DNA from: Yinghuangia soli
Lineage (GTDB): Bacteria; Actinomycetota; Actinomycetes; Streptomycetales; Streptomycetaceae
DNA length: 64,000 bases
Assembly: GCF_021502675.1 (NCBI RefSeq)
Contig: NZ_JAKFHA010000009.1
Coordinates: forward strand, 1 to 64,000
Reading direction: 5' to 3'
Shown one piece after another: positions 1 through 64,000 of the stretch. Both the position numbers and the translations under genes were made by a program. Numbering within the stretch: the first letter of the stretch is position 1; every line of letters begins with the position of its first letter. Below the pieces are notes generated by a model that worked only from the letters and a program-made list of their open reading frames with translations, did not search any database and was not told where the DNA came from.

Positions 1-260
1 CCCCCCCCCGCTCGCCGGCACCGATGGTGGTGATGCCGTGCTCGCGTGCTCACTGGTGCTCGGGTCGTACAGGTTGTACCGGTGCTCGAGTGGACCCGGC
101 CGCGCGGCGGGTGGGTGCCCACGTGCCGGATCCACCATCCACGACACCCCCTCGCGTGGGTGGTGATCCACGTGGCGGACCCTGGCGAACCCTGGCGAAT
201 CAGGAGCGCCCCGGGCCTGCCGCACTAGCCTCGAAGCACCGAGCAGCCTGGGGGCTCGAC
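1..260. other. Upstream region of first gene, no gene seen
   Basis: No coding region is supported here. The window opens with nine C residues, which may mark a contig edge. An imperfect inverted repeat lies at about 119-182: both arms carry CCACGTG near a GATC(C)ACCA motif, so the region could fold or bind a dimeric regulator ahead of the gene starting near 261. Short GGTCGTACAGG/TTGTACC similarity at 64-80 is also visible. All regulatory readings are inference. Confidence 0.4.
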
Positions 261-1760
261 GTGGACAGCTACTCGAAGGGACGGGCCGAGATGCGGCGCG
301 AGCGCAACACCAAACTGGTGGACCTCTTTGCGCTGACCGGTTGGTCCAAAGGCGAGTTGGCCCGCCTGGTCAACCGGCGGGCGGCCGGCATGGGGCATCC
401 GCAACTGGCCACCGACACCTCGCGGGTGCGGCGCTGGCTGGAGGACGGGGAATGCCCGCGCGACCCCGTTCCCCGGGTGCTCGCGGCGCTGTTCACCGAG
501 CGACTCGGACGTGTCGTCACCTCCGAGGATCTTGGCCTCACCGGGCGCCCGAGGCACCACGTACCAGCCGTTCCCGAGGAACTGCCGTGGAGCACCAAGC
601 GCACCGTGGACGCCTTGACCGAGTTCACGGGAATGGACCTCATGCTCAATCGGCGCGGCTTCGTCGGCACCGGATTCGCCTTGGTGGCGGGTCCGGTGCT
701 CGTCACCAACTTCGACCGCTGGCTCGGCGCGGGCAAGTCCGCGCCGACCGGCCCCGCAGCAGCTCCGCCGCCGCGCGCCGGCACGTTCGGCACACGCGCG
801 GTGTACGCCCCGATCGACTCCGGCCCGGTCGGCGCCGAGGAAGTGGCCGCGCTGGAGCACGCCGTCACGGTGTTCCGGGCCTGGGACGCGAACCGCGGCG
901 GCGGCCTGCAGCGCAAGGCCGTGGTCGGCCAGCTCAACGAGGTCGGCAACCTGCTGACCGCGGAGAACCCCGCCCAGGTCCGCAGGCGGCTGTGGGCGGT
1001 GGCCGCGAACCTCTCCGTGCTGGCCGGCTGGATGTCGCACGACGTCGGCCTCGACCCGACCGCGCAGAACTACTTCGTGATCGGCGCGCACGCCGCCCGG
1101 GAGGCCGGCGATCTGCCGCGCGCCGCCGAGGCGCTGTCGCGGGCCGCACGCCAGATGGTGCACCTGGGCCGGCCGCGCGACGCGCTCGCGCTCATCGACC
1201 TCGCGCAGCGCACCGCGGGGGACCGGGCCACGCCGACCACGCGCGCGATGTTCCACACCGTGGAGGCCTGGGCGCAGGCCGCCCTCGGGCAGGCCGCGGA
1301 ATGCCGGCGCACCCTCGGGCTGGCCGAGCGCGCGTTCACCGGCTCGCAGCCGCAGGACGACCCGGACTGGATCGGCTTCTTCGACAGCGCGGACCTGCAC
1401 GGGATGCAGGCGCTGGTCTACCGCACGCTTGCCGACTCCGACCCGTCGGCGGTCCGGCCCGCGCAGGAACACGCCCAGAAGGCCATGGAGTTGCGGGCGC
1501 TCGGACATCAGCGCTCGCAGACGTTCGATCTCATCTCGCTGGCTTCGGCGTACCTGCTGGACGGGCAGCCGGACGCGGGTGCGCAGTACGCCCGCATGGC
1601 CATCCGGTCCACCCGCGAGGTCTCCTCGCACCGCACCTGGGACCGCCTCGGCGAGATGCAGAAGCTCACCGGCCGGTACAAGGACGTCCCCGAAGTGCGA
1701 AGCCTGCACGAGGAGATCGCGGACGGCGGCGGACTGCAGGGGCCGGCGGCACCGGCCTGA
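261..1760 (+). CDS. NsdA-like helix-turn-helix/TPR regulator
   Basis: A 499-residue protein. Residues about 10-95 form a helix-turn-helix-like N-terminal domain with the phrases GWSKGELARLVNR, GHPQLATDTSRVRRW and PRDPVPRVLAALFTERLGR, which I recognise from the Streptomyces NsdA family of TPR regulators that repress antibiotic production and development. The second half is alpha-helical and TPR-like (AEALSRAARQMVHLGRPRDAL, ARMAIRSTREV). Between them, near residues 131-148, sits RRGFVGTGFALVAGP, a twin-arginine-like hydrophobic stretch, odd for a cytosolic regulator but usual in this family as far as I recall. Start: GTG 261 has GGGGG six bases upstream; ATG 291 with GAAGGGA is an equally good alternative. 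The NsdA link is by sequence resemblance only. Confidence 0.75.
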   Translation: MDSYSKGRAEMRRERNTKLVDLFALTGWSKGELARLVNRRAAGMGHPQLATDTSRVRRWLEDGECPRDPVPRVLAALFTERLGRVVTSEDLGLTGRPRHHVPAVPEELPWSTKRTVDALTEFTGMDLMLNRRGFVGTGFALVAGPVLVTNFDRWLGAGKSAPTGPAAAPPPRAGTFGTRAVYAPIDSGPVGAEEVAALEHAVTVFRAWDANRGGGLQRKAVVGQLNEVGNLLTAENPAQVRRRLWAVAANLSVLAGWMSHDVGLDPTAQNYFVIGAHAAREAGDLPRAAEALSRAARQMVHLGRPRDALALIDLAQRTAGDRATPTTRAMFHTVEAWAQAALGQAAECRRTLGLAERAFTGSQPQDDPDWIGFFDSADLHGMQALVYRTLADSDPSAVRPAQEHAQKAMELRALGHQRSQTFDLISLASAYLLDGQPDAGAQYARMAIRSTREVSSHRTWDRLGEMQKLTGRYKDVPEVRSLHEEIADGGGLQGPAAPA

Positions 1761-1854
1761 GGCCTGCGCCGGGGCCGAGTGGGTCCAGTGGGTCCAGTGG
1801 GCCCGGGACCGAGAGATCTCTGCGCCGGGCCGCGCCCGGTGCCCGGCCCGCGGG
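1761..1854. repeat. Short direct repeats between convergent genes
   Basis: This gap between convergent genes has GTGGGTCCA-type 9-base repeats (about 1779-1800: GTGGGTCCAGTGGGTCCAGT). No clear terminator hairpin was found. Confidence 0.4.
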
Positions 1855-3435
1855 TCAGGACACCCGGACCGCCATCACGCAGGCGTCGTCCTCGTAGTCG
1901 GTGCTGCCCAGCCGGCTGACCACCAGGTCCACGCAGGACCGCGCATCCCCGGTCGCCAGCATCGGCCCGAGGCCCAGCAGGACGGCGATCGCGTCGTCGA
2001 TGTCGCGCCCGCGGCGCTCCACCAGGCCGTCGGTGAACAGCAGCAGCAGGTCGCCCGGCCGGAGTTCGAGTTCGGCGTCCTCGTACGACGGCTCGTCGTG
2101 CACGCCGAGCACCACCCCGGACGGCGGCTCCAGGACGCTGCCGCGCCCGCCGCGGAACAGCAGCGGCGCCGGGTGCCCGGCCCGCGACCAGGTCAGGACG
2201 CGGCGCTCCGGCTCGTACCGGCCGCACAGCGCGGTCGCGATGGCCTCCGCCGGCATCGTGTGCAGCAGCAGCCGGTTGAGCCAGTACAGCATCTCGCCCG
2301 GCGTGGCGCCGGTCACCGCGAAGCCCTGCAGCGCGCTGCGCAGCGTCGTCATGCCGGCCGCGGCGGCCAGACCGTGCCCGGCCATGTCGCCCAGGGTCAG
2401 CAGGACCGTGCCGTCCGCCATCGCCATGCCGTCGTACCAGTCGCCGCCCACCCGCGCCGGTGCGTCGGCGGGGAAGTAGCAGGTGGCGAGGTCCAGTCCG
2501 GGGAGCTTCACGGCGCGGGTCCAGCGCGGCATGACCGCACGCTGCAGCTCCGCGGCCATCCGGTGCTCGTCGCGGGCAAGTTGGCGCTGCACCAGCAGCT
2601 GCGCCCGAGCCTCGGACAGCGCCGCCTGGGTCCAGCGCAGCTCGGTCACGTCCCGCATGATCACCCAGACGCTGCGCGGATGGCCGTCCCCGTCGAGCAC
2701 CGGCTCGCCGACCAGGTGGACCGATCGCACCGTGGCATCCGGCCGCAGGATGCGGAACTCGCCCTCGGTAGGCAGGAGTTCATTGAGCAGCGCGTCGATC
2801 ATCGCGGCCACCGCGGCGAGGTCGCCGGGCAGCACGTGGTACGGCAGGTCGTCGAGCCGCAGCGGGCCGTGCACGGGATCGCGGTCGAAGATCTGGTACA
2901 TCTCGTCGGACCAGCGGATCTCGTCGGTGTCCAGATGCCACTCGGCGCTGGCCAGCAGCCCGGCCCGGGCGCGGGGCGGCGGAACCGCGAGTTCCTGGTG
3001 GCCGCGGCCGCGCACCGGCTCGTCCGGTGGCAGCGAGAGGTCGCGCGGTGCGTGCGGGCGGCCCGGGAGCAGCGTGTCGCCGACGACGGTGTCGACCAGC
3101 CGGGGCCGCAGATAGCGCGCCGAGCGGAACAGGTCCGCGACGCTGCCCGCCGATACCGCGGCAGTGCCCGCGCGGCCGTGCGAACCACGGGTTCCGGACG
3201 AGCCGTTCACCGCTTCATGGGCGGCCGGCTCCTCGCGTATGGGGGAGCAGAGCCGGGCCAGGTGGTCGAGCGACTGCTCCAGGCTCGCCGACAGCAGTTC
3301 GCATAAGTGCGCCTGCCGGGAGGACTCTTGCGACAGGTACGCCGCCAAGAGGTCGTCGACCTGCGAGCGGAGCCGGGCCACCCTGGTCATCATCGCTGTC
3401 AGATCCGCCGCGTCGAACTCCGGCCGCTCGTGCAT
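1855..3435 (-). CDS. PAS-SpoIIE (RsbU-type) serine phosphatase
   Basis: A 526-residue PP2C-type phosphatase of the RsbU/SpoIIE family, which usually dephosphorylates anti-anti-sigma factors. The N-terminus (1-80) is a predicted coiled helix; a PAS domain covers roughly 165-275 (WHLDTDEIRWSDEMYQIF, PVLDGDGHPRSVWVIMRDVTEL), followed by a signalling helix and the phosphatase domain (about 300-520) with the metal-binding motifs PARVGGDWYDG, LGDMAGHGL and LLLFTDGLVERRG. The sensor therefore appears to be the PAS domain, with no membrane segment. Start ATG at 3435. It is transcribed divergently from the MreB-like gene; no anti-sigma factor or antagonist lies next to it, so its partner is unknown. 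Confidence 0.9.
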   Translation of the reverse strand: MHERPEFDAADLTAMMTRVARLRSQVDDLLAAYLSQESSRQAHLCELLSASLEQSLDHLARLCSPIREEPAAHEAVNGSSGTRGSHGRAGTAAVSAGSVADLFRSARYLRPRLVDTVVGDTLLPGRPHAPRDLSLPPDEPVRGRGHQELAVPPPRARAGLLASAEWHLDTDEIRWSDEMYQIFDRDPVHGPLRLDDLPYHVLPGDLAAVAAMIDALLNELLPTEGEFRILRPDATVRSVHLVGEPVLDGDGHPRSVWVIMRDVTELRWTQAALSEARAQLLVQRQLARDEHRMAAELQRAVMPRWTRAVKLPGLDLATCYFPADAPARVGGDWYDGMAMADGTVLLTLGDMAGHGLAAAAGMTTLRSALQGFAVTGATPGEMLYWLNRLLLHTMPAEAIATALCGRYEPERRVLTWSRAGHPAPLLFRGGRGSVLEPPSGVVLGVHDEPSYEDAELELRPGDLLLLFTDGLVERRGRDIDDAIAVLLGLGPMLATGDARSCVDLVVSRLGSTDYEDDACVMAVRVS

Positions 3436-3787
3436 TTACCCGCCTACGCCCGTCCCCTGCCGCCAGATCCCGACTCTGGCACACATCCGGGGCAGGTGGG
3501 GATGATTTCACCACATTGGTGGGGCTGGCGGATGTAGCGAGCAGGGTGACCGGATTCGACCGCAGTGCCCGGCAGTGCCTGGCTGTGCCCGGGAGTGCCC
3601 GAACCCGCCGATTCCGCACCTGCTGTGGGCCGTATGGCCGCCCGCCTACGGTGTGTCGTCACCCGACCGGCCCAGTAGACGCGCGTACCGGTCCCGGATC
3701 GGCACACGATGGAGCCTGATCCGCAGTCCCCTGCAAGGTTCAGGCAGATTCCCGCTGAGCATTGCCTCGGACGAATCGGAGGATGCT
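3436..3787. other. Divergent intergenic region
   Basis: A 350-base gap between divergent genes that must hold promoters for both. It contains imprecise GTGCCCGG/GTGCCTGG repeats at about 3567-3600. No operator or RNA could be recognised. Confidence 0.4.
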
Positions 3788-4864
3788 GTGGGAGTCGATC
3801 CTGCCGCCTTGCGGCGTTGCCATGTGGCCGTGGACCTTGGGGCGTCCCGGACCCGTATCTACCTCAAGAACCAAGGCCTCGTCGTCGACGAGCCGAGTCT
3901 GGCCGCGGTCGACACCCGCACCGGCGGCCTCGTCGCCGTGGGCTCGGTCGCGGCGCGCATGGTCGGGAGGTCGCCGGACCATATCCGGGTGGCCCGGCCG
4001 ATATCGAGCGGCACGGTGGTGGACACCGAACTGGCCCAGTCGATGCTGCGGCAACTGGCCGACGGCCGGGTGGCACCGCTGTGGCGCCGCGCGGGCGGCG
4101 TGCGCGCCGTCGTCGGAGTACCGCACGACAGCGGCCCGCTGACCCGCAAGGCTGCGGTGCTGGCGCTGTCCGGACTGGGCGTGCGGCGCGTCGAGCTGGT
4201 CGACATCCCGGTCGCCGCGGCGATCGGCTGCCAGCTCCCGGTGGACCTGCCGGAGGCGGCCATGGTGGTGGTCTGCGGTACGGCCACCACGCAGATCGCG
4301 GTGCTGTCGCTGGGCGCGGTGGTGGCCGCGACCGCGGTGCCGGTCGGCGGCGACGCCATAGAGCACGCCATCGCCGAGCACCTGCGCAGCAAGCACGGTG
4401 TGGTGGTCCCGGCCGGCGCGATTCGGGAGATCTACCAGCGGCTCGACGCCGACGAGTACATCCCGGTCCTCGGCAAGGACGTGGGCAGCGGCCTGGCCCG
4501 GCAGCTGAGCATCGAGTCGGCCGGGATCCGCGACCTCATCGGCACACCGCTGACCGCCCTGCTCGACGGCATCGCCGGCGTCCTGCGCCGGTCGCCGCCG
4601 GACCTGGTGGTGGACCTCGCCGACCGCGGCATCACGCTGGCCGGCGGCGGTGCGCACATCCCCGGACTGGACACGATGGTGCGCAACGCGACCGGCATGC
4701 CGGTGCACGTGGCGCCGGATCCGCAGACCCGGGTGATCGACGGCCTGGCCCGGCTGATGGACGGCCGCCCCGTCCAGCCCGCCGCGCACGAGCCGATGCC
4801 CGCGGAGACGCCTGCGGAAGAAGAGGCGGCCACGGACCCGGAGGCCTTCGCGCCGGTGGCGTGA
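3788..4864 (+). CDS. MreB/Mbl-like bacterial actin homologue
   Basis: A 358-residue actin-fold ATPase of the MreB family. Phosphate-1 motif [18 protein letters not shown] near residue 12, then [12 protein letters not shown], the MreB-typical [53 protein letters not shown] (phosphate 2) and [17 protein letters not shown] (adenosine motif) are all in order, followed by an acidic Ala/Pro-rich tail. Start GTG 3788 has GGAGG (3778-3782) five bases upstream; an ATG further up lacks this. MreC/MreD are not adjacent, so this is an isolated paralogue rather than the rod-shape operon; in Streptomyces, MreB proteins act mainly in spore wall synthesis. Phosphate-2 loop VCGTAT departs from the usual DIGGGT. 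Confidence 0.85.
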
Positions 4865-4914
4865 CCCCCGGGCGGAGCCGAGGTACCGAGATCCCCCGGC
4901 ACGCCCTTGGACCC

Positions 4915-4967
4915 GGTGCCGTGACCGGAGAGTGCAGCCCTCGGCTGCGCCTCCCGGTCACGGCGCC
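4915..4967. terminator. Bidirectional hairpin terminator
   Basis: Arms 4915-4939 and 4943-4967 pair over about 25 positions with a 3-base loop and a small internal mismatch zone. It sits exactly between two convergent genes (stops at 4864 and 4972). There is no T-run, as is common in high-GC actinomycetes. Confidence 0.75.
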
Positions 4968-4971
4968 GGGT

Positions 4972-5160
4972 TCAGCCGTTTTCCCAGCGCTCGTCCGCGG
5001 CGTCTTCCTCGCGGGTGTGCTCGGCCGCGGTCTCGAGGGCGTGCTCGGCCGCCGCCTTGGTCGGGTACGGGCCGAGCCGGTCGAGCGCCCGGCAGCCGGC
5101 GCCCTGCTCGGCGGTGCCGTGCTTGAGGCAGTAGTACCACTCGATGTCGTCGTCGCTCAT
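4972..5160 (-). CDS. Small conserved-type hypothetical protein
   Basis: A 62-residue acidic protein beginning [18 protein letters not shown], with two Cys (C11, C23) spaced like a possible metal or redox pair (YYCLKHG and GAGCRALDR), then [15 protein letters not shown], which resembles the end of SPOR-like or small regulatory folds in actinomycete proteins, and an acidic tail. I recognise it only as an actinobacterial small hypothetical. Single gene, 51 bases from the divergent gene at 5239 on the other side after its start. Confidence 0.65.
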
Positions 5161-5238
5161 GGCTCGATGCTCGCATGGAATATGACCGATTTACGGAGAT
5201 TGCCCGGTGTGTCAGGTCGGCCGGGTTACAGTCGGCAG

Positions 5239-5607
5239 ATGGACATGACGCCGGAGGGCGAACCGCCCGGCTGCCCGTTGGCGGGGGTGGTGTCCGCGTA
5301 CCTGCCCCGGCTCGCCGAACTCGCCCGCGAGCCGGGCCTGGTCGCGGCCGTCGACCAGCATGCGGCAGCGGTCTGCGATGCACTCGCGGCCGCCTCCGGC
5401 GCCGCCGCCGCGAATCCCGCCGCCGCCGATGCGGACCTGCCCGGCACGCGCGTACCCGACCGCCGGCTCCTGGCCGACTACGTCCTCGGCTTCACCGATG
5501 CGCTGGCGGAGTCCGGATGGCGCGAGCCGGCCGCGCCGGACTTTGCCGTGCTGCGCCTTGCCGCGGTGTGCCGGCTGACCCGCGAGCATCGGCTGCTGGC
5601 CCGCTGA
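5239..5607 (+). CDS. Small helical protein, DUF6401-like
   Basis: A 122-residue, Ala-rich, mostly helical protein. The phrase [18 protein letters not shown] recalls the actinobacterial DUF6401 family, whose members are often found with natural product genes; this assignment is tentative. Start ATG 5239, with a second ATG two codons later. Codon use matches its neighbours. It ends 134 bases before a very strong hairpin. Confidence 0.55.
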
Positions 5608-5740
5608 CCTGCATATTCGTCGCTGCGCCGGGTGCTGCTCACCGTGCAAGAGGAAACCGGACGGTTTTCCCGGTGTTGGAACCTGTTCTATTGTTCTCCA
5701 GGGGCGTCGGCCCGCTACGGGGGTGCGGGCAGGCGCGGAA

Positions 5741-5791
5741 CATCGGAGTGCCCCCGGGCCGGTCGTGAACCGGCCCGGGGGCACTCCGATG
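5741..5791. terminator. Perfect 23-bp hairpin, bidirectional terminator
   Basis: Arms 5741-5763 and 5769-5791 are exact reverse complements over 23 bases with a 5-base loop (CGTGA). It lies between convergent genes ending at 5607 and 5870, so it most likely stops transcription from both sides. Confidence 0.85.
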
Positions 5792-5793
5792 TC

Positions 5794-5841
5794 GTCTGCG
5801 GTCTGCGGTCTGCGTCTGCGGTCTGCGGTCTGCGGTCTGCG
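5794..5841. repeat. Heptamer tandem repeat (GTCTGCG)
   Basis: Seven near-perfect copies of GTCTGCG, one lacking its first base, directly after the hairpin and before the end of the gene at 5870. It is non-coding and could vary in copy number by slippage. Confidence 0.85.
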
Positions 5842-5869
5842 TGTGCGGTGCGTGGTCCGAAGTCCGCGG

Positions 5870-6322
5870 TCAGCGCGGCGCCGTGGCGCGCTCCTGCTGC
5901 AGCCACGCGTCGTGCGTCTGCCAGGCGACCAGCTTCCTGCCGTCCACGTACCCGCTGTACGTCCCGCACTTGACCTTCGCCTTGCGGGTCACGCCCTTGG
6001 GGAACCAGTCCGCGGTCATCTTCGGGCGGTGGTGCCCGACCGCCGGGGCGCACTCCGCAGGAAGCCTGCCGTCCGGCAGCTGCGCCACCAGCAGGCGGTC
6101 CCCGCCGGTGGTCTTCATCTTGTAGCGGACCTGCGTCGTGCCGTCCGGCAGCCAGCCGGGCATCGAGGCCCGGTCCGCCTTCGCGTCCCGGCCGGTGTCG
6201 TAGCGCGACTCCTGCTGGTGCCGGCCGTCCAGCCACTCCTGCGCCATCGGGATTCCGACCACGGCGCCGATGCCCACCACGGCGACCGCGGAACCGGCGA
6301 TGATCAGACCTGCCTTCAGCAT
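5870..6322 (-). CDS. Membrane-anchored hypothetical protein
   Basis: A 150-residue protein with an N-terminal hydrophobic segment (LIIAGSAVAVVGIGAVVGIPM, about residues 5-25) and an exported domain with two Cys (C90, C118 approx.) that could form a disulfide. The motifs MPGWLPDGTTQVRYKM and MTADWFPKGVTRKAKVKCGTYSGYVDG recall a family of Streptomyces secreted proteins of unknown role. Start ATG 6322 preceded by AGAGAGGCT. It ends just before the heptamer repeat. Confidence 0.7.
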   Translation of the reverse strand: MLKAGLIIAGSAVAVVGIGAVVGIPMAQEWLDGRHQQESRYDTGRDAKADRASMPGWLPDGTTQVRYKMKTTGGDRLLVAQLPDGRLPAECAPAVGHHRPKMTADWFPKGVTRKAKVKCGTYSGYVDGRKLVAWQTHDAWLQQERATAPR

Positions 6323-6475
6323 GGAGAAGCCTCTCTCGGGATATGCGGTACCCCCTCATGATCACCGCGAAGGGCGCGGAATCGCGTCAGCTCGAAGGCT
6401 GGCGTTCGGGTGCGCCGTGAGGACTAGGGGATGTCCAGGAGGGGGTCGGAGGGGGGTCGGGAGCGGGTCCGCCAA

Positions 6476-6505
6476 AAGGTCTAGACGAATTTGGTCTGTA
6501 CCATT
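6476..6505. promoter_or_regulatory. Two tandem DasR-like (dre-like) half-perfect sites
   Basis: AGGTCTAGACGA (6477-6488) and TGGTCTGTACCA (6492-6503) each match the GntR/DasR consensus TGGTCTAGACCA in 10 of 12 positions and lie 15 bases apart, 37-65 bases before the start at 6541. This suggests control by DasR or another HutC-type GntR regulator. Inference from motif match only. Confidence 0.4.
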
Positions 6506-6540
6506 CCCGAAGCCGGGCGCGGCTGGATAAGGTGCCCCGC

Positions 6541-7074
6541 ATGGCGATTCCGGTTCATGGAAGTCCGCACGCCGCACCGCCCCCGCACCCCGACCGCCCG
6601 CGCGGCCGACGTGCTTCGCCGCGCCCTCGGGGCGGTGTCCTCAAGCCCATGTTGTGGACACTCGCCGTCCTCGCCGTCGCGGCATACCCGGTCTACCGGT
6701 TCGCGATCCCGCACGACGAGGCGGACGCCGGCTCGGAGGGCAAGGCCACGTGCCTCGCCGCCTTCGAAGGGTCCCTGGTCGGTGCGACGCGCCCGGCCGA
6801 CCTGGACTGCGCGTCGCCCGAGGCCCGGTGGCGCGTCACCGCGGTCGTCAAGCCCGGCTCGGACCCGACACCGTGCCGGTCGCTGCCGGCCGACAAGGGC
6901 TACGAGACCGGCATGGAATGGCGCGGCCCGGACGGCACGGTGCTGTGCCTGACGGTCACCGCGTCCACCACGTTCGACGACTACGAGGCCGTCGGCACCA
7001 TGCCGTACGCCTTCAACCAGGCGGACTTCGCCGAGATGAAGAAGCGCCTCCTGGCCGCCACCGGCCAGGGCTGA
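6541..7074 (+). CDS. Membrane-anchored hypothetical protein
   Basis: A 177-residue protein: Pro/Arg-rich cytoplasmic N-terminus (1-40), one membrane segment (MLWTLAVLAVAAYPVYRFAIP, about 37-57) and an exported domain with four Cys (ATCLAAF, LDCAS, TPCRSL, VLCLTV), spacing that suggests two disulfides. The layout is that of a DUF4333-like or septum-formation type exported domain, but I cannot name the family. Start ATG 6541 has AAGG eight bases upstream; GTG 6532 is a weaker option. Dre-like operators lie just upstream. Confidence 0.7.
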   Translation: MAIPVHGSPHAAPPPHPDRPRGRRASPRPRGGVLKPMLWTLAVLAVAAYPVYRFAIPHDEADAGSEGKATCLAAFEGSLVGATRPADLDCASPEARWRVTAVVKPGSDPTPCRSLPADKGYETGMEWRGPDGTVLCLTVTASTTFDDYEAVGTMPYAFNQADFAEMKKRLLAATGQG

Positions 7075-7108
7075 GGACCCGGCGGGGGACGCACGGGGGC
7101 AACGGGGG

Positions 7109-7141
7109 TCCGCCGCGGCCATGGGAGCCGGCCGCGGCGGA
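7109..7141. terminator. Hairpin terminator between convergent genes
   Basis: A perfect 12-bp stem (7109-7120 with 7130-7141, 9-base loop) ends five bases before the stop codon of the minus-strand gene and 35 bases after the plus-strand stop. Confidence 0.75.
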
Positions 7142-7145
7142 TGTC

Positions 7146-8003
7146 TCAGGCCAGCCGGGTGAGTTCCACGACCACCCTCGGGGGCTCACCCGGCGGGCCC
7201 TGGTACACCCCCTTGAACGGCGGCACGTCCGCGTAGTCGCGGCCGCGTCCCACCACCACGTGCCGTACGCCCACCTCGACCATGTTCGTCGGGTCCAGGG
7301 CCACCCACGCACCTGCCCGGTACTCCACCCACGCATGGCTCTGCCCGGCGACCGTCTCGCCCGGCTCCGCCTCCGGGACCGGATGGAAATAGCCGGACAC
7401 GTACCGCGCCGGCAGCCCCGCCGACCGCAGCATCGCCACGGTCAGCTGCGCGATGTCCTGGCACACGCCCTCGCGCTGGTCGTACGCCTGCTGCGCGCCG
7501 GTGCCCACCCCGGTCGAGCCGGGGACGTACGCGACCTGGCCGTGCACCCACGCCGCGATCGCCGCGGCCGCCTCGTGCGGCCCGAGCCCGCCGGCGAGCC
7601 GCCGCGCCTCGGCCGCGACGGCCTCGTCGACGCGGGTGAGCTCGGTGGCCGCGGAGTACTCCGACTCCGGACCCCGCGCCGCGGTGTCGCGCAGCACCTC
7701 CCAGGACGGCGCGGCCGGCAGCGGCGGTGCGGGCGAAGTCTCCACCGTGGCCCGGGCGGTGAGCCGCAAGCGCTCGTGCGGCTCAGGGATGTCCACGGCG
7801 ACAACCTGCGTCCCCCAGTAGTCCCAATACGTCCAGGCGTGTGCGGGCGGGCTGATCTCGACACGCGACTCGAGCGCGGTCTGCGTCGGCAGGGTCAGGG
7901 GCGCCATGCGCACCTCGTTGAAGGAGGAGCGCGCCGATCCGGTGTACGCGACCTCGGTCACGTGCCGGATCCCCAGGCGCCAGCCGGTGGCGGTCGAGGT
8001 CAA
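7146..8003 (-). CDS. Transglutaminase-like cysteine protease-fold protein
   Basis: A 285-residue transglutaminase-core protein with N-terminal beta domain (WRLGIRHVTEVAYTGSARSSFNEVRM) and catalytic triad motifs in order: REGVCQDIAQL (Cys), SHAWVEY (His) and VALDPTN (Asp). Start is TTG 8003, preceded by GGGAGGGA and overlapping the TGA of the alpha-E gene (TTGA), which implies coupled translation; the upstream extension of this frame is a shadow of the alpha-E gene. It is third in the ATP-grasp/alpha-E/transglutaminase unit. Comparative studies of these genes suggest peptide synthesis or tagging, with this enzyme as peptidase or transferase; substrate unknown. Confidence 0.92.
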   Translation of the reverse strand: MTSTATGWRLGIRHVTEVAYTGSARSSFNEVRMAPLTLPTQTALESRVEISPPAHAWTYWDYWGTQVVAVDIPEPHERLRLTARATVETSPAPPLPAAPSWEVLRDTAARGPESEYSAATELTRVDEAVAAEARRLAGGLGPHEAAAAIAAWVHGQVAYVPGSTGVGTGAQQAYDQREGVCQDIAQLTVAMLRSAGLPARYVSGYFHPVPEAEPGETVAGQSHAWVEYRAGAWVALDPTNMVEVGVRHVVVGRGRDYADVPPFKGVYQGPPGEPPRVVVELTRLA

Positions 8004-9091
8004 CGTCCCTCCCAGCGGGCCAGCGGGGCGTCCGGGAAGAAGCGCCGCGCGACGGCGTCCGTGGCCTGCGCGCATGCCGCGCCCAAATCCCCCAGGAGTG
8101 TGGGTAGTTCGCGGGCGAAGGCGGAGACGTCGGCGTACTCCAGGCGGGTCCGGAGCCGGCCCACCGGCCGCCGCGCCTCGTCCGCCACACCGGTGCGCTC
8201 CGCGGCCGCGGGGCCGAGCGCGAGGAGGCACTCTTCCGCGGTGCTCAGCGCATGCAGCACGGACCGCGGGAACAGCCGGTCCAGGAGCAGGAATTCCACC
8301 GCCCGGTCGGTGCCCGCCGCGCCGCCGTACGTGCGCAGGAACGACTCCTCGGCGCCGGCCGCGCGCAGCAGCGTGGTCCGGTCCGGCATCGGACCGTCGC
8401 CGGTGAGGAAGACCGAGAGCAGGCGCGCGGTCATGTCGGCGCGTTCGAGGGAGCGGCCCAGGACGAGGAAGCGCCAGCCTTCGTCCCGGGACAGCGTCGC
8501 GTCGGCGAGCCCGGAGAAGAGCGCGGCGCGTTCGCGCACGTGGGTCAGGAACGCCGCGGGCCCGAGCTGCTCGGCGGAGCGGCGGCTCGCGGCGAGGCCG
8601 TGCCGGGTGACGTTGAGGCACTCCCAGATCTCGCTGGAGACCACTTCGCGGACCCCGCGGGCGTTCTCGCGGGCGAGGAGGAGCGCTCCCGTGATCGAGC
8701 TGGGGGAGTCCTCGTCGAAGGCGATGCGGCGGATGGTGGCCTGGGTGTCGAGGGGCGGGCCGAACGGCGCCGTCGGGCCGGGCGGCGCATCGGACAGGCC
8801 GAGGACGCCGAGGAGCGAGCGGCAGGCGGCCGGTTCGTCGGTCCACGGGTCCTCGACCATGCGGTGCACGAACGCGTCGAGGAGCCGCGCGGTGTCGTCC
8901 GCGCGTTCGACGTAGCGGCCCATCCAGAACAGCGATTCGGCGACCCGGCTCAGCAGGCTCGGCGGGGCGTCGGGACGCCGTGCTCCGGGTGGCTCGCTGC
9001 CGGCCCCCGGCTCGGGGCGCGCCGGGAGCGGGATGTCGGACGGGCGGCCGCCGTGGCCGTACCCGTACCCGTCCCACGCATCGTCGCGCAT
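8000..9091 (-). CDS. Alpha-E domain protein
   Basis: A 363-residue all-helical alpha-E protein. The start of the domain, SLLSRVAESLFWMGRYVERADDTARLLDAF, and ARENARGVREVVSSEIWECLN and LGRSLERADMTARLLS are typical. A 45-residue Gly/Pro-rich leader precedes it. Members co-occur with circularly permuted ATP-grasp enzymes and transglutaminases; their biochemical activity is not established. Start ATG 9091 with GGGAG about 9 bases upstream; downstream overlap of four bases with the transglutaminase gene. Confidence 0.92.
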   Translation of the reverse strand: MRDDAWDGYGYGHGGRPSDIPLPARPEPGAGSEPPGARRPDAPPSLLSRVAESLFWMGRYVERADDTARLLDAFVHRMVEDPWTDEPAACRSLLGVLGLSDAPPGPTAPFGPPLDTQATIRRIAFDEDSPSSITGALLLARENARGVREVVSSEIWECLNVTRHGLAASRRSAEQLGPAAFLTHVRERAALFSGLADATLSRDEGWRFLVLGRSLERADMTARLLSVFLTGDGPMPDRTTLLRAAGAEESFLRTYGGAAGTDRAVEFLLLDRLFPRSVLHALSTAEECLLALGPAAAERTGVADEARRPVGRLRTRLEYADVSAFARELPTLLGDLGAACAQATDAVARRFFPDAPLARWEGR

Positions 9092-9216
9092 GGCCGCGGC
9101 TCCCGCGGCGGCTCCTCGTGGTGGCACCGGCCGTCCCCCTCCTGTCGCGGCGTCCCGTGGGGCGCCCGGTCGCCGCGGCCCGGCCGTCCCGGCTGCGGGT
9201 GTGCACAAGCGGCTGG

Positions 9217-10773
9217 TCACTGCTGCATCTGCTGCGCGGCGCCGGCCGCCGACTCGTCGCCGAACGGCGAGGGCTGCTGGTCGCGGCTCTGCGGCATGGC
9301 CGCGACGGCGACCAGCTTGCGCGCGCCGGTCCCGTCCCGGCTGCCGTCGGCCAGCACCCAGGTGTCCTTGGAACCGCCGCCCTGGCTGGAGTTGACCACC
9401 AACTGCCCTTCGGGAAGCGCGACGCGGGTGAGGCCGCCGGGCAGCAGCCAGATGTCGGTCCCGTCGTTGATCGCGAACGGCCGCAGGTCCACGTGCCGGG
9501 GTTCGAGCCGGTCGCCGATCAGCGTGGGCGCCGTGGACAGGGCGACGGGGCGCTGCGCGATCCAGCCGCGCGGATCCGCCGCCACCGCGGCGCGCAGCAC
9601 GGCCAGTTCCGCTTCCTCGGCATGCGGACCGATCACGATGCCCTTGCCGCCCGACCCGTCGACCGGCTTGAGCACCAGCTCGTGCGCGTGCTCGAGCACC
9701 CACGCCACGCGGTCCGGGCTGTCGAGCCGGTACGTCTCGACGTTGTCCAGCGCCGGCTCTTCGGCGAGGTAGTAGCGGATCAGGTCGGGCACGTACGTGT
9801 ACAGGAGCTTGTCGTCCGCGACGCCGTTGCCGACCGCATTGGCCAGCGTGACGTTGCCGGCGCGCGCGGCGTTCAGCAGACCCGGCGTCCCGAGCAGCGA
9901 GTCGCCGCGGAAGTGCAGCGGGTCCAGGAAGTCGTCGTCGACCCGCCGGTAGATCACATGGACCGGGCGGCGGCCGCGCGTGGTGCGCATGTAGACGTGG
10001 TTGCGGTGGCATTCGAGATCCCGCCCCTCGACCAGCGGGATGCCCATCAGCCGGGCCAGCAGGGTGTGTTCGAAGTACGCGGCGTTGTACCGGCCGGGCG
10101 TGAGGACCACGGCGGTCGGGTCCGCCACCCCCTCCGGGGCGGTGGCGCGGAGCGAGGCCAGCAGCCTGGCCGGGTACGCGTCCACGGCGCGGACCCGGTG
10201 CTCGGCGAAGATCCCCGGGAACAGCCGCGTCCCGGCTCGCCGGTTCTCGATGACGTAGCTGACCCCGCTGGGGATGCGGACGTTGTCCTCCAGGACCCGG
10301 AAGCGCCCTTCCTCGTCGCGGACCAGGTCGATACCGCCCACGTGCACCCGCACTCCGCCCGGCGGTTCGATCCCGGCCGCGGCGCGGTGGAAGTGCGGCG
10401 AGGACAGGACGAGGGCGCGCGGCACCACCCCGTCCTCGAGCACGCGCCCGCGGCCGTACACGTCGGCGAGGAAAGCCTCCAGCGCCCGGATGCGCTGGGC
10501 GACGCCGCGGGTGACCTCGTCCCATTCCTGCGCCGCGAGGACGCGGGGGATCTGGTCGAGCGGGAACGGCTGCTCGTCGCCGGCGAACGCGAACGTCACG
10601 CCCCGGTCGGTGAACAGCCGGGCCACCTGGTCCGCCCGGTACCGCAGGTCGTTCGCGCCCAGCCGCTGCAGCGCGGCGAATACCGCGAGGTACGGCGTGC
10701 GGGGTACGCCGGGCGCGGCGAACATCTCGTCCCACGCCCGAGCCGGCCGATATGCGTCGAAGATGTCCGCCAT
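9217..10773 (-). CDS. Circularly permuted ATP-grasp type 2 amidoligase-like protein
   Basis: A 518-residue enzyme of the circularly permuted ATP-grasp family. Visible motifs: FAFAGDEQPFPLDQIPRV, VRVHVGGIDLVRD, FRVLEDNVRIPSGVSY, VLTPGRYNAAYFEH, the glycine-rich ATP loop LKPVDGSGGKGIVIGP, and VNSSQGGGSKDTWVL. Such enzymes are predicted to form amide bonds using acyl-phosphate intermediates. A short Gln-rich tail ends the protein. It is first of the unit, 125 bases before the alpha-E start. Start ATG 10773 begins MADIFDAYRPARAWDEMF, as expected for the family. Confidence 0.93.
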   Translation of the reverse strand: MADIFDAYRPARAWDEMFAAPGVPRTPYLAVFAALQRLGANDLRYRADQVARLFTDRGVTFAFAGDEQPFPLDQIPRVLAAQEWDEVTRGVAQRIRALEAFLADVYGRGRVLEDGVVPRALVLSSPHFHRAAAGIEPPGGVRVHVGGIDLVRDEEGRFRVLEDNVRIPSGVSYVIENRRAGTRLFPGIFAEHRVRAVDAYPARLLASLRATAPEGVADPTAVVLTPGRYNAAYFEHTLLARLMGIPLVEGRDLECHRNHVYMRTTRGRRPVHVIYRRVDDDFLDPLHFRGDSLLGTPGLLNAARAGNVTLANAVGNGVADDKLLYTYVPDLIRYYLAEEPALDNVETYRLDSPDRVAWVLEHAHELVLKPVDGSGGKGIVIGPHAEEAELAVLRAAVAADPRGWIAQRPVALSTAPTLIGDRLEPRHVDLRPFAINDGTDIWLLPGGLTRVALPEGQLVVNSSQGGGSKDTWVLADGSRDGTGARKLVAVAAMPQSRDQQPSPFGDESAAGAAQQMQQ

Positions 10774-10978
10774 GACCGGAGCGTAGGAAGCGCCTGTTTC
10801 CGCGGCGTTTCACGGGAGTTCTCCCCCTGTCACAGGCCGTCTCGGCGCTGCTCGGCCCCGCTTGGCGCCGCGCCGCGCCGGTCGGTGGTGTGCGGCCGAC
10901 CCGGGTGTGTCGGGGGGCCGTGATAGGTGTGCGGCCTGTGTCCGCGTCAGCGTCGACGCGGCCGTTCGGGAGGATGAG

Positions 10979-11809
10979 TTGGCGATCTTCAGGGAGTCCG
11001 ACGACCTTCGGGGCTCGACGTTCACCGGGACGGATCTGAGCGGATCCCGGTTCACCGAGGCGGACCTGGGCGGGTGCCGGTTCAGCGAGGCGAATCTGTC
11101 GGGTGTCGTCATGCGCGGCGTCGAGGTCCGCGACGCCGACATCGACGCGCCCTGGCTTGCCGACGGCGGCGCCACGTTCCACATCAACGGCATCGACGTG
11201 GCGGGTTATGTGGAGGCGGAGCTGGACCGCCGGTTCCCCGGCCGGGCGCAGCGGCGCGCCGCGGATCCGGAGGGCCTGCGCGCGGCCTGGAGCCTGCTGC
11301 AGCAGACCTGGGCCGCCACGATGGCGCGCGCCGAGGCGATGTCGGACGGCCCGGCGGACATCTCGGCGGAAATCTCGGGAGGAAACTCGGGGGACGCCTT
11401 GGTGGACGTCTCGGTGCACGGGGAATGGTCGTTCGCCCAGACGCTGCGGCACCTGGTCTTCGCCACCGACCTCTGGCTGGGCCGGTCGGTGCTCGGACGC
11501 GAGCTGCCTTTCCATCCGCTGGGCCTGGTCGGCGGCGGGCCGGAGCAACTGGGCCTGGACCCGTCCTTGTTCGCGGACCGGACGCCTGCGTACGCCGAGG
11601 TCGTCGAAGCCCGCGCGGACCGCGTCGCGATGGTCGGCGACTTCCTCGCCGCGGCCACCGCGGAGGAACTGGCCGCAGTACGGCGGAACCCCTGGCACGG
11701 CCGTGCCGAGACGACGCTGTCCTGCCTGCACGTGATCCTGAGAGAGGAGTGGGACCACCACCGCTTCGCGGCCCGGGACCTCGACGTGCTCCAAGCGAAG
11801 GCCGGCTGA
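10979..11809 (+). CDS. Pentapeptide-repeat/DinB-like protein
   Basis: A 276-residue protein. Residues 1-50 contain five or six pentapeptide repeats (FRESDDLRGSTFTGTDLSG, then ADLGG, ANLSG), followed by a DinB-like four-helix domain (WSLLQQTWAATMARAE, HGEWSFAQTLRHLVFATDLWLGR, LSCLHVILREEWDHHRFAARDLD) with His residues suited to metal binding. Such fusions are common in actinomycetes and have no known substrate; DinB proteins include thiol transferases. The start is uncertain: TTG 10979 follows GGGAGGA by four bases, GTG 10907 is an alternative. Convergent with the MarR gene, 17 bases apart. Confidence 0.8.
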   Translation: MAIFRESDDLRGSTFTGTDLSGSRFTEADLGGCRFSEANLSGVVMRGVEVRDADIDAPWLADGGATFHINGIDVAGYVEAELDRRFPGRAQRRAADPEGLRAAWSLLQQTWAATMARAEAMSDGPADISAEISGGNSGDALVDVSVHGEWSFAQTLRHLVFATDLWLGRSVLGRELPFHPLGLVGGGPEQLGLDPSLFADRTPAYAEVVEARADRVAMVGDFLAAATAEELAAVRRNPWHGRAETTLSCLHVILREEWDHHRFAARDLDVLQAKAG

Positions 11810-11826
11810 GCGGCGGCCCGTGCGCG

Positions 11827-12282
11827 TCAGGGCAGGTCGCTGTTGCCGCCCACGTTGTCGACCATGCGGCGCAGGACGTCGAGCGCGGCGAGGTACTCGT
11901 CGCGCGAGATCCCCTCGTGGAGCTGCCGGTTCGCCTTGGCGACGCGTTCGCGCGCGCGAAGCAGGCCGGCCTCCCCGTCGGGGGTGAGCGCGAGCGTGCC
12001 GCCGGTTTCGGCCAGCCAGCCGCGCGAGCTCAGGCCTGCGAAGGCCGGGGTGAAGTCCAGGCCCGGGTCGCCGAATACCGACAGCCGCTCGGCGAGGGAC
12101 TGCCGCGTCCAGGTGCCGGGCGCGTCGCCGACGTGGTTGAGCGTCCACCACTGCGGCTGGGTCAGCTGCTCCTTGGCGAGCGTGCCGCGGATGAAGCCGA
12201 CCACGTCGCGGTGCACGACGCCGCTCCAGTAGCCGATGGGCTGACGGGCGAGCTGGGCCTCGGGGTAGGTCTGCACGGCCAT
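11827..12282 (-). CDS. MarR-family transcriptional regulator
   Basis: A 151-residue winged-helix regulator: dimerisation helices (ARQPIGYWSGVVHRDVVGFIRG, GISRDEYLAALDVLRRMVDN) around a wHTH (QPQWWTLNHVGDAPGTWTRQSLAERL, LSSRGWLAETGGTLALTPDGEAGL). Length fits the family. No effector can be inferred. Its promoter region carries a perfect 19-bp tandem duplication (see 12337). Divergent from the photolyase gene, 246 bases away. Confidence 0.88.
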   Translation of the reverse strand: MAVQTYPEAQLARQPIGYWSGVVHRDVVGFIRGTLAKEQLTQPQWWTLNHVGDAPGTWTRQSLAERLSVFGDPGLDFTPAFAGLSSRGWLAETGGTLALTPDGEAGLLRARERVAKANRQLHEGISRDEYLAALDVLRRMVDNVGGNSDLP

Positions 12283-12336
12283 GGGGTACGCCCCTTCTGC
12301 CTTCTTCGGCTGTCTTCGGCTTGCTTCTGCTTCTTC

Positions 12337-12374
12337 TGTTTCCTCTGCTTACGCGTGTTTCCTCTGCTTACGCG
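12337..12374. repeat. Perfect 19-bp tandem duplication in MarR promoter region
   Basis: TGTTTCCTCTGCTTACGCG occurs twice back to back (12337-12355, 12356-12374), 55-92 bases ahead of the MarR start, in a locally CT-rich, lower-GC segment. It may duplicate an operator or have arisen by slippage. Confidence 0.85.
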
Positions 12375-12528
12375 CTCCGGCGTCGTTTGCATGATCAACA
12401 TAGGAGTTGAAGTGGAGTTGAGGTCAAGGGGCCGCGGAAGCGCACGAATGGCCGGGCGGTGTCACGCTTTCGGGGTGGCGCGGGCCGGAAGTGGCGGAGG
12501 CGCGTCGCGCGGGGCCTAGCGTGGTCCC

Positions 12529-13920
12529 ATGCCCGTCCGACTGCTGTGGTTCCGCCGCGACCTGCGGCTCGCCGACAATCCTGCGCTGCACGCCGCGGCC
12601 GGCACGGGAGTGCCGGGGACGGGGGACGGTTCCGGCCCTGCGTCGGTGCTGCCGGTCTTCGTGGTCGATCCGGTGCTGTGGGAGCCCGCGGGGCCTTCGC
12701 GGCGGGCGTACCTGGTCCGTTCGCTGCATGCCCTGGACGCGGCCCTGCGCGAGCGCGGCTCCGGCGGGCTGGTCGTACGAAGGGGCGAACCCGTCGCCGA
12801 GCTCGGCCGGTTGGTTGCCGAAACGGGCGCAGACGAAGTGCACGCGGCCGCCGACTTCGGACCGTACGGCCGTGCCCGGGACGAGGAAGTCGAGCAGGCC
12901 CTCGGCGAGCAAGGCGTCGCGCTCGTGCGTACCGGGTCGCCGTACGCGGTCGCCCCGGGGCGGGTCCGCAAGCAGGACGACACGCCCTACCGCGTCTTCA
13001 CGCCGTTCCTGCGGGCCTGGGCCGACCACGGCTGGCGGGCGCCGCTGCCCGAGCCGAAGGACGTGGTGTGGGCCGACGGCGTCAAGTCGTCCGGCATCCC
13101 GGCGGAGCCGCGCAGCGGGGTTCCCGCCCTGCCGACCGCGGGCGAGGCGGCCGCGCGGGCCGTGTGGTCGGCGTACCGCAAGAAGGGCCTGCAGCGTTAC
13201 GCGGAAACGCGCGACCGCGCCGACCTGCCCGGCACCTCGCATCTGTCCGTCCACCTGCGCTTCGGGGAGGTCCACCCGCGCACCCTGCTGGCCGAGGTGG
13301 GACCGGACGCGAGCACGTTCCGCGCCGAGCTGGCCTGGCGCGAGTTCTACGCCGACGTCCTTCATCACCACCCGGAGAGCGCCCGGGAGTACCTGAACCC
13401 GCAGCTCGCCGGGATGCAGTACGACACCGGCCAGGACGCGGACGCACTGTTCGCGGCCTGGCAGGCGGGCCGGACCGGCTATCCGTTCGTCGACGCCGGC
13501 ATGCGCCAGCTCGCGGCCGAAGGCTGGATGCACAACCGGGTCCGCATGGTGGTGGCGTCCTTCCTGGTCAAGGACCTGCACCAGGAATGGACGCGCGGCG
13601 CCCGGCACTTCATGAACCTGCTGGCCGACGGCGACCTGGCCTCCAACAGCCACGGCTGGCAGTGGGTCGCCGGATGCGGCACGGACGCGGCGCCGTACTT
13701 CCGCATCTTCAACCCGGTCGCCCAGGGCCGGAAGTTCGACCCGGACGGCGACTACGTGCGCCGCTACATCCCCGAGTTGCAGGGCGTCGCCGGCGCGGCC
13801 GTGCACGAACCGTGGAAGCTCCCGGGCGGCCCGCCGAAGGGCTACCCCAAGCCGATCGTCGACCACGCCGAGGAGCGAGCGGTGTCCTTGGCCCGCTACA
13901 AGGCGGTACGGGAGGGCTGA
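12529..13920 (+). CDS. phr: Deoxyribodipyrimidine photolyase (class I CPD)
   Basis: A 463-residue photolyase that repairs UV cyclobutane dimers with light and reduced FAD. N-terminal antenna domain begins VRLLWFRRDLRLADNPAL; the FAD-binding domain shows LSVHLRFGEVHPRTL, AELAWREFYADVLHHHP, QAGRTGYPFVDAGMRQL, GWMHNRVRMVVASFLVKDL, the Trp-rich SNSHGWQWVAGCGTDAAPYFRIFNP and PWKLPGG. All are typical of class I. Length is normal. Start ATG 12529. Its 3' end overlaps the convergent SDR gene by 25 bases. Confidence 0.97.
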   Translation: MPVRLLWFRRDLRLADNPALHAAAGTGVPGTGDGSGPASVLPVFVVDPVLWEPAGPSRRAYLVRSLHALDAALRERGSGGLVVRRGEPVAELGRLVAETGADEVHAAADFGPYGRARDEEVEQALGEQGVALVRTGSPYAVAPGRVRKQDDTPYRVFTPFLRAWADHGWRAPLPEPKDVVWADGVKSSGIPAEPRSGVPALPTAGEAAARAVWSAYRKKGLQRYAETRDRADLPGTSHLSVHLRFGEVHPRTLLAEVGPDASTFRAELAWREFYADVLHHHPESAREYLNPQLAGMQYDTGQDADALFAAWQAGRTGYPFVDAGMRQLAAEGWMHNRVRMVVASFLVKDLHQEWTRGARHFMNLLADGDLASNSHGWQWVAGCGTDAAPYFRIFNPVAQGRKFDPDGDYVRRYIPELQGVAGAAVHEPWKLPGGPPKGYPKPIVDHAEERAVSLARYKAVREG

Positions 13921-14924
13921 GGGAAGGGGAAGCGTACGCCGGTCAGTTCCTCGGAGAGGGTCCAGAGGCGGCGGCCTGTGGCGGGGTCGGCTGCGGCCGG
14001 GGCGAGTGGCACGAATGCGGGGGCGCCGCGCACTTCGCCGCGGCCGCCCGGGCCGACGAACCGGCCGCCGGCGACGTCCGGGGCGGTCGCGGCGTGCAGT
14101 TGCGGCAGCGCACCTTGCTCCGGTGACTGGGCCAGCGGGATCAGGAGGCGGCCGAAGAGCAGTTTGACCAGGCCGGACGGGGCGCTGGTCTGGAGGTTGG
14201 TGGCGGCGTACCCGGGGTGGGCGAGGATGCTGCGGACGGGGCTGCCGGCGGCGTCGAGCCTGCGGTGGAGTTCGGTGCCGAAGACGGCGTTGGCGAACTT
14301 CGCCTGGTTGTAGAAGCCCATGGGGGAGTAGGAGCGCTCGCCCGACAGGTCGTCGAAGTCCAGTCGGCCCTTGCGGTGGTTGGTCGAACTCACCGTGACC
14401 ACCCGCGGGTCGGTCCCGGCCGCCAGCAGGTCGAGGAGCAGGCCGGTCAGCGCGAAGTGCCCGAGGTGGTTGGCGGCGAACTGGAGCTCGTGCCCCTGCG
14501 CGCTGAGGGTGCGGGGCGGTGCCATGACTCCCGCGTTGTTGACGAGCACGTCGAGGCGGGTGCGGTCGGCGCGCAGGCCGGCGGCGAAGGCGCGGACCGA
14601 GTCGAGGTCGGCCAGGTCCAGGCGGCGCACTTCCAGGCGCGCGTGCAGGTCTTCGTCCGCGCGTGCATCAGGGCGTTCGTGGCGTCGTCCGCGACCGGCG
14701 CGCGAAGCGTCGGTGCGGATCGCGGCGGTGATGCGCGCCGCAGCCTGGTGCCCGCGTTCCTCGTTGCGGACCGCGAGGACCACATGGGCGCCGCGGCGGG
14801 CGAGCGCGGCGGTCGTCGCCAGGCCGAGGCCGCTGTTGGCACCGGTGACCACGAAGGTCCGGCCGGTCTGGTCGGGGATCTGCTCGGCGTTCCACGGCTT
14901 CGGGTTCTTGATCATGTGTCGCAT
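13896..14924 (-). CDS. Short-chain dehydrogenase/reductase
   Basis: A 342-residue SDR close to the retinol-dehydrogenase/WWOX-like group: cofactor motif TGANSGLGLATTAALARRG, NNAGVMAPPRTLS, catalytic VTVSSTNHR with YNQAKFANAVF (Tyr and Lys; YxxxK is read as the FYNQAKFAN segment). A roughly 30-residue Arg/Asp-rich insertion (residues about 70-100, RTDASRAGRGRRHERPDARA) interrupts the usual second strand region and is unusual. Start ATG 14924; a start at 14951 is possible. The gene is divergent from a TetR regulator 72 bases away, which probably controls it. Confidence 0.88.
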   Translation of the reverse strand: MRHMIKNPKPWNAEQIPDQTGRTFVVTGANSGLGLATTAALARRGAHVVLAVRNEERGHQAAARITAAIRTDASRAGRGRRHERPDARADEDLHARLEVRRLDLADLDSVRAFAAGLRADRTRLDVLVNNAGVMAPPRTLSAQGHELQFAANHLGHFALTGLLLDLLAAGTDPRVVTVSSTNHRKGRLDFDDLSGERSYSPMGFYNQAKFANAVFGTELHRRLDAAGSPVRSILAHPGYAATNLQTSAPSGLVKLLFGRLLIPLAQSPEQGALPQLHAATAPDVAGGRFVGPGGRGEVRGAPAFVPLAPAAADPATGRRLWTLSEELTGVRFPFPQPSRTAL

Positions 14925-14960
14925 GCTGCCAAGTGTGTCACTCGGTGTCAATGTGTGCGT

Positions 14961-14999
14961 TTGATGTCATGAATGGCATGCGGATACGATGGCCGGGTG
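14961..14999 (+). promoter_or_regulatory. Promoter of leaderless TetR gene
   Basis: TTGATG (14961-14966), 18-base spacer, TACGAT (14985-14990), then GTG at 14997, six bases after the -10. Transcription would begin at the start codon, giving a leaderless mRNA, which explains the absence of a ribosome site. TGTCA-type repeats at 14936-14970 may be the TetR operator. Confidence 0.5.
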
Positions 15000-15686
15000 A
15001 GCTCCCCTTCCGACATCCCCATGGCCCAGCGCAAGCGGCAGCTGGTCGCGAACGAACTGACCGAGGCCGCCCTGCAGCTCCTGGCGCAGCGCGGGTTCGA
15101 CGCGGTGACCGTCGACGAGATCGCGGCCGTCGCCGGGGTGTCGAAGCGGACTTTCTTCCGCTACTTCGCGTCCAAGGAGGACGTCGTCGTCCGGTTCCTG
15201 GCCGACATGGGCAACGGCATGCGTGCCGAACTGGCGGCGCGGCCGGCTGCCGAGCCGCCGTCCGTGGCGCTGCGGCACACGGTCGCGGTCCCGCTCGCCG
15301 CGTGCGGCGACCATGCGGAGCGGGCACTGCCCGTGGTCCGGCTGATCATGCGTACTCCGGCCCTGCGTGCCCGGTTCCTCGAACGCCAGGCGCAGTGGCG
15401 GGACGACCTGAGCGTCGAACTGGCGGCACGGCTCGGCCTTGAGGCGCGCGACGGTGCCGAGGCAGCCGCGCCGGCCGGGCTCTATCCGGGACTGGCCGCC
15501 GGGATGGCTCTGGTCGCGTTCGATGCGGTGCTGCAGCAGTGGTCCGACGGGGACGGCACCGCGGACCCGGCCGGTCTCACCGACAGCGCGTTCGCCGTGC
15601 TTGCCGCCAGCCTGGATGCGGTTCCGGAGCGAGTGGTCGTCCCGGGGGCGGCGGATCAGGGACGGGCGGCGAACCGGACGGCCTAG
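14997..15686 (+). CDS. TetR-family transcriptional regulator
   Basis: A 229-residue regulator. DNA-binding helices: RQLVANELTEAALQLLAQRGFDAVTVDEIAAVAGVSKRTFFRYFASKEDVV shortened here as GFDAVTVDEIAAVAGVSKRT and FFRYFASKEDVV; the C-terminal ligand domain (about 75-205) is Ala-rich and of TetR_C type 17/23 appearance (LPVVRLIMRTPALRARFLE). GTG 14997 chosen because it lies at a likely transcription start; ATG 14973 and ATG 15021 are alternatives. Probably represses the divergent SDR gene and itself. Confidence 0.9.
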   Translation: MSSPSDIPMAQRKRQLVANELTEAALQLLAQRGFDAVTVDEIAAVAGVSKRTFFRYFASKEDVVVRFLADMGNGMRAELAARPAAEPPSVALRHTVAVPLAACGDHAERALPVVRLIMRTPALRARFLERQAQWRDDLSVELAARLGLEARDGAEAAAPAGLYPGLAAGMALVAFDAVLQQWSDGDGTADPAGLTDSAFAVLAASLDAVPERVVVPGAADQGRAANRTA

Positions 15687-15767
15687 CAGGCGGGTTCGCC
15701 TACGGCGGTCGGGGCGCTCGGTGCTGCGGACGTGGTGGTTGCTGCGGTGGACGCGGTCGCGCCCGGG

Positions 15768-16379
15768 TCAGTCCCGGGTGCCGCGGGCAGCCTGGATGAA
15801 GGCGGTGATCAGGGCCGGGTCCTTGACGCCGCGGCTTTGCTCGACGCCGCTGGAGACGTCCACGCCCCACGGGCGGGCCGCTTCCACGGCCGCGCGTACG
15901 TTCGCCGGGGTCAGGCCCCCGGCCAGCAGCCACTTCTCGCCTTCGAGGGCCGGGACCGCGGACCAGTCCCAGGCCACACCCGCGCCCGGCACCGGGGCGT
16001 CCAGCAGCAGCATGTCCTCGCCCATGTCCCCGAAGCGCAGCCCGGGGTCGTCGTACGCGGCGGCCCGCAGCAGGGTCCAGCTGCCGCCGGCGAGCGCGTC
16101 GAAGTAGGCGCGGTCTTCGCTTCCGTGCAGCTGGATGGCCTGCACGCCGGAGTCCTGGGCCCACGCCCGGGTGTCCTCCAGGGCCTCGTTGCGGAACACG
16201 CCGACCGTCAGGACACCCTCAGGCACGCGCGCGCACAGCTTCGCGGCCGTCTCGACGTCGATCCGACGCGGGCTCTTCGAGAAGACGAAGCCGACGGCGT
16301 CGGCACCCGAGGCCACGGCCACGTCGACGTCGTGGCCGGTCTTGAGGCCGCAGATCTTCACGAAGAGCGAGTGGTCCAT
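15768..16379 (-). CDS. trpF: Phosphoribosylanthranilate isomerase
   Basis: A 203-residue TIM-barrel enzyme for the third step of tryptophan synthesis. Catalytic Cys in FVKICGLKTGHDVD (residue 10), AVGFVFSKSPRRI, GVFRNE, IQLHGSED, LLLDAPVPGAG (catalytic Asp), LLAGGLTPANV and GVDVSSGVE are all present. No other trp gene is adjacent. Streptomyces and related genera often use PriA (a bifunctional HisA/TrpF) so a separate TrpF may be extra or serve a secondary metabolite route. Start ATG 16379. Confidence 0.95.
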   Translation of the reverse strand: MDHSLFVKICGLKTGHDVDVAVASGADAVGFVFSKSPRRIDVETAAKLCARVPEGVLTVGVFRNEALEDTRAWAQDSGVQAIQLHGSEDRAYFDALAGGSWTLLRAAAYDDPGLRFGDMGEDMLLLDAPVPGAGVAWDWSAVPALEGEKWLLAGGLTPANVRAAVEAARPWGVDVSSGVEQSRGVKDPALITAFIQAARGTRD

Positions 16380-16500
16380 GCCTTCGACCCTATCCGCTCG
16401 GCTCGGAAAGGCTCCCGCCCCCGTTCTCGCTCGCGCCCCCGCCTCAGCCCACGCTCCCCTCGCGCTGGACCATGCTCGCGGCCTCTCCCGTGCTGCGCTG

Positions 16501-16740
16501 CCTTCCTCGCCACCACCCGACGGGGCTTGAGCGAGAGCAGGCTGGGGCGGGCGTGAGCGAGAGCGCGGGGCGGTGGGGTGGGGGAGGGCGTGGGCGAGAG
16601 CAGGGTGGGAGAGGGGTGGGGGAGGGCGGGGTGGGGGGAAGACGTGAGCGGAATGGGAGCGGAGCCGGGGAGGGCGTGAGCGGAGCGGGGGAGGGCGCGA
16701 GCGGAGACGAGACGTGAGCGGAGGCGAGACGTGAGCGGGG
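16501..16740. repeat. G-rich degenerate GAGCGGG repeats
   Basis: About 240 bases of the plus strand are almost purely purine plus GT/GC, built from variants of GTGAGCGG, GCGGAGCGGGG and GGGGGAGGGCG (for example GACGTGAGCGGA twice near 16690-16735). There is no gene in 16380-16795. Many G-runs of three or more could form quadruplexes. Confidence 0.7.
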
Positions 16741-16770
16741 CGGGGCCGCGTCCTGCTGCTCGGCCCCGCC
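16739..16770. terminator. Hairpin terminator
   Basis: GGCGGGGCCG (16739-16748) pairs exactly with CGGCCCCGCC (16761-16770) across a 12-base loop, 26 bases past the stop of the minus-strand gene ending at 16796. Confidence 0.65.
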
Positions 16771-16795
16771 GTGGTGCGGCCGGGTGCCGGTCGGG

Positions 16796-17275
16796 TCAGA
16801 CCTCGCGGTCGTCGTGGGTCACGATCTCCGTGGCCGGCTTGCCGCCCGCTTCGAGCCAGGCGCCGATGGCGGCGGGCGCGTCGCGGGCCGGGTTGTAGCA
16901 GTCCTCCTCGGAGGAGAAGAGGCCATCGCCCGCGTACACGAGGCGGGTCCAGTTCGCGAAGCCGAACTCCACGCCCGGCTCGGTCGGATGCGGCAGTACG
17001 TTGCGGACGCCGAGCACGATGGCGCCGTTCTCCTCGTCGTACGCGATCCAGTCCTGCGGGAAGCGCATCATCGGGAAGGGCGCCATGACCTGCCCGATCC
17101 ATGCCCGGACCGCCTCGCGGCCGGTGAACACGCCGTACGCGTGCTCGGTGTAGACGACGTCTTCGGTGAACAGGTCGGCGAACGCGTTCCAGTCGCCCGA
17201 CTCGACACACGTCGCGACGACGGAGTCGTAGTGCGCGAGCGCCTCTTGCAGTTCCTCGCGGGTGAAGCGGCCCAT
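16796..17275 (-). CDS. SnoaL/NTF2-like protein
   Basis: A 159-residue cone-fold protein of the SnoaL-like/NTF2 superfamily: ALAHYDSVVATCVESGDWNAFADLFTEDVVYTEHAYG, then FTGREAVRAWIGQVMAPFP, AIVLGVRNVLPH and FGFANWTRLVYAGDGLFSSEEDCYNP. Members are ketosteroid isomerase-like enzymes or binding proteins; the substrate is unknown. Start ATG 17275. Divergent from the kinase gene by 256 bases. Confidence 0.85.
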   Translation of the reverse strand: MGRFTREELQEALAHYDSVVATCVESGDWNAFADLFTEDVVYTEHAYGVFTGREAVRAWIGQVMAPFPMMRFPQDWIAYDEENGAIVLGVRNVLPHPTEPGVEFGFANWTRLVYAGDGLFSSEEDCYNPARDAPAAIGAWLEAGGKPATEIVTHDDREV

Positions 17276-17531
17276 GCGTGATACCTCCGGGAGGGGAGGG
17301 TCCGGGTGCGACCCAAGGACGGATGCCCCCGGTGCTATCAGAGCGGCCTTGCGATATCCATGGCCGCCGGCCGGGGCGCGACGCCGCGGCGCGGTGCCGC
17401 GGCGGAGGGGGCGGCGAAGGGGTTGCGTGGATCGGACGTTGCCGCGGCACGGGAGTGCGCGATGGTCTTGGATATTCGGCAGGCCCGGCCGATCTCCGGC
17501 CGGACCGTTCGAGTCGCAAATCGGGGGCGTC

Positions 17532-18959
17532 ATGGAGCCGTTGGGTCCGGGGGATCCGCAACACGTGGGAAAGTTCCGCCTGGTCGGGCTGCTGGGTGCC
17601 GGCGGGATGGGCCGGGTGTTCCTCGGCCGGGCACCGGACGGCGTCGCGGCAGCCGTCAAAGTGGTCCACCCGTATCTCCTCAACGGCGACGAGACCGAGT
17701 TCCGGCGCAGGTTCGTCCGCGAGGTGGGGGCGGCGCGGAGAGTCGGCAGCGGGTTCACCGCAGCAGTGCTGGATGCCGATCCGGATGCGGCGGTCCCTTG
17801 GCTGGCGACCGAGTTCGTTCCGGGGATCACCCTCGGCGATGCGGTGGCGCGCTTCGGGCCGCTGCCCGAGGAGTCGCTGACCGCCCTGGCGTCCGGTCTG
17901 TTCACCGCGTTGTCCGGAGTGCACGGCGCCGGCTTGGTGCATCGGGACATCAAGCCGTCCAACGTCATGCTCGACGTCGACGGCCCGAAGGTCATCGACT
18001 TCGGGATCGCGCGGGTCGCCGAGGCGACCGGGCTGACGCGGACCGGGCAGACCGTCGGGACGCTCGGCTTCATGTCGCCCGAGCAGTTCGAACGCTCCGA
18101 CGTCGGGCCGGAGAGCGATGTCTTCTCGGTGGGCGCGGTTCTGGCCTATGCGGCCACCGGGCGGCCGCCGTTCCCCGGCGACACACTGCCGGTGCTGTTC
18201 GCCAACTTGACCACCCGCCCGCCCGACCTCGACGGCCTGCCGGCTGCTCTCGCACCCCTGGTCGAGGCGGCGCTCGCGAAGTCCCCGGCGGCGCGTCCGA
18301 CCGCCGAGGCGGCCCGGGCGATGATCCCGGCGCCGCCGACGCACGTCCGGGCCGACCATGGCTGGCTGCCGCCCGCGGCCACCACCGCCATCCTGCGCGC
18401 GGCGTCCGCGGCACTGCGTACCCCGGGGCCGGCGACCTTCGCAGACGCGAAGACCACAGCGGACGTGAGGGCCCCTGCGGCCGAGAGCCGGAGGCCCGGC
18501 GGCGATGCCTCGCCTCGGGTGCATCCGGTGGCTCCACGTGCGTCGGTGATCTCGGAGGCGAGTCCGGCACCGGCTGCAGCGTCCCGGCGCGAGGCTTGGG
18601 AGCGCTTCGGCCTGCCTGCGCTGGTGTTCGCGCTCATTATGGTGTCGTCCGACTTCTGGGTGGCCGACACGGAGATGTGGGAGCACTGGGCCGCTGCCAT
18701 CCTGATCGTCCGCTTCTGCATGGTGGGGCTTCTCGTCTGCACCATGACGGTGAATCCGGGCTCGTCAGGATTTCTGCGCGGCGTGGGCTACGTGTTCGCG
18801 GCGACCAATGCCGTCGGTTTCTACCTGGGGGTGATGTTCGGTGCCGGCCCGACGCTGGCCCACTCGATGCCGGTGTTCAATACCGCGATTGCGCTGAGCG
18901 TCGTCGCGTATGCCTACCGCGAGGTCCGAACCCGCCGCATGCGGTTGGCGGCAGCCTGA
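17532..18959 (+). CDS. Membrane Ser/Thr protein kinase
   Basis: A 475-residue Hanks-type kinase. The domain (14-275) has the glycine loop LLGAGGMGRVFLG, Lys43 (AAVKVV), catalytic HRDIKPSN (Asp139), VIDFGIARV (Asp156) and a GTLGFMSPEQ activation segment. After an Ala/Pro linker, four C-terminal membrane segments follow (FGLPALVFALIMVSSDFW, AAAILIVRFCMVGLLVC, GYVFAATNAVGFYLGVMF, TAIALSVVAYAY) instead of the usual PASTA or sensor domain outside, so any stimulus is read by the membrane domain or cytosol. Start ATG 17532 after GGGGG. It is followed by the 902-residue protein gene 125 bases on, in the same direction. Confidence 0.95.
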   Translation: MEPLGPGDPQHVGKFRLVGLLGAGGMGRVFLGRAPDGVAAAVKVVHPYLLNGDETEFRRRFVREVGAARRVGSGFTAAVLDADPDAAVPWLATEFVPGITLGDAVARFGPLPEESLTALASGLFTALSGVHGAGLVHRDIKPSNVMLDVDGPKVIDFGIARVAEATGLTRTGQTVGTLGFMSPEQFERSDVGPESDVFSVGAVLAYAATGRPPFPGDTLPVLFANLTTRPPDLDGLPAALAPLVEAALAKSPAARPTAEAARAMIPAPPTHVRADHGWLPPAATTAILRAASAALRTPGPATFADAKTTADVRAPAAESRRPGGDASPRVHPVAPRASVISEASPAPAAASRREAWERFGLPALVFALIMVSSDFWVADTEMWEHWAAAILIVRFCMVGLLVCTMTVNPGSSGFLRGVGYVFAATNAVGFYLGVMFGAGPTLAHSMPVFNTAIALSVVAYAYREVRTRRMRLAAA

Positions 18960-19084
18960 GGCCCGCCGCCGCGGGGCCGTCGCGGTGCCGCTTCCGGGAG
19001 TGTCCGTCGTGCCGCATAGGCTGATCGGGTCTTGCGCCGGGGGAGGCGTGCCACTGGTGTCTTTGCGGGGAGCGGCGTTCCAAG

Positions 19085-21793
19085 GTGAGCAGATTCGACA
19101 ATTCGGTGGCGCTGCGCGCTGCTGTATATGCCGCGTACCGGCTGGCTCCTGCGCCGACGGCCGCCAAGCTCGCCGAGCGGCTCAAGCCCGAGACGCTCAA
19201 GGCGCTTCAGGCGCACTACGTGGCACCGCCGCGGCAGGTCGCCGAGGCCGTTCTGGCGTCGGGGGACCGTGACCTGCTGGTCGCGTACGCCCGCAACGAG
19301 CACATGGGCGAGGACACAGCGTTGGCGCTTGCCAGGCAAGGCGACCCGGTCGTAGGCCATGCGCTGGCGACGTCCGGAAACCGGAGTGAGCGCGTACGCG
19401 ACGCCGTGTGGGAGGCCGCGGACGCGGCGGATCCGCGGTGGCGCACGGCGCTCATCGAGCCGTTGCTGAGCGACCGGACGCCGTGGCGGCTGCGCGGTGC
19501 GTTGGACTCGCGGTTCCCGGAGCTGGTGCGGCATGCGGTGGCCGAGCTCGGCCGTTCGCTGCCGCCCGGCGTCGTCATGGACTGCGTGCTGCGGAACCTC
19601 GCGGATACCGAACCCGGCGGGGTACGTACCGAACTGCTCCTGTTCGCCGAGGTCTTCGAGGGCGAGGAGGACGGCCTCGGCCACCCCGGCATGGGCGCGG
19701 CGTTCCGTGCGGCGGCCGACTCCGCCGATCCGCCGACCGCACTGCGGGCCGCCCGGGTGCGGTTCAGCGGCGATCCCGAGCCGCGTCCCGAGCACGATGC
19801 CTGGCTGACCGCGCTGCGGTACGGAGGGCCGGACGACACGCCGCCGGGCGGCGTCGACTGGGCGGCGGTGCACCGTGAGGAGGTCCGCCAGCCGTTCAGC
19901 CAGCGGACCCGGATCCGGCTGACGCGGCATCAGGGCTGCCCGCCGGAGCTGCTGTTCGACGCGGTGCGGGCGGGATTGGGCTCGTACCACGCGGACGGCT
20001 TCGGGCCGCTGCCGCTTGCCGCGGCTCTGCCGCCCGAGGCGCCGGACGGGATGCAGCTGGTCGAACTGCTGACCCGCGGGCTGCGCGCCGGCTGGTTCGG
20101 GATCGACGACGTGCTGGCCCGGGTCGGTCCGGCAAGTGCGGTGCTGGAGGCGCTGCACCGCATGTCGCCCCGGCGTGCGGACGGCGCCGGCGTGGCAGAC
20201 GGTGGCGTCGGAGTGGATGACACCCCCGACGTCGTCGACGATGAGGACGCGGACGACCCCGCGTACAACGGCTCCGCCCGCTACCGCGGCCACCTGCCCG
20301 CGGCGCTCGCCCAGGCCGTCGTGCAGCTCATTGCGCCGCTGGGCGACGACCCCGAGACGTGGATCGCGCTGTACAAGACGCTTGCCCGATTCCCGGGTAG
20401 CTGCCAGGAGTTGGTTGCCGCGGCAGTCGAGCAGGTGGCCGTCGCACGCGAACGGGGCACCCCGGTGGTGTGGACGCGCGGGCTGGAGCCGCGCTTCCCG
20501 GCCGAGGCCCCCGAAGGCTCTCGCAAGCAGCTGTATGCGCTCCTCGCCGCGGCGCCGGACCACGTGCAGCGTGCGGTGATCCCGGCCTTGGACGCACGTG
20601 CCGTCCAGCACCTCACGATCTACTACCCGCTGTCCGCGGCGGTCCGCACGCACATCTACGCGGTGTGCGGCATGCCGGCCGCGGTGGCGAACGCCGCACA
20701 CTGGGAGATGCCGCAGGACGTCATCGACGGCCTACTGGATCTCGACGATCCGGAAGTCAACGCTGCCCTCTACGACTTCGGGGCGATATCCCAGGACGAA
20801 CGGGTGCGCATCTGCGCCGGTCGGCCGCGCCGCGGCGGGGACCGGGTCGTACCGGTCAGCCCCGCGCTCGGCGAGCTGTTCGCCCGTACCAGCCCGGCCA
20901 GCCGTCGCAACTGGCTGCTCGCCGCGCTCGATTCGGGCGATCCGCTGCTCGTCCGGGCGATGCTCGGGCGGACGCGCCTGCAGACCGACCCGGGGCGGCT
21001 GCGCGTCGCCATCGGCCTGTGGGAGCGCCACGGGCCCGACGCGGTCGCGGCGTTGCTGGACGAGACGGAGTTTCCCGGGCGGCGGCCGAGCACCAAGCAT
21101 CCGTTCCCGCCCGCGATGCACAACCAACTGCGGGCTGCGATCGGTGCCGACACCCCGGAGGAGGGCCTGCGTGCGCTCCAGGAGGCACTTGCTGCGGCCC
21201 GCAGTGCGGACAGCGTCGCGCAGTTCCTGCTGCGGCGCACCGGAAAGGCCGACGAGCGGCTTGAGCATTTCGAGGCCGAGTACGGCATCCCGCTGCCGTG
21301 GGCGCATCTGACCGCGCTGGCCGAGGAACAGGCCTTTGCGGACGGGCCGTCGGCGGCTCTGGCGAGCCACCGGGACTGCCCGCGGCAGCTCTTGGTCGCG
21401 TACCTGGCTGCCGTGCCGCTGGCGATGCGGGTGCACGACCGGGACTGGCTGGACACGGCACTGGCCGATGGCCGCCTCTTGCCCGGTGACTTGCTGGCTC
21501 TGGCTTCGCCTGCGGGTGTTGTCGTGGAGTGCCTGACGCAGATGTCCGAAAATGGTTGGGCCGGTCGGTCCGGTTCGGCTCGTTCGGTCGGCCCGGTCGG
21601 CCCGGTCGGCCTGGACGGTGCGGACGATCCGGATGCCCCGGTGTCGCCGCGCGCCGCGGCCCTGAGTCTCATGGCCGCCGCCGGATTCGACCCGGCCGAC
21701 CCCGAGCACTGGGCGGTCGGAGTCCGCCTGATCGGCGACTTCGCCGGCACGATCCCGGAACTCCTGGCCACCGCGGCGGCCATCGCCGACTGA
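19085..21793 (+). CDS. Large helical-repeat protein of unknown function
   Basis: A 902-residue soluble protein with no signal or membrane segment. The sequence is made of irregular helical units of about 30-40 residues (RQVAEAVLASGDRDLLVAYARNEHMG, ALATSGNRSERVRDAVWE, DPRWRTALIEPLLSDRTPWRL, RQLLVAYLAAVPLAMRV), resembling HEAT or leucine-rich variant repeats. I know similar actinomycete hypotheticals but no activity. Start GTG 19085, with GGGGAG about 11 bases upstream. It follows the Ser/Thr kinase gene in the same direction and could be its substrate or scaffold; this is inference from position. Confidence 0.8.
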   Translation: MSRFDNSVALRAAVYAAYRLAPAPTAAKLAERLKPETLKALQAHYVAPPRQVAEAVLASGDRDLLVAYARNEHMGEDTALALARQGDPVVGHALATSGNRSERVRDAVWEAADAADPRWRTALIEPLLSDRTPWRLRGALDSRFPELVRHAVAELGRSLPPGVVMDCVLRNLADTEPGGVRTELLLFAEVFEGEEDGLGHPGMGAAFRAAADSADPPTALRAARVRFSGDPEPRPEHDAWLTALRYGGPDDTPPGGVDWAAVHREEVRQPFSQRTRIRLTRHQGCPPELLFDAVRAGLGSYHADGFGPLPLAAALPPEAPDGMQLVELLTRGLRAGWFGIDDVLARVGPASAVLEALHRMSPRRADGAGVADGGVGVDDTPDVVDDEDADDPAYNGSARYRGHLPAALAQAVVQLIAPLGDDPETWIALYKTLARFPGSCQELVAAAVEQVAVARERGTPVVWTRGLEPRFPAEAPEGSRKQLYALLAAAPDHVQRAVIPALDARAVQHLTIYYPLSAAVRTHIYAVCGMPAAVANAAHWEMPQDVIDGLLDLDDPEVNAALYDFGAISQDERVRICAGRPRRGGDRVVPVSPALGELFARTSPASRRNWLLAALDSGDPLLVRAMLGRTRLQTDPGRLRVAIGLWERHGPDAVAALLDETEFPGRRPSTKHPFPPAMHNQLRAAIGADTPEEGLRALQEALAAARSADSVAQFLLRRTGKADERLEHFEAEYGIPLPWAHLTALAEEQAFADGPSAALASHRDCPRQLLVAYLAAVPLAMRVHDRDWLDTALADGRLLPGDLLALASPAGVVVECLTQMSENGWAGRSGSARSVGPVGPVGLDGADDPDAPVSPRAAALSLMAAAGFDPADPEHWAVGVRLIGDFAGTIPELLATAAAIAD

Positions 21794-21858
21794 GGAGGAG
21801 GCAGGGCGCCGCCCATTTGTACTCGCCGGCTGGTCGATCTTGATTGCATGATGATCGA

Positions 21859-22959
21859 ATGACCGACGATGCTCTCCGCACGCCGCCGTGGTTCGCGCCC
21901 TCCGACGCCCGTGCGTGGCGGTGCGACCCGGCGCCGGGCGAGGTCCGGGACTTTCACGCCTCGCTGCCCGGGTACGTGCCCACGCCGCTGACCGAAATCC
22001 CTGCGCTGGCCGCCGAGTTGAAGGTCGGTCGAGTGTTCGCCAAGGACGAGTCGCAGCGGCTGGGGCTGCCCGCGTTCAAGGCACTGGGGGCATCCTGGGC
22101 CGCGCATCGCATCCTGGCCGAGCGGGCGGCGAAGGACCCGACGGCCGGTCCGGTCACGCTCGTCACCGCCACCGACGGCAACCACGGACGCGCCGTCGCC
22201 CGCACCGCACGCCTGCTCGGGCAGCGGGCCCACGTGTTCGTCCCGCACGGCGTCCACCCCGAGGCCGTCGCGGCGATCGCCGCCGAGCGGGCCGAGGTCA
22301 CCGAGGTCGCCGGGCCGTACGACGACGCGGTGCGCGCCGCCGCCGAGGCTGCGGAAGCCGCGGACACCGTCCTGATCCAGGACACCGCGTGGCCGGGGTA
22401 CGAGGAGATCCCGGGGTGGATCGTCGAGGGCTACTCGACGCTGTGCGCCGAGATCGACGAGCAACTGGCGGCCGCGGGTGCAGGCGGCGGACCGGATATC
22501 GTCTGCGTGCCGGCCGGGGTGGGGTCGCTGGCGCAGGCCGTGGTCACGCACTACCGCAGCCGTCCGCCGGGGCGCGCCGCGGCGCTTCTGTGCGTCGAGC
22601 CGGAGGCCGCCGCGTGCGTCCTGGAGAGCCTCCGGCGCGGCGAACTCACCAGTGTCGACACCGGTGAGACCACGATGGCCGGGCTGAACTGCGGCACTCC
22701 GTCCAGCATCGCCTGGCCGTTCCTGCGGAACGGGCTGGACGGCGCGGTCGCAGTGTCCGATGCGGCCGGTGCCCGCGCGGCCGCGGACCTAGCCGCCGCC
22801 GGGGTCTCGTCCGGCCCGTGCGGCGCGGCGGCCCTCGCCGGACTGCGGGCCGCGCTGACCGGGGCCGACGCCGACGCACATCGCGCGGCGTTGGGACTCG
22901 ACGCGACGTCGGTGGTCGTACTGCTCAGCACCGAGGGCACCGCGGCCAACCCGCAATAG
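21859..22959 (+). CDS. PLP-dependent diaminopropionate ammonia-lyase-like enzyme
   Basis: A 366-residue fold-type II PLP enzyme similar to diaminopropionate ammonia-lyase. The cofactor Lys is in LGLPAFKALGASWAA (Lys74); TATDGNHGRAVARTARLLG is the PLP phosphate/substrate loop, with ALLCVEPEAAACVLES and MAGLNCGTPSSIAWPFLRNG as in the family, and VVLLSTEGTAAN at the end. Known members release ammonia and pyruvate from 2,3-diaminopropionate; D-serine and threonine are side substrates. Start ATG 21859; TTG 21844 is a poorer option. The family is usually about 400 residues, so this is slightly short. Confidence 0.88.
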   Translation: MTDDALRTPPWFAPSDARAWRCDPAPGEVRDFHASLPGYVPTPLTEIPALAAELKVGRVFAKDESQRLGLPAFKALGASWAAHRILAERAAKDPTAGPVTLVTATDGNHGRAVARTARLLGQRAHVFVPHGVHPEAVAAIAAERAEVTEVAGPYDDAVRAAAEAAEAADTVLIQDTAWPGYEEIPGWIVEGYSTLCAEIDEQLAAAGAGGGPDIVCVPAGVGSLAQAVVTHYRSRPPGRAAALLCVEPEAAACVLESLRRGELTSVDTGETTMAGLNCGTPSSIAWPFLRNGLDGAVAVSDAAGARAAADLAAAGVSSGPCGAAALAGLRAALTGADADAHRAALGLDATSVVVLLSTEGTAANPQ

Positions 22960-22979
22960 CCGTACGACCGAGCCCCGGA

Positions 22980-22999
22980 TACCCACCTTTTAGTGGGTA
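22980..22999. terminator. Hairpin terminator between convergent genes
   Basis: TACCCAC/GTGGGTA, 7-bp perfect stem with loop CTTTTA, between stops at 22959 and 23035. Confidence 0.6.
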
Positions 23000-23034
23000 C
23001 TTGTCGCCGGCCTCGCGCTCGACGAGGGTTGTCG

Positions 23035-23385
23035 TCAGGACGCCGAGCGGGACTCGGCGAGGAAGTCCAGACGCCGGTGGCCCCATTCGGACAGCGGGGC
23101 CAGCGCGTCGGCGAGATCCCGGCCGAACGGGGTCAGGGAGTACTCGGTCCGCAGGCGCACGTCCTCGTGGACCCGGCGGTGCACGATGCCGTCGTCCTCC
23201 ATCTCGCGCAGGGCTTGCGTCAGGACCTTCTCGGTGAGACCCGGGAGGCTCCGGCGCAGCTCGCCCGGGCGGCGCGGCCCCTGCTCCAGGTGCCACAGCA
23301 GCACGGTCTTCCACTTGCCGTCGATGACGGCGATGGCGGCGGTCACCCCGCACACTTCGGTGTCCTGGGCTCGACTGCGCGTCAT
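23035..23385 (-). CDS. HxlR-family regulator
   Basis: A 116-residue winged-helix regulator: Cys12 (TEVCGVTAAIAVIDGKWK), LLWHLEQGPRRPGELRRSLPGLTEKVLTQ, LREMEDDGIVHRRVH and YSLTPFGRDL, the standard HxlR pattern in which the N-terminal Cys often senses electrophiles. Start ATG 23385. Divergent from the reductase at 23435 with a perfect palindrome between, so it most likely controls that gene. Confidence 0.92.
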   Translation of the reverse strand: MTRSRAQDTEVCGVTAAIAVIDGKWKTVLLWHLEQGPRRPGELRRSLPGLTEKVLTQALREMEDDGIVHRRVHEDVRLRTEYSLTPFGRDLADALAPLSEWGHRRLDFLAESRSAS

Positions 23386-23400
23386 GGGCGTCCTTTTGTC

Positions 23401-23410
23401 ATCAATTGAT
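23401..23410. promoter_or_regulatory. Palindromic operator candidate
   Basis: ATCAATTGAT is a perfect 10-bp palindrome in an AT-rich patch, 16 bases before the HxlR start and 25 before the divergent reductase start. Good candidate for HxlR binding and autoregulation. Confidence 0.5.
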
Positions 23411-23434
23411 CGGCTATGTGTACGGGAGTTCGGC

Positions 23435-24352
23435 ATGAGCGGCATCGACAGCGGCATCGGCGTTGCGGGCAAGGCGGACAGCAGGACTGCAGTGACGGTC
23501 ATCGGCCTGGGGCCGATGGGGCGGGCGTTGGCCGGGGCGTTCCTCGACGCCGGCGTGCGGACCACGGTGTGGAACCGGACGCCGGGACGAGACCTCTCCC
23601 TGCTGGAACGCGGCGCACTGCGCGCGGATTCCGCGGCCGAGGCGGCCGCGGCCAGTCCGCTGACCGTCGTGTGCGTGGTCAACTACGACGCGTCGGACGC
23701 CGTCCTCCGGAACGACGCGGTGGCCGCCGCGCTCAAGGGCCGCACGCTGGTCAACCTGACCGCCGACACCCCCGCGCGCTCGCGGGACACCGGCGCGTGG
23801 GCCGAGGCGCACGGGATCCGGTACCTGGACGGCGCGATCATGACCCCGACCACGACCATCGGCACGCCGCACGCGGTCCTCCTGCACAGCGGCCCCGAGG
23901 CCGTCTACCGCGAAAACGCCCCGGTGCTCGACGCATTGGGCGGTACGCACACGTTCCTCGGCGAGGACATCGGCCGGGCCGCCGCGTACGACATCGCCCT
24001 GCTCGACATCTTCTGGACCGCGATGGCCGGCTACGCGCACGCCCTGGCGGTCGCCAAGGCCGAGGGCATCACCGCCGGCGAACTGGCGCCTTTCGCCCAG
24101 GGGATCGGGGCGATCCTGCCGCCGATCTTCGCGGAGACCGCGGAGAGCGTGGACGCGGGGACGTTCACCGGCGAGGACAACCCGCTCACGTCGGCCGCGT
24201 CCTCGATGGCCCACATCGTGCACGCCTCCGAGGAACACGGCATCGACGCCGCGGTGATGCGCGCCGCGGAGGGCTGGGCCCGCCGCACGATCGGGCTGGG
24301 ACACGGCGAGGACGGCTTCACCCGGATCGCCGAGGTGCTCGGGCGGCGCTGA
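23435..24352 (+). CDS. NAD(P)-binding imine-reductase-like enzyme
   Basis: A 305-residue beta-hydroxyacid-dehydrogenase/imine reductase-type oxidoreductase. Rossmann motif VTVIGLGPMGRALAGAFLDAG, then VWNRTPGR (basic residues favour NADPH), NLTADTPARSRDTGAWAEAHG, YLDGAIMTPTTTIGTPHAVL, and a C-terminal helical dimer domain with YDIALLDIFWTAMAGYAHA. Members reduce imines or 3-hydroxyacids; the exact substrate cannot be told. Start ATG 23435 preceded by GGGAG (23424-23428). Probably regulated by the divergent HxlR protein. Confidence 0.9.
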   Translation: MSGIDSGIGVAGKADSRTAVTVIGLGPMGRALAGAFLDAGVRTTVWNRTPGRDLSLLERGALRADSAAEAAAASPLTVVCVVNYDASDAVLRNDAVAAALKGRTLVNLTADTPARSRDTGAWAEAHGIRYLDGAIMTPTTTIGTPHAVLLHSGPEAVYRENAPVLDALGGTHTFLGEDIGRAAAYDIALLDIFWTAMAGYAHALAVAKAEGITAGELAPFAQGIGAILPPIFAETAESVDAGTFTGEDNPLTSAASSMAHIVHASEEHGIDAAVMRAAEGWARRTIGLGHGEDGFTRIAEVLGRR

Positions 24353-24367
24353 CCCAGGCCGCGGTCG

Positions 24368-24766
24368 TCAGGCCGCGACGCGGTACCGCAGCAGCCACTT
24401 CAACCGCGGCACGCCGAACGCCGCGTGCAGCACATTGACCGCGGCGAACACACCGGCCGCCACGTACGCCCCTTGCGAGGCAAGCGCGACGACCGCACCG
24501 CCGAACACCGCATACTCCACGGCCAACCGCACCGCCCCCGATACCGGAACCGGCGCCTTCCCACTCCGACTCGGATCCCCGGGCACCGCGAATGTCCCCC
24601 ACAGCACCATCGCCGCCAACGGCAGCACGGTAGCCAGCAGAACCCCGCCCACCCCACCGCCACCCATCTGCCATCCCGCCCACCCGAGCGCCGCGAACGA
24701 CCCGAGTTCGAGCACCAGCCGAACCCCGAGATTCCATCCCGGCATCGCCGCTTCATGGCTGCTCAC
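24368..24766 (-). CDS. DUF2568/YrdB-like membrane protein
   Basis: A 132-residue integral membrane protein with four hydrophobic segments (VRLVLELGSFAALGWAGWQ, LLATVLPLAAMVLWGTFA, AVEYAVFGGAVVALASQG, GVFAAVNVLHAAFG). The pattern fits the DUF2568/YrdB family of unknown function. GTG 24766 is taken as start (the ATG at 24745 is an alternative). Convergent with the reductase, 15 bases away. Confidence 0.75.
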   Translation of the reverse strand: MSSHEAAMPGWNLGVRLVLELGSFAALGWAGWQMGGGGVGGVLLATVLPLAAMVLWGTFAVPGDPSRSGKAPVPVSGAVRLAVEYAVFGGAVVALASQGAYVAAGVFAAVNVLHAAFGVPRLKWLLRYRVAA

Positions 24767-24800
24767 GTGCGCAACTCTCTTTCGTTCCGGCGGGGTCGGG

Positions 24801-25052
24801 TCACTCGTAGGCGGTGGCGGCATCGAGCGCCCGGGCCAGGAACGTCCAGTCCCCGCCGGGCGGAAGCTCCTTGCCGGTGTTCCGGTACCAGCCCTCGGAA
24901 TCCTGGATCCAGGCGGCGAGCGCCTGGAGGAAGCGCTCCAGCGTGTCGTTTTCCCAGTGTTGGCCGCGCCGGAGGTAGTCCTGATGCAGGGCCCGGACGA
25001 ACGCAGCCAGTTTCGCACGGTCGTGGATCTCGGTGTCCGGATCGAGTGTCAT
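24801..25052 (-). CDS. DUF7660-like small protein
   Basis: An 83-residue protein with HWENDTLERFLQALAAWIQDSEGWYRNTG, matching the pattern I know from DUF7660 proteins (WEN-TL--FL-AL-AW), often near toxin or immunity genes. No toxin is adjacent here. Start ATG 25052. Confidence 0.65.
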   Translation of the reverse strand: MTLDPDTEIHDRAKLAAFVRALHQDYLRRGQHWENDTLERFLQALAAWIQDSEGWYRNTGKELPPGGDWTFLARALDAATAYE

Positions 25053-25110
25053 GGGCGCAACCGTAGCGCCACCAAGATCACGGCGTCGGGGCGCCCGTCC
25101 TTCCGAGGGC

Positions 25111-25233
25111 GGGCGCGTGGAAAAAGGTGTGGGGGGGGGGGGGGGGGGGGGGGGGGGGCCGCCCCCCCCGCCGGGGGGGGGCGCGTGCAAAATGGGGGGG
25201 GGCGCCCGGGCGGTGGCGGGCCCCCCCCACACC
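25111..25233. other. Low-complexity G/C-run artefact (suspected)
   Basis: 28 consecutive G (25131-25158), then C and G runs of 8-9, ending with C8ACACC. Both GCGCGTGGAAAAAGGTGTG (25113-) and GCGCGTGCAAAATGGG (25180-) are imperfect copies, and GGTGTGGGGG/CCCCCACACC form an inverted repeat. No native gene uses this; intergenic before the thiolase stop. Likely a read artefact such as dark-cycle poly-G, misassembled. Confidence 0.6.
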
Positions 25234-25247
25234 AATTTCGTTGTGCG

Positions 25248-26441
25248 TCAGCCGAGTTCGTTGCCCAGGATGGAGATGAAGGAGACCATCTCGCCCGGGT
25301 AGCCGCCCAGGTTGTGGGTCAGGGCGAGCTTGCGGTCGGTCTCGGGGATGCGGCGGTCGGCGGGGGCTTCGCCGCGGAGTTGGAGCCAGGCCTCGAACAT
25401 CATGCGGAGGCCGGAGGCGCCGACCGGGTGGCCGAAGGACTTGAGGCCGCCGTCCGGGTTGACCGGGAGGCGTCCGTCGAGGTTGAAGGCCCCGGCGAGG
25501 ACCTCCTTCCAAGCGGTGCCGCGGTCGGCGAACTGGAGGTCCTCCATGAGGACCAGCTCGGTCGGGGTGAAGCAGTCGTGCACCTCGGCCATGGCGATCT
25601 CGTTGCGCGGGTCGGTGACGCCCGCCTGGGCGTACGCGTCCTTGGCGCAGGCGGCGATCTCCCAGAAGGTCGTGTAGTCGTACTCCGGGTCGATGACCCC
25701 GGAGCCGTTGCCCGCGACCATCGACAGGGCCTTGATGAAGAGCGGCTTGTCGGTGTACTTGTACGCGTCCTCGGCCCGCACGACGATCGCGGCGGCGGCG
25801 CCGTCGGCGACGCCTGCGCAGTCGAACACGCCGAGCTGGCCCGCGAGTTTCGGCATCGCCGAGATCTTCTCGGGGGCGATCTCCTTGCGGAACTGCGCGC
25901 GGGGGTTGCGGGCGCCGTTGTAGTGGTTCTTCGAGGCGATGTGCGAGAGCACGGCGCGCATTTCCTCTTCGGAGACGCCGTACTTGTGGCCGTACGCCGG
26001 GGCCACCATCGAGAACATCGCCGCGGCGGTGAGGGTGCGCGCGGTGCCGTCGCCGGGGACCGGGAAGGCGTTGAGGCCCTGGAAGCCGCCGTCCTTGACC
26101 TTCTCGACGCCGACCGCCATCGCGACGTCGTAGGCGCCGGAGGCGACCGCGTACGCCGCCTGGCGCAGCGCCTCGGAGCCGGTCGCGCACATGTTCTCGA
26201 CGCGCGTGACGGGCTTGTTCTGGAGCTGCAGCGGCTTGGACAGGACCATGCCGCTCATGCCGGTCTGCGCGGTGCCCAGCCAGAAGGCGTCGACGTCGTC
26301 CTTGGCGATGCCGGCCGACGCGAAGGTCTCCTGCGCGGCGTCGATCAGCAGGTCGTCGGTGCCCTTCTCCCAGGCCTCGACGAAGGGCGTGCAGCCCATG
26401 CCGACGATCGCGACGCGGTCCTTGATGCCGTGGGATCCCAT
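25248..26441 (-). CDS. Thiolase-superfamily acetyl-CoA acetyltransferase-like
   Basis: A 397-residue thiolase of the lipid-transfer/SCP-x-like group. Nucleophile Cys85 (VENMCATGSEALRQ), then AMAEVHDCFTPTELVLME and SFGHPVGASGLRMMFEAWLQL (His and Cys residues of the thiolase fold). It would cleave or form acyl-CoA bonds. Start ATG 26441 after GGAGG; the preceding gene's TGA is just upstream (2-base spacing), so they are cotranscribed and translationally coupled. Partner of the OB-fold fusion protein upstream, as in similar actinomycete clusters where the OB-fold (DUF35) part accompanies thiolases. Confidence 0.92.
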   Translation of the reverse strand: MGSHGIKDRVAIVGMGCTPFVEAWEKGTDDLLIDAAQETFASAGIAKDDVDAFWLGTAQTGMSGMVLSKPLQLQNKPVTRVENMCATGSEALRQAAYAVASGAYDVAMAVGVEKVKDGGFQGLNAFPVPGDGTARTLTAAAMFSMVAPAYGHKYGVSEEEMRAVLSHIASKNHYNGARNPRAQFRKEIAPEKISAMPKLAGQLGVFDCAGVADGAAAAIVVRAEDAYKYTDKPLFIKALSMVAGNGSGVIDPEYDYTTFWEIAACAKDAYAQAGVTDPRNEIAMAEVHDCFTPTELVLMEDLQFADRGTAWKEVLAGAFNLDGRLPVNPDGGLKSFGHPVGASGLRMMFEAWLQLRGEAPADRRIPETDRKLALTHNLGGYPGEMVSFISILGNELG

Positions 26442-26443
26442 GC

Positions 26444-27919
26444 TCAGGCCTCCTGCGCCGACTCGGAGGAAGCGGTCCGCACGGGGCGGGCCTTCCAGAA
26501 GTAGTTGTGGATGCCGTCGGCGGTGCCGATGCGGCGGAAGGTCAGCTCGACGCGGTCGCCGATCTTGACCTGGTCGGCGTCCATGTCGGTCAGCTCGATG
26601 GGGAGCCGGCCGCCGCCGTCGAAGTCCACGACGGCGAACACGACCGGGGGAGACGGCGAGTAGGCCATGCGGTCGATGGTGAAGGTCTTCACCGTGCCGA
26701 CCGACTCGGCCATCGGGATCGGCTCCATGTCGTCCACCGTGCCACCGCGCATCGACACGCGGGCGGGCGGCAGGTGCACCGCGCCGGAGGAGCGGTCCTG
26801 GGTGCCGACGAAGCCGAACTTCCAGTCCGTGGACCGCACCGCGGCCGTGGACGAGGTACGGGCCGGCTCCGGGCGGCGCGGCGGCTCGACCTGCAGTGTG
26901 CCGCGCCAGGCCAGGAACTTGCCGTACGCGATCGGCGCACCGCCCGCGGCCTGCTCGGCGACCGTGCGCGACGGGGTGTACGAGCCGAGTGCCTCGGTGG
27001 TGCGGAACAGGAACACCTCGGCGCCGTCGGACAGGACGACCACGGCGACGACCTTGCCGGCCGCGGCTTCGCTGCCCGCGAGGGCGTCGAGGACCGAGGC
27101 CAGCAGGACGCCCGCGTGCGCCGCGCCGGTGGTGCCCACGGTCGCGGCGAGGTCGTCCGCGAGCACCCCCTCGCGCACGCCGAGCTTGCGGCCCAGGCCC
27201 GCGACCGCGCGGGCGTGCAGGCCGGTGACCACGGCGTGGTCGACCTGGTCGGCGGTCAGGCCGGTGGACTTGAGGGCGTCGGTCCAGGCCTGGCGTCCGG
27301 CGGCGAGGTACTGGTTCTCGCCGAACTTCTCCTCCCACAGCTTCGAGCGGGTGTCGCCCGGAGTGCGCCACCGGTCCACGAACTCCGCGGTGGCCGACGC
27401 GCCGCCGAGGTACTCGGCGAGCACCGGGCCGTCCGTGTCCGAGCCGACGAGCAGGGCGGACGCGCCGTCGCCGCCGGCCGACTCGTCGCCGCTGCCGGGC
27501 AGGCCGCCGCGGATGTCGGAACCGACCACGAGTGCGGACGAGCCGCCCTCGAGGGCCAGGCGCAGCAGGCCGGCCGCGGAGCGCACCGAACCGGTCGCGT
27601 CGATCGCGGGCACGCCGCCGTCCAGCCGCAGCGCGGCGTGGATCGCGGTCGCGTTGGTGCGGTCCGCGTACGCGGGCGCCACCGTCGCGAACAGCAGCGC
27701 ACGCGGCGCGGCACCGGGCGTCGCACGCAGCGCGTTGCGCGCCGCCTCGACGCCGAGGGTGGTGGTGTCCTCGTCGAACGACGCGACGGTGCGGGTGCCC
27801 CGCCCGCCGCCGGTGCCCGCGACCGGGGCGATGCCCTTGCGGTCGAGGCGGCGGTACGGCAGGTACGCGCCGTAGCCCAGGATGCCGCGCACGGCTCCTC
27901 CGTTGCTCGGTGTGGTCAT
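26444..27919 (-). CDS. HMG-CoA synthase-like/OB-fold (DUF35) fusion protein
   Basis: A 491-residue fusion. The first part is a KAS III/HMG-CoA synthase-like fold (ILGYGAYLPYRRLDRKGI, DEDTTTLGVEAARNAL, LLFATVAPAYADRTNATAIHAAL, LGGASATAEFVDRWRTPGD); residues from about 375 form a zinc-less OB-fold (ESVGTVKTFTIDRMAYSPSPPVVFAVVDFDGGGRLPIEL). The catalytic Cys position expected in AIDATxxxC reads AIDATGSVRSAAG, with Val in place of Cys, so condensation is unlikely. Start ATG 27919. First gene of a unit with the thiolase. Probably a structural or regulatory partner of the thiolase. Confidence 0.88.
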   Translation of the reverse strand: MTTPSNGGAVRGILGYGAYLPYRRLDRKGIAPVAGTGGGRGTRTVASFDEDTTTLGVEAARNALRATPGAAPRALLFATVAPAYADRTNATAIHAALRLDGGVPAIDATGSVRSAAGLLRLALEGGSSALVVGSDIRGGLPGSGDESAGGDGASALLVGSDTDGPVLAEYLGGASATAEFVDRWRTPGDTRSKLWEEKFGENQYLAAGRQAWTDALKSTGLTADQVDHAVVTGLHARAVAGLGRKLGVREGVLADDLAATVGTTGAAHAGVLLASVLDALAGSEAAAGKVVAVVVLSDGAEVFLFRTTEALGSYTPSRTVAEQAAGGAPIAYGKFLAWRGTLQVEPPRRPEPARTSSTAAVRSTDWKFGFVGTQDRSSGAVHLPPARVSMRGGTVDDMEPIPMAESVGTVKTFTIDRMAYSPSPPVVFAVVDFDGGGRLPIELTDMDADQVKIGDRVELTFRRIGTADGIHNYFWKARPVRTASSESAQEA

Positions 27920-28068
27920 CGTGGTTGGTACCGTCACTTCCTGTTTCGTCGGCGCTCGGCGGCCGAGTCGTCGCAAGCCGGCAGTTCGGGCGGTTCTTCA
28001 GGCGGTGCTGCGGGTGATGCCGGGGGTGGTGCTTCGGGGCGCCGCGGTGCCACGCGCGGCGCCCGGGG

Positions 28069-29313
28069 TCAGCCGGTCGCGCCGGACTCGACGATGCGGG
28101 TGATCTCCTCGTCCGACAGCCCCAGTTCGTCCCGCAGGATTTCCGCGGTGTGCTCGCCCAGCCACGGCACCCGGGTCTCGGGGCCCTCGGCCATCTTGGA
28201 GAGCTTCACCGGGTTTCCGGGGGACAGGACCGGGTCCGGCACGCCGTCGGTGCGGTCCATCGAGACGACCATGTTGCGGTTCTTGACGTGCTCGTCCTCG
28301 ATGACGTCGCCGGGGTTGTAGACCGGGCCGGACGCCACGCCCACCGCGCTGAGCGCGGCGCACGCCTCCAGGCGCGTCTTGTCCGCGGCCCAGGCCTCGA
28401 TGCCGGGGCGGATGATGTCCTCGACGTGGTTGAACCAGTCCTGCGGGCCGGTCAGGCGCGGGTCCCCGACCCACTCCGGGTGGCCGATCAGCTCGGCGAG
28501 GCCCTTGAACATGTGCGGGCGGCCGCACTGGATGATCAGGTAGCCGTCGAAGGCCTTGAAGGAGTGGTTGATCAGCGGCGCGAGGCCGGGGTCCTTCAGG
28601 CCCATCGACCAGTAGCTGATGCCCGCGTCGTTGAGCGCGACCATCGCGTCGTACATCGAGATGTCGACGTACTGGCCCTCGCCGGTGGCGTCGCGGTGCC
28701 GCAGTGCGGCCAGCACGCCGATGATCGCGAACAGCGCCGAGCCGGTGTCGCCGAGCGCGCCGAGCGGCGAGACGACCGGGGCCACGCCCGGGGTGCGCTT
28801 GAACTCGTACAGGCCGGCCATGCCCTCGGCGACCGGGGCGTACGCGGGCCAGCCGGCGTACGGGGTCTCGGTGGTGTTGCCGAAGCCGGAGACCGAGAGG
28901 TAGACCGCGCGCGGGTTGATCTTCGCGACGTCCTCGTAGCCCAAGCCCAGGCGCCCGGCGACGCCCGCCTTGAAGTTCTCGCAGACGATGTCGGCCTTGG
29001 CGGCCAGCTTGCGGACGATCTCCAGGCCCTCGGGGTTCTTGAGGTCCACGGTGATGCTGCGCTTGCCCATGTTGTTGCGCAGGAACGTGACGCCGACCTT
29101 GCGGCCCTCGGGGTCGTTCATCGACGGCAGCGAGCCGCGCCCCGAATCACCGAGACCGGGCGACTCGACCTTGATCACCTCGGCGCCGAGCCGGGCGAGC
29201 ATCTGGGTCGCGTACGGCAGTGCCTGCATCTGCTCGATGGCGAGCACCCGGATCCCGTCCAGGGGCTTGCCGAACCGCTGCAGGTCGGCGCCTGCGACCT
29301 CTCCGACGCGCAT
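28069..29313 (-). CDS. CaiB/BaiF-family CoA-transferase
   Basis: A 414-residue class III CoA-transferase: PLDGIRVLAIEQMQALPYATQMLARLGAEVIKVE, DLKNPEGLEIVRKLAAKADIVCENFKAG, VYLSVSGFG, ATGEGQYVDISMYDAMV, and a C-terminal GLYEF/GPVYN region. The enzyme moves CoA between acids, here presumably activating the acid degraded by the following genes. Start ATG 29313 has GGAG (29319-29322) six bases upstream, better than ATG 29328. Same direction as 26444, separated by 149 bases. Confidence 0.93.
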   Translation of the reverse strand: MRVGEVAGADLQRFGKPLDGIRVLAIEQMQALPYATQMLARLGAEVIKVESPGLGDSGRGSLPSMNDPEGRKVGVTFLRNNMGKRSITVDLKNPEGLEIVRKLAAKADIVCENFKAGVAGRLGLGYEDVAKINPRAVYLSVSGFGNTTETPYAGWPAYAPVAEGMAGLYEFKRTPGVAPVVSPLGALGDTGSALFAIIGVLAALRHRDATGEGQYVDISMYDAMVALNDAGISYWSMGLKDPGLAPLINHSFKAFDGYLIIQCGRPHMFKGLAELIGHPEWVGDPRLTGPQDWFNHVEDIIRPGIEAWAADKTRLEACAALSAVGVASGPVYNPGDVIEDEHVKNRNMVVSMDRTDGVPDPVLSPGNPVKLSKMAEGPETRVPWLGEHTAEILRDELGLSDEEITRIVESGATG

Positions 29314-29575
29314 TGTTTCTCCGTCCATGGTGGTGCCCGTTCCGCCCGGGTGCCCGTCCGACCGGGCACTTCCGATCTGCTCGAAGCTCCTGGCCAGAGG
29401 TTTCCACCCTGCCTTGCCACCATAGCTGACGGAGAGTCAGATAAGCAGAGGGCGGCAGCGTGACGGACGGCACCCGGAGGGGCGGGTGGGGATGGGCCGA
29501 TGGGGAAAGGGCAGGTGGGCGAGGGCGGGCGAGGGCGGCCCCGGTGGGGAGCGGGCCGGCGGCTCCGCCGCGCGA

Positions 29576-30739
29576 TCAGCTCAGCAGTTCGCGGGTGAGC
29601 GGCGCGGCGAACTTGATCCGGAGCCGCCGGTCCGCCAGCCAGGCTTCCAGCCGCGCCGCCTCCGCCGCGACCGCGGCCTCGGCCCCGGCGCCGCGGTCCG
29701 CGAGCATCCGCCAGACCACCTCGCCGCTGTCGCGCTGCGCCCAGGTGCCGACGATCTCGCCGTCCCACCACACGGTCGGACCGCCGTTACCCGCGGTGTC
29801 GAACAGCAGTGGACGCAGCTCCGGGGCCATGTACCAGTCGCGGTGCTTCCAGCCCATCGTGGCCGGGTCGAGGCTGGGGAGCAGGGCGGCCCACGGCTCG
29901 ACGTCCCCGGTCTCGGCTTCGTCGCCGGGCAGCACCCAGCCCGGGCCCTCGTCCAGCTCGACCGCGACCGCGCCCACCTCGGCGAGCGCCTTCCGCGCGG
30001 CGCCGAGTGTCCAGCCCGTCCACCACTTCACGTCCTCGGTCGCCGCCGGGCCGTAGCAGGCCAGCCAGCGCCGCACGATCTCCGCCTGCGCCGCGGCCGG
30101 ATCGGCGTCCCGCAGCGGCGGAGCGATCTCGTACGTGAACTGCCCCGACGTCCAGCCGCCCACCGGCCGGGCGCGGCGCACCCGCCCGTCCATCGCCAGC
30201 AGCCGCAGCACGTGCCCGCCCACCCGGCTGACCGCCTCGTACGGCTTGCCCGGCGACATGGTGACGGTCTCCTGCAGCACGGGGACCTCGGCGGTGATCT
30301 CGCTCGCCGCCGCGGTGCCGAGCCGGGCGAGCACCTTGAGCGCGGCATCCTCCGCCTCGGCCAGCCACGCCTCGTCCCGATGCGGCCCGGTCGCGGCCAG
30401 CAGCTTCAGCACCGAGGCCCGCTCCCGGGCGGACACCACCCGCGTCGTGGAGGCCTGCAGGTCGGCGGCCAACTCGTCGGGCACCACGAACAACGTGCGC
30501 CGCATGCAGTGCATCCGCAGCAGCGAGCGCTGCTCGTACAACGCAGCGTCCAAGGCCGCCACGACCCCGTCCGGCTCCGCCGAACGGGCCCACGCCGACA
30601 GCACGACACTCGCCGGATCCGTGGCATGCAACCCCACCAACCGCGAAGCGATCTCCGTGACATCGCCGACCCGCGCCGACGGCGCCAACATGTGCCGAAC
30701 CCCGACCCGCCTGCGCCGCTCCGCCGCACTGATCCGCAT
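29576..30739 (-). CDS. AlkZ-like winged-helix DNA glycosylase family protein
   Basis: A 387-residue protein of the HTH_42 superfamily (three winged helices), which includes the E. coli YcaQ and Streptomyces AlkZ crosslink-unhooking glycosylases: RRRRVGVRHMLAPS, SRLVGLHATDPASVVLSAWARS, RRTLFVVPDELAADLQ, VWWDGEIVGTWAQRDSGEVVWRML. At the catalytic loop, canonical QxQ or QxD is HAT followed by DP, a common subfamily in which activity on DNA is not shown. Start ATG 30739. Stands alone, 262 bases after the CoA-transferase start. Confidence 0.85.
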   Translation of the reverse strand: MRISAAERRRRVGVRHMLAPSARVGDVTEIASRLVGLHATDPASVVLSAWARSAEPDGVVAALDAALYEQRSLLRMHCMRRTLFVVPDELAADLQASTTRVVSARERASVLKLLAATGPHRDEAWLAEAEDAALKVLARLGTAAASEITAEVPVLQETVTMSPGKPYEAVSRVGGHVLRLLAMDGRVRRARPVGGWTSGQFTYEIAPPLRDADPAAAQAEIVRRWLACYGPAATEDVKWWTGWTLGAARKALAEVGAVAVELDEGPGWVLPGDEAETGDVEPWAALLPSLDPATMGWKHRDWYMAPELRPLLFDTAGNGGPTVWWDGEIVGTWAQRDSGEVVWRMLADRGAGAEAAVAAEAARLEAWLADRRLRIKFAAPLTRELLS

Positions 30740-30786
30740 CTGCGCAGCGTAGTTGCTGCCCAGGGCACGCCCGGCCGGATCGGGCG

Positions 30787-31767
30787 TCAGCGGGCCACGG
30801 CGTCGTCGGCGTCGAGGAGTTGGAGGAGGGCGAGTTCGTCGCGGCGGGGGAGGCCTTCCCAGTCGCCCTGGACGGTCACCGCGAAGGCGCCTGCCGCGGC
30901 GGCGGTGGCGAGGCGGGTGTGGACATCGGCGCCGGCGAGGTATTCGGCCAGGTAGCCGGCTGCGAAGGCGTCGCCCGCGCCGACCGGGTCGACGGCGTCC
31001 ACGTGGTGGACGGGGGCGTCGTACGGGATGCCGTCCACGATGGCGATCGCGCCGCGGGCGCCGCGCTTGAGGAGGATCTGGGCCGGGGCGCCGGGCAGGG
31101 CGGCGAGGGCGCGGGCCAGGTCGAGGGGGGATGCGACGCGGGGGTCGTCGAGGATCAGGCGCGCCTCGGCCTCGGTCGCGAAGAGGATGTCGCAGCGGGT
31201 GAAGAGGTCGCGCAGGACGGGGGCGGCCTCGGCGGGGGACCACAGGGCCTGGCGGTAGTTGACGTCCAGCGAGACCGGGGTGGCGGGGCCGGCCAGGGAG
31301 ATCGCGGCGTCCACGGCTTTGCGGGCCGATGCGGACAGGGCCGGGGTGATGCCGGTGATGTGCAGCAGGCGGGCGCCGCGCAGGAGGTCGGAGGGGACGT
31401 CGTCCGGGCAGAGCCGCGAACCGGCGCTGCCTGCGCGGTAGTAGTTGACCTCGGTGGACGCGCTGGTACGCCGGGCCTTGACCATCAGGCCGGTGGGGGC
31501 CCCGGTGTCGGTCACCGCGGAGACGTCGATGCCCTCGCCCGCCAGGGTGTTGCGGACCAGGCGGCCGAACTCGTCGTCGCCCACCCGGCCCAGCCAGCCG
31601 ACCCGGAGGCCCAGCCGGGTCAGGCCGACCGCGACGTTGGACTCCGCGCCGCCGATCGCCACGTCCAGGCTGCGCGCGTGTCTGAGCGGGCCGATGCTCG
31701 GCGCGCTCAGCAGGACCATCGTCTCGCCGAGCGTCACCACGTCCGGCGCGCCGCGGTGGCTGTCCAT
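30787..31767 (-). CDS. PfkB-family sugar kinase, KDG kinase-like
   Basis: A 326-residue ribokinase-fold enzyme: VVTLGETMVLLSAPSIGPLRHARSLDVAIGGAESNVAVGLTRLGL, GRVGDDEFGRLVRNTL, LFATEAEARLIL, and the DPVGAGDAFAAGYLAEYL motif with catalytic Asp. Of the known branches it resembles 2-keto-3-deoxygluconate kinases; substrate here may be an amino-sugar or ketodeoxy acid made by the neighbouring genes. Start ATG 31767 with GGGGACG upstream. Last of the leftward unit, 92 bases after the D-amino-acid enzyme and separated from it by a heptamer repeat. Confidence 0.92.
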   Translation of the reverse strand: MDSHRGAPDVVTLGETMVLLSAPSIGPLRHARSLDVAIGGAESNVAVGLTRLGLRVGWLGRVGDDEFGRLVRNTLAGEGIDVSAVTDTGAPTGLMVKARRTSASTEVNYYRAGSAGSRLCPDDVPSDLLRGARLLHITGITPALSASARKAVDAAISLAGPATPVSLDVNYRQALWSPAEAAPVLRDLFTRCDILFATEAEARLILDDPRVASPLDLARALAALPGAPAQILLKRGARGAIAIVDGIPYDAPVHHVDAVDPVGAGDAFAAGYLAEYLAGADVHTRLATAAAAGAFAVTVQGDWEGLPRRDELALLQLLDADDAVAR

Positions 31768-31814
31768 TACGTCCCCGTCTCTCGAAACCGCTGTGCGAAG
31801 CACGTGTGCAAGTA

Positions 31815-31849
31815 CCAGTTGCCAGTTGCCAGTTGCCAGTTGCCAGTTG
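31815..31849. repeat. Heptamer tandem repeat CCAGTTG x5
   Basis: Five exact copies of CCAGTTG between the kinase start (31767) and the stop of the preceding gene (31860). Non-coding. Confidence 0.9.
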
Positions 31850-31859
31850 TCGGAAGGAG

Positions 31860-33104
31860 TCAGAAGTAGGTGCGGAGGACGTCGACGACGCGGTGGTCGT
31901 CGTCGACCACCGGGACGACCCGCCACTTGTCGAAGGCCGTGCACGGGTGCGAGATGCCCAGCCGGACGAGTTCGCCCGGGACGAGCGCGGTGTCGCCGGT
32001 CTCGACGTACGCGTGCTGGTCGTCCAGCTTCGCCACCTTCGCGCCGCCCGCCGGACGCAGGACGCCGTCCGTGCCGCGCACCTGCAGCGGCGTCGGGAGG
32101 TCGAGGTCGAACGGCACGTCGCGGCGGCCCGCGCCGAGCACCGCCAGGCCGGGCTCGGGGGCGGAAAGCACCTGCGCCCACACTTCGAGCGCGCCCGCGA
32201 GGCTGCCCTCGTCGGGGTGCCGCACGAACGGCGTCATGCGGCTGTAGAAGCCGTCGTCGTGCGAGACGTACGCGCCGCTGCGCAGCACCACCGTGCGGTC
32301 GCCGGCCACCGGGCCCAGTACGTCGACGACGGTGTCGAACCACGCACTGCCGCCGGCCGACACGATCGGCGGCCCGGAGATCAGGTCCGCGACGCGGTCG
32401 CCCGCCTCCAAGAGGGAGCCGAGCCACTCGGTGATCGCATCGGCGTCGGGCAGGCCGCCCTCGTACCCGGAGACACCGGCCAGGGACAGACCGGCCTTGG
32501 GCAGCTCGGGGGCGAGGGCGAGGGCCTCGTCGACGCTGCGGAAGCCGGTGCGGCCGCCGGGGCGGCCGAGCTCCAGAAGGACATTGAGGCGTCCGCCGGG
32601 GACCGCGTCCACGGCCCGGGCCGCAGCCGCGACACCTTCCGGAGAGTCGACGTAGAAGTAGAACTCCCAGCCGTCCCGGGTCTGTTCGGCGGCCCATCGC
32701 AGGGCACGCCCGTCCAGCAGCTCGTTGGCCAGCACCACGCGGGGCACGCCGAAGCGGTGCGCGGCCAGGGCCTGGTTCGCGGTGGCGACCGTGATGCCCC
32801 ACGCGCCCGCGGCCAACTGCGCCGCGAACAGCTTCGGGGACATCGACGTCTTGCCGTGCGGCGCGAACAGCACGCCGTGCCGCTCGGTGTACCCGGCCAT
32901 CGTCGCGATGTTCGCGTCCAGCGCGGACTGCCGCGCCACCATCACCGGGTACGTGAACGGCCCGTCGAACAAGCAGGGGCCGCCCGCCACGAGGTCCGCC
33001 TCGGACAGCGGGCCGTCGGGCAGCCACAGGCCCTTGTCGTAGCCGTCGTAGTACTCCTGGATCTCGTACAGGCCGGCCGCCGCGGGGACGTTGTCAAAGG
33101 TCAT
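31860..33104 (-). CDS. Type III PLP amino acid deaminase/D-threonine aldolase-like
   Basis: A 414-residue alanine-racemase-fold PLP enzyme (D-serine dehydratase/D-threonine aldolase group). The cofactor Lys is in VLFAPHGKTSMSPKLF; GFRSVDEALALA, AGLSLAGVSGYEGGL, IVSAGGSAWFD, and a C-terminal barrel with DKWRVVPVVDDDHRVV and KVAKLDDQHAYVE follow, with Asp/His/Cys able to bind metal (ISHPCTAFDKW). Start ATG 33104 overlaps the IclR stop (ATGA). Likely releases keto acid and ammonia from a D-amino acid liberated by the D-aminoacylase. Confidence 0.9.
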   Translation of the reverse strand: MTFDNVPAAAGLYEIQEYYDGYDKGLWLPDGPLSEADLVAGGPCLFDGPFTYPVMVARQSALDANIATMAGYTERHGVLFAPHGKTSMSPKLFAAQLAAGAWGITVATANQALAAHRFGVPRVVLANELLDGRALRWAAEQTRDGWEFYFYVDSPEGVAAAARAVDAVPGGRLNVLLELGRPGGRTGFRSVDEALALAPELPKAGLSLAGVSGYEGGLPDADAITEWLGSLLEAGDRVADLISGPPIVSAGGSAWFDTVVDVLGPVAGDRTVVLRSGAYVSHDDGFYSRMTPFVRHPDEGSLAGALEVWAQVLSAPEPGLAVLGAGRRDVPFDLDLPTPLQVRGTDGVLRPAGGAKVAKLDDQHAYVETGDTALVPGELVRLGISHPCTAFDKWRVVPVVDDDHRVVDVLRTYF

Positions 33105-33982
33105 CGGGTCGCTCCCAGGATCTTCGAGACGCGCTGCGCGGCGGCGGCGACGGACGGGCCCAGCTCGCGTACCCGGGCCGCGGTCACCCGCGAGGTCAGG
33201 CCGGACACGGACAGCGCGCCCGTGACGGCATTGTCGTGGTCGAAGATCGGCGCGGCCACGCAGCGCACCTCCGGTTCGTTCTCGCGGTCGTCGACGGAGT
33301 ACCCCCGCGCCCGGATGCGAGCCAACTCGGCACGCAGCGACTCGGGTTCGGTCAGCGTACGGGCCGTGATGGGCGGCAGCCCGGCGGCCACCACGAGCCC
33401 GACCACGTCCTCGGGCAGCCAGGCCAGCATCGCCTTCCCGACCGCCGTGCAGTACATCGGCGCGCGCGAGCCGATCCGCGAGGCCATCCGCACCTGTGTC
33501 TCGTTCTCGACCTTGTCGATGTAGACGACGTGCGGCGCGTCCGGCACGCACAGGTGGACGGTGCCGCCCCACTCGCGCATCAGGCGGTGCGCCTCGTCGG
33601 ACGCCACCGTGCGCAGGTCGAGGCTGGCCAGGTACGCCTGGCCCAGCGCGAGCGCCCCCGGGCCGAGCCGGAAGTGCCCGGACTCGCGGTCGCGGGCCAG
33701 CAGCTGGGTGTCCAGGAGCGGGGTGGCCAGGCGCAGCACGGTGCTCTTGGAGAGGCCGAGCGCGTCCGCGATCTGGGTGAGCGTGAGGCCGTACGGCCCG
33801 GCCGCGTGGTCGCGCACGTACTCCAGGACCAGCAGTGCGCGCCGCAGCGACGCGGACTGGTTGCGGTCGGAGCCGGCCGCGGTCGCGGCGCTCGCCCCTG
33901 CGGCCCCGGCCGACGCTCCGCCGAAGGTCCCTGCGGCCCCGCTCGTGGTGCCGGCGCCGGCACCTGGATGCCCGTTGCTCAT
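33101..33982 (-). CDS. IclR-family transcriptional regulator
   Basis: A 293-residue regulator. After a 45-residue Gly/Ala/Ser-rich leader comes the wHTH (SLRRALLVLEYVRDHAAGPYGLTLTQIADALGLSKSTVLRLATPLLDTQ) here shortened to GLTLTQIADALGLSKSTVLR, then the effector domain (VYIDKVENETQVRMASRIGSRAPMYCTAVGKAMLAWL and SVDDRENEPEVRCVAAPIFDH) with the usual Cys and Asp binding pocket. Overlaps both neighbours by four bases, so it is cotranscribed with the D-aminoacylase and the PLP enzyme and presumably controls them. Start ATG 33982. Confidence 0.93.
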   Translation of the reverse strand: MSNGHPGAGAGTTSGAAGTFGGASAGAAGASAATAAGSDRNQSASLRRALLVLEYVRDHAAGPYGLTLTQIADALGLSKSTVLRLATPLLDTQLLARDRESGHFRLGPGALALGQAYLASLDLRTVASDEAHRLMREWGGTVHLCVPDAPHVVYIDKVENETQVRMASRIGSRAPMYCTAVGKAMLAWLPEDVVGLVVAAGLPPITARTLTEPESLRAELARIRARGYSVDDRENEPEVRCVAAPIFDHDNAVTGALSVSGLTSRVTAARVRELGPSVAAAAQRVSKILGATR

Positions 33983-35547
33983 CGGCCCGCCTCCAGGAGC
34001 GTCCGCGGCCGCAGCGGCCTCCCGGGCGTCTGCCCGGTCAGCTCGCCGCCGGCCAGCACCGGTACGCCCGACACCAGCACGTCGCCGATGCCGTCCGCGA
34101 CCTGCCGGGCCGCGCCGTAGTCGGCCCGGTCCGCGACCGCATGCGGGTCGATCACCGCCAGGTCGGCGGCCATCCCGGCGCGGATCAGCCCCCGGTCGGC
34201 CAGCCCGAACCGGCGCGCCGGATGCGCGGCCAGGTGCACCGCGGCCTGCTCCCACGTCCAGTCGCCGAGCTCGACCACGTGCCGGGCCAGCAGCCGCGCG
34301 AACGCACCCCAGCCGCGCGGGTGCGGGCTGCCGCCGATGTAGATGCCGTCCGAACCGCCGATGTGCGCGGGGTGCCGCAGCAGCGCCCGCACCGACTCGT
34401 CCGAGTTCGTCGGCGGCTGGTCGAAGACCGCGCCGGCCTGCAGGTTCGTGGCGATCAGCAGCTCCGCGCAGAACGCCGCCGGGCTCGCACCCGCGGTCTT
34501 GGCGGCGTCCACCAGGCGCATCCCCTCGGCCCAGCCGAAGTCCGCGGACGGCACGTGCGCCAGGGTGATGCGCGGCCACAGCTCCGGATCGGTCTCCGCG
34601 GCCAGCCGGGCCCGCACCTTCGCATCGGTCAGCGCGTCCCGCGTGCGGTCCAGGTCCGGGTCGTCCAGGTCGCGCGGCAGCGCCACCATCGCCAGGATGC
34701 TGCAGCCGCGCAGGTAGGGGTACGCGTCGAAGGTCAGGTCGACGCCCGAGGCGCGGGCGTCGTCGACCATGCCGATCAGCTCGGCGGCCGGCCCGTGGTA
34801 GTGCGAGACGTGCGTGGCGACGCCGGATGCCCGGGCCACCGCAAGGAGTTCGGTCATCGCGCCGCCCGCGGCCGCCTCGTACCCGCGCATGTGCGAGACG
34901 TGCGGCAGGCCGCGGCGGGCGGCGGCCTTGGTGAGGGCGGCGAGCTCCGCGGTGTCCGCGTACCGGCCCGGGATGTACTCCAGGCCGGTCGAGATCCCGC
35001 AGGCCCCCTCGTCCAGGGCCTGCTCGACCATGCGCGTCATCTCGGCGAGGTCGGCGGGGTCCGCGGCGCGCGCGGTCGGGCCCATCACGCTGTGCCGCAC
35101 CGTCCCGTGCGGGACCAGGTACGCGGTGTTGAGCGCGGTCGTCCCGGTGTAGGTGGCCAGCAGCTCGGCGACCGTGACCGGGCCGTCGCCCAGCCCCGGG
35201 TGGGTGCCGTTGATCGCCGCGAAGTAGCGGGTGCTGAAGGTGAGCGCCGCGGCGGTGGCGGGGGCGTACGACAGGCCGTCCTGGCCGAGCACGAAGGTGG
35301 TCACGCCCTGGCGCAGAGCGGCCAGCTGGACCGCGGGGTCCAGGACCAGCGCGTCGCCGTGCACATGCGCGTCCACGAAGCCGGGGGAGACGTAGCGGCC
35401 GGTCGCGTCGATCTCGCGCGCGGCGCTTGCGCCGGCCAGCGCGCCGACCGCGGCGATCCGGCCGTGGTCGACCGCGACGTCGGCACGGAACGCGGGCGCA
35501 CCGGTGCCGTCGAGCACCCAGCCGCCGCGCAGCAGCACGTCGTACAC
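33979..35547 (-). CDS. D-aminoacylase (N-acyl-D-amino-acid deacylase)
   Basis: A 522-residue amidohydrolase. Metal site DAHVHGDAL (HxH) at residue about 62, LEYIPGRYADTAELAALTKAAARRGLPHVSHMRG, HVSHYHG, ADFGWAEGMRLVDAAK and the Asp of HIGGSDGIYIGGSPHPRGWGAF match D-aminoacylases and dihydroorotase-like members. It would cleave N-acyl-D-amino acids. Start: GTG 35547 with GGAGG six bases upstream, preferred to ATG 35553 which overlaps that site. First gene of the leftward unit; the dre operator at 35678 lies 131 bases upstream. Confidence 0.92.
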   Translation of the reverse strand: MYDVLLRGGWVLDGTGAPAFRADVAVDHGRIAAVGALAGASAAREIDATGRYVSPGFVDAHVHGDALVLDPAVQLAALRQGVTTFVLGQDGLSYAPATAAALTFSTRYFAAINGTHPGLGDGPVTVAELLATYTGTTALNTAYLVPHGTVRHSVMGPTARAADPADLAEMTRMVEQALDEGACGISTGLEYIPGRYADTAELAALTKAAARRGLPHVSHMRGYEAAAGGAMTELLAVARASGVATHVSHYHGPAAELIGMVDDARASGVDLTFDAYPYLRGCSILAMVALPRDLDDPDLDRTRDALTDAKVRARLAAETDPELWPRITLAHVPSADFGWAEGMRLVDAAKTAGASPAAFCAELLIATNLQAGAVFDQPPTNSDESVRALLRHPAHIGGSDGIYIGGSPHPRGWGAFARLLARHVVELGDWTWEQAAVHLAAHPARRFGLADRGLIRAGMAADLAVIDPHAVADRADYGAARQVADGIGDVLVSGVPVLAGGELTGQTPGRPLRPRTLLEAGR

Positions 35548-35677
35548 GCACATCCTCCGAGGTCTCCGAGAAGTTTCCGAGGGACAGCCGAGAAAGGCCC
35601 GAGTGACGGCCCGTGCGACGGCCCGTGATGGCCCGTGTGATGGCCGAGTTGCCGCCGAGTCATCGCCGAGCCGACCG

Positions 35678-35692
35678 ACTGGTCTGGACCAT
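35678..35692. promoter_or_regulatory. DasR (dre) operator
   Basis: ACTGGTCTGGACCAT contains TGGTCTGGACCA, one mismatch from the DasR-type consensus TGGTCTAGACCA, in the 358-base gap between divergent D-aminoacylase and DasA-like genes (35548-35905). A TTGTCG-N18-TAACGT promoter candidate for the transporter lies at 35797-35826, and GTTTTGCATTGCACAAC (35765-35781) is an imperfect palindrome suited to IclR. Repeats of GGCCCGTG and CGAG occur at 35600-35670, with CGGCTTCAGCCC doubled near 35855. Confidence 0.7.
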
Positions 35693-35905
35693 GGTGCCGC
35701 ACCGGGGCGATGACCAGGGACGTTACGGCCAAGAAAGTGCCCGGTGCCAGTTTCGCAGCATCGTGTTTTGCATTGCACAACGTTCCCCGAACGGTCTTGT
35801 CGCCGCTTTCGGACCTTCCATAACGTCCCGCAGCACCCGGCACCGGACTGCCCCCGGCTTCAGCCCGGCTTCAGCCCCGGCCACACGGCCACAGGAGGAA
35901 CCCTC

Positions 35906-37207
35906 GTGAAGATCCGCAGACTGACCGTCCTCGCCCTCTCGGGCGCGGTACTGGCCGCCGCCTCGGCGTGCGCGCCCGGCACGGCGTCGAAGTCCGAGTC
36001 CAAGGACACGCAGACCGGCACGGTCAAGGTCTGGCTGTACGACGAAGCCAACCGCGCGCCCAAGGAGAAGGTCGTCGCGGACGCCATCGCCGAGTTCACC
36101 GCGAACAAGCCGAAGGTCAAGGTCGAGGTCTCCTACATCCCCACCGACGCGGGACCGCGCGCGGAGAAGATGAAGGGCGCCTTCAACGACCCGAACAGCG
36201 CCCCCGACGTCGTCGAATTCGGCAACACCGACCTCTTCGGCTACGTCGCGGCCGGCGGCCTGGCGGACATCACCAAGGACCTCGAGGGCTGGACGGAAGC
36301 CGGGGGCATCCCGAAGGACCTCAAGGACACCACCATGGTCAAGGGCGCCCAGTACGGCGTGCCGTGGTGGATCGGCCTGCGCTCGCTCTACTACCGCACC
36401 GACGTCTTCACCGAGCTGGGCCTCAAGGCGCCGACCACCTACGACGAGCTGGTCGCGGCCGCCAAGCAGGTCCGGGCCGCCAAGCCCGACATGTTCGGCA
36501 TCGCGGTCGGCGGCAAGTACACCTTCGGTGCGCTGCCCTTCGTGTGGTCCGCGGGCGGCGACCTGGCCACCGAGCAGAACGGCGCCTACCAGGCCGCCAT
36601 CGACTCGCCGCAGTCGCAGGCCGGCGTCAAGGCGTACACCGACCTGTTCACCAAGGAGATATGCCCGGCCGAGCAGTGCGCGGACCTGACCGGCGGCAAG
36701 ACCGTCGAGGCGTTCGCGGCCGGCAAGGCCGGCATGGCGATCCTGCCGAACTCCTCGCGCAGCGCGGTCGAGGCGGGCGCCGCCAAGGGCAAGTACGCGG
36801 TCGTCCCGCTGCCCGGCAAGACCGCCGGCTCGATCGCCCCGGCCTTCTCCGGCGGCAACGACCTCGGCGTCATGAAGTCCTCGCAGCACCGCACGCTCGC
36901 CGTCGAGTTCATGACCCTGCTGGCGAGCAGCAAGTACCAGGTCGCCATGTTCGACGCGATGGGCAACCTGCCGACGCACGCCGCCGCGCGCGAGCAGGTC
37001 GTCGCCAAGGACCCGTTCCTCAAGCCGTTCATGGACACCCTGAACGCGGGCACCAAGTTCGTCCCCAAGGACGCCGCCTGGGCCAAGATCGACGCGCAGA
37101 CCGTGGTCCCGACCATGCTGCAGAAGGTCATCACCGGCAAGGCCGACGTGGCCGGCGCCACCAAGGACGCGGCGTCCGCGATGAACGACGCCTTCGGCGG
37201 GAAGTAG
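35906..37207 (+). CDS. Sugar ABC substrate-binding lipoprotein, DasA-like
   Basis: A 433-residue lipoprotein: signal LTVLALSGAVLAAASAC with lipid Cys22, then a periplasmic-binding fold (VKVWLYDEANRAPKEKVVADAIAEF, PDVVEFGNTDLFGYVAAGGLADITKDL, YGVPWWIGLRSLYYRTDVFTELGL). I recognise it as close to DasA/NgcE-type chitobiose or GlcNAc binders; the family is wide, so substrate is inferred from the GH20 gene and the dre site. Start GTG 35906 after AGGAGGA. First of a four-gene unit. Confidence 0.93.
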   Translation: MKIRRLTVLALSGAVLAAASACAPGTASKSESKDTQTGTVKVWLYDEANRAPKEKVVADAIAEFTANKPKVKVEVSYIPTDAGPRAEKMKGAFNDPNSAPDVVEFGNTDLFGYVAAGGLADITKDLEGWTEAGGIPKDLKDTTMVKGAQYGVPWWIGLRSLYYRTDVFTELGLKAPTTYDELVAAAKQVRAAKPDMFGIAVGGKYTFGALPFVWSAGGDLATEQNGAYQAAIDSPQSQAGVKAYTDLFTKEICPAEQCADLTGGKTVEAFAAGKAGMAILPNSSRSAVEAGAAKGKYAVVPLPGKTAGSIAPAFSGGNDLGVMKSSQHRTLAVEFMTLLASSKYQVAMFDAMGNLPTHAAAREQVVAKDPFLKPFMDTLNAGTKFVPKDAAWAKIDAQTVVPTMLQKVITGKADVAGATKDAASAMNDAFGGK

Positions 37208-37218
37208 CGGACCGCACT

Positions 37219-38294
37219 GTGCCCGCCACCACCTCGAGCCCCGCGCGGGCGGACCGGGACGACACCCCCGACCCCCCCCGCGGCGCGGCCGCCACCCCCC
37301 CCCCCACCGGGCCCCCCCCCCCCCCCCCCCCCCCGGGGGGGGGCCCGGGCCCCCCCCCCCCCCCCCCCCCCGCGGCGCGGCCGCCTCCGCCACCGCCTCC
37401 GGGCCCGCGCGCCGCCGCAAACGGCGCCTCCCCGTACCGCTCATCCTGCTGCTGCCGACCGCGGTCATCCTGATCCCGCTGTTCGGCTACCCGCTCTACC
37501 AGCTCGGCCTGCTCTCCTTCATGGAGTTCGGCCAAGAGCAGGCCTCCGGCGGCGTGCCCGCCCGCTTCATCGGATTCGACAACTACACGAAGCTGTTCGG
37601 CGACGAGCAGTTCCGCGACGTGCTGCTCCAGACCGTCCTGTTCGCGGCCGGCTGCGTGGTCGGCACGCTGGTCGTCGGGGCCGGTCTGGCCGTCCTGCTG
37701 ACCCGGGTCGGCAAGTGGCCGCGGCTCATCCTGATGTTCGCCGCGCTCGGCGCCTGGGCCGCGCCCGCGATGACCGGCGCCACGGTGTGGATGTTCCTCT
37801 TCGACACCAACCTCGGCCTGGTCAACGAAGTGCTCGGCATGGACGGGCACAACTGGATGTACGACAAGTGGCCCGCGTTCGCGCTGGTCGGCGCGGTCGT
37901 GGTCTGGCACTCGTTCCCGTTCGTCATGATCACGCTGTACGCCGGGATCCAGGCCATCCCCGGCTCGGTCCTGGAGGCCGCGCGCCTCGACGGGGCGAGC
38001 ACCTGGCAGACGTTCCGCCTGGTCATGCTCCCGATGCTGCGGCCGATCCTGACCATCGTGGTCATCCAGTCGGTCATCTGGGACTTCAAGGTCTTCACCC
38101 AGATCTACGTGATGACCCAGGGCGGCGGCATCGCGGGCCAGAACCTGACCCTCAACGTCTACGCCTACCAGCAGGCCTTCGCCGCCGACGACTACAGCCT
38201 CGGCGCCGCCATCGGCGTCGTCATGACGCTGATCCTGCTCGTGGTCACGGCCTTCTACATCCGCGCGCTGCGCCGCTCCGGGGAGGAACTTTGA
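37219..38294 (+). CDS. ABC sugar permease, frame broken by C-run insert
   Basis: First permease of the DasABC-like importer. The reading frame from GTG 37219 (gene starts VPATTSSPARADRDD) is interrupted: CGCGGCGCGGCCGCC occurs at 37279-37293 and again at 37371-37385, 92 bases apart, with C/G runs between. Removing 92 bases restores one 327-residue frame through RRRKRRLPVPLILLLPTAVI, MTGATVWMFLFDTNLGLVN and the EAA loop EAARLDGASTWQTFRLVMLPML, six membrane segments in all. As written, only the part from about 37386 is in frame with the stop. Stop TGA overlaps the next start (TTGA). Confidence 0.9.
37264..37371. other. Low-complexity C/G-run insert (suspected artefact)
   Basis: Runs of 8-25 C and a G9 run lie between two copies of a 15-base GC repeat; removal of the 92-base repeat unit restores the permease frame. 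This strongly supports an assembly or base-calling artefact, not a real mutation. Confidence 0.75.
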
Positions 38295-39187
38295 GTACGG
38301 CAAGCACCCCGGCCCGGGGCCGCAGCGGCCGTCGTGGCCGCGGCGACCGCAGGGCCGGCCGCCGGATCGCCAACGCCGTGGCCATCGCCGCGGCCGTCGT
38401 CGCCGCGTTCCCGCTCTACTGGATGGTCCTGTCGGCCCTCAAGCCGGACGGCGAACTCAACTCGGCGAACCCCCGCCCGTGGACCTGGGCGCCGACCCTG
38501 GACAACTTCCGGGACGCTCTCGGGGTCAGCGGCTTCGGCCGCTACTTCCTCAACAGCCTGCTGGTCGCGAGCGTCGTCGTGGTGCTCTCCGCGGGCGTGG
38601 CGTTCCTGGCCGCGGTCGCGCTCACCCGGTTCAATTTCAAGTTCCGCACCACCATCCTGGTGATGTTCCTGGTCGCCCAGATGGTCCCGGTCGAGGCCCT
38701 GACCATCCCGCTGTTCTTCCTGGTCCGCGACATGGGCGAGGTCGCCCCGCAGGTCGGCCTCAGCACGCTCGGCTCGCTGATGCTCGTGCACCTGGCGTTC
38801 TCGCTGCCGTTCGCGATCTGGATGCTGCGCGGCTTCGTGCGCGCGGTGCCCGACTCGCTGGAGGAAGCCGCGCGGCTGGACGGCGCCAGCCGGTTCACCA
38901 TCCTGTGGCGCATCCTGTTCCCGCTGGTCGCCCCGGGTCTGGCGGCGGTCAGCGTGTTCTCCTTCATCACCGCGTGGAACGACTTCGTCTTCGCCAAGAC
39001 GTTCATCATCGGCAACCCGGACAACCAGACGCTGCCGTCCGCCCTGGTGGTGTTCTTCAAGCCGGACGAGAACGACTGGGGCGGCATCATGGCCGCGTCC
39101 ACGCTCATGACCATCCCGGTGCTCGTCTTCTTCGTGCTCGTGCAGCGCCACCTGGTTTCCGGACTCGGCGGCGCGGTGAAGGACTGA
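38291..39187 (+). CDS. ABC sugar permease
   Basis: A 298-residue second permease, DasC-like. N-terminal Arg-rich tail, then segments VAIAAAVVAAFPLYWMVLSA, LLVASVVVVLSAGVAFLAAVAL and others (about six), ITSAWN-type motif ITAWNDFVFAKTF, and the EAA loop EEAARLDGASRFTILWRILFPL. TTG 38291 is the start, with GGGAGGAAC upstream and a TTGA overlap. Partner of the previous permease. Confidence 0.93.
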   Translation: MSTASTPARGRSGRRGRGDRRAGRRIANAVAIAAAVVAAFPLYWMVLSALKPDGELNSANPRPWTWAPTLDNFRDALGVSGFGRYFLNSLLVASVVVVLSAGVAFLAAVALTRFNFKFRTTILVMFLVAQMVPVEALTIPLFFLVRDMGEVAPQVGLSTLGSLMLVHLAFSLPFAIWMLRGFVRAVPDSLEEAARLDGASRFTILWRILFPLVAPGLAAVSVFSFITAWNDFVFAKTFIIGNPDNQTLPSALVVFFKPDENDWGGIMAASTLMTIPVLVFFVLVQRHLVSGLGGAVKD

Positions 39188-39191
39188 TCTC

Positions 39192-40976
39192 GTGACTGCT
39201 CCCGTGGCCGCCCGGGCCTCCTCCGCTTCCGACGCCGCCGACGCTGCTGACGCCGCCGACGCTGCTGACGCCGCCGAACGCCGCCTGCCGGTACCCCTGC
39301 CCGCTGTGCTGCAGTGGGGCGACGGGGCGTTCCTGCTGCTCCCGGAAACGGCATTGGACGCTCCGACCGAACTCGCGGGCGAGGCCGCATGGCTGCGGGC
39401 CGCCCTCGGACCGGCCACGGGGGCGTGGCTGCCGGACGCCTCAGGGGCGGACACCGCTGCCGGGCCGGACACCGGTGTCGGGCCGGACACCTCCACCGCG
39501 GCACCCCCGCCCGCCCCCCGCATCACCCTCCGGCTCGACTCCGCGCTCGGGGCGGAGTCGTACCGGCTCGACGCCGACCCGTCCGGGATCCGCATCGAGG
39601 GCGGCGACCCGGCCGGCGTCTTCCACGGACTCCAGACACTCCGGCAGCTCCTCCCACCCGCCGCGCTGCGCCGCGCAGACACCGGGGCCGAGCCCTGGGC
39701 GGTGCCCGCGGTCCGCATCGAGGACCGGCCCCGGCACCGTTGGCGCGGCGTACTCCTCGACGTGGTGCGGCACTTCCTGCCCAAGGCGGACGTCCTGCGG
39801 TTCGTCGACCTGATGGCCGTGCACCACCTGAACGTCCTGCACCTGCACCTCACCGACGACCAGGGCTGGCGCTTCGAGGTGCCCGGATGGCCGCGGCTCA
39901 CCGAGGTGGGGGCGTGGCGTACCGAGAGCATGGTCGGCACCCGGCACACACCGCGGCACGACGGGCGGCCGCACGGCGGCTACTACACACGCGAGGACCT
40001 GCGCGAGATCGTCGCGTACGCCGCAGCCCGACACATCACTGTCGTCCCCGAGGTCGACGTCCCGGGCCACGCGCAGGCCGTCCTCGCCGCGTACCCCGAA
40101 CTGGCCGCGGGGGAGCCCCCGTCCGGCGTCCGCACCGGCTGGGGCATCTCGGACGCGGTGCTGTCCGCGTCCGACGAATCCCTCGCGTTCTGCCGCGACG
40201 TCATCGCCGAGATCTGCGCGATCTTCCCGTCTCGCTACTTCTGCGTCGGCGGCGACGAAGTCCCGCGCGGCCCCTGGCGCGACGACCCCGCGTCGATCGC
40301 CCGCGCCCGCTCCCTCGGCCTCCCGGACACCGACGGCCTGCAGCGCTGGTTCACCGCACGCCTCGCCGAGATGCTCGCCGCCCACGACCGCACGCTCTTC
40401 GGCTGGGACGAGATCCTGGAGGACGGCGCCCCCGCCGGCGCCCTCATCGGCGGCTGGCGCGGCGACCACGGCGCCCGCGCAGCAGCCGAGGCCGGCCACG
40501 ACGTCGTGGCCAGCCCCGACACGTCCGTCTACCTCGACTACCGCCAGGCCGAAGGCCCGGACGAGCCGCTCCCCATCGGCACCCTGATCACCGTCGAGGA
40601 CATCCACGGCTTCGACCCGGTGCCCGCAGGCCTGGAGGCCGACGCCGCCGCGCACGTCCTCGGCGGCCAGGCCGCCCTCTGGGCCGAAATGCTCGACTCC
40701 GTCCGCGCCCTCGACTACGCCGCCTTCCCGCGCCTGTGCGCGTTCGCCGAGGCCCTGTGGACCGAAGGCCCGCGCGACACCGCGGCCTTCATGTCCCGCC
40801 TCGCGACCGACCACCTCCCGCGCCTCGCCGCCCTCGGCGTCGAGTACCGCCCGTTGGCCGGTCCGCACCCCTGGCAATCCCGTCCGGATGCCCCGGGCCA
40901 CCCGCGGGCGCGCGCCGACCGCGAGGCCGAACTCGTGGAGATGACCGCGCGGTTGCGAGAGCCCCGGGAAGCCTGA
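39192..40976 (+). CDS. GH20 beta-N-acetylhexosaminidase
   Basis: A 594-residue family 20 hydrolase. Catalytic Asp355-Glu356 in FCVGGDEVPRG; WRGVLLDVVRHFLPKADVLRFVDLMAVHHLN, LHLTDDQGWRFEV, VVPEVDVPGHAQAVLAAYPEL, FGWDEILEDG, VYLDYRQ and LGGQAALWAEM are typical. No signal peptide, so it acts on imported chitobiose-like compounds in the cytosol, like DasD. The N-terminus has a (DAADAA) run from an 18-base repeat (39231-39277) and a variable linker at 80-105. GTG 39192 starts two bases after the permease stop context. Confidence 0.95.
   Translation: MTAPVAARASSASDAADAADAADAADAAERRLPVPLPAVLQWGDGAFLLLPETALDAPTELAGEAAWLRAALGPATGAWLPDASGADTAAGPDTGVGPDTSTAAPPPAPRITLRLDSALGAESYRLDADPSGIRIEGGDPAGVFHGLQTLRQLLPPAALRRADTGAEPWAVPAVRIEDRPRHRWRGVLLDVVRHFLPKADVLRFVDLMAVHHLNVLHLHLTDDQGWRFEVPGWPRLTEVGAWRTESMVGTRHTPRHDGRPHGGYYTREDLREIVAYAAARHITVVPEVDVPGHAQAVLAAYPELAAGEPPSGVRTGWGISDAVLSASDESLAFCRDVIAEICAIFPSRYFCVGGDEVPRGPWRDDPASIARARSLGLPDTDGLQRWFTARLAEMLAAHDRTLFGWDEILEDGAPAGALIGGWRGDHGARAAAEAGHDVVASPDTSVYLDYRQAEGPDEPLPIGTLITVEDIHGFDPVPAGLEADAAAHVLGGQAALWAEMLDSVRALDYAAFPRLCAFAEALWTEGPRDTAAFMSRLATDHLPRLAALGVEYRPLAGPHPWQSRPDAPGHPRARADREAELVEMTARLREPREA
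39231..39277 (+). repeat. 18-bp tandem repeat inside GH20 gene
   Basis: GACGCCGCCGACGCTGCT repeats 2.6 times and codes for the Asp-Ala-Ala run near residues 14-29. In frame, so copy changes would keep the frame. Confidence 0.85.
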
Positions 40977-41035
40977 GCACCCCTGCGACGCCGGGAACAC
41001 ATGAATACTGGGGAACGCGGGGAACGCCGGGACCC

Positions 41036-42730
41036 TCAGTAGTACTTCCGCAGCTTCGGCCACAGCGTCGACCAAGGCTCCACCGGCCCGCCGCACAAGA
41101 GCACCGCCGCGTGCTGCTCCTCGTTCGCGAGGCCGTAGCCGTTGTCGACGCGGCCGACCTGTCGGCAATCCCTGAAGTATGTGCGCTGCTCGTCGGCCTT
41201 GCTCTTCTTGACGAGCACCAGCACCGGGCCGGTCGCGTCGGCCGGCGGGCGGTTCCACGAGTAGAAGCCGACATGGCCGGAGTACGGGTACGGCAGGCCC
41301 AGACCCGGCCCGTACAGGGCGAGCGCGCTTGCCTCGCCGTAGTTGAACGCGAACAGCACAGCCTGCGGCCGTTGTTCCGGTGGGATCAGCGCCCAGCCGT
41401 CCGCCACCGTGCGGGCCAGGACCGGCCAGCCGATCTGGTCGCCCTGCTCGATGTTCACCACGTTCGGGATGTCCAGATGCTGCGGCGGCAGCAGTGGCAG
41501 AGCGAGCACCGCGTTCGCCGTGATCATCGCGGTCGCGAGTGCCAGGACGCGCTTCCCGCGCCGGCTCCGCCAGGCCCCGCACCAGGCCAGCACCGGTCCG
41601 CAGCCGGCCGCGGTCACCACGAGCAGGAGCGACAGCGCGTAGTACGCCTTGCCGCCCACGGCGAACACGACGACGCACGTCACGCCGTACGCCACCACCA
41701 CCGCGCGGGCCCAGCGCACCGCCGGATCCCGCCACAGCCGTACGAAGCCCGCAATCCAAACCGGGACCAACAACGGTGACAGGAAGAGGAGTTGCTGCGG
41801 GACGAACATCGTCCGGTTCATCGCGCCGTCGGCCTCGCTGATGCCGCGCGCGACGGTCAGCTGAGGCCACCCGTGGCTTGCCTGCCACCACACGTTCGGC
41901 AGCACGATCAGCAAGGCGATCACCGACGCACCGAGCAGCCACCACGTACGCAGCACCTCGCGCGGGCCGGCCAGCAGCACGCCGAGCAGCAGCGACCCGA
42001 CCAGCAGCACGATCAGGTCCTTGTTCTGCCCTGCCACCCCGACCGCGACCCCGAGCGCGGGCCACCAGCGCCGATCGCCGGTACGCAGCAGCCGCATCAC
42101 GATCCAGGTGACGAGCAGCCACATCGGCACGTCGAACGTCACGGTCGTCACCATGTGCCCGATCGCGAGCACCAGCCCCGCACCTGCCGTGCACACCGCT
42201 GCGAAGGTCTGCTCCCTTGCCCCGCCTCCGAGTTCGCGCGCGATGAGGGCACCGAGCACGACGATCAGCATCCCGGCAAGCGTGGCCACCACGCGCAATC
42301 CCTGCGGCGTCTCCCCGAACAGCTCGGTGGACACCCGGGCGAGGAGGGGAGTGAGCGGCGGCTGGTCGTCGTAGCCCCAGTCGAGGTGGTGACCGGCTGC
42401 GACGAAGTACAGCTCGTCGCGGTGAAAGCCGTAGCGTCCGGACAGGGCGGTGAGGATCGCGCCGAGCGTCCCGACGACGGCAAGGACGGGACGCAGGGCG
42501 AAGGGCGGGAGCGGCGCCGGCTGATCCGACGACGAGACCCGGGCACCCGGCTCCGAGCCCGACCCCGGCTCCGCCTCCGGCTTCGGGCCCGGTCCCTCCT
42601 CCACCGCCACGACCACCGACTCGCGGACACCGCCGTCATCGCCGCCATCGCCGGAGAGATCAGCGGACGCGGCTGAACCGGCTGCCTCGGTCGTTCCTCG
42701 GCCTTCCGGTACCTCTGCGCTCGATCTCAC
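41036..42730 (-). CDS. GT39-type membrane glycosyltransferase
   Basis: A 564-residue polytopic protein of the ArnT/PMT (GT39-like) family. After a 70-residue Glu/Pro/Ser cytosolic N-terminus, VLAVVGTLGAILTALSGRYGFHRDELYFVAAGHHLDWGYDDQPPLTPLLA contains the acidic (DE) and (DD) loops of this group, here cited as FHRDELYF and WGYDDQPP; about ten membrane segments follow, and an exported C-terminal domain. Uses a polyprenyl-phosphate sugar to glycosylate lipid or protein. Start GTG 42730. Convergent with the GH20 gene. Confidence 0.9.
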   Translation of the reverse strand: MRSSAEVPEGRGTTEAAGSAASADLSGDGGDDGGVRESVVVAVEEGPGPKPEAEPGSGSEPGARVSSSDQPAPLPPFALRPVLAVVGTLGAILTALSGRYGFHRDELYFVAAGHHLDWGYDDQPPLTPLLARVSTELFGETPQGLRVVATLAGMLIVVLGALIARELGGGAREQTFAAVCTAGAGLVLAIGHMVTTVTFDVPMWLLVTWIVMRLLRTGDRRWWPALGVAVGVAGQNKDLIVLLVGSLLLGVLLAGPREVLRTWWLLGASVIALLIVLPNVWWQASHGWPQLTVARGISEADGAMNRTMFVPQQLLFLSPLLVPVWIAGFVRLWRDPAVRWARAVVVAYGVTCVVVFAVGGKAYYALSLLLVVTAAGCGPVLAWCGAWRSRRGKRVLALATAMITANAVLALPLLPPQHLDIPNVVNIEQGDQIGWPVLARTVADGWALIPPEQRPQAVLFAFNYGEASALALYGPGLGLPYPYSGHVGFYSWNRPPADATGPVLVLVKKSKADEQRTYFRDCRQVGRVDNGYGLANEEQHAAVLLCGGPVEPWSTLWPKLRKYY

Positions 42731-42905
42731 GACTGCCCCCGTGTCGTCGGACGAACGATTCGGCGCTGTCCGGCCCGGCCAGACGATCAGCCGTGATCAG
42801 TGCCGACGCACATCCTGGCGCCCCGCTGCCCCGCAGCGTGCGCCGATTTCCGGCCAAGGTGACTGGCCGGTAGGGCGGATCGCGGCGCGCGGCGCAGCGC
42901 GAACC

Positions 42906-43376
42906 TCAGGCGACCGCGTAGAACCGGATCACGACCTCGGAGTCGTCGCCTCGTGCGTAGCCGACGAACACCGTGCGGGCGAGCCAGAGATGCGCCGGGG
43001 CGTCGGTACGGAAGACGGGCGACGTCCGGTAGTAGATGCCCGGCTCGGCGACCTCGAGGTCTCCGTCGTGCCGAGCCGGGCTCGCCGGGTCTTCCTCGTG
43101 GTAGTAGCCGCGGTTGGTGATGTCGATGACCGCGCCGTCGTCCGCTTCCAGCAGGTAGCGGGCGTCGAGCTGGTAGACCTCGCCGCGCTTGTCGCACCAG
43201 TCTCCGCCGCCGGGCAGGACTTTGCCGCGCAGGCGAGGACCGTCGACCGTGCCGCCGGTGATCGGCACGAACTCGGTGACTTCCCCCGCCCCGTGCCCGA
43301 TGTGGCGGGCGGCGGCGAGGAGGACCCGGACCTCGAACGCGAACTCCAGCGCAGGCTGCGTCAGGGCAGCGGACAT
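42906..43376 (-). CDS. DUF3237 protein
   Basis: A 156-residue single-domain DUF3237 protein: FEVRVLLAAARHIGHG, GGTVDGPRLRGKVLPGGGDW, ARYLLEADDGAVIDITNRGY and YYRTSPVFRTDAPAHLWLARTVFVGYAR. A beta-barrel family of unknown role. Start ATG 43376. Divergent from the next gene by 223 bases. Confidence 0.9.
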   Translation of the reverse strand: MSAALTQPALEFAFEVRVLLAAARHIGHGAGEVTEFVPITGGTVDGPRLRGKVLPGGGDWCDKRGEVYQLDARYLLEADDGAVIDITNRGYYHEEDPASPARHDGDLEVAEPGIYYRTSPVFRTDAPAHLWLARTVFVGYARGDDSEVVIRFYAVA

Positions 43377-43599
43377 CGGTGACTCCTCGGGTGATCCGGC
43401 CAGGCCCGCGGCGGACTCACCGAGGCGACCCTGGGACGGTACGAGTCGGAGGCCTCCCGAGTCAACGCCGTTGACAGCTCCGTTCGCGCAGCTTTACTGA
43501 GCGTGGACCGCGCAGGTGGCTGGGCCGGACGAGGGGTGCGCCTGCGATCCAGGGCGTGTTTGCGGCAGGGAGCAGCGTCGGCGTGACCAAGGTCGATGA

Positions 43600-44823
43600 A
43601 TGCATACTTCTATCCGAATTTCCCTGCCCCTTGCCCTTGTCGCCTCGACGTTCGCCGTCGGCAGCCCGTCCGCCGGGGCTGCGTCGGCGGCATCCGCGGC
43701 CTCGGCAGCGGGGATCGAGACGATCGCGCCCGGCGTGGCGTACCGCACGTTCACCTTCGACACGCCGCGCGGCGACGCCCGTATCCACGAAGTCGCGGTC
43801 GGCATGCGCGCCGGCGGTCCGCGCGTCGGACTGCTGTATCCCGGCACGGTGGCCGCCCGCGACACCGTGAGCCGCATGACGGGCCGTCAGGGGGCCGTGG
43901 CCGGCATCAACGGGGACTTCTTCCACATGGACGAGTCCCAGCACGCCGGCGTACCGGTGACCGGAGCCCCGAGCGGCCCCGCCGTCGACGGCGGCAATCC
44001 GCTGAAGGGGCCCGTGCCCCTGGCTCAGCGGTACGGGCCACGCCCACCGCAAGGTGAAGGCCCCGAGCACGTTTTCGGCGTCGATACCGGCGGCACAGCC
44101 CGACTCGACCGCCTCACCGTACGCGGCACCATCGGCACCCCGAACGGCCCGCTGGACGTGAGCGGGCTCAATCAGTACGCGCTTCCGGTCGGCTCGGTCG
44201 GCGTGTTCACCTCGCAGTGGGGCACCCCGTCCCGAGCCCGCGCGGTCTGCGGCTCGGACAGCAGCCGCGCCGCTGCGTGTGCCGCCGACGTCGCCGAGGT
44301 GACGGTGCGCGACGGCAAGGTCCAGGGAGTCGCTGCGGAACCCGGCGACGGGGCTATCCCCACCGGCACCACCGTCCTGCTCGGCCGCGACGCAGGCGCC
44401 CACGCGCTGCGCGGACTTGCGCCCGGTACGCCGGTCGACGTGGCGTACGACCTCGCCTCGGCGAGCGGGGCCCGGTACGCGTTCGCCTTGGGCGCGTACC
44501 CGCTGATCCGCGGCGGCAGCCCGGTGGCCGGCCTGGAACCGGGCGGCCCCGCACCGCGGTCCGCCGTGTGCATCAGGTCCAACGGCCACGGCCTCAAGCT
44601 GCTGGCCACGGACGGCCGCGGCGGCAAATCGCCCGGCCTGACGCTGCCCGAACTGGCCGCTGCACTCAAGCCGTTGGGCTGCACTGATGCGGCGTACCTG
44701 GACGGCGGAGGATCCGTGACCCTGGCGGCCCGTGGCAGCGACAAGGGCCGCATCGCCGTCCGCAACACCCTCGACGGCGGCAAGGAGCGCCCTGTCGCCA
44801 ACGGAATCGCGGTCTTCGGCTGA
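43600..44823 (+). CDS. Secreted phosphodiester glycosidase-like (NAGPA) protein
   Basis: A 407-residue secreted protein. Signal peptide: ISLPLALVASTFAVGSPSAGA, cleaved near residue 27. The NAGPA domain shows VAGINGDFFHMD, IPTGTTVLLGRDAGAH, YALGAYPLIRGG-like AFALGAYPLIRGG, VCIRSNGHGLKLLATDGRGGKSPGLTLPELA and LDGGGSVTLAARG. Family members cleave phosphodiester-linked N-acetylglucosamine or act in exopolysaccharide; here the role is unknown. Start ATG 43600; no operon partner. Confidence 0.88.
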   Translation: MHTSIRISLPLALVASTFAVGSPSAGAASAASAASAAGIETIAPGVAYRTFTFDTPRGDARIHEVAVGMRAGGPRVGLLYPGTVAARDTVSRMTGRQGAVAGINGDFFHMDESQHAGVPVTGAPSGPAVDGGNPLKGPVPLAQRYGPRPPQGEGPEHVFGVDTGGTARLDRLTVRGTIGTPNGPLDVSGLNQYALPVGSVGVFTSQWGTPSRARAVCGSDSSRAAACAADVAEVTVRDGKVQGVAAEPGDGAIPTGTTVLLGRDAGAHALRGLAPGTPVDVAYDLASASGARYAFALGAYPLIRGGSPVAGLEPGGPAPRSAVCIRSNGHGLKLLATDGRGGKSPGLTLPELAAALKPLGCTDAAYLDGGGSVTLAARGSDKGRIAVRNTLDGGKERPVANGIAVFG

Positions 44824-44826
44824 CCC

Positions 44827-44860
<34 letters not shown>

Positions 44861-44913
44861 AAGCTGGGTGGGGGCGCTGTGGCTCTGACGCCCCCACCCG
44901 GCCGCCTACGACG

Positions 44914-45456
44914 TCAGGGCACGCTCCCGACCCCGCGCATGGACAAGCTGATCCGGCGGCGCTCGAGATCCATGTCGATGATCCGAACCCGCACCGCATC
45001 GCCGACCGAGACCACGTCCTCGGGATCCCCGATCGGCTGGGGATCCAACTCGCTTACGTGGACGAGACCTTCGATACCGGACGCCACCCTGGTGAAGGCG
45101 CCGAAGGGCACGATCTTGGTCACGATGCCGTCGAGGACCTCGCCGATTGTGTGCTCGTCGGCAAACGCCTGCCAAGGGTCTGGCCGGCGGGCCTTCAGGG
45201 ACAGCGACACCCGCTGGCGGTACACGTCGATGTCCAACACTTCTACGTCGACCACCTCACCCACCGAAGCGACTTCGCAGGGATGGTCGATGTGCGTCCA
45301 GGAAAGTTCGGCGACGCTTACCAGGCCGTCCACGCCCCCGATATCGACGAAGACGCCGAAGTTGACGATCGAGGAGACGACCCCTGTACGTACCTCGCCC
45401 TTCCGCAGGGCGGCCAGCGCCGCAATGCGCCGGGATTCCGTGAATTCGCCCGTCAT
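44914..45456 (-). CDS. Two-domain S1 RNA-binding protein
   Basis: A 180-residue protein with two S1 domains. First: KGEVRTGVVSSIVNFGVFVDIGGVDGLVSVAELSW (about 18-90), ending in VYRQRVSLSLKA; second: GEVLDGIVTKIVPFGAFTRVASGIEGLVHVSELD (about 105-178), ending LERRRISLSMRG. Similar to the C-terminal half of ribosomal protein S1 but much shorter, so it is a paralogue that binds RNA, maybe in translation or decay. Start ATG 45456. Confidence 0.9.
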   Translation of the reverse strand: MTGEFTESRRIAALAALRKGEVRTGVVSSIVNFGVFVDIGGVDGLVSVAELSWTHIDHPCEVASVGEVVDVEVLDIDVYRQRVSLSLKARRPDPWQAFADEHTIGEVLDGIVTKIVPFGAFTRVASGIEGLVHVSELDPQPIGDPEDVVSVGDAVRVRIIDMDLERRRISLSMRGVGSVP

Positions 45457-45629
45457 CTACCAGGCTCGCAGGGATTCATGCGTCCGACCCTAGGCCGCGC
45501 CCGTCGACGCGGCAACCACCGCGTCGACGTCGGCGGGCCTCCGGGGCCAGGCGTCGGCAGAAGACGGAAGGCCGCCGCCCGGCGTGAATTCGCGACGGGC
45601 GACGGCCTCCGGGTCCACCGGTCGGTGGG

Positions 45630-47231
45630 TCAGGTCAGGGACAGCGTCAGCGTCCCCGTGTAGGCACCCGCCGCGGCGAACTCGGGGGTGGTGAGGGTGA
45701 GTTGCGCATCGGCGGTGAACTTGCCGCCCGTGGCCTTGGTGCTGTCCGGTGCCTGGCTGCACAGCGTCGCCGCCGTGCTGCCGAGCGGACCGGCGGTGCC
45801 GGTGGCCACCGGCGACAGGCTGCCCGGGGCCGCCGCACAGGCCGGGGCCCAGGCGATGTTCCCGGCCGGGATCTTGTCGACGCCGTTGGCCGCGACGAGA
45901 TCGGTCATCATGCCGGTCAGCGACCAGCCCAGGCCGCCGCCGCGCGCGTCGACGACGGTCACCTGGTTCAGCGGCGCATTCAGCTGCTGCGCGGTGCCGT
46001 TCATGGTGGCCGAGCCGAAGTCGATGCCGGCCCCGGCCTGACTCATCGTCAGCTGACCGGGGGCGAGCGTCACCGACACGCCCTGCGTCTCGGTCTGCCC
46101 GCCGGTCGTCACCGTGAACGGGATGAGGGTGGGTTCGACGTCCGCCCCGCTCTGCCGGAGGCGGATGTGGGTGACCTGGTCGCTGTCCACCGTCCAGGTG
46201 GCCACGAACGTGCCGTCCGGGCCCGCCGTGACGAGTACCGGGTCGCTCGGCGAGCCCACGCCCGTGATGATGACCCGCCGGTTGGGCAGCCATTCGGTGC
46301 CGTGGATGGTGACCACCGTGCCGACCGGGCCGCTGGCGCGGTCGACGGTCGCGTTGCGCTCGGTCGTCACCTTCGCCTTGGTCGCCAGCGCGCCGGTGGC
46401 TTCCTTGGCGCCGTCGCCCACCTTGATGAGGTGCGCGCCGTCCGCGATCCCGGTGGCGGCGAGGGTCACGGTGCCGCTCAGGTTGCCCTGCGCGTCCACC
46501 GCCAGGGTGCTCGCCGTGAACGCGGACGCCGAGCACGCCGAGCCGTCCGCGTCGCACAGCGACGCGGTGACCGCCGCGTTCGGCGTCCACTTGGTGCCCG
46601 TCACCGCGACCTGGGAGCCGAGCAGGTGCACGCCCTCGGCGGCGGCGACCGTGGGCTGCTCGCCGGTCGAGCCGCCGACGTCCACGGACGCCACGACGGC
46701 GTCGCCGCCCGAGACGATGTCGCAGGTGGTCGAGAAGGTCTGCCCGATCACCTTCGTGTACGTGACCATTTTGGCCACGGTGAACTCGACGGTCCCGTTT
46801 GCCGCCGACGCGGGGACGGTGAATGTTCCCTCGTACGGCGGGATCGGCACCGGCTTGCCCTGCTCGACGCTGATCGGCACCTCGGGACCGGTGATGGTGA
46901 CGGTCCCGGTCGCCGCGCCCTTCATCGCGAGGTCGATGGTCGGCGTGGTCGGGATGTCGGCCATGGTCACGGTGCTCTTGGCAGGGGACTCCCCGAGCGT
47001 GACCTTGCCCTTGATCAGTCCGCCCGGCTCCACCGCCGTCTTGTCCAGTTCGACCGTGACGCTCTGCGGGCCGGTCGCTTCCCCCTGCCCCATCGGCAGG
47101 ACGCAGTGCACGGTCGGCGCGACCGTGCCCGCGCCCGCCGACGGGGCGACCGCCGCGGCGAGGCCCGCAAACGCCAGCGCGCTTGCGGCCATTGCGGAGG
47201 TGCTCCGCCGCAGCGTGAATTTCTGCAACAC
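45630..47231 (-). CDS. Secreted WxL-like surface protein
   Basis: A 533-residue exported protein: signal peptide AMAASALAFAGLAAAVAPSAGAG, then Ig-like repeats (VAVTGTKWTPNAAVTASLCDADG, VVTIHGTEWLPNRRVIITGV; the TxW-P signature recurs), and a C-terminal domain reading VVDARGGGLGWSLTGMM and AGAYTGTLTLSLT at the very end, like the WxL/WxL-like peptidoglycan-binding domain. Start GTG 47231 with GGAAAGGAGC about 10 bases upstream. No anchor or TM at the C-terminus. Probably surface-bound; no partner adjacent. Confidence 0.85.
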   Translation of the reverse strand: MLQKFTLRRSTSAMAASALAFAGLAAAVAPSAGAGTVAPTVHCVLPMGQGEATGPQSVTVELDKTAVEPGGLIKGKVTLGESPAKSTVTMADIPTTPTIDLAMKGAATGTVTITGPEVPISVEQGKPVPIPPYEGTFTVPASAANGTVEFTVAKMVTYTKVIGQTFSTTCDIVSGGDAVVASVDVGGSTGEQPTVAAAEGVHLLGSQVAVTGTKWTPNAAVTASLCDADGSACSASAFTASTLAVDAQGNLSGTVTLAATGIADGAHLIKVGDGAKEATGALATKAKVTTERNATVDRASGPVGTVVTIHGTEWLPNRRVIITGVGSPSDPVLVTAGPDGTFVATWTVDSDQVTHIRLRQSGADVEPTLIPFTVTTGGQTETQGVSVTLAPGQLTMSQAGAGIDFGSATMNGTAQQLNAPLNQVTVVDARGGGLGWSLTGMMTDLVAANGVDKIPAGNIAWAPACAAAPGSLSPVATGTAGPLGSTAATLCSQAPDSTKATGGKFTADAQLTLTTPEFAAAGAYTGTLTLSLT

Positions 47232-47578
47232 CGGATCGTGCTCCTTTCCGGGGGCAAGGCATGTCGCATGCCTGCCGGTGAAGAGCGCAATCTGCACGGT
47301 CGGCGCAGTGCTTTCAAGACCATCCGGAGGGCCCTCGGCAATCGGCACGTGTCACCACGTCGGCAATTTCGATCACACCCTCTGACCTGGGCCAATACGC
47401 GCAGAACTTGTCATCTTCTCTTGACATCTACCGCTGAACAGCGCCTGATGAAAGGCTCCGCCGACCGGCCCCGGAGGCATGAGAAGGCCGCCGAGCCACC
47501 GCAATTTCGCGGCGCTCGGCGGCCTTTTCATGCCTTCGGACCGGAAGGCGCTGCAGCCGGGTGTCCCGCCGCGCGAAG
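47232..47578. terminator. Intergenic region with strong hairpin (47477-47533)
   Basis: GCATGAGAAGGCCGCCGAGC (47477-47496) pairs with 47514-47533 at 19 of 20 positions; loop 17 bases. It lies 46 bases past the stop of the minus-strand gene at 47579 and is probably its terminator. The rest (47232-47470) holds the promoter of the WxL-like gene; I see no clear element there. Confidence 0.75.
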
Positions 47579-48514
47579 TCACACGGGGGAGTGCACCGGG
47601 GTCCGGGCCATCTCGGCCAGCACCACCTCGAGTCCGGTCGGTCGCACGCCGAACGCGGCCACGGTCTCGGAGGCGTCCAGGAACAGCGGTTCGTCGCCTA
47701 GGTACCGCATCTCGGCGACCTCGGCCATGAGGTCGTCCGCGGCGGCGAGTGCCGCCAACTCCGCATCGGACATGCTCGCCACCCGCGCAGGCGGGGCGCC
47801 GGCCGCGGCGGCGAGGCGGTCGGCCAAGCCGCGCAGCGGCAGTTCGGACACCGACGGGACGTGCCACGCACGGCCCCACACCTCCGGTCGGGTGCTCGTA
47901 CCGACCGCCACCAGCGTGCGGGCGACGTCCCCGGTGTACGACCAGCTGTGCGGGACGTCGGGATCCGCCGGGACGACGGCCACCTCGCCGGCCCGGATCG
48001 CGGGTGCGGCCATGAGTGTGAACAGGGACAGGGCGTCCGCCCCCAGGTAGTCGCTGGCACGCACCTCGGCCACCCGGATCCGCCCGGCGCGGTGCGCGGC
48101 GAGTGCGTCCTCCCACATCGCCGCCCGTACCCGCCCCTTCGCGGTGGTCGGGGCCATGGGCAGGTCAGGGGTGAGCGGACCGTCGAACGGGCCGTAGCCG
48201 TAGACGTTGCCGAGCATCACGTAGTCCGCGCCCGTGCGTTCGGCGGCGGTGAGCAGCGCCGCAGCCAGCGGCGGGAAGGCCGTACGCCAGTCCTGGTACG
48301 CCGGTGCCGCGCAGTTGTAGAGCGTTCGGGCACCTTCGACGAGCGCGGTGAGTGCGTCGGGGTCGGAGGCGTCCGCGGCGACGCGCTCGACGAGCGGGTG
48401 CTCCGGGCCGCCGCCGCTGCGCGTGACGATGCGTACATGCTCGCCGGCTTCGGCGAGGAGGAGGGCGGTTGCGCTGCCGGTCGCGCCGGCGCCGGTGATG
48501 ACGTGGAGGGCCAC
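47579..48514 (-). CDS. NAD-dependent epimerase/dehydratase family protein
   Basis: A 311-residue extended-SDR protein: VITGAGATGSATALLLAEAGEHVRIVTRSG at the N-terminus, LYNCAAPAYQDWRTAFPPL, YVMLGNVYGYGPFDGPLTP and MWEDALAAHRAGRIRVAEVRASDYLG. The catalytic YxxxK is not clear (VYGYGPF, then a lysine in TTAKGRVR), so it may act as an NADP-binding or isoflavone-reductase-like protein. Start GTG 48514 has GGGAG seven bases upstream, better than ATG 48544. Divergent from the GlxA regulator by 147 bases. Confidence 0.85.
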   Translation of the reverse strand: MALHVITGAGATGSATALLLAEAGEHVRIVTRSGGGPEHPLVERVAADASDPDALTALVEGARTLYNCAAPAYQDWRTAFPPLAAALLTAAERTGADYVMLGNVYGYGPFDGPLTPDLPMAPTTAKGRVRAAMWEDALAAHRAGRIRVAEVRASDYLGADALSLFTLMAAPAIRAGEVAVVPADPDVPHSWSYTGDVARTLVAVGTSTRPEVWGRAWHVPSVSELPLRGLADRLAAAAGAPPARVASMSDAELAALAAADDLMAEVAEMRYLGDEPLFLDASETVAAFGVRPTGLEVVLAEMARTPVHSPV

Positions 48515-48661
48515 GGTAGTTCTCCCGAGCAGATCGATGTCCATGTGCTCCCGCGGCAGGCGGGATCACACATCGACTCTCGTCGGGTGTACGTGCCTAA
48601 AGTAGTGGCCGGAATGCCAGATATCCCGAAGTTCGGGCCACGACCGATCAGGGGCACTGAA

Positions 48662-49633
48662 GTGACCGAACGTCAGGAACCGCACCGCATCGCGGTGATT
48701 GCCGTACCGCCGGTGACCTCCTTCGACCTGTCCATCCCCGAACTGGTCTTCGGCGCCACCCTCATCGAGGGCCTGCCCGGCTACGACGTCACCATCTGCA
48801 CCGCCGACCCCGGCGTGGTCGCGGCCTCCGGCAGCCTGGACGTCGTCGTCTCCCGCGGCCTGGACGCGGTCGCCGCGGCGGACACGGTGATCGTGACCGG
48901 CACCGGCGCCCGGGTCGACGCCGACCCGCGCGTACTCGACGCGCTGCGGGCCGCAGCCGCCGCCGGACGCCGCATCGCGTCCATCTGCACCGGAGCGTTC
49001 GTCCTCGCCCAGGCCGGCCTCCTGGACGGGCACCGCGCGACGACCTTCTGGCTCATGTCGGGCGAGTTCGCACGCCGCTTTCCGCAGGTCGAGCTGCGGC
49101 CGGACGTGCTGTTCGTGGAGGACCGGCAGATGCTGACCTCCGCCGGGCTCTCCGCGGGCATCGACCTGTGCCTTCACATGGTCCGCAGCGACTACGGCGC
49201 CGCGGTGGCCAACAACGTCGCCCGCCTGGTCGTCGCCGCACCCGTACGCCCGGGCGGGCAGGCGCAGTTCATCGAGACCCCGCTCCCGCCCGAACGCGGC
49301 TCGGAACTGGCGGCGACCCGCGCATGGGCCCTGGAACGCCTGCACGAGCCGCTCACCCTGGCCGACCTCGCCGCCCACGGCCGCACCAGCGTGCGGACCC
49401 TCACCCGCAGATTCCAGGCCGAGACCGGCGCGAGCCCGCTTCAGTGGCTGCTCCACCAACGCATCGACCGGGCCCGCGAGATCCTCGAGACCACCGACCT
49501 CCCCCTGGAGCAGGTGGCCCGTACCAGCGGCCTCGGCACAGCCGACTCCCTCCGCCGCCACATGCTGCGCCGCATCGGTCTCCCCCCGAGCGCCTACCGC
49601 GCCGCCTTCACCCGCTCCCCGTACGGGGATTGA
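48662..49633 (+). CDS. GlxA-type AraC regulator
   Basis: A 323-residue regulator with an N-terminal DJ-1/PfpI-like domain (RIAVIAVPPVTSFDLSIPELVFG, SICTGAFVLAQAGLLDG with the nucleophile-position Cys) and a C-terminal AraC HTH pair (LTLADLAAHGRTSVRTLTRRFQAETGASPLQWLLHQRIDRAREIL, cited in part). It likely controls the divergent epimerase gene. Start GTG 48662. Confidence 0.92.
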   Translation: MTERQEPHRIAVIAVPPVTSFDLSIPELVFGATLIEGLPGYDVTICTADPGVVAASGSLDVVVSRGLDAVAAADTVIVTGTGARVDADPRVLDALRAAAAAGRRIASICTGAFVLAQAGLLDGHRATTFWLMSGEFARRFPQVELRPDVLFVEDRQMLTSAGLSAGIDLCLHMVRSDYGAAVANNVARLVVAAPVRPGGQAQFIETPLPPERGSELAATRAWALERLHEPLTLADLAAHGRTSVRTLTRRFQAETGASPLQWLLHQRIDRAREILETTDLPLEQVARTSGLGTADSLRRHMLRRIGLPPSAYRAAFTRSPYGD

Positions 49634-49671
49634 GAGCGTGGTCCGCTCGCCACACCGCGACCAGGCAGGAC

Positions 49672-49866
49672 GGCGACCCGGACTGGCCGCGCTGCGCCAT
49701 CGACTCCGTCAGCGTACGTACGCTCAAGAGAGGACCGGACCGAACCGGACCGAACCGGATACGACCGCCCGCGGCAAGAAGGGCCCGAGGATCCATCGGA
49801 CCGTCGACCGCAACGGAACCCCGTCGTCGGTCAGGATCGGCGCGCGGCTTGAGCGAGATCTTCGCG
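49672..49866 (+). pseudogene. IS5-family transposase remnant
   Basis: Translations in two frames give DPDWPRCAIDSVSVRTLKRGP then TARGKKGPRIHRTVDRNGTP, which are the conserved catalytic-core phrases of IS5-group transposases (usual order: IDSVSVR..K..TGPNPTDRGKKGSKIH..VDRNGTPL). A frameshift lies near 49750, within a GACCGGACCGAACC repeat. No ends or intact inverted repeats remain. A 70-base block (49672-49741) recurs inverted at 51641-51712 with about 93% identity. Confidence 0.75.
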
Positions 49867-49905
49867 GGGGGTGCGGCGGGTCCACCCGCACGATCCGGTG
49901 CCGGA

Positions 49906-51228
49906 CTAATACGAACGCACGGTCGGCAACGGCACGTTCGAGTCCGGGTGGAGTTCGAGGAGGGCGGGGAAGGTGCCCACCGCGTCGAGGGCCATGGCGA
50001 GTTCGGCGGCGATTTTGGGGTCGTTCAGCGGGCCGCGCAGGTACTCCTCCAGACGGTGCATGCGATACCGGACGGTGTTCTGGTGGCAATGCAGCGCACG
50101 TGCGGCGTCGGCGGCCGAGCCGTGCGCCTCGATCCAGGCGCGGGCGGTGGCGAGGAGCGTGCCGCGGTCGGCTTCGGGCAGGGAGAGGACGCCGCCGAGG
50201 ATGCGGTTCACCGCACGGCGGGTGGTCTCCAGGTTGTTCATCACCATCTCGGTCAGCGGCGTGTCGTCCAACTGCCTTATGGCGCATGCCCCTTCGGGGA
50301 GGGACTCGAGCGCGACCTGGGCGTAGCGCAGGGCCCGCGGGGTCTGGTCGAGGCGTTCGTATACCGGGCTCACGCCCACCCGCCCGGACACCGCGGCACC
50401 GAGCACGTCGAGCGCCCCGGCGGCGGACTTCCGGTTCGGACAGGACAGCACACCGAGTTCGTGCCCCGGCTGCGCACGCCAAGCTGAATCGACTTCCATC
50501 TCACGCAATTTCGCGTCCAACCCGGGCAGCGGCGTGTCGGCGACGGAGACGGTCTCGGCGCTCACCAGCAGGAAGGTTCCGGTGTACGGGAAGCCGAGCA
50601 TGTGCGCCACCTCCCACACCGTGTCGCTGCTCGGCGGCGGCCCGTCGACCAGTGCGGCGACCAGCGCCGAGCGCCGCCGATCGGTTTCGAGCATCCGCTC
50701 GGCGAGCGCGTCCCGGTAGGCGGAGGTGGCGGCGACCGAGATGGTGTCCGACATCTCCCAGACGTGTTGGGCCGAGAACAGCAGCGCCTCCTCCGCCTCT
50801 CGACCGGATCGGTTCGCCTCCTGCAGGAGCTGCTCCCAGACGACGATGAACGCGAGCCGGTAGGCCCGGATCACCTCGGTCAGCGCGATGCCCTGCTTCG
50901 CCCGCAGACGGGCGGTCTCGGCCGGCCCGGTCATGTCGAACACCTCGCCTCCCGCCAGGTGTTCGAGAATCGCACAGGTGTTGACGCGCGACTTGGTGAG
51001 CACGTCGTCCGGACGCACATCGTGGTCACGGTAAGCGTCGATCTCGCGCATGATCGTCTCGGCCATCACCGTGGCGACCGATTCGACGCGGCCGAGGAGG
51101 GTTTCGGCGAGACCCGTGACCACCGGGTGCACTTTCGACCCACCGCCCTCCGCGCCATACCTGGTCATGGGTTCCGCTCTCTCGACACTCGACCCTGCCG
51201 GGGTGAGCAACTCTGGCACAGCAGTCAT
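49906..51228 (-). CDS. PucR-family regulator
   Basis: A 440-residue PucR-type activator: N-terminal RsbRD-like/CdaR region (VHPVVTGLAETLLGRVESVATVMAETIMREIDAYRDHD), central domain (VAHMLGFPYTGTFLLVSAETV), and C-terminal HTH (DRGTLLATARAWIEAHGSAADAARALHCHQNTVRYRMHRLEEYL, cited in part). PucR proteins sense purines or similar; the target is unknown. Start ATG 51228, alternative ATG 51168. Flanked on both sides by IS5 remnants, so it may have moved with them. Confidence 0.88.
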   Translation of the reverse strand: MTAVPELLTPAGSSVERAEPMTRYGAEGGGSKVHPVVTGLAETLLGRVESVATVMAETIMREIDAYRDHDVRPDDVLTKSRVNTCAILEHLAGGEVFDMTGPAETARLRAKQGIALTEVIRAYRLAFIVVWEQLLQEANRSGREAEEALLFSAQHVWEMSDTISVAATSAYRDALAERMLETDRRRSALVAALVDGPPPSSDTVWEVAHMLGFPYTGTFLLVSAETVSVADTPLPGLDAKLREMEVDSAWRAQPGHELGVLSCPNRKSAAGALDVLGAAVSGRVGVSPVYERLDQTPRALRYAQVALESLPEGACAIRQLDDTPLTEMVMNNLETTRRAVNRILGGVLSLPEADRGTLLATARAWIEAHGSAADAARALHCHQNTVRYRMHRLEEYLRGPLNDPKIAAELAMALDAVGTFPALLELHPDSNVPLPTVRSY

Positions 51229-51640
51229 TTCATCGATCCCGTCCGGCCGCGCGTCACCCTCCCACAGCACCGCCCCGGGCAATATCCCACGGCACATCGC
51301 CGATCACGGCCAAGCACTCCGCCGCCGAACCGCCTCGGCTGACATGGGGTTTTGTCGCGGGCAACAACGATCCGCGGGCAAAGTCTGTCGGCGTGGACAT
51401 CGTCATCGGCGCACATCCACGATCAGGATCAAGCCGACGAAATCCCCGCGTCGGAGGAAACTTTGAAAAGCCGCGCCCCCGGGTCCCAGTACGGCCGAGG
51501 CAACGATCAGACCCGCACCGGACCAGGACGGGACGGCACCCAGCGTCCGGGCGGCCGCGACCCGCAGCGCCCGCCCGGGCATCCACCCGCGGTGACCGCG
51601 GCTTAAGGCCGCGTTTTGGTCGGTGTTGCGGCGGGCCATC
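51229..51640. other. Intergenic region beside IS remnant
   Basis: About 410 bases with no supported gene. GACAAAACCCC-like and GAATCC patches and lower codon order are visible. It probably carries the PucR promoter and decayed mobile-element sequence. Confidence 0.35.
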
Positions 51641-51712
51641 CGGTCCGGTCCCCTCTTTGGGCGTTCGTACGCTGACGGAGTCGATGGCGCAGCGCGACCA
51701 GTCCGGGTCGCC
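51641..51712 (-). mobile_element. IS5-family remnant, inverted copy
   Basis: On the minus strand translates as DPDWSRCAIDSVSVRTPK, matching the 49672-49741 fragment with about 5 differences in 71 bases. The two copies face opposite directions and enclose the PucR gene. No flanking terminal repeats were found. Confidence 0.7.
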
Positions 51713-51739
51713 GGCCTCACGGAGGCGGATACGGCTGCG

Positions 51740-52063
51740 CGACATGTCAGCAGGCGCCTCGTCGAGGCCGCCTGCAGCCGCCTCTGGCTTCGGGAGCCGG
51801 TCCCCTTCGCCACCCACTTCTCTCTCGACTTCAGCCGCTGCACCGAGTACCCGTACACGTTCGACATCCCGGCGATCGAACCGACGCGCAGCGGGTTGTA
51901 CTGCGTCGTGTGGTGTCGAGAGCCACGGTCGCCGGAATGGGCGCCTGCGGAGACTGCGGATCCTTACGAGGCGGCGGATGTGGTCGTCGCCCATCTTGCT
52001 GACGACATCGGGCCCGCCGTGCCCGGTACGGCCTACGACCTTGGCGCGCGGGTACGTCACTAG
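51740..52063 (+). pseudogene. Truncated ORF next to IS remnant
   Basis: An in-frame stretch of about 107 residues with normal GC3 (ACSRLWLREPVPFATHFSLDF, YCVVWCREPRSPEWAPAE, DVVVAHLADDIGPAVPGTAYDLGARVRH) that begins without a start codon or ribosome site right after the IS remnant. It looks like the C-terminal part of a gene cut by insertion; I do not recognise the family. Confidence 0.45.
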
Positions 52064-52180
52064 CCCGAATGGATGGCGTTTCTGCGCGTCGTCGCACATC
52101 GGTGCGAAAAGAGCGATGGGCCGATCGATAGTCGGTCTATCCGACTGACAGGCAGTCGGACGAACGCCGGGAGTCGCCTC

Positions 52181-52879
52181 GTGGCTGTCGTCTCCGTCCG
52201 TGTGGGGACCGCGTGCATCGTGGTCCTGGCGGTCGGTGCGGCCGTGCCGGAGACGGCGGTCGCGTCCGCCGAGCCCGGGGCCGGCGAGATGCGGGTGCAT
52301 GCGACGACCACGGCCTTCGGCGACACCCGCGACCACGCGAAGGTCTGCCGGTTCTACGTGGATGCGACCGGCTTCCCTGCGGGACGCAAGGTGCCATGGG
52401 CTGTCGTCCCGCAGCCCGGCACCGCGCTGATCGCGGGGAACGTCGAGGCCGCCGGAAGCGCGCGCACCACCGCGCGCGTCGGCGGCGAATCGGGCGCGGC
52501 GCTGTCGGGGCTGGTGGCGACCGCGGCCGACGGGGCCGGGCATTCGGGTCCGCTGGTCGTGGCCAACGGCGAGTACCGGCTGACGTGGCACGGCGAAGGG
52601 AAGTCCGGACAGGCGAAGCACAAGACATTCACCGTGTCGTGCGCGGCACTCGGCAGCCCGCCCGGCGGAAGCGGCGGAGGCATGGCTCGCTCGGTGGCCA
52701 TGGTCCGCGACGTATTCGGCAACCTGGTCCCGGCCGACGAATTCGGCACCGGGGCCGACAAAGACACAGCGCCCGACCCGGCGACGACCGCGACGGGGAT
52801 CGCGGTCGCGCTGGGCGCGCTGTTCATCGGCATCAGACTCCTGCGGCACGGCGGCGCCAAGCGCTCCGCCGACCGCTGA
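52181..52879 (+). CDS. Secreted, C-terminally anchored hypothetical protein
   Basis: A 232-residue exported protein: signal (VRVGTACIVVLAVGAAVPETAVASAEP), a beta-rich domain with one Cys pair (AKVCRFYVDATGFP and TVSCAALG), Gly/Ser linker and a C-terminal membrane segment (TATGIAVALGALFIGIRLL) with a basic tail (RHGGAKRSADR). No LPXTG motif. Similar secreted proteins precede class F sortase genes in actinomycetes. Start GTG 52181, GGGAG seven bases upstream. A low-complexity artefact region separates it from the sortase gene. Confidence 0.8.
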   Translation: MAVVSVRVGTACIVVLAVGAAVPETAVASAEPGAGEMRVHATTTAFGDTRDHAKVCRFYVDATGFPAGRKVPWAVVPQPGTALIAGNVEAAGSARTTARVGGESGAALSGLVATAADGAGHSGPLVVANGEYRLTWHGEGKSGQAKHKTFTVSCAALGSPPGGSGGGMARSVAMVRDVFGNLVPADEFGTGADKDTAPDPATTATGIAVALGALFIGIRLLRHGGAKRSADR

Positions 52880-52954
52880 CATGGGCGTACGGCGGTGATT
52901 CGGGAATCCGCCGTCGCCGGCGGCGGGCGGCCGGTCTCGGGGAGACCGTGCCCA

Positions 52955-53037
52955 GGGGGGGCTTGGGGGGGGGGGGGGGTCGCCGGGGGCGGGGGGGGGG
53001 GGGGCGGGGGGGGGGGCCCCCCGCCCCCCCCGCGGCG
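52955..53037. other. Low-complexity G/C-run artefact (suspected)
   Basis: G-runs of 5-14 and C-runs in the gap between the secreted protein (stop 52879) and the sortase start (53163). Same appearance as 25111 and 37264. Its true length is doubtful. Confidence 0.6.
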
Positions 53038-53162
53038 GTATCGGCATGCGGAGGAGGCGAACGTGCCGGCGCGCCCGGCAGGTTCGGCGGTCTTGGCGCC
53101 CTCGGTGCTCTTGGCGCGTCTGGCGCCTGCGGTGCGTACGGATTCGAGAAAGGGCGGACGGC

Positions 53163-54626
53163 GTGGCCGACAGCGGACGTAGGGCTCCGGCGCGCAAGGC
53201 CGCCCCGCCCGAATCCCGGGGCGTACGGCGCCGGGAAGCCGACGCGGAGGCGCGGTCGCCGGGATCGCGCGAGCGGCGCCGAGAGGAACCGCCCCGCTCC
53301 ACGAGTCCGACGCGATCGGCACGTCCGGCAGGGTCTGCACGTTCGGTAGGTCCGGCGCGTACGGACGGCGCCGAGTCCGGGCGGCGGGCGTCTTCGTCAT
53401 CGGAGAGGGCGCGATCCAAGGCCCCTGCGTCGCCCTCGTCGTCCAGACGGTCTGCCGAGGGCAGAAGACCGGATCCCGAGCGGCGTTCGCGTCCCCCATC
53501 GGCAGCGAAGCCCGCCCCGCGACGCAGCGCCGCGAAGCAGGGACCCAACACGGCCACCCGGATGCGACTGGAAGGCACCCGTGCGCGCGGCTCCGCATCG
53601 GAGCGCCGACGCCCCAGCGTCCGCCCGGTCGAATCGTCCAAGTCGCGGCATACCGCGCGCGTCAAGATCGACCCCCGCCGCGCCGGATCGCCGGACGCGG
53701 GCCGGGCCCGGACCGCGGTACGCAAGCGCACCACCGGAGGCCCGCCGGCACGTCCGCGTCCGAGACCCCGTCCCTCTGCCCGTACGAATCCCGCGGGCGC
53801 GCAGCCCAGGCAACTGACGAGACGCGGCCGCCTGTTCACCGTCTTCGCGGTGCTCACCACCATCCTCACCGGGATCGCGATCATGCAGGAAGGGCTCGAC
53901 TCCTCCTCACGCGACGCCGGCCGCCCCGCAGCCGCGACGAGCCCGGCCCCGTCCGCCAACTCGTCGCCTGCACCGACAGCGCAGGCCCCGGTCGCACCGG
54001 GACCGCCGGCAAAGTCGGCCGCCCCGGCACCCGCGCCACCAGCTTCACCAGCGGCGCCCGCTGCCGCCCCGGCCGCAGCCGCCGCGCCCGCAGCCGCCCC
54101 CGCCGGTGCAGTCGCCGTCCCGGTCGCCGCCCCCATCCCGTCCCCGACGGTCACCGCGCCGCCCCCGATGCCCCCGTCGCCGCCCCTCCTCATCGAGATC
54201 GCATCCATCGGCGTGCAGGCGAAGCTCGTACGCGTCGGCCTCACCGACAAGGGCTGGATCGACGCCCCGACCGACAAAGAGCGCAACCTGGCGGCCTGGT
54301 ACGACGGTTCGTCCACGCCCGGCGCCGAGGGCACCTCGGTGATCGTCGGCCACGTCGACGTCCCGACCGGCCCGGCCGTCTTCTACGACCTGGCCACGGT
54401 CCGCAAGGGCGCCGTCATCCGCGTCCCACGTGAAGACGGCAGCACCGCGGTATTCACCGTCTACGCCGTCCAGGTCTTCGGCAAGAAGGACTTCCCTGCG
54501 GAACGCGTATACGGCGGGACCGGCGTCCCCGAACTGAGAATCGTGACCGTCGGCGGCTCGTACGACAAACAAAACGGCTACACCGGCAACCTCGTCACCT
54601 TCGCCCGCCTCAGCGCCGTCGAATAG
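53163..54626 (+). CDS. Class F sortase homologue lacking catalytic Cys
   Basis: A 487-residue protein: 1-215 Arg/Ser/Pro-rich basic region, a membrane segment (LFTVFAVLTTILTGIAIM, about 222-242), a Pro/Ala linker, and a class F sortase fold (about 345-487): EIASIGVQAKLVRVGL, AAWYDGSSTPGAEGTSVIVGHVD (catalytic His397), VFYDLATVRKGAVIRVPRED, FPAERVYGGTG. At the catalytic site the usual ITCGG is VTVGG: Val463 replaces Cys, and the Arg expected in Y-R-D-N-VV is absent (YTGNLVTFA). The fold is intact but the enzyme should not form thioester bonds. Start GTG 53163 with GAAAGG upstream; ATG 53046 would pass through a less ordered region. Confidence 0.85.
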   Translation: MADSGRRAPARKAAPPESRGVRRREADAEARSPGSRERRREEPPRSTSPTRSARPAGSARSVGPARTDGAESGRRASSSSERARSKAPASPSSSRRSAEGRRPDPERRSRPPSAAKPAPRRSAAKQGPNTATRMRLEGTRARGSASERRRPSVRPVESSKSRHTARVKIDPRRAGSPDAGRARTAVRKRTTGGPPARPRPRPRPSARTNPAGAQPRQLTRRGRLFTVFAVLTTILTGIAIMQEGLDSSSRDAGRPAAATSPAPSANSSPAPTAQAPVAPGPPAKSAAPAPAPPASPAAPAAAPAAAAAPAAAPAGAVAVPVAAPIPSPTVTAPPPMPPSPPLLIEIASIGVQAKLVRVGLTDKGWIDAPTDKERNLAAWYDGSSTPGAEGTSVIVGHVDVPTGPAVFYDLATVRKGAVIRVPREDGSTAVFTVYAVQVFGKKDFPAERVYGGTGVPELRIVTVGGSYDKQNGYTGNLVTFARLSAVE

Positions 54627-54732
54627 CCGGGCCGCGTCAGCCGGATCAAGTCACCGCGGCACGGGTGTGCAGCCCGATGCAGGCGCCATGCGGCACCGAG
54701 TGGGCGGGGGCGAAGCGAAGTCGCGGGTATGG

Positions 54733-54770
54733 GAAAGGGGCGGCGCACCCTCGGTGGCGCCGCCCCTTTC
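54733..54770. terminator. Hairpin terminator between convergent genes
   Basis: GAAAGGGGCGGCGC (54733-54746) pairs exactly with GCGCCGCCCCTTTC (54757-54770). The stem is extended with a one-base bulge. Between stops at 54626 and 54795. Confidence 0.85.
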
Positions 54771-54794
54771 GGATTCTGGTGGGGAAGTGGCCTG

Positions 54795-56222
54795 CTAGAG
54801 CTGGCCGTCGGCCTCCAGGAGGGCCGAGCGGCGGCGGGTGCGGTACCAGAGGGCGCCGCTGCCGGCCATCAGGGCGGCGCCGAGGGAGCCGACCAGGCGC
54901 GGGTCGCTGAGGGCGCCGGTCTTTGCGGGGCCGCCGCCACCGCCGTGCGATCCGCCGGAGCTTCCGTCAGTGGAGCCGCCCGAGTCTCCGCCTGAGCCGC
55001 CCGTGTCACCGCCGGGTGCGGTGGTGGTCGGGGACGCCGTGGTCGGGCCGGTGGTCGGCGGGTCCGTCGTGGGTGGCGGTGTGGTGGGGGGAGGCGTGGT
55101 GGGTGGGGGAGTGGTCGGAGGCGGGGTCGTGGGCGGGGTCGTCGGGGTGCCGGTGACGATGATCGGCTGGCTGGCCGCCGCCTGTGACGTCTTGCCCTTC
55201 ACGTAGACCGTGTGCGGGCCCGCGGTCAGGGTCGAGGGCAGGGCCGCGGACTGTGTGGCGCTGCCGTCTGCCCCTGCAGTAAGCGTCTTCCAGGGTTTGG
55301 GAGTTCCGTCCGTGCCGGCGATCGTCAGGTCGATCTCCTCCTGGGCCTGGAAGCCGGTGAGCGTGACGGCGATCGGGTCACCCGGCTTCGCGCTGAGCGG
55401 GTCGAGGGCGACTGCGAAGTTCGCGGCCACGATGGTGGCCGTGGTCTGGACGGACGCCGCCGACTGGGCTCCCGTCACCACGATCCGGTACCGGCCGGTG
55501 GTCCAGGCAGCGGGTGGGGTGGCCGTGCCGATGATCTGGCCGCCGGAGTTGGTGGTCAGCGTGCCGAATACGACTGGTGGGGCGGTCGCGTCGGCCTCTG
55601 GGCGGGCAGCGACCGTGATCTGCTCGCCGGGCTTGAACCCTGTTACGTCGATCGTGGCTTCGGCGCCCGCCTTGATCTGCACCAGGTCGGCGCGGAATGC
55701 CGGGTGGTACACCGGCGGTTGGGTGATCTCCTCGGCCGTCCATGTCGTCCCGTTGATGCGCAGGTTGACGGCGGCCAGCGGCTGCGTCGCGCCCGCCGCG
55801 TCCAGGCATTGCACGCGCAGCTGCCAGACCGTCCCGGACGCCGGGTATACGCCCACGTAGTCGAAGAAGGGGATCTCCCCGTACGCCTCGCCCGGGTTCG
55901 GGATCCGGTCGGCGGGCAGCGGGTCGTCAGCGATGAGTGTGGGCAGCCCCTCGGGGCTCACCACCTCGTATCTCGCCGCTGCTGCATGCGATTCCGGGCA
56001 CGGCGTATCGGAGCGCCACTTCGCACCCGTGCCCTCGACCGCGGGAGGACCGAGCTGCGGGATCGACCCGGTGGTCGGCTCCAGGATCAACTTCGGTGCG
56101 GGCGGCTCGGGTTCGGCGTGCGCGGAGAGCGCCGGGGTGACCGCGGCCACCACGAGCACCGCCCCGGCGGCACCCAAGGCCCGGGTGGGCCAAGAGGATC
56201 TGGTCGGCAAGGCGGTCACCAC
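54795..56222 (-). CDS. Secreted wall-anchor-like protein
   Basis: A 475-residue exported protein: signal (AGAVLVVAAVTPALSAHA), an N-terminal domain with two Cys (SDTPCPESH, VQCLDAAG), two Ig-like domains (ATIDVTGFKPGEQITVAARPE, IAVTLTGFQAQEEIDLTIAG), a Pro/Thr repeat (TPPPTTPPPTT x4), a Gly/Ser segment and an anchor region: GPAKTGALSD, hydrophobic VGSLGAALMAGSGALWY, RTRRRS. The anchor resembles an LPXTG/LAXTG signal but with PAKTG. Start ATG 56222 overlaps the upstream stop. It follows three genes on the same strand. Confidence 0.85.
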   Translation of the reverse strand: MVTALPTRSSWPTRALGAAGAVLVVAAVTPALSAHAEPEPPAPKLILEPTTGSIPQLGPPAVEGTGAKWRSDTPCPESHAAAARYEVVSPEGLPTLIADDPLPADRIPNPGEAYGEIPFFDYVGVYPASGTVWQLRVQCLDAAGATQPLAAVNLRINGTTWTAEEITQPPVYHPAFRADLVQIKAGAEATIDVTGFKPGEQITVAARPEADATAPPVVFGTLTTNSGGQIIGTATPPAAWTTGRYRIVVTGAQSAASVQTTATIVAANFAVALDPLSAKPGDPIAVTLTGFQAQEEIDLTIAGTDGTPKPWKTLTAGADGSATQSAALPSTLTAGPHTVYVKGKTSQAAASQPIIVTGTPTTPPTTPPPTTPPPTTPPPTTPPPTTDPPTTGPTTASPTTTAPGGDTGGSGGDSGGSTDGSSGGSHGGGGGPAKTGALSDPRLVGSLGAALMAGSGALWYRTRRRSALLEADGQL

Positions 56223-56980
56223 CAGATCCGCGTGGTGTCGACGGTGACCGCGGTCTCGCCGGTCGCCTGCGACTGCGCACCGGTCAGGACCAGCGTGTAC
56301 GAGCCGTCCGCGACCGCCGCCGGGATCTGCAGCAGCGCGGCGCCGCGGCCGGCCGAGTCGGTGCCCTGCGGCTGCACGGTGACCGGCGTCGTGGTGCCGT
56401 CCGCCGCCCGCAGGACGCCGGAGACCTGCTCACCGCCCGCGAAGCCGGTGTACGCGACCAGCGCGATGCGCAACTGGCCGACCTTGGCGGGCAGCGCGTA
56501 CACGACCGGCTTGAGGGTGCTCCACACGCCGTTGTTCACCTTGACGTCGGCACCGGCCAGTGTGGTGACGTTCAGCGCCTCGTCGAGGCACTGCGCGCTC
56601 AGCCGGTACGTCTCGCCGGGCACCGGGACACTGTCCGCGTCGAACACCGGCTGGGCGCCGAACTGCGCGCTGTCCGGAATCCGGTCGGCGGGCAGCGGCG
56701 TGCCCAGGAAGTCGCTGCCGAAGACCGTGAAGACGTCCGGGCCGCTGACCGTGAAGCGGAACGCGGTGGCCCCGGCCGGGCACGGCACGTTGGCCTTCGC
56801 GATCGCCGTACCGCCGTTCACCGCAACGAAGTTCGGGGTGACCAGGACGGCCGGGGCAGGCGCCGGGGTGGTCCGCGGCGCGGGGCGCTTCGCGGCCTCG
56901 GCCGACGGTGCGGAGACGGCTGCGGCGAGGGCGAGCGGCAGCACGGCGGCGGCCAGGACACGGGGACGGGTGAACCTCAT
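56216..56980 (-). CDS. Secreted beta-rich hypothetical protein
   Basis: A 254-residue secreted protein. Signal peptide LAAAVLPLALAAAVSAPSAEA. The N-terminal part (FRFTVSGPDVFTVFGSDFLG, YRLSAQCLDEALNVTTLAG, two Cys) is homologous in pattern to the N-terminal part of the next gene's product (LPADRIP-N/D recurs: TPLPADRIPDSAQFG against DPLPADRIPNPGEAYG). No anchor is present. Its 3' end overlaps the anchored gene by 7 bases. Start ATG 56980. Probably arose by duplication of the anchored protein. Confidence 0.8.
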   Translation of the reverse strand: MRFTRPRVLAAAVLPLALAAAVSAPSAEAAKRPAPRTTPAPAPAVLVTPNFVAVNGGTAIAKANVPCPAGATAFRFTVSGPDVFTVFGSDFLGTPLPADRIPDSAQFGAQPVFDADSVPVPGETYRLSAQCLDEALNVTTLAGADVKVNNGVWSTLKPVVYALPAKVGQLRIALVAYTGFAGGEQVSGVLRAADGTTTPVTVQPQGTDSAGRGAALLQIPAAVADGSYTLVLTGAQSQATGETAVTVDTTRIWW

Positions 56981-57085
56981 GGGACGGGTTTCCTCTCGGG
57001 GTGGAAGGCCGGGCTGCCGCGTACGGGCAGGCCGGAGAACCGAATACGGGCAGGCCGAGATGGCGCGCGCTGCCGTGCGCGGTCG

Positions 57086-57124
57086 GTGGGACTGGTCGAG
57101 ATGCAGTGGGACTGGTCGAGATGC
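57086..57124. repeat. 19-bp direct repeat, period 20
   Basis: GTGGGACTGGTCGAGATGC at 57086-57104 and 57106-57124, within the 259-base gap before the minus-strand gene at 56980. GCGGTCA/CCGGCCA repeats follow at 57190-57235. Confidence 0.85.
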
Positions 57125-57239
57125 CGGCGGGACTCTGTGGGTGTTCCGTTGGCCGCCAGCCGCCCGTGGTCGTCGGACGCTGCCCCAGGCGGTCAGGCGG
57201 TCAACCGGCCAGGCGGTCAGCCGGCCAGCAGGGCGGTCG

Positions 57240-59033
57240 TCAGCGGTCCGAGGCGACCCCCACCGCACCGCGCCGCCTGTCGAGGTACGCGTAGAACGCC
57301 GGTCCACCGCCCACCGCCAGTGCCAGACACCCGATGGCCAGCGCGTAGAACCAGATGGCCGGGACCGCCGGCGGGTCGTTCAGGTCGATCGCGCCCGCGC
57401 TCTGCGCGACCGGCCCGGACGTGTTGCCCGAGCCGCCGGAGCCGCCCGAGCCGCCCGCGGAGTCGCCGGTGCCGTCCGCCACGCCGTCGCCGTCCGCATC
57501 GCCTGCCGGGCCCTCGCCGGCCGGGTCGCCGCCCGAAGCGCCCCCGGCCGCATCCCCGCCCGTCGCGGCGCCTGCCGTGGACGCCCCCGTGGCGCCGCCC
57601 GCCGAGGCGCCCCCGGAACCGCTCGAAGCCCCGGCCGCGGACCCGCCGCCCGACGTCCGCGACCCGCCCGTGCCGCCGCCGGCCGCGGCACCGCCGCCCG
57701 ACGAGCCCCCGCCTGTGCCCGACCGGTCGATCGGCCGGATGAAGCCCGGCTGGAACGTCGGGTTCGGGCAGGCTTCGTACTCGGCCTGCGTGATGTTGTT
57801 CAGGTCGCGCGGCAGCGCACCCGGGTCCGGTGCGCCCGGGATGCGCTTGACCGCGTCGTACCCGAACCGGACGAGCTGCGGCGGCAGCGGCGAGTAGCCC
57901 AGCGTGGCGACCTGCTTCTGCCCGTCGCACAGGAAGTACCGGATGAACCGGCCCAGCGTCTCGCCGCGACCGGCCGTGAACCGCGAACCGGACGCGATGT
58001 TGGTCGGCACGATCATGTAGCTGTAGCTCGACACCGGATAGGCCCGCGGGTCCGGCATCGTGTAGACCCCGTCGAGTTTCTGCGTCGAGTCGTCCGCGAG
58101 CTCGACCCGGGTCAGTGCGATCGCCACCGCGTCCGCAGTCGGCTGCACGTACGCGCCGGAGAAGTTGCGCACCGACGCCACCGGGAAGTTGCGCTGCTTG
58201 GCGTACGCGTACTCCACGTACGTGATGGACCCGTCGCCGTACCCGGCCGCCACCCAGTTCGCCACGCCGTCCGACCCCGGCTGCGCCTTCGCGCCCTCCG
58301 GCACCGGGAAGTCCGACGTCATGCCCTTCGTCCAGATGTCCGACGTCTGCTTCGACATGAACAGGCTGAACTGCGCGCTGGTGCCCGACCCGTCGGACCG
58401 CACCACCGGTGTCACCGGAGTCGCGGGCAGGTTCGGGATCGACGGGTTGTCGGCCTTGATGTCCGCGTGGTTCCACACCTTGATCTGCCCGGTGAAGATC
58501 TTCGCGATGGTGCGCGGCGACAACTGCAGGTTCCGCACCAGCTGCCCGCGGATCTTCAGGTGGTACATGAACGACGTGCCGCCCGCCACGATCGGCAGGT
58601 ACGCATAGTTGATGCCCGCGACCCGGGCCTGCTCCAGCTCGTTGTAGACGGTCCCGTCCACGCCGCGGTACGGCGGCTGGAACGGGATCTCCGACACCGC
58701 GAAATCCGTGGTCTTCGAGAGGAATTGGGTACGCCCGAGAGTCGACCCGCCGCCCCCGTAGTTCACCTTGATACCGCGCCCCGCGACATCCCGGGTCCAC
58801 TGGTCCACGGCGACCTGGCTCCAGGTCGACCCGGAGCCGTACACCGGCTCCATCGCCGCATTCGCGGGCGGCGCGGACGCGACCGTCATCACCACGCCCA
58901 GCCCCAACGCGGCACCGAGCCGCAGGAAGCGGGCGATCGGCGACGTACGCGCACGCTCCGCGCCCCGCGCCGTACGGCCGTCCGCACGCGGGTTCACGAG
59001 CGGGTTCACGAGCGGGTCCATGAACGGGTTCAT
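57240..59033 (-). CDS. Membrane-anchored PstS-like phosphate-binding protein
   Basis: A 597-residue protein: a hydrophilic leader with an NP-repeat (MNPFMDPLVNPLVNPRADG), a signal segment (RLGAALGLGVVMTVASAPPANAA), a PstS fold (YGSGSTWSQVAVDQWTRDV, GINYAYLPIVAGGTSFMYHL, VVRSDGSGTSAQFSLFMSK, YPVSSYSYMIVPTNI), a long Gly/Ser/Ala-rich segment (about 420-545), a final membrane segment (WFYALAIGCLALAVGGGPAFYAYL) and RRR tail. PstS proteins normally are lipoproteins without such a C-terminal anchor. Start ATG 59033 overlaps the PstA stop (ATGA). Confidence 0.85.
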   Translation of the reverse strand: MNPFMDPLVNPLVNPRADGRTARGAERARTSPIARFLRLGAALGLGVVMTVASAPPANAAMEPVYGSGSTWSQVAVDQWTRDVAGRGIKVNYGGGGSTLGRTQFLSKTTDFAVSEIPFQPPYRGVDGTVYNELEQARVAGINYAYLPIVAGGTSFMYHLKIRGQLVRNLQLSPRTIAKIFTGQIKVWNHADIKADNPSIPNLPATPVTPVVRSDGSGTSAQFSLFMSKQTSDIWTKGMTSDFPVPEGAKAQPGSDGVANWVAAGYGDGSITYVEYAYAKQRNFPVASVRNFSGAYVQPTADAVAIALTRVELADDSTQKLDGVYTMPDPRAYPVSSYSYMIVPTNIASGSRFTAGRGETLGRFIRYFLCDGQKQVATLGYSPLPPQLVRFGYDAVKRIPGAPDPGALPRDLNNITQAEYEACPNPTFQPGFIRPIDRSGTGGGSSGGGAAAGGGTGGSRTSGGGSAAGASSGSGGASAGGATGASTAGAATGGDAAGGASGGDPAGEGPAGDADGDGVADGTGDSAGGSGGSGGSGNTSGPVAQSAGAIDLNDPPAVPAIWFYALAIGCLALAVGGGPAFYAYLDRRRGAVGVASDR

Positions 59034-60211
59034 GACGAGACCGCCTCTCGGGAGATCCGGCGCTTCTGGCGGCGGCTCAGCTCGCCCGGCGCTCGGCCGG
59101 CCAGCAGCCGGGTGACCACGAACAACGCCAGCACGATGGCCACCAGCGCGACCGCACCCCCGAAGGCGAGCGAATTGAGCCGGTCGCTGGGCGACTTGAC
59201 GTTGCGCCAGATGAAGAACACGAGCGATTCCTGCTCGCCGTCGAACGGGTTCCAGTTCATGCGCGCGTTGCCGCCCGCCACCAGCAGCACCGGCGACGTC
59301 TCGCCCACCGCGCGGGCCGTCCCCAGGATCACCGCGGTGGCCAGGCCGCTGCGCGCGGTCGGCAGCACCACATGCCACAGCGTTCGCAACTCGCCCGCGC
59401 CCAGCGCCAGCGACGCCTCGCGCAGCCCGCCCGGGACCAGCCGCAGCACCACCTCGGTGGTGCGCGTCACGATGGGCAGCATCATGATCCCGAGCGCCAG
59501 CGACGCGGCGAACCCGCTGCGGCCCTGGCCCAGGCCGATGATGAGCATCGCGTACACGAACAGGCCCGCCACGATGGACGGCAGCGCACTCATCGCCTCG
59601 ACCACGATCCGCACCACATGGGCCAGGCGCCCGCGCACCTCGTTCAGGTAGACGGCGGTGGCGATGCCGAGCGGCACCGACATGGCCGCGGCCAGCAGCA
59701 CCTGCTCCAGGGTGCCGACGATCGCGTGCGCCGCGCCGACGGCGACGTCCGGGCCGCTGAGCGCGCCGAAGAACTCCTGCGTCTCGGTGAAGAACGCGAA
59801 GTCCAGCGAGCCCGAGCCGCGCACGAAGATGTAGACCACGACGGTCCCGACCGTGGCAAGCAGCGCGGCGATGCCGGTCCCGACCACCGCACCCGCCAGC
59901 CGGTCCCGGGCCTGCACGGCATCGGTACGCAGTCTGCTCGCGACCCCGTACATCAGCAGGAACGCGGCGTACGCGGTGAGCAGGAAGCCCTGCCATCCCG
60001 CCACCGGCAGCACCCGGCCGTACAGGATCCACGCCAGGCACGCCCCGGAGACCGCGGCCGCGGCGGCCACGCCGACCTCCTCGCGCGGCACCCGGTGCAG
60101 CAGCACCCGGCGTTCCGGGGGAGGGGCCGGCGCCTCGGCCGGCGGTGCGGCCGCGCCGGGAGCCGGGCCGCCGGGCGGCGGCGCGGCGTCGGGCAGGGTG
60201 ACGGTGCTCAT
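59030..60211 (-). CDS. pstA: Phosphate ABC permease PstA-like
   Basis: A 393-residue permease: Pro/Ala-rich N-terminal tail, two or three added N-terminal membrane segments (VGVAAAAAVSGACLAWILYG, WQGFLLTAYAAFLLMYGVA), then the transport core with the EAA loop LREASLALGAGELRTLWHVVLP, EAMSALPSIVAGLFVYAM and ARAVGETSPVLLVAG. Needs an ATPase partner, but no PstB lies in this window. ATG 60211; overlaps the next start. Confidence 0.9.
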   Translation of the reverse strand: MSTVTLPDAAPPPGGPAPGAAAPPAEAPAPPPERRVLLHRVPREEVGVAAAAAVSGACLAWILYGRVLPVAGWQGFLLTAYAAFLLMYGVASRLRTDAVQARDRLAGAVVGTGIAALLATVGTVVVYIFVRGSGSLDFAFFTETQEFFGALSGPDVAVGAAHAIVGTLEQVLLAAAMSVPLGIATAVYLNEVRGRLAHVVRIVVEAMSALPSIVAGLFVYAMLIIGLGQGRSGFAASLALGIMMLPIVTRTTEVVLRLVPGGLREASLALGAGELRTLWHVVLPTARSGLATAVILGTARAVGETSPVLLVAGGNARMNWNPFDGEQESLVFFIWRNVKSPSDRLNSLAFGGAVALVAIVLALFVVTRLLAGRAPGELSRRQKRRISREAVSS

Positions 60212-60239
60212 GTCCGCGGTCTTCTGCTTTCTTCCGAGA

Positions 60240-60280
60240 GTCGTCCGTGGGTCGTCCGTGGTCGTCCGTGGTCGTCCGAG
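60240..60280. repeat. 10-bp tandem repeat GTCGTCCGTG
   Basis: Four copies (one extra G, last copy altered) between the PstC stop region (60330) and the PstA start (60211). Non-coding. Confidence 0.85.
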
Positions 60281-60329
60281 GGGAGCCCGGCGGGCGTCCG
60301 AGAGGTGCCGCAGGATCGCCGTCCGAGGA

Positions 60330-61346
60330 TCAGATGTCAGTACCGCTGCCGCTCCGCGACTTCGCGATGACCCACCCGGCCACCACGTTGACCAGCAGCG
60401 TCATCGTGAAGAGCGTCAGTCCCGCGGCCATCAGCGCGGACAGCGCGAACTCGTCGGCCTCGCCGAACTTGAGGATGATCAGCGTCGAGATCGTGGACCC
60501 GGTGCCCTCCAGGACCCGGATCGTGAAACCGGTGTCGAAGGACAGCACGATCGCCACCGCGATCGTCTCGCCGAGTGCGCGGCCGAGGCCGAGCATCACG
60601 CCGCCGATGATGCCGCCGCGTCCGAACGGCAGCACCACCGACCGGATCACGCCCCAGCGCGTCGCGCCGAGCGCGAGCGCGCCCTCTTTCTCGCCGGCCG
60701 GGGCCTGCGAGAAGACCTCGCGCATCACCGCGCAGCAGATCGGGATCACCATGCACGCGACGACCACGCCCGCGATGAACAGCGACGAGGCGAACTGCCC
60801 GTCCGCGAACCGCGTCGAGCCCTCCAGCTTGTGCACCTCGAAGACCGGCAGGAACCCGGCGTTCTCGGCCAGCCGGCGGCTCACCGGGATCAGCTGCGGC
60901 TGCAGCAGGAAGAACCCGAACAGGCCGTACACGATGCTCGGCACCGCGGCCATCAGGTCGACCAGCGAGGTCAGCGTGCGGCGCAGCTTCGCCGGGGCGT
61001 ACTCGGTGATGTACAGCGCTCCGGTCAGCGCGATCGGCACCGCGACCGCGAGCGCGATCAGCGCCACCAGCACGGTGCCGGACAGCAGCCCGCGGACCCC
61101 GATGACGCCCTCGCGCGGCGCCCAGCGGTCCTCGGTCAGGAAGTCCCAGCCGACCGCGTCGATCGCGTTGTAGCCGCGGCGCAGCAGGTACAGGCCGATC
61201 GCGCCGAGCAGTGCGAGGACTGTGCACGCGGCCAGCCGCGTGGTCCACCGGTACGCCTGGTCCGCCCGGCTGCGGCGCACCACGACGCGCCGCGGCACAT
61301 CGGCCGGGACGTCGAGAGCCGGAGCGTCCAAAGGTGCGGTGGACAT
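60330..61346 (-). CDS. pstC: Phosphate ABC permease PstC-like
   Basis: A 338-residue permease: ACTVLALLGAIGLYLL, LLSGTVLVALIALAVAVPIALTGALYI, DLMAAVPSIVYGLFGFFLL, the EAA loop KEGALALGATRWGVIRSVVLP and MLGLGRALGETIAVAIVLSF match PstC. Start ATG 61346 with AAGGAACTCC upstream. Follows PstS after a hairpin, so expression is probably lower than that of PstS. Confidence 0.92.
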   Translation of the reverse strand: MSTAPLDAPALDVPADVPRRVVVRRSRADQAYRWTTRLAACTVLALLGAIGLYLLRRGYNAIDAVGWDFLTEDRWAPREGVIGVRGLLSGTVLVALIALAVAVPIALTGALYITEYAPAKLRRTLTSLVDLMAAVPSIVYGLFGFFLLQPQLIPVSRRLAENAGFLPVFEVHKLEGSTRFADGQFASSLFIAGVVVACMVIPICCAVMREVFSQAPAGEKEGALALGATRWGVIRSVVLPFGRGGIIGGVMLGLGRALGETIAVAIVLSFDTGFTIRVLEGTGSTISTLIILKFGEADEFALSALMAAGLTLFTMTLLVNVVAGWVIAKSRSGSGTDI

Positions 61347-61579
61347 GGGGAGTTCCTTCACAGAGCCGGGCCGCGCAGGCGGCGGAGCGAACCGGTGCGG
61401 AGGTGCGCATCGAGACAGCACGAGACAAGCAGGGGCGCGGTGCGCCTGGGGCGACCGCGGCGGAAACAGCCGGTGACGCAACGGAACGGTCAGGTGCCGT
61501 GCATGCGTCGGCCCGACACCGGCCGGACGCGAGATCGGCACACCCCGAAGCGGATGCGGTTCCCGCCCGGAACGCGGCA

Positions 61580-61617
61580 CCGCCGCCCCGGAGTTGCCGT
61601 GTACTCCGGGACGGCGG
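61580..61617 (-). terminator. Hairpin between PstS and PstC (terminator or attenuator)
   Basis: Arms 61580-61594 and 61603-61617 pair at 14 of 15 positions, loop 8 bases, 18 bases beyond the PstS stop. Such a structure would reduce read-through to pstC, pstA and the later genes. Confidence 0.7.
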
Positions 61618-61634
61618 GCGCTGGGGGAGCGTCG

Positions 61635-62591
61635 TCAGGCGGTGAAGCCGTACGTCGCCTTGATGCTGTTCTGCGCGGCGGCCCAGGTCAGGAAGTCGAC
61701 CAGGTCGGTCGGGGCGCCCGCGGTCTTGTAGACGTTGTAGACGTCCCGGTTGCCGATGAACGCCGGGCTGGTCGAACCGGGCGCGGTGCCGTCGATGTTG
61801 CCCAGCACGAAGCCGTTGCGGGCGTCCGCGACACCGGTCACGGCGCTGTTGGACTGCGCGGTCCAGGCGGCCTTGGAGTAGGGCAGGATCGCGTTGTTCT
61901 TGTCCAGTGCGGTGACGGCGGTGCCCTTGTTCTCCTGCACGACCTTGGGCTGCGTGGCGCACAGGTTGCTGCCGCCCAGGACGGTCGGGTCGAAGCCGAG
62001 GACCGTGGTGAAGAAGAAGTCGCGGGTGCCCGAACCGGACTGCGGGACGTAGCGCACGATCGTGCCGCTGGTGCCGCCGACCTGGTTCCAGTTGGTGTAG
62101 GTGCAGTTGTAGATGCCGCGGAGCTGCGCGAGCGTCAGGTTGTGCGCCGCGGGCGCCTTGCCGCCGGCCGACGACGGGACCGCGGACCACGACACCGCGT
62201 CGCCGCCCAGCCGCACCGCGGTCAGCGAAGCCGCCTCGGCAGGCTTCAGGGCGCGCGACGAACGGGCGTAGTCGATGCAGCCGTTGGTGTCGGCAAGCAG
62301 CGCGTTGATGCCGGCGCTGGAGCCGTTCGGGGCAGGAGTGCCGGCCGAGAACGTCACACCGGGGCAGCTGCCCGCAGCCGGAATCGAACCGGACGTGGCA
62401 CCGGCGTTGATGCTCGTCCAGGAGTGCGCCGGGTGGGTCAGCTTGTACTGGTTGGTCAGCGCCTTCATCACGTCCTGCGTGGTGTCGGAACCGACGCCGG
62501 CGTACTTGTCGGCGTGCGCGGCACCCGCCGAGACGGCCAGGAGCATGGCGGTGGCAGCGGCCGCCGCTGCGGTCGCGAGCTTGCGGATCAT
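61635..62591 (-). CDS. pstS: Secreted PstS-like phosphate-binding protein
   Basis: A 318-residue exported protein: signal (ATAAAAAATAMLLAVSAGAAHA), then YAGVGSDTTQDVMKALTNQY, GSSAGINALL, CIDYARSSRALKP, LRGIYNCTYTNWNQVGGTSGTIVRYVPQSGSGTRDFFF, all PstS-like substrate-domain motifs. It has no lipobox Cys, so it is free or held by the PstS fold alone. Known in actinomycetes as secreted PstS-like proteins of uncertain ligand. ATG 62591 preceded by AGAGGGAACTCCC. Confidence 0.88.
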   Translation of the reverse strand: MIRKLATAAAAAATAMLLAVSAGAAHADKYAGVGSDTTQDVMKALTNQYKLTHPAHSWTSINAGATSGSIPAAGSCPGVTFSAGTPAPNGSSAGINALLADTNGCIDYARSSRALKPAEAASLTAVRLGGDAVSWSAVPSSAGGKAPAAHNLTLAQLRGIYNCTYTNWNQVGGTSGTIVRYVPQSGSGTRDFFFTTVLGFDPTVLGGSNLCATQPKVVQENKGTAVTALDKNNAILPYSKAAWTAQSNSAVTGVADARNGFVLGNIDGTAPGSTSPAFIGNRDVYNVYKTAGAPTDLVDFLTWAAAQNSIKATYGFTA

Positions 62592-62957
62592 GGGAGTTCC
62601 CTCTCTGGGACATCACAGGGATATCGAGGAAATGCCGGTGCTGCTGCGGAGCGTGGACCTCCGTCGCCGGAGCGACGCCGACAACACTCGCGGCCCGCGC
62701 ACCGGCCCGGCGTGACCGTGGCGGAAACGCTCGATGTCCCACATGTCCGGGGCGGAAACGGCCCGCCACCGGACGGAACGGGCAACGGAAGATGACGCGT
62801 TCATGTGCGGGAAGAAACGGCTGGGTGAGCACAACCACCCGGTACTGGACGGGAGTTCGGCGGACCTGTGAGGTGGTGTTCCGGTAGCTGCGCCAACCGG
62901 GCAGGCCGTCGCCCCGACATGGCCGGCCCGGACGACCGACGACCGACCGGAGTCGAC
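62592..62957. other. Divergent intergenic region
   Basis: Holds promoters for pstS and the divergent large gene. GGCGGAAACG occurs twice (near 62719 and 62750). No PHO-box (GTTCACC repeat) was found. Confidence 0.4.
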
Positions 62958-64000
62958 GTGCCCGCCCTGTTCCGCGCCCGCCCCTGGCATCTGCCCGGCG
63001 TCCTCGCCGCCGTACTCGCGACCGTCCTCGGCACCGTCAGTGCGGTGGCGGTGCTCGGCAGGCCCGCGGCCGCCGCGGACGGGCCCGGCACCGGGCCGAA
63101 AGTCACGCTCTCCGCCACCGCCGACCTGGTCAACCAGCGCATCCTGGTGCGCTGGAGCGGATTCATGGCGAACAGCTACGCGCTCGGCATCTACCAGTGC
63201 AAAGGCCCCAGGCCGACCGCGCTCGGCTGCGACGGCGTCAACGTCCAGGAGTCCAACCCGGACCGCGGCGACCGGCCGCCGGGCACCATCCACGGGCACG
63301 GCGCGCAGTACGGGCTCACCGGCAGCGCGGGAGAAGCCTGGTTCCGCATCCTCCCCAAGGAAGACCGCTCGTTCCTGGGCTGCGACGACGTCGCACCCTG
63401 CGGCGTCGCGGTGGTGCTGCGGCCCACCGTCGCCTCGACGGCCGAGGACTTCACCCCGGCGAACGTCGGGTTCAGCGTCGCCGCGGGCAACGTGCCCACG
63501 GACCGCGAGTTCTCCGTCGCGGTGGCTGCCGGCCAGGCCGCGTACGCGCCCATCTCTTTTGCCGCGGCCAGTGCGACGTGCCCGGACAACCGCACCGCGC
63601 TCCGGCTCGCGGGCAACGCCGAGCACAGCATGGCCGGGCAGTCGTGGACCGGCCGGCTGTGCCGCCAGGCCCGCCCGCTGACCGCCACCGTCGCCGCCAC
63701 CAGCAGCCCCGAAGGACGCGCGGCTTTCCGCGAAGGACTCGTGGACGCGGCGGTCACCACCCAGCCGATCGGCGGCCCCATCGACCAGGCGCTCTCCGAG
63801 CAGCCGACCACGCTCCCCGGCCGCGGCGCCGGCGAAGCCGTGTACGCCCCGCTGACCAACGGCGCCCTGGTGTTCGCGATGAACATCGAGCGCATGGACC
63901 CGGGCATGACCGGCTACACGGCGATCGAACCGGTCAACCTCACACCCCGCCTCGCCGCCAAGCTGCTGACCAACGCCTACAGCACCTCGGCCCGGCACAT
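62958..64000 (+). CDS. Large secreted PstS-like protein, incomplete at window end
   Basis: At least 347 residues, running off the end. Signal or membrane segment (LPGVLAAVLATVLGTVSAVAVLG), then a beta-rich domain with three Cys pairs (YQCKGPRPTALGCDG, FLGCDDVAPCGVA, ATCPDN-LCRQ), and from about residue 240 a PstS-like core (FREGLVDAAVTTQPIGG, YAPLTNGALVFAMNI, LTPRLAAKLLTNAYS). GTG 62958 has GGAG five bases upstream; ATG 62919 is the alternative. Divergent from pstS. It looks like a secreted adhesin-type protein with a phosphate-binding fold. Confidence 0.8.
   Translation, partial: MPALFRARPWHLPGVLAAVLATVLGTVSAVAVLGRPAAAADGPGTGPKVTLSATADLVNQRILVRWSGFMANSYALGIYQCKGPRPTALGCDGVNVQESNPDRGDRPPGTIHGHGAQYGLTGSAGEAWFRILPKEDRSFLGCDDVAPCGVAVVLRPTVASTAEDFTPANVGFSVAAGNVPTDREFSVAVAAGQAAYAPISFAAASATCPDNRTALRLAGNAEHSMAGQSWTGRLCRQARPLTATVAATSSPEGRAAFREGLVDAAVTTQPIGGPIDQALSEQPTTLPGRGAGEAVYAPLTNGALVFAMNIERMDPGMTGYTAIEPVNLTPRLAAKLLTNAYSTSARH

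Follow-up and report, generated by a model that had tools for sequence, protein, structure and literature searches.

Sortases normally attach proteins to the cell wall through a catalytic cysteine. We know of no physiological role for those of class F, and the locus described here encodes a homologue from which that cysteine is gone. The gene lies in a 64,000-nucleotide stretch of Yinghuangia soli DNA, hereafter the window, as an open reading frame at 53163-54626 on the forward strand. It encodes 487 residues if started at GTG, the start that we favour over ATG 53046, the first ATG, and ATG 53562. Its product matches the sortase profile PF04203 (1.2e-16; score 61.1 against a cut-off of 26.6), and its score of 182 bits (5.4e-54) against the NCBIfam class F profile NF033748 lies above the curated cut-off of 166 bits. 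For the sortase domain (54174-54623, forward strand), AlphaFold2, supplied with 42 homologues, predicted a sortase beta-barrel fold (pLDDT 90.6, pTM 0.89), and all 50 matches listed by Foldseek from the PDB for this model were sortases, with classes A, C, D and E represented. The model and its structural matches thus bear out the sortase fold proposed in an earlier, sequence-only reading of this DNA. A search of PDB sequences with the window protein returned no match at 0.001. The predicted N-terminal membrane anchor lies at 53829-53891 (forward strand; the RLFTVFAVLTTILTGIAIM region), its hydrophobicity judged by eye.

We aligned the window protein with 99 distinct homologous domains and compared the catalytic columns. 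Ninety-eight of the homologues carry His at the position of His397 of the window protein (54351-54353), and 98 carry Asn in the third catalytic column, as does the window protein (Asn476; 54588-54590). Only the nucleophile column is abnormal: it holds Cys in 98 of the 99 homologues, and the window gene reads GTC (Val463; 54549-54551) where they read TGC. The single homologue without Cys, L023, is another dead copy and is also the one altered at the His and Asn columns; a change from Cys to Val was seen in the window protein only. Val463 stands at the end of strand beta7, where active sortases carry their Cys. In the predicted model (domain numbering), the strands at residues 54-60 and 120-126 end with His and Val respectively, and the strand at 139-149 begins with Asn, which would place all three at the usual sites of sortase catalytic residues.

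The loss of the catalytic Cys and the retention of His397, both noted in the sequence-only reading, were therefore confirmed by alignment to the class F family. Its further claim that the protein cannot form a thioester also stands: we checked the whole 487-residue sequence and found no Cys, aligned with the active site or elsewhere, so thioester formation is impossible. The same reading had counted a missing Arg as a second lesion. The class E enzyme SrtE1 does have Arg at the third position of its triad. Asn in place of Arg is, however, ordinary for class F, being family-wide in our alignment and reported in actinobacterial class F sortases (PMC6998099); we accordingly rejected the missing Arg as a lesion, and because the whole class is without it, its absence is of no use as evidence of inactivation. 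Judged by its residues, the window protein would be a class F sortase by descent but not a sortase by chemistry.

We then asked how widespread the change is. The window genome contains 13 PF04203 matches. Syntenic orthologues in the two other species of the genus that we compared (79% identity in G002, 66% in G001) both read TCGG and lie, like the window gene, next to the Pst-type cluster and the genes for surface proteins. TCGG is also kept by a paralogue in the window genome (C22; 66% identical), which is accompanied by a further copy of the upstream partner gene. The same Cys-to-Val change, sought in these relatives, was found in none; since both sister-species orthologues and the paralogue keep Cys, the loss appears private to the window species at the resolution available. 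Streptomycetaceae class F sortases of the NF033748 type, such as the C22 paralogue and L033 of Actinacidiphila oryziradicis (62%), share with the window protein the fold, the N-terminal anchor, the His, the third-position Asn and an adjacent anchored partner, but their nucleophile is Cys where the window protein has Val. Across 395 family genomes, a nucleotide pattern encoding LRx[IV]TCGGx[FY][DN] was present with its Cys in 344. Two matches had a codon not beginning with T at the Cys position, the window gene and a Pro variant in G101, in a survey limited at that position to TGY and to codons that do not begin with T. We discarded the G101 match as a candidate for another dead class F gene, because it is an FtsX-type permease. 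The window gene is thus the single true variant of the scanned type among the 395 genomes.

The N-terminal part of the protein is less securely defined. The sequence-only reading had described a basic extension of 215 residues, and an open frame of that length does run through 53163-53813 (forward strand); its product would be rich in Arg, Pro and Ser, with 59 Lys and Arg against 19 Asp and Glu, and presumably cytoplasmic. Upstream, high G+C keeps the frame open, and the coding signal is weak: codon-position GC is flat, with GC3 upstream of about 53.77 kb at 67-82% against 82-95% in the sortase domain. The start is likewise uncertain. GTG 53163 has a Shine-Dalgarno-like AGAAAGG nine bases ahead, and nothing of that kind precedes ATG 53562. 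In the G002 orthologue, a TTG with GGAGGT would yield an extension of 126 residues. We rejected a start at [MV]RLTRRGR, just ahead of the membrane segment, as a general one, because G002 and the paralogue have a GTC or GTA Val there and only G001 has ATG. The protein may have an N-terminal extension, a feature that is not confined to the dead copy. SrtE1 of Streptomyces coelicolor resembles the window protein in its sortase fold and, if the extension is real, in its cytoplasmic N-terminal tail, which is functionally important in that enzyme, but differs from it in having an active Cys and LAXTG substrates (PMC5148588).

A published study proposed that the genes beside class F sortases may code for the substrates of these enzymes, though without a known pentapeptide, and deleting four class F genes together in Actinoplanes missouriensis left no visible phenotype (PMC13251363). 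Upstream of the window gene, at 52073-52879 on the forward strand (true start possibly downstream), lies a gene for a predicted secreted protein that ends in a membrane segment and a basic tail; we presume it to be the former substrate. Homologues of this partner stand beside both the orthologue in G002 and the paralogue at C22, with 43% and 39% identity respectively, and BLAST and HMM searches found none that was convincing in Streptomyces. At 52724-52738 (forward strand) the window partner reads LVPAD, within DVFGNLVPAD-EFGTG, against DVFGNLVPAGGADLGSG and DVFGNTVPAGGSDLGGG in the other partners. The orthologous and paralogous partners have LVPAG-G or TVPAG-G here, which suggests a putative sorting motif whose Gly has been lost. 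The register of this motif is ambiguous, as the NCBIfam GVDTG profile aligns GADLG, not LVPAG, in G002: read as LVPAG, an invariant Gly is lost, whereas read as GADLG, the window sequence ADEFG retains the last Gly. The window partner is thus present and anchored, with LVPAG changed to LVPAD in one of two possible registers, and the existence of two registers weakens motif loss as proof that sortase and partner decayed together.

In Streptomyces, 79 class F loci include an anchored neighbour, and at 76 of them at least one such protein bears a Gly motif, 26-46 residues from its end. From 113 such neighbours we derived the pentapeptide G-V-[RKHN]-[GAT]-G, a candidate class F sorting signal that is related to the NCBIfam GVDTG sorting domain. 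Several partners of intact sortases score just below the cut-off of the GVDTG model, and the window partner is unscored by it. Neighbours of class F sortases in the set L033-L112 carry the pentapeptide followed by xGG[SAT], ahead of the C-terminal anchor.

Within the genus, an anchored protein that bears a Gly motif adjoins the sortase gene at all nine intact class F loci that we checked, versus neither of the two dead loci (Fisher p 0.018, for a motif defined post hoc and a small sample). The second dead locus is that of the Cys-less homologue L023 (also L031; G001:C46:23188-23634), in which His is replaced by Pro, Cys by Ser and Asn by Gly. Its homologue in the window genome (G000:C20) is intact, and the partner there ends in GVKAGSGG; in G001 a DNA alignment showed the partner-bearing stretch to be largely missing, and no partner gene was found at the locus. 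The two cases are alike in a lineage-specific catalytic loss within an open frame, accompanied by a changed partner (in G001, loss of the whole partner gene), and unlike in that the G001 gene belongs to a different orthologous group and has all three catalytic residues replaced. Read side by side, they are suggestive of a link, seen twice in the genus, between the death of a sortase and the change or loss of its partner. Natural inactivation coupled to the change or loss of a neighbour offers a route to naming sortase substrates and sorting motifs; here the comparison points to the adjacent anchored protein and, in Streptomyces, to a pentapeptide of the G-V-[RKHN]-[GAT]-G type.

We also looked for traces of selection in the sortase domain. 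Between the window gene and the G002 orthologue pN was 0.139 and pS 0.463, giving a pairwise dN/dS of about 0.2 by a hand-written NG86 calculation in which dS is near saturation. Polarised with four outgroups, 14 amino-acid changes fell on the window branch and 7 on the G002 branch, with 11 ambiguous, an excess that is not significant (p 0.19). At 58 columns conserved at 90% or more, the window protein departs 10 times, the orthologues 4 and 5 times and the paralogue 4 times, and conserved positions near Val463 are also altered (V123I, I124V and V140L). These figures fit a gene on which constraint is relaxed yet not absent, or one in which the loss is recent.

We favour, with a probability of roughly 0.6, the explanation that this is a class F sortase whose nucleophile was lost, probably recently, on the branch to this species, and that a dedicated sortase-substrate pair has gone out of use under relaxed selection. 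The change from Cys to Val would have precluded an acyl-enzyme and hence transpeptidation. Class F sortases here would be dedicated to the neighbouring protein with a C-terminal anchor; in the window species the pair would be disused, the partner's Gly motif being altered as well, and the gene would persist as an open frame under relaxed selection while the intact, closely related C22 pair probably covers the function. Such an account is in keeping with a Val unique among homologues, intact syntenic orthologues, departures from conserved columns about twice as frequent as in the orthologues, and the lack of a Gly-motif neighbour at both dead loci of the genus when every intact locus has one. 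Against it, the intact frame, the high GC3 of the domain and the low dN/dS fit retained function too, the excess of changes on the window branch falls short of significance, and the sorting motif can be read in two registers. Any residual role of the window protein would be non-covalent binding. The sequence-only reading had gone further and suggested a receptor or scaffold for surface proteins. A pseudo-sortase kept to bind sorting signals or lipid II, as a receptor, chaperone or decoy for surface proteins, would agree with the intact frame and predicted fold, the retained His and Asn, the dN/dS, and the persistence of non-catalytic sortase folds in this family, seen at two other loci of the window genome where a sortase fold lacking His and Cys is conserved (C88:65318, next to pstB, and C27:10284). 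The Val form nevertheless occurs in one species only, the sister orthologues being intact, the partner's Gly motif is altered and conserved columns near the active site are drifting; decay of the pair fits at least as well, and we regard retention for binding as unlikely, if worth keeping in mind. If true, it would make this a non-catalytic class F sortase, of which we found no report in the literature searched.

Other explanations seem less probable still. The convergent gene next to the sortase (54795-56222, reverse strand) encodes a surface protein with a C-terminal anchor, whose sorting signal also seems to be altered in the window species: LASTG and LAHTG in the sister species correspond to PAKTG here, a Pro codon (CCC; 54927-54929, reverse strand, coordinates approximate to one codon) replacing the Leu of LAXTG. 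The window sortase might once have processed this neighbour, with the change from Leu to Pro as a matching loss, but LAXTG signals belong to class E enzymes (PMC5148588) and four sortases of the window genome keep the class E pattern (GHR/AHR, TTC), which makes this improbable. That a sequencing or assembly error hides a true Cys is very improbable, even in a draft assembly of 91 contigs: TGC and GTC differ at two adjacent bases, so a single-base error cannot account for Val463, and nearby conserved positions are changed as well in a frame that is intact. Activity through another nucleophile or mechanism would make use of the retained His and Asn, but with no Cys in the protein and an inert Val in its place, and given that a characterised sortase loses its activity, wholly or in large part, when Ala replaces the active-site Cys (PMC13257024), we consider it extremely unlikely.

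Sortase folds without catalytic residues occur elsewhere in the same genome. Beginning 1.3 kb beyond the end of the window, G000:C88:65318-66220 (forward strand; L028:3319-4221) encodes a membrane protein of the sortase family, class E-like in type, from a site flanked by pstB and a PstS-like gene, with a PBP-like neighbour starting at window position 62868. Homologues of this PstB-linked protein are present in 27 of 61 family genomes, spanning 9 genera; the 24 that we fetched all stand beside pstB, and all are without the catalytic His (Lys or Arg being nearby) and the Cys. They make up a conserved family of pseudo-sortases with a link to phosphate ABC transport. Like the window protein they have a sortase-family domain without the catalytic Cys, but in them both His and Cys are gone across several genera, which is no private loss, and they are a stronger case than the window gene for a sortase fold used without catalysis. 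That the window protein is kept to recognise its partner or further surface proteins without a covalent bond, having evolved in parallel with at least two other Cys-less sortase-fold groups of this genome, strikes us as doubtful. G000:C27:10284-11270 (reverse strand; L013, L154) encodes a protein with a short N-terminal part, a single membrane segment and, outside the cytoplasm, a sortase-like domain that has neither His nor Cys; an orthologue is found at G001:C54:145100-145882 (reverse strand; L164). The C27 gene adjoins a gene for an ECF-type sigma factor, and its product resembles an anti-sigma factor whose sensor would be a pseudo-sortase.
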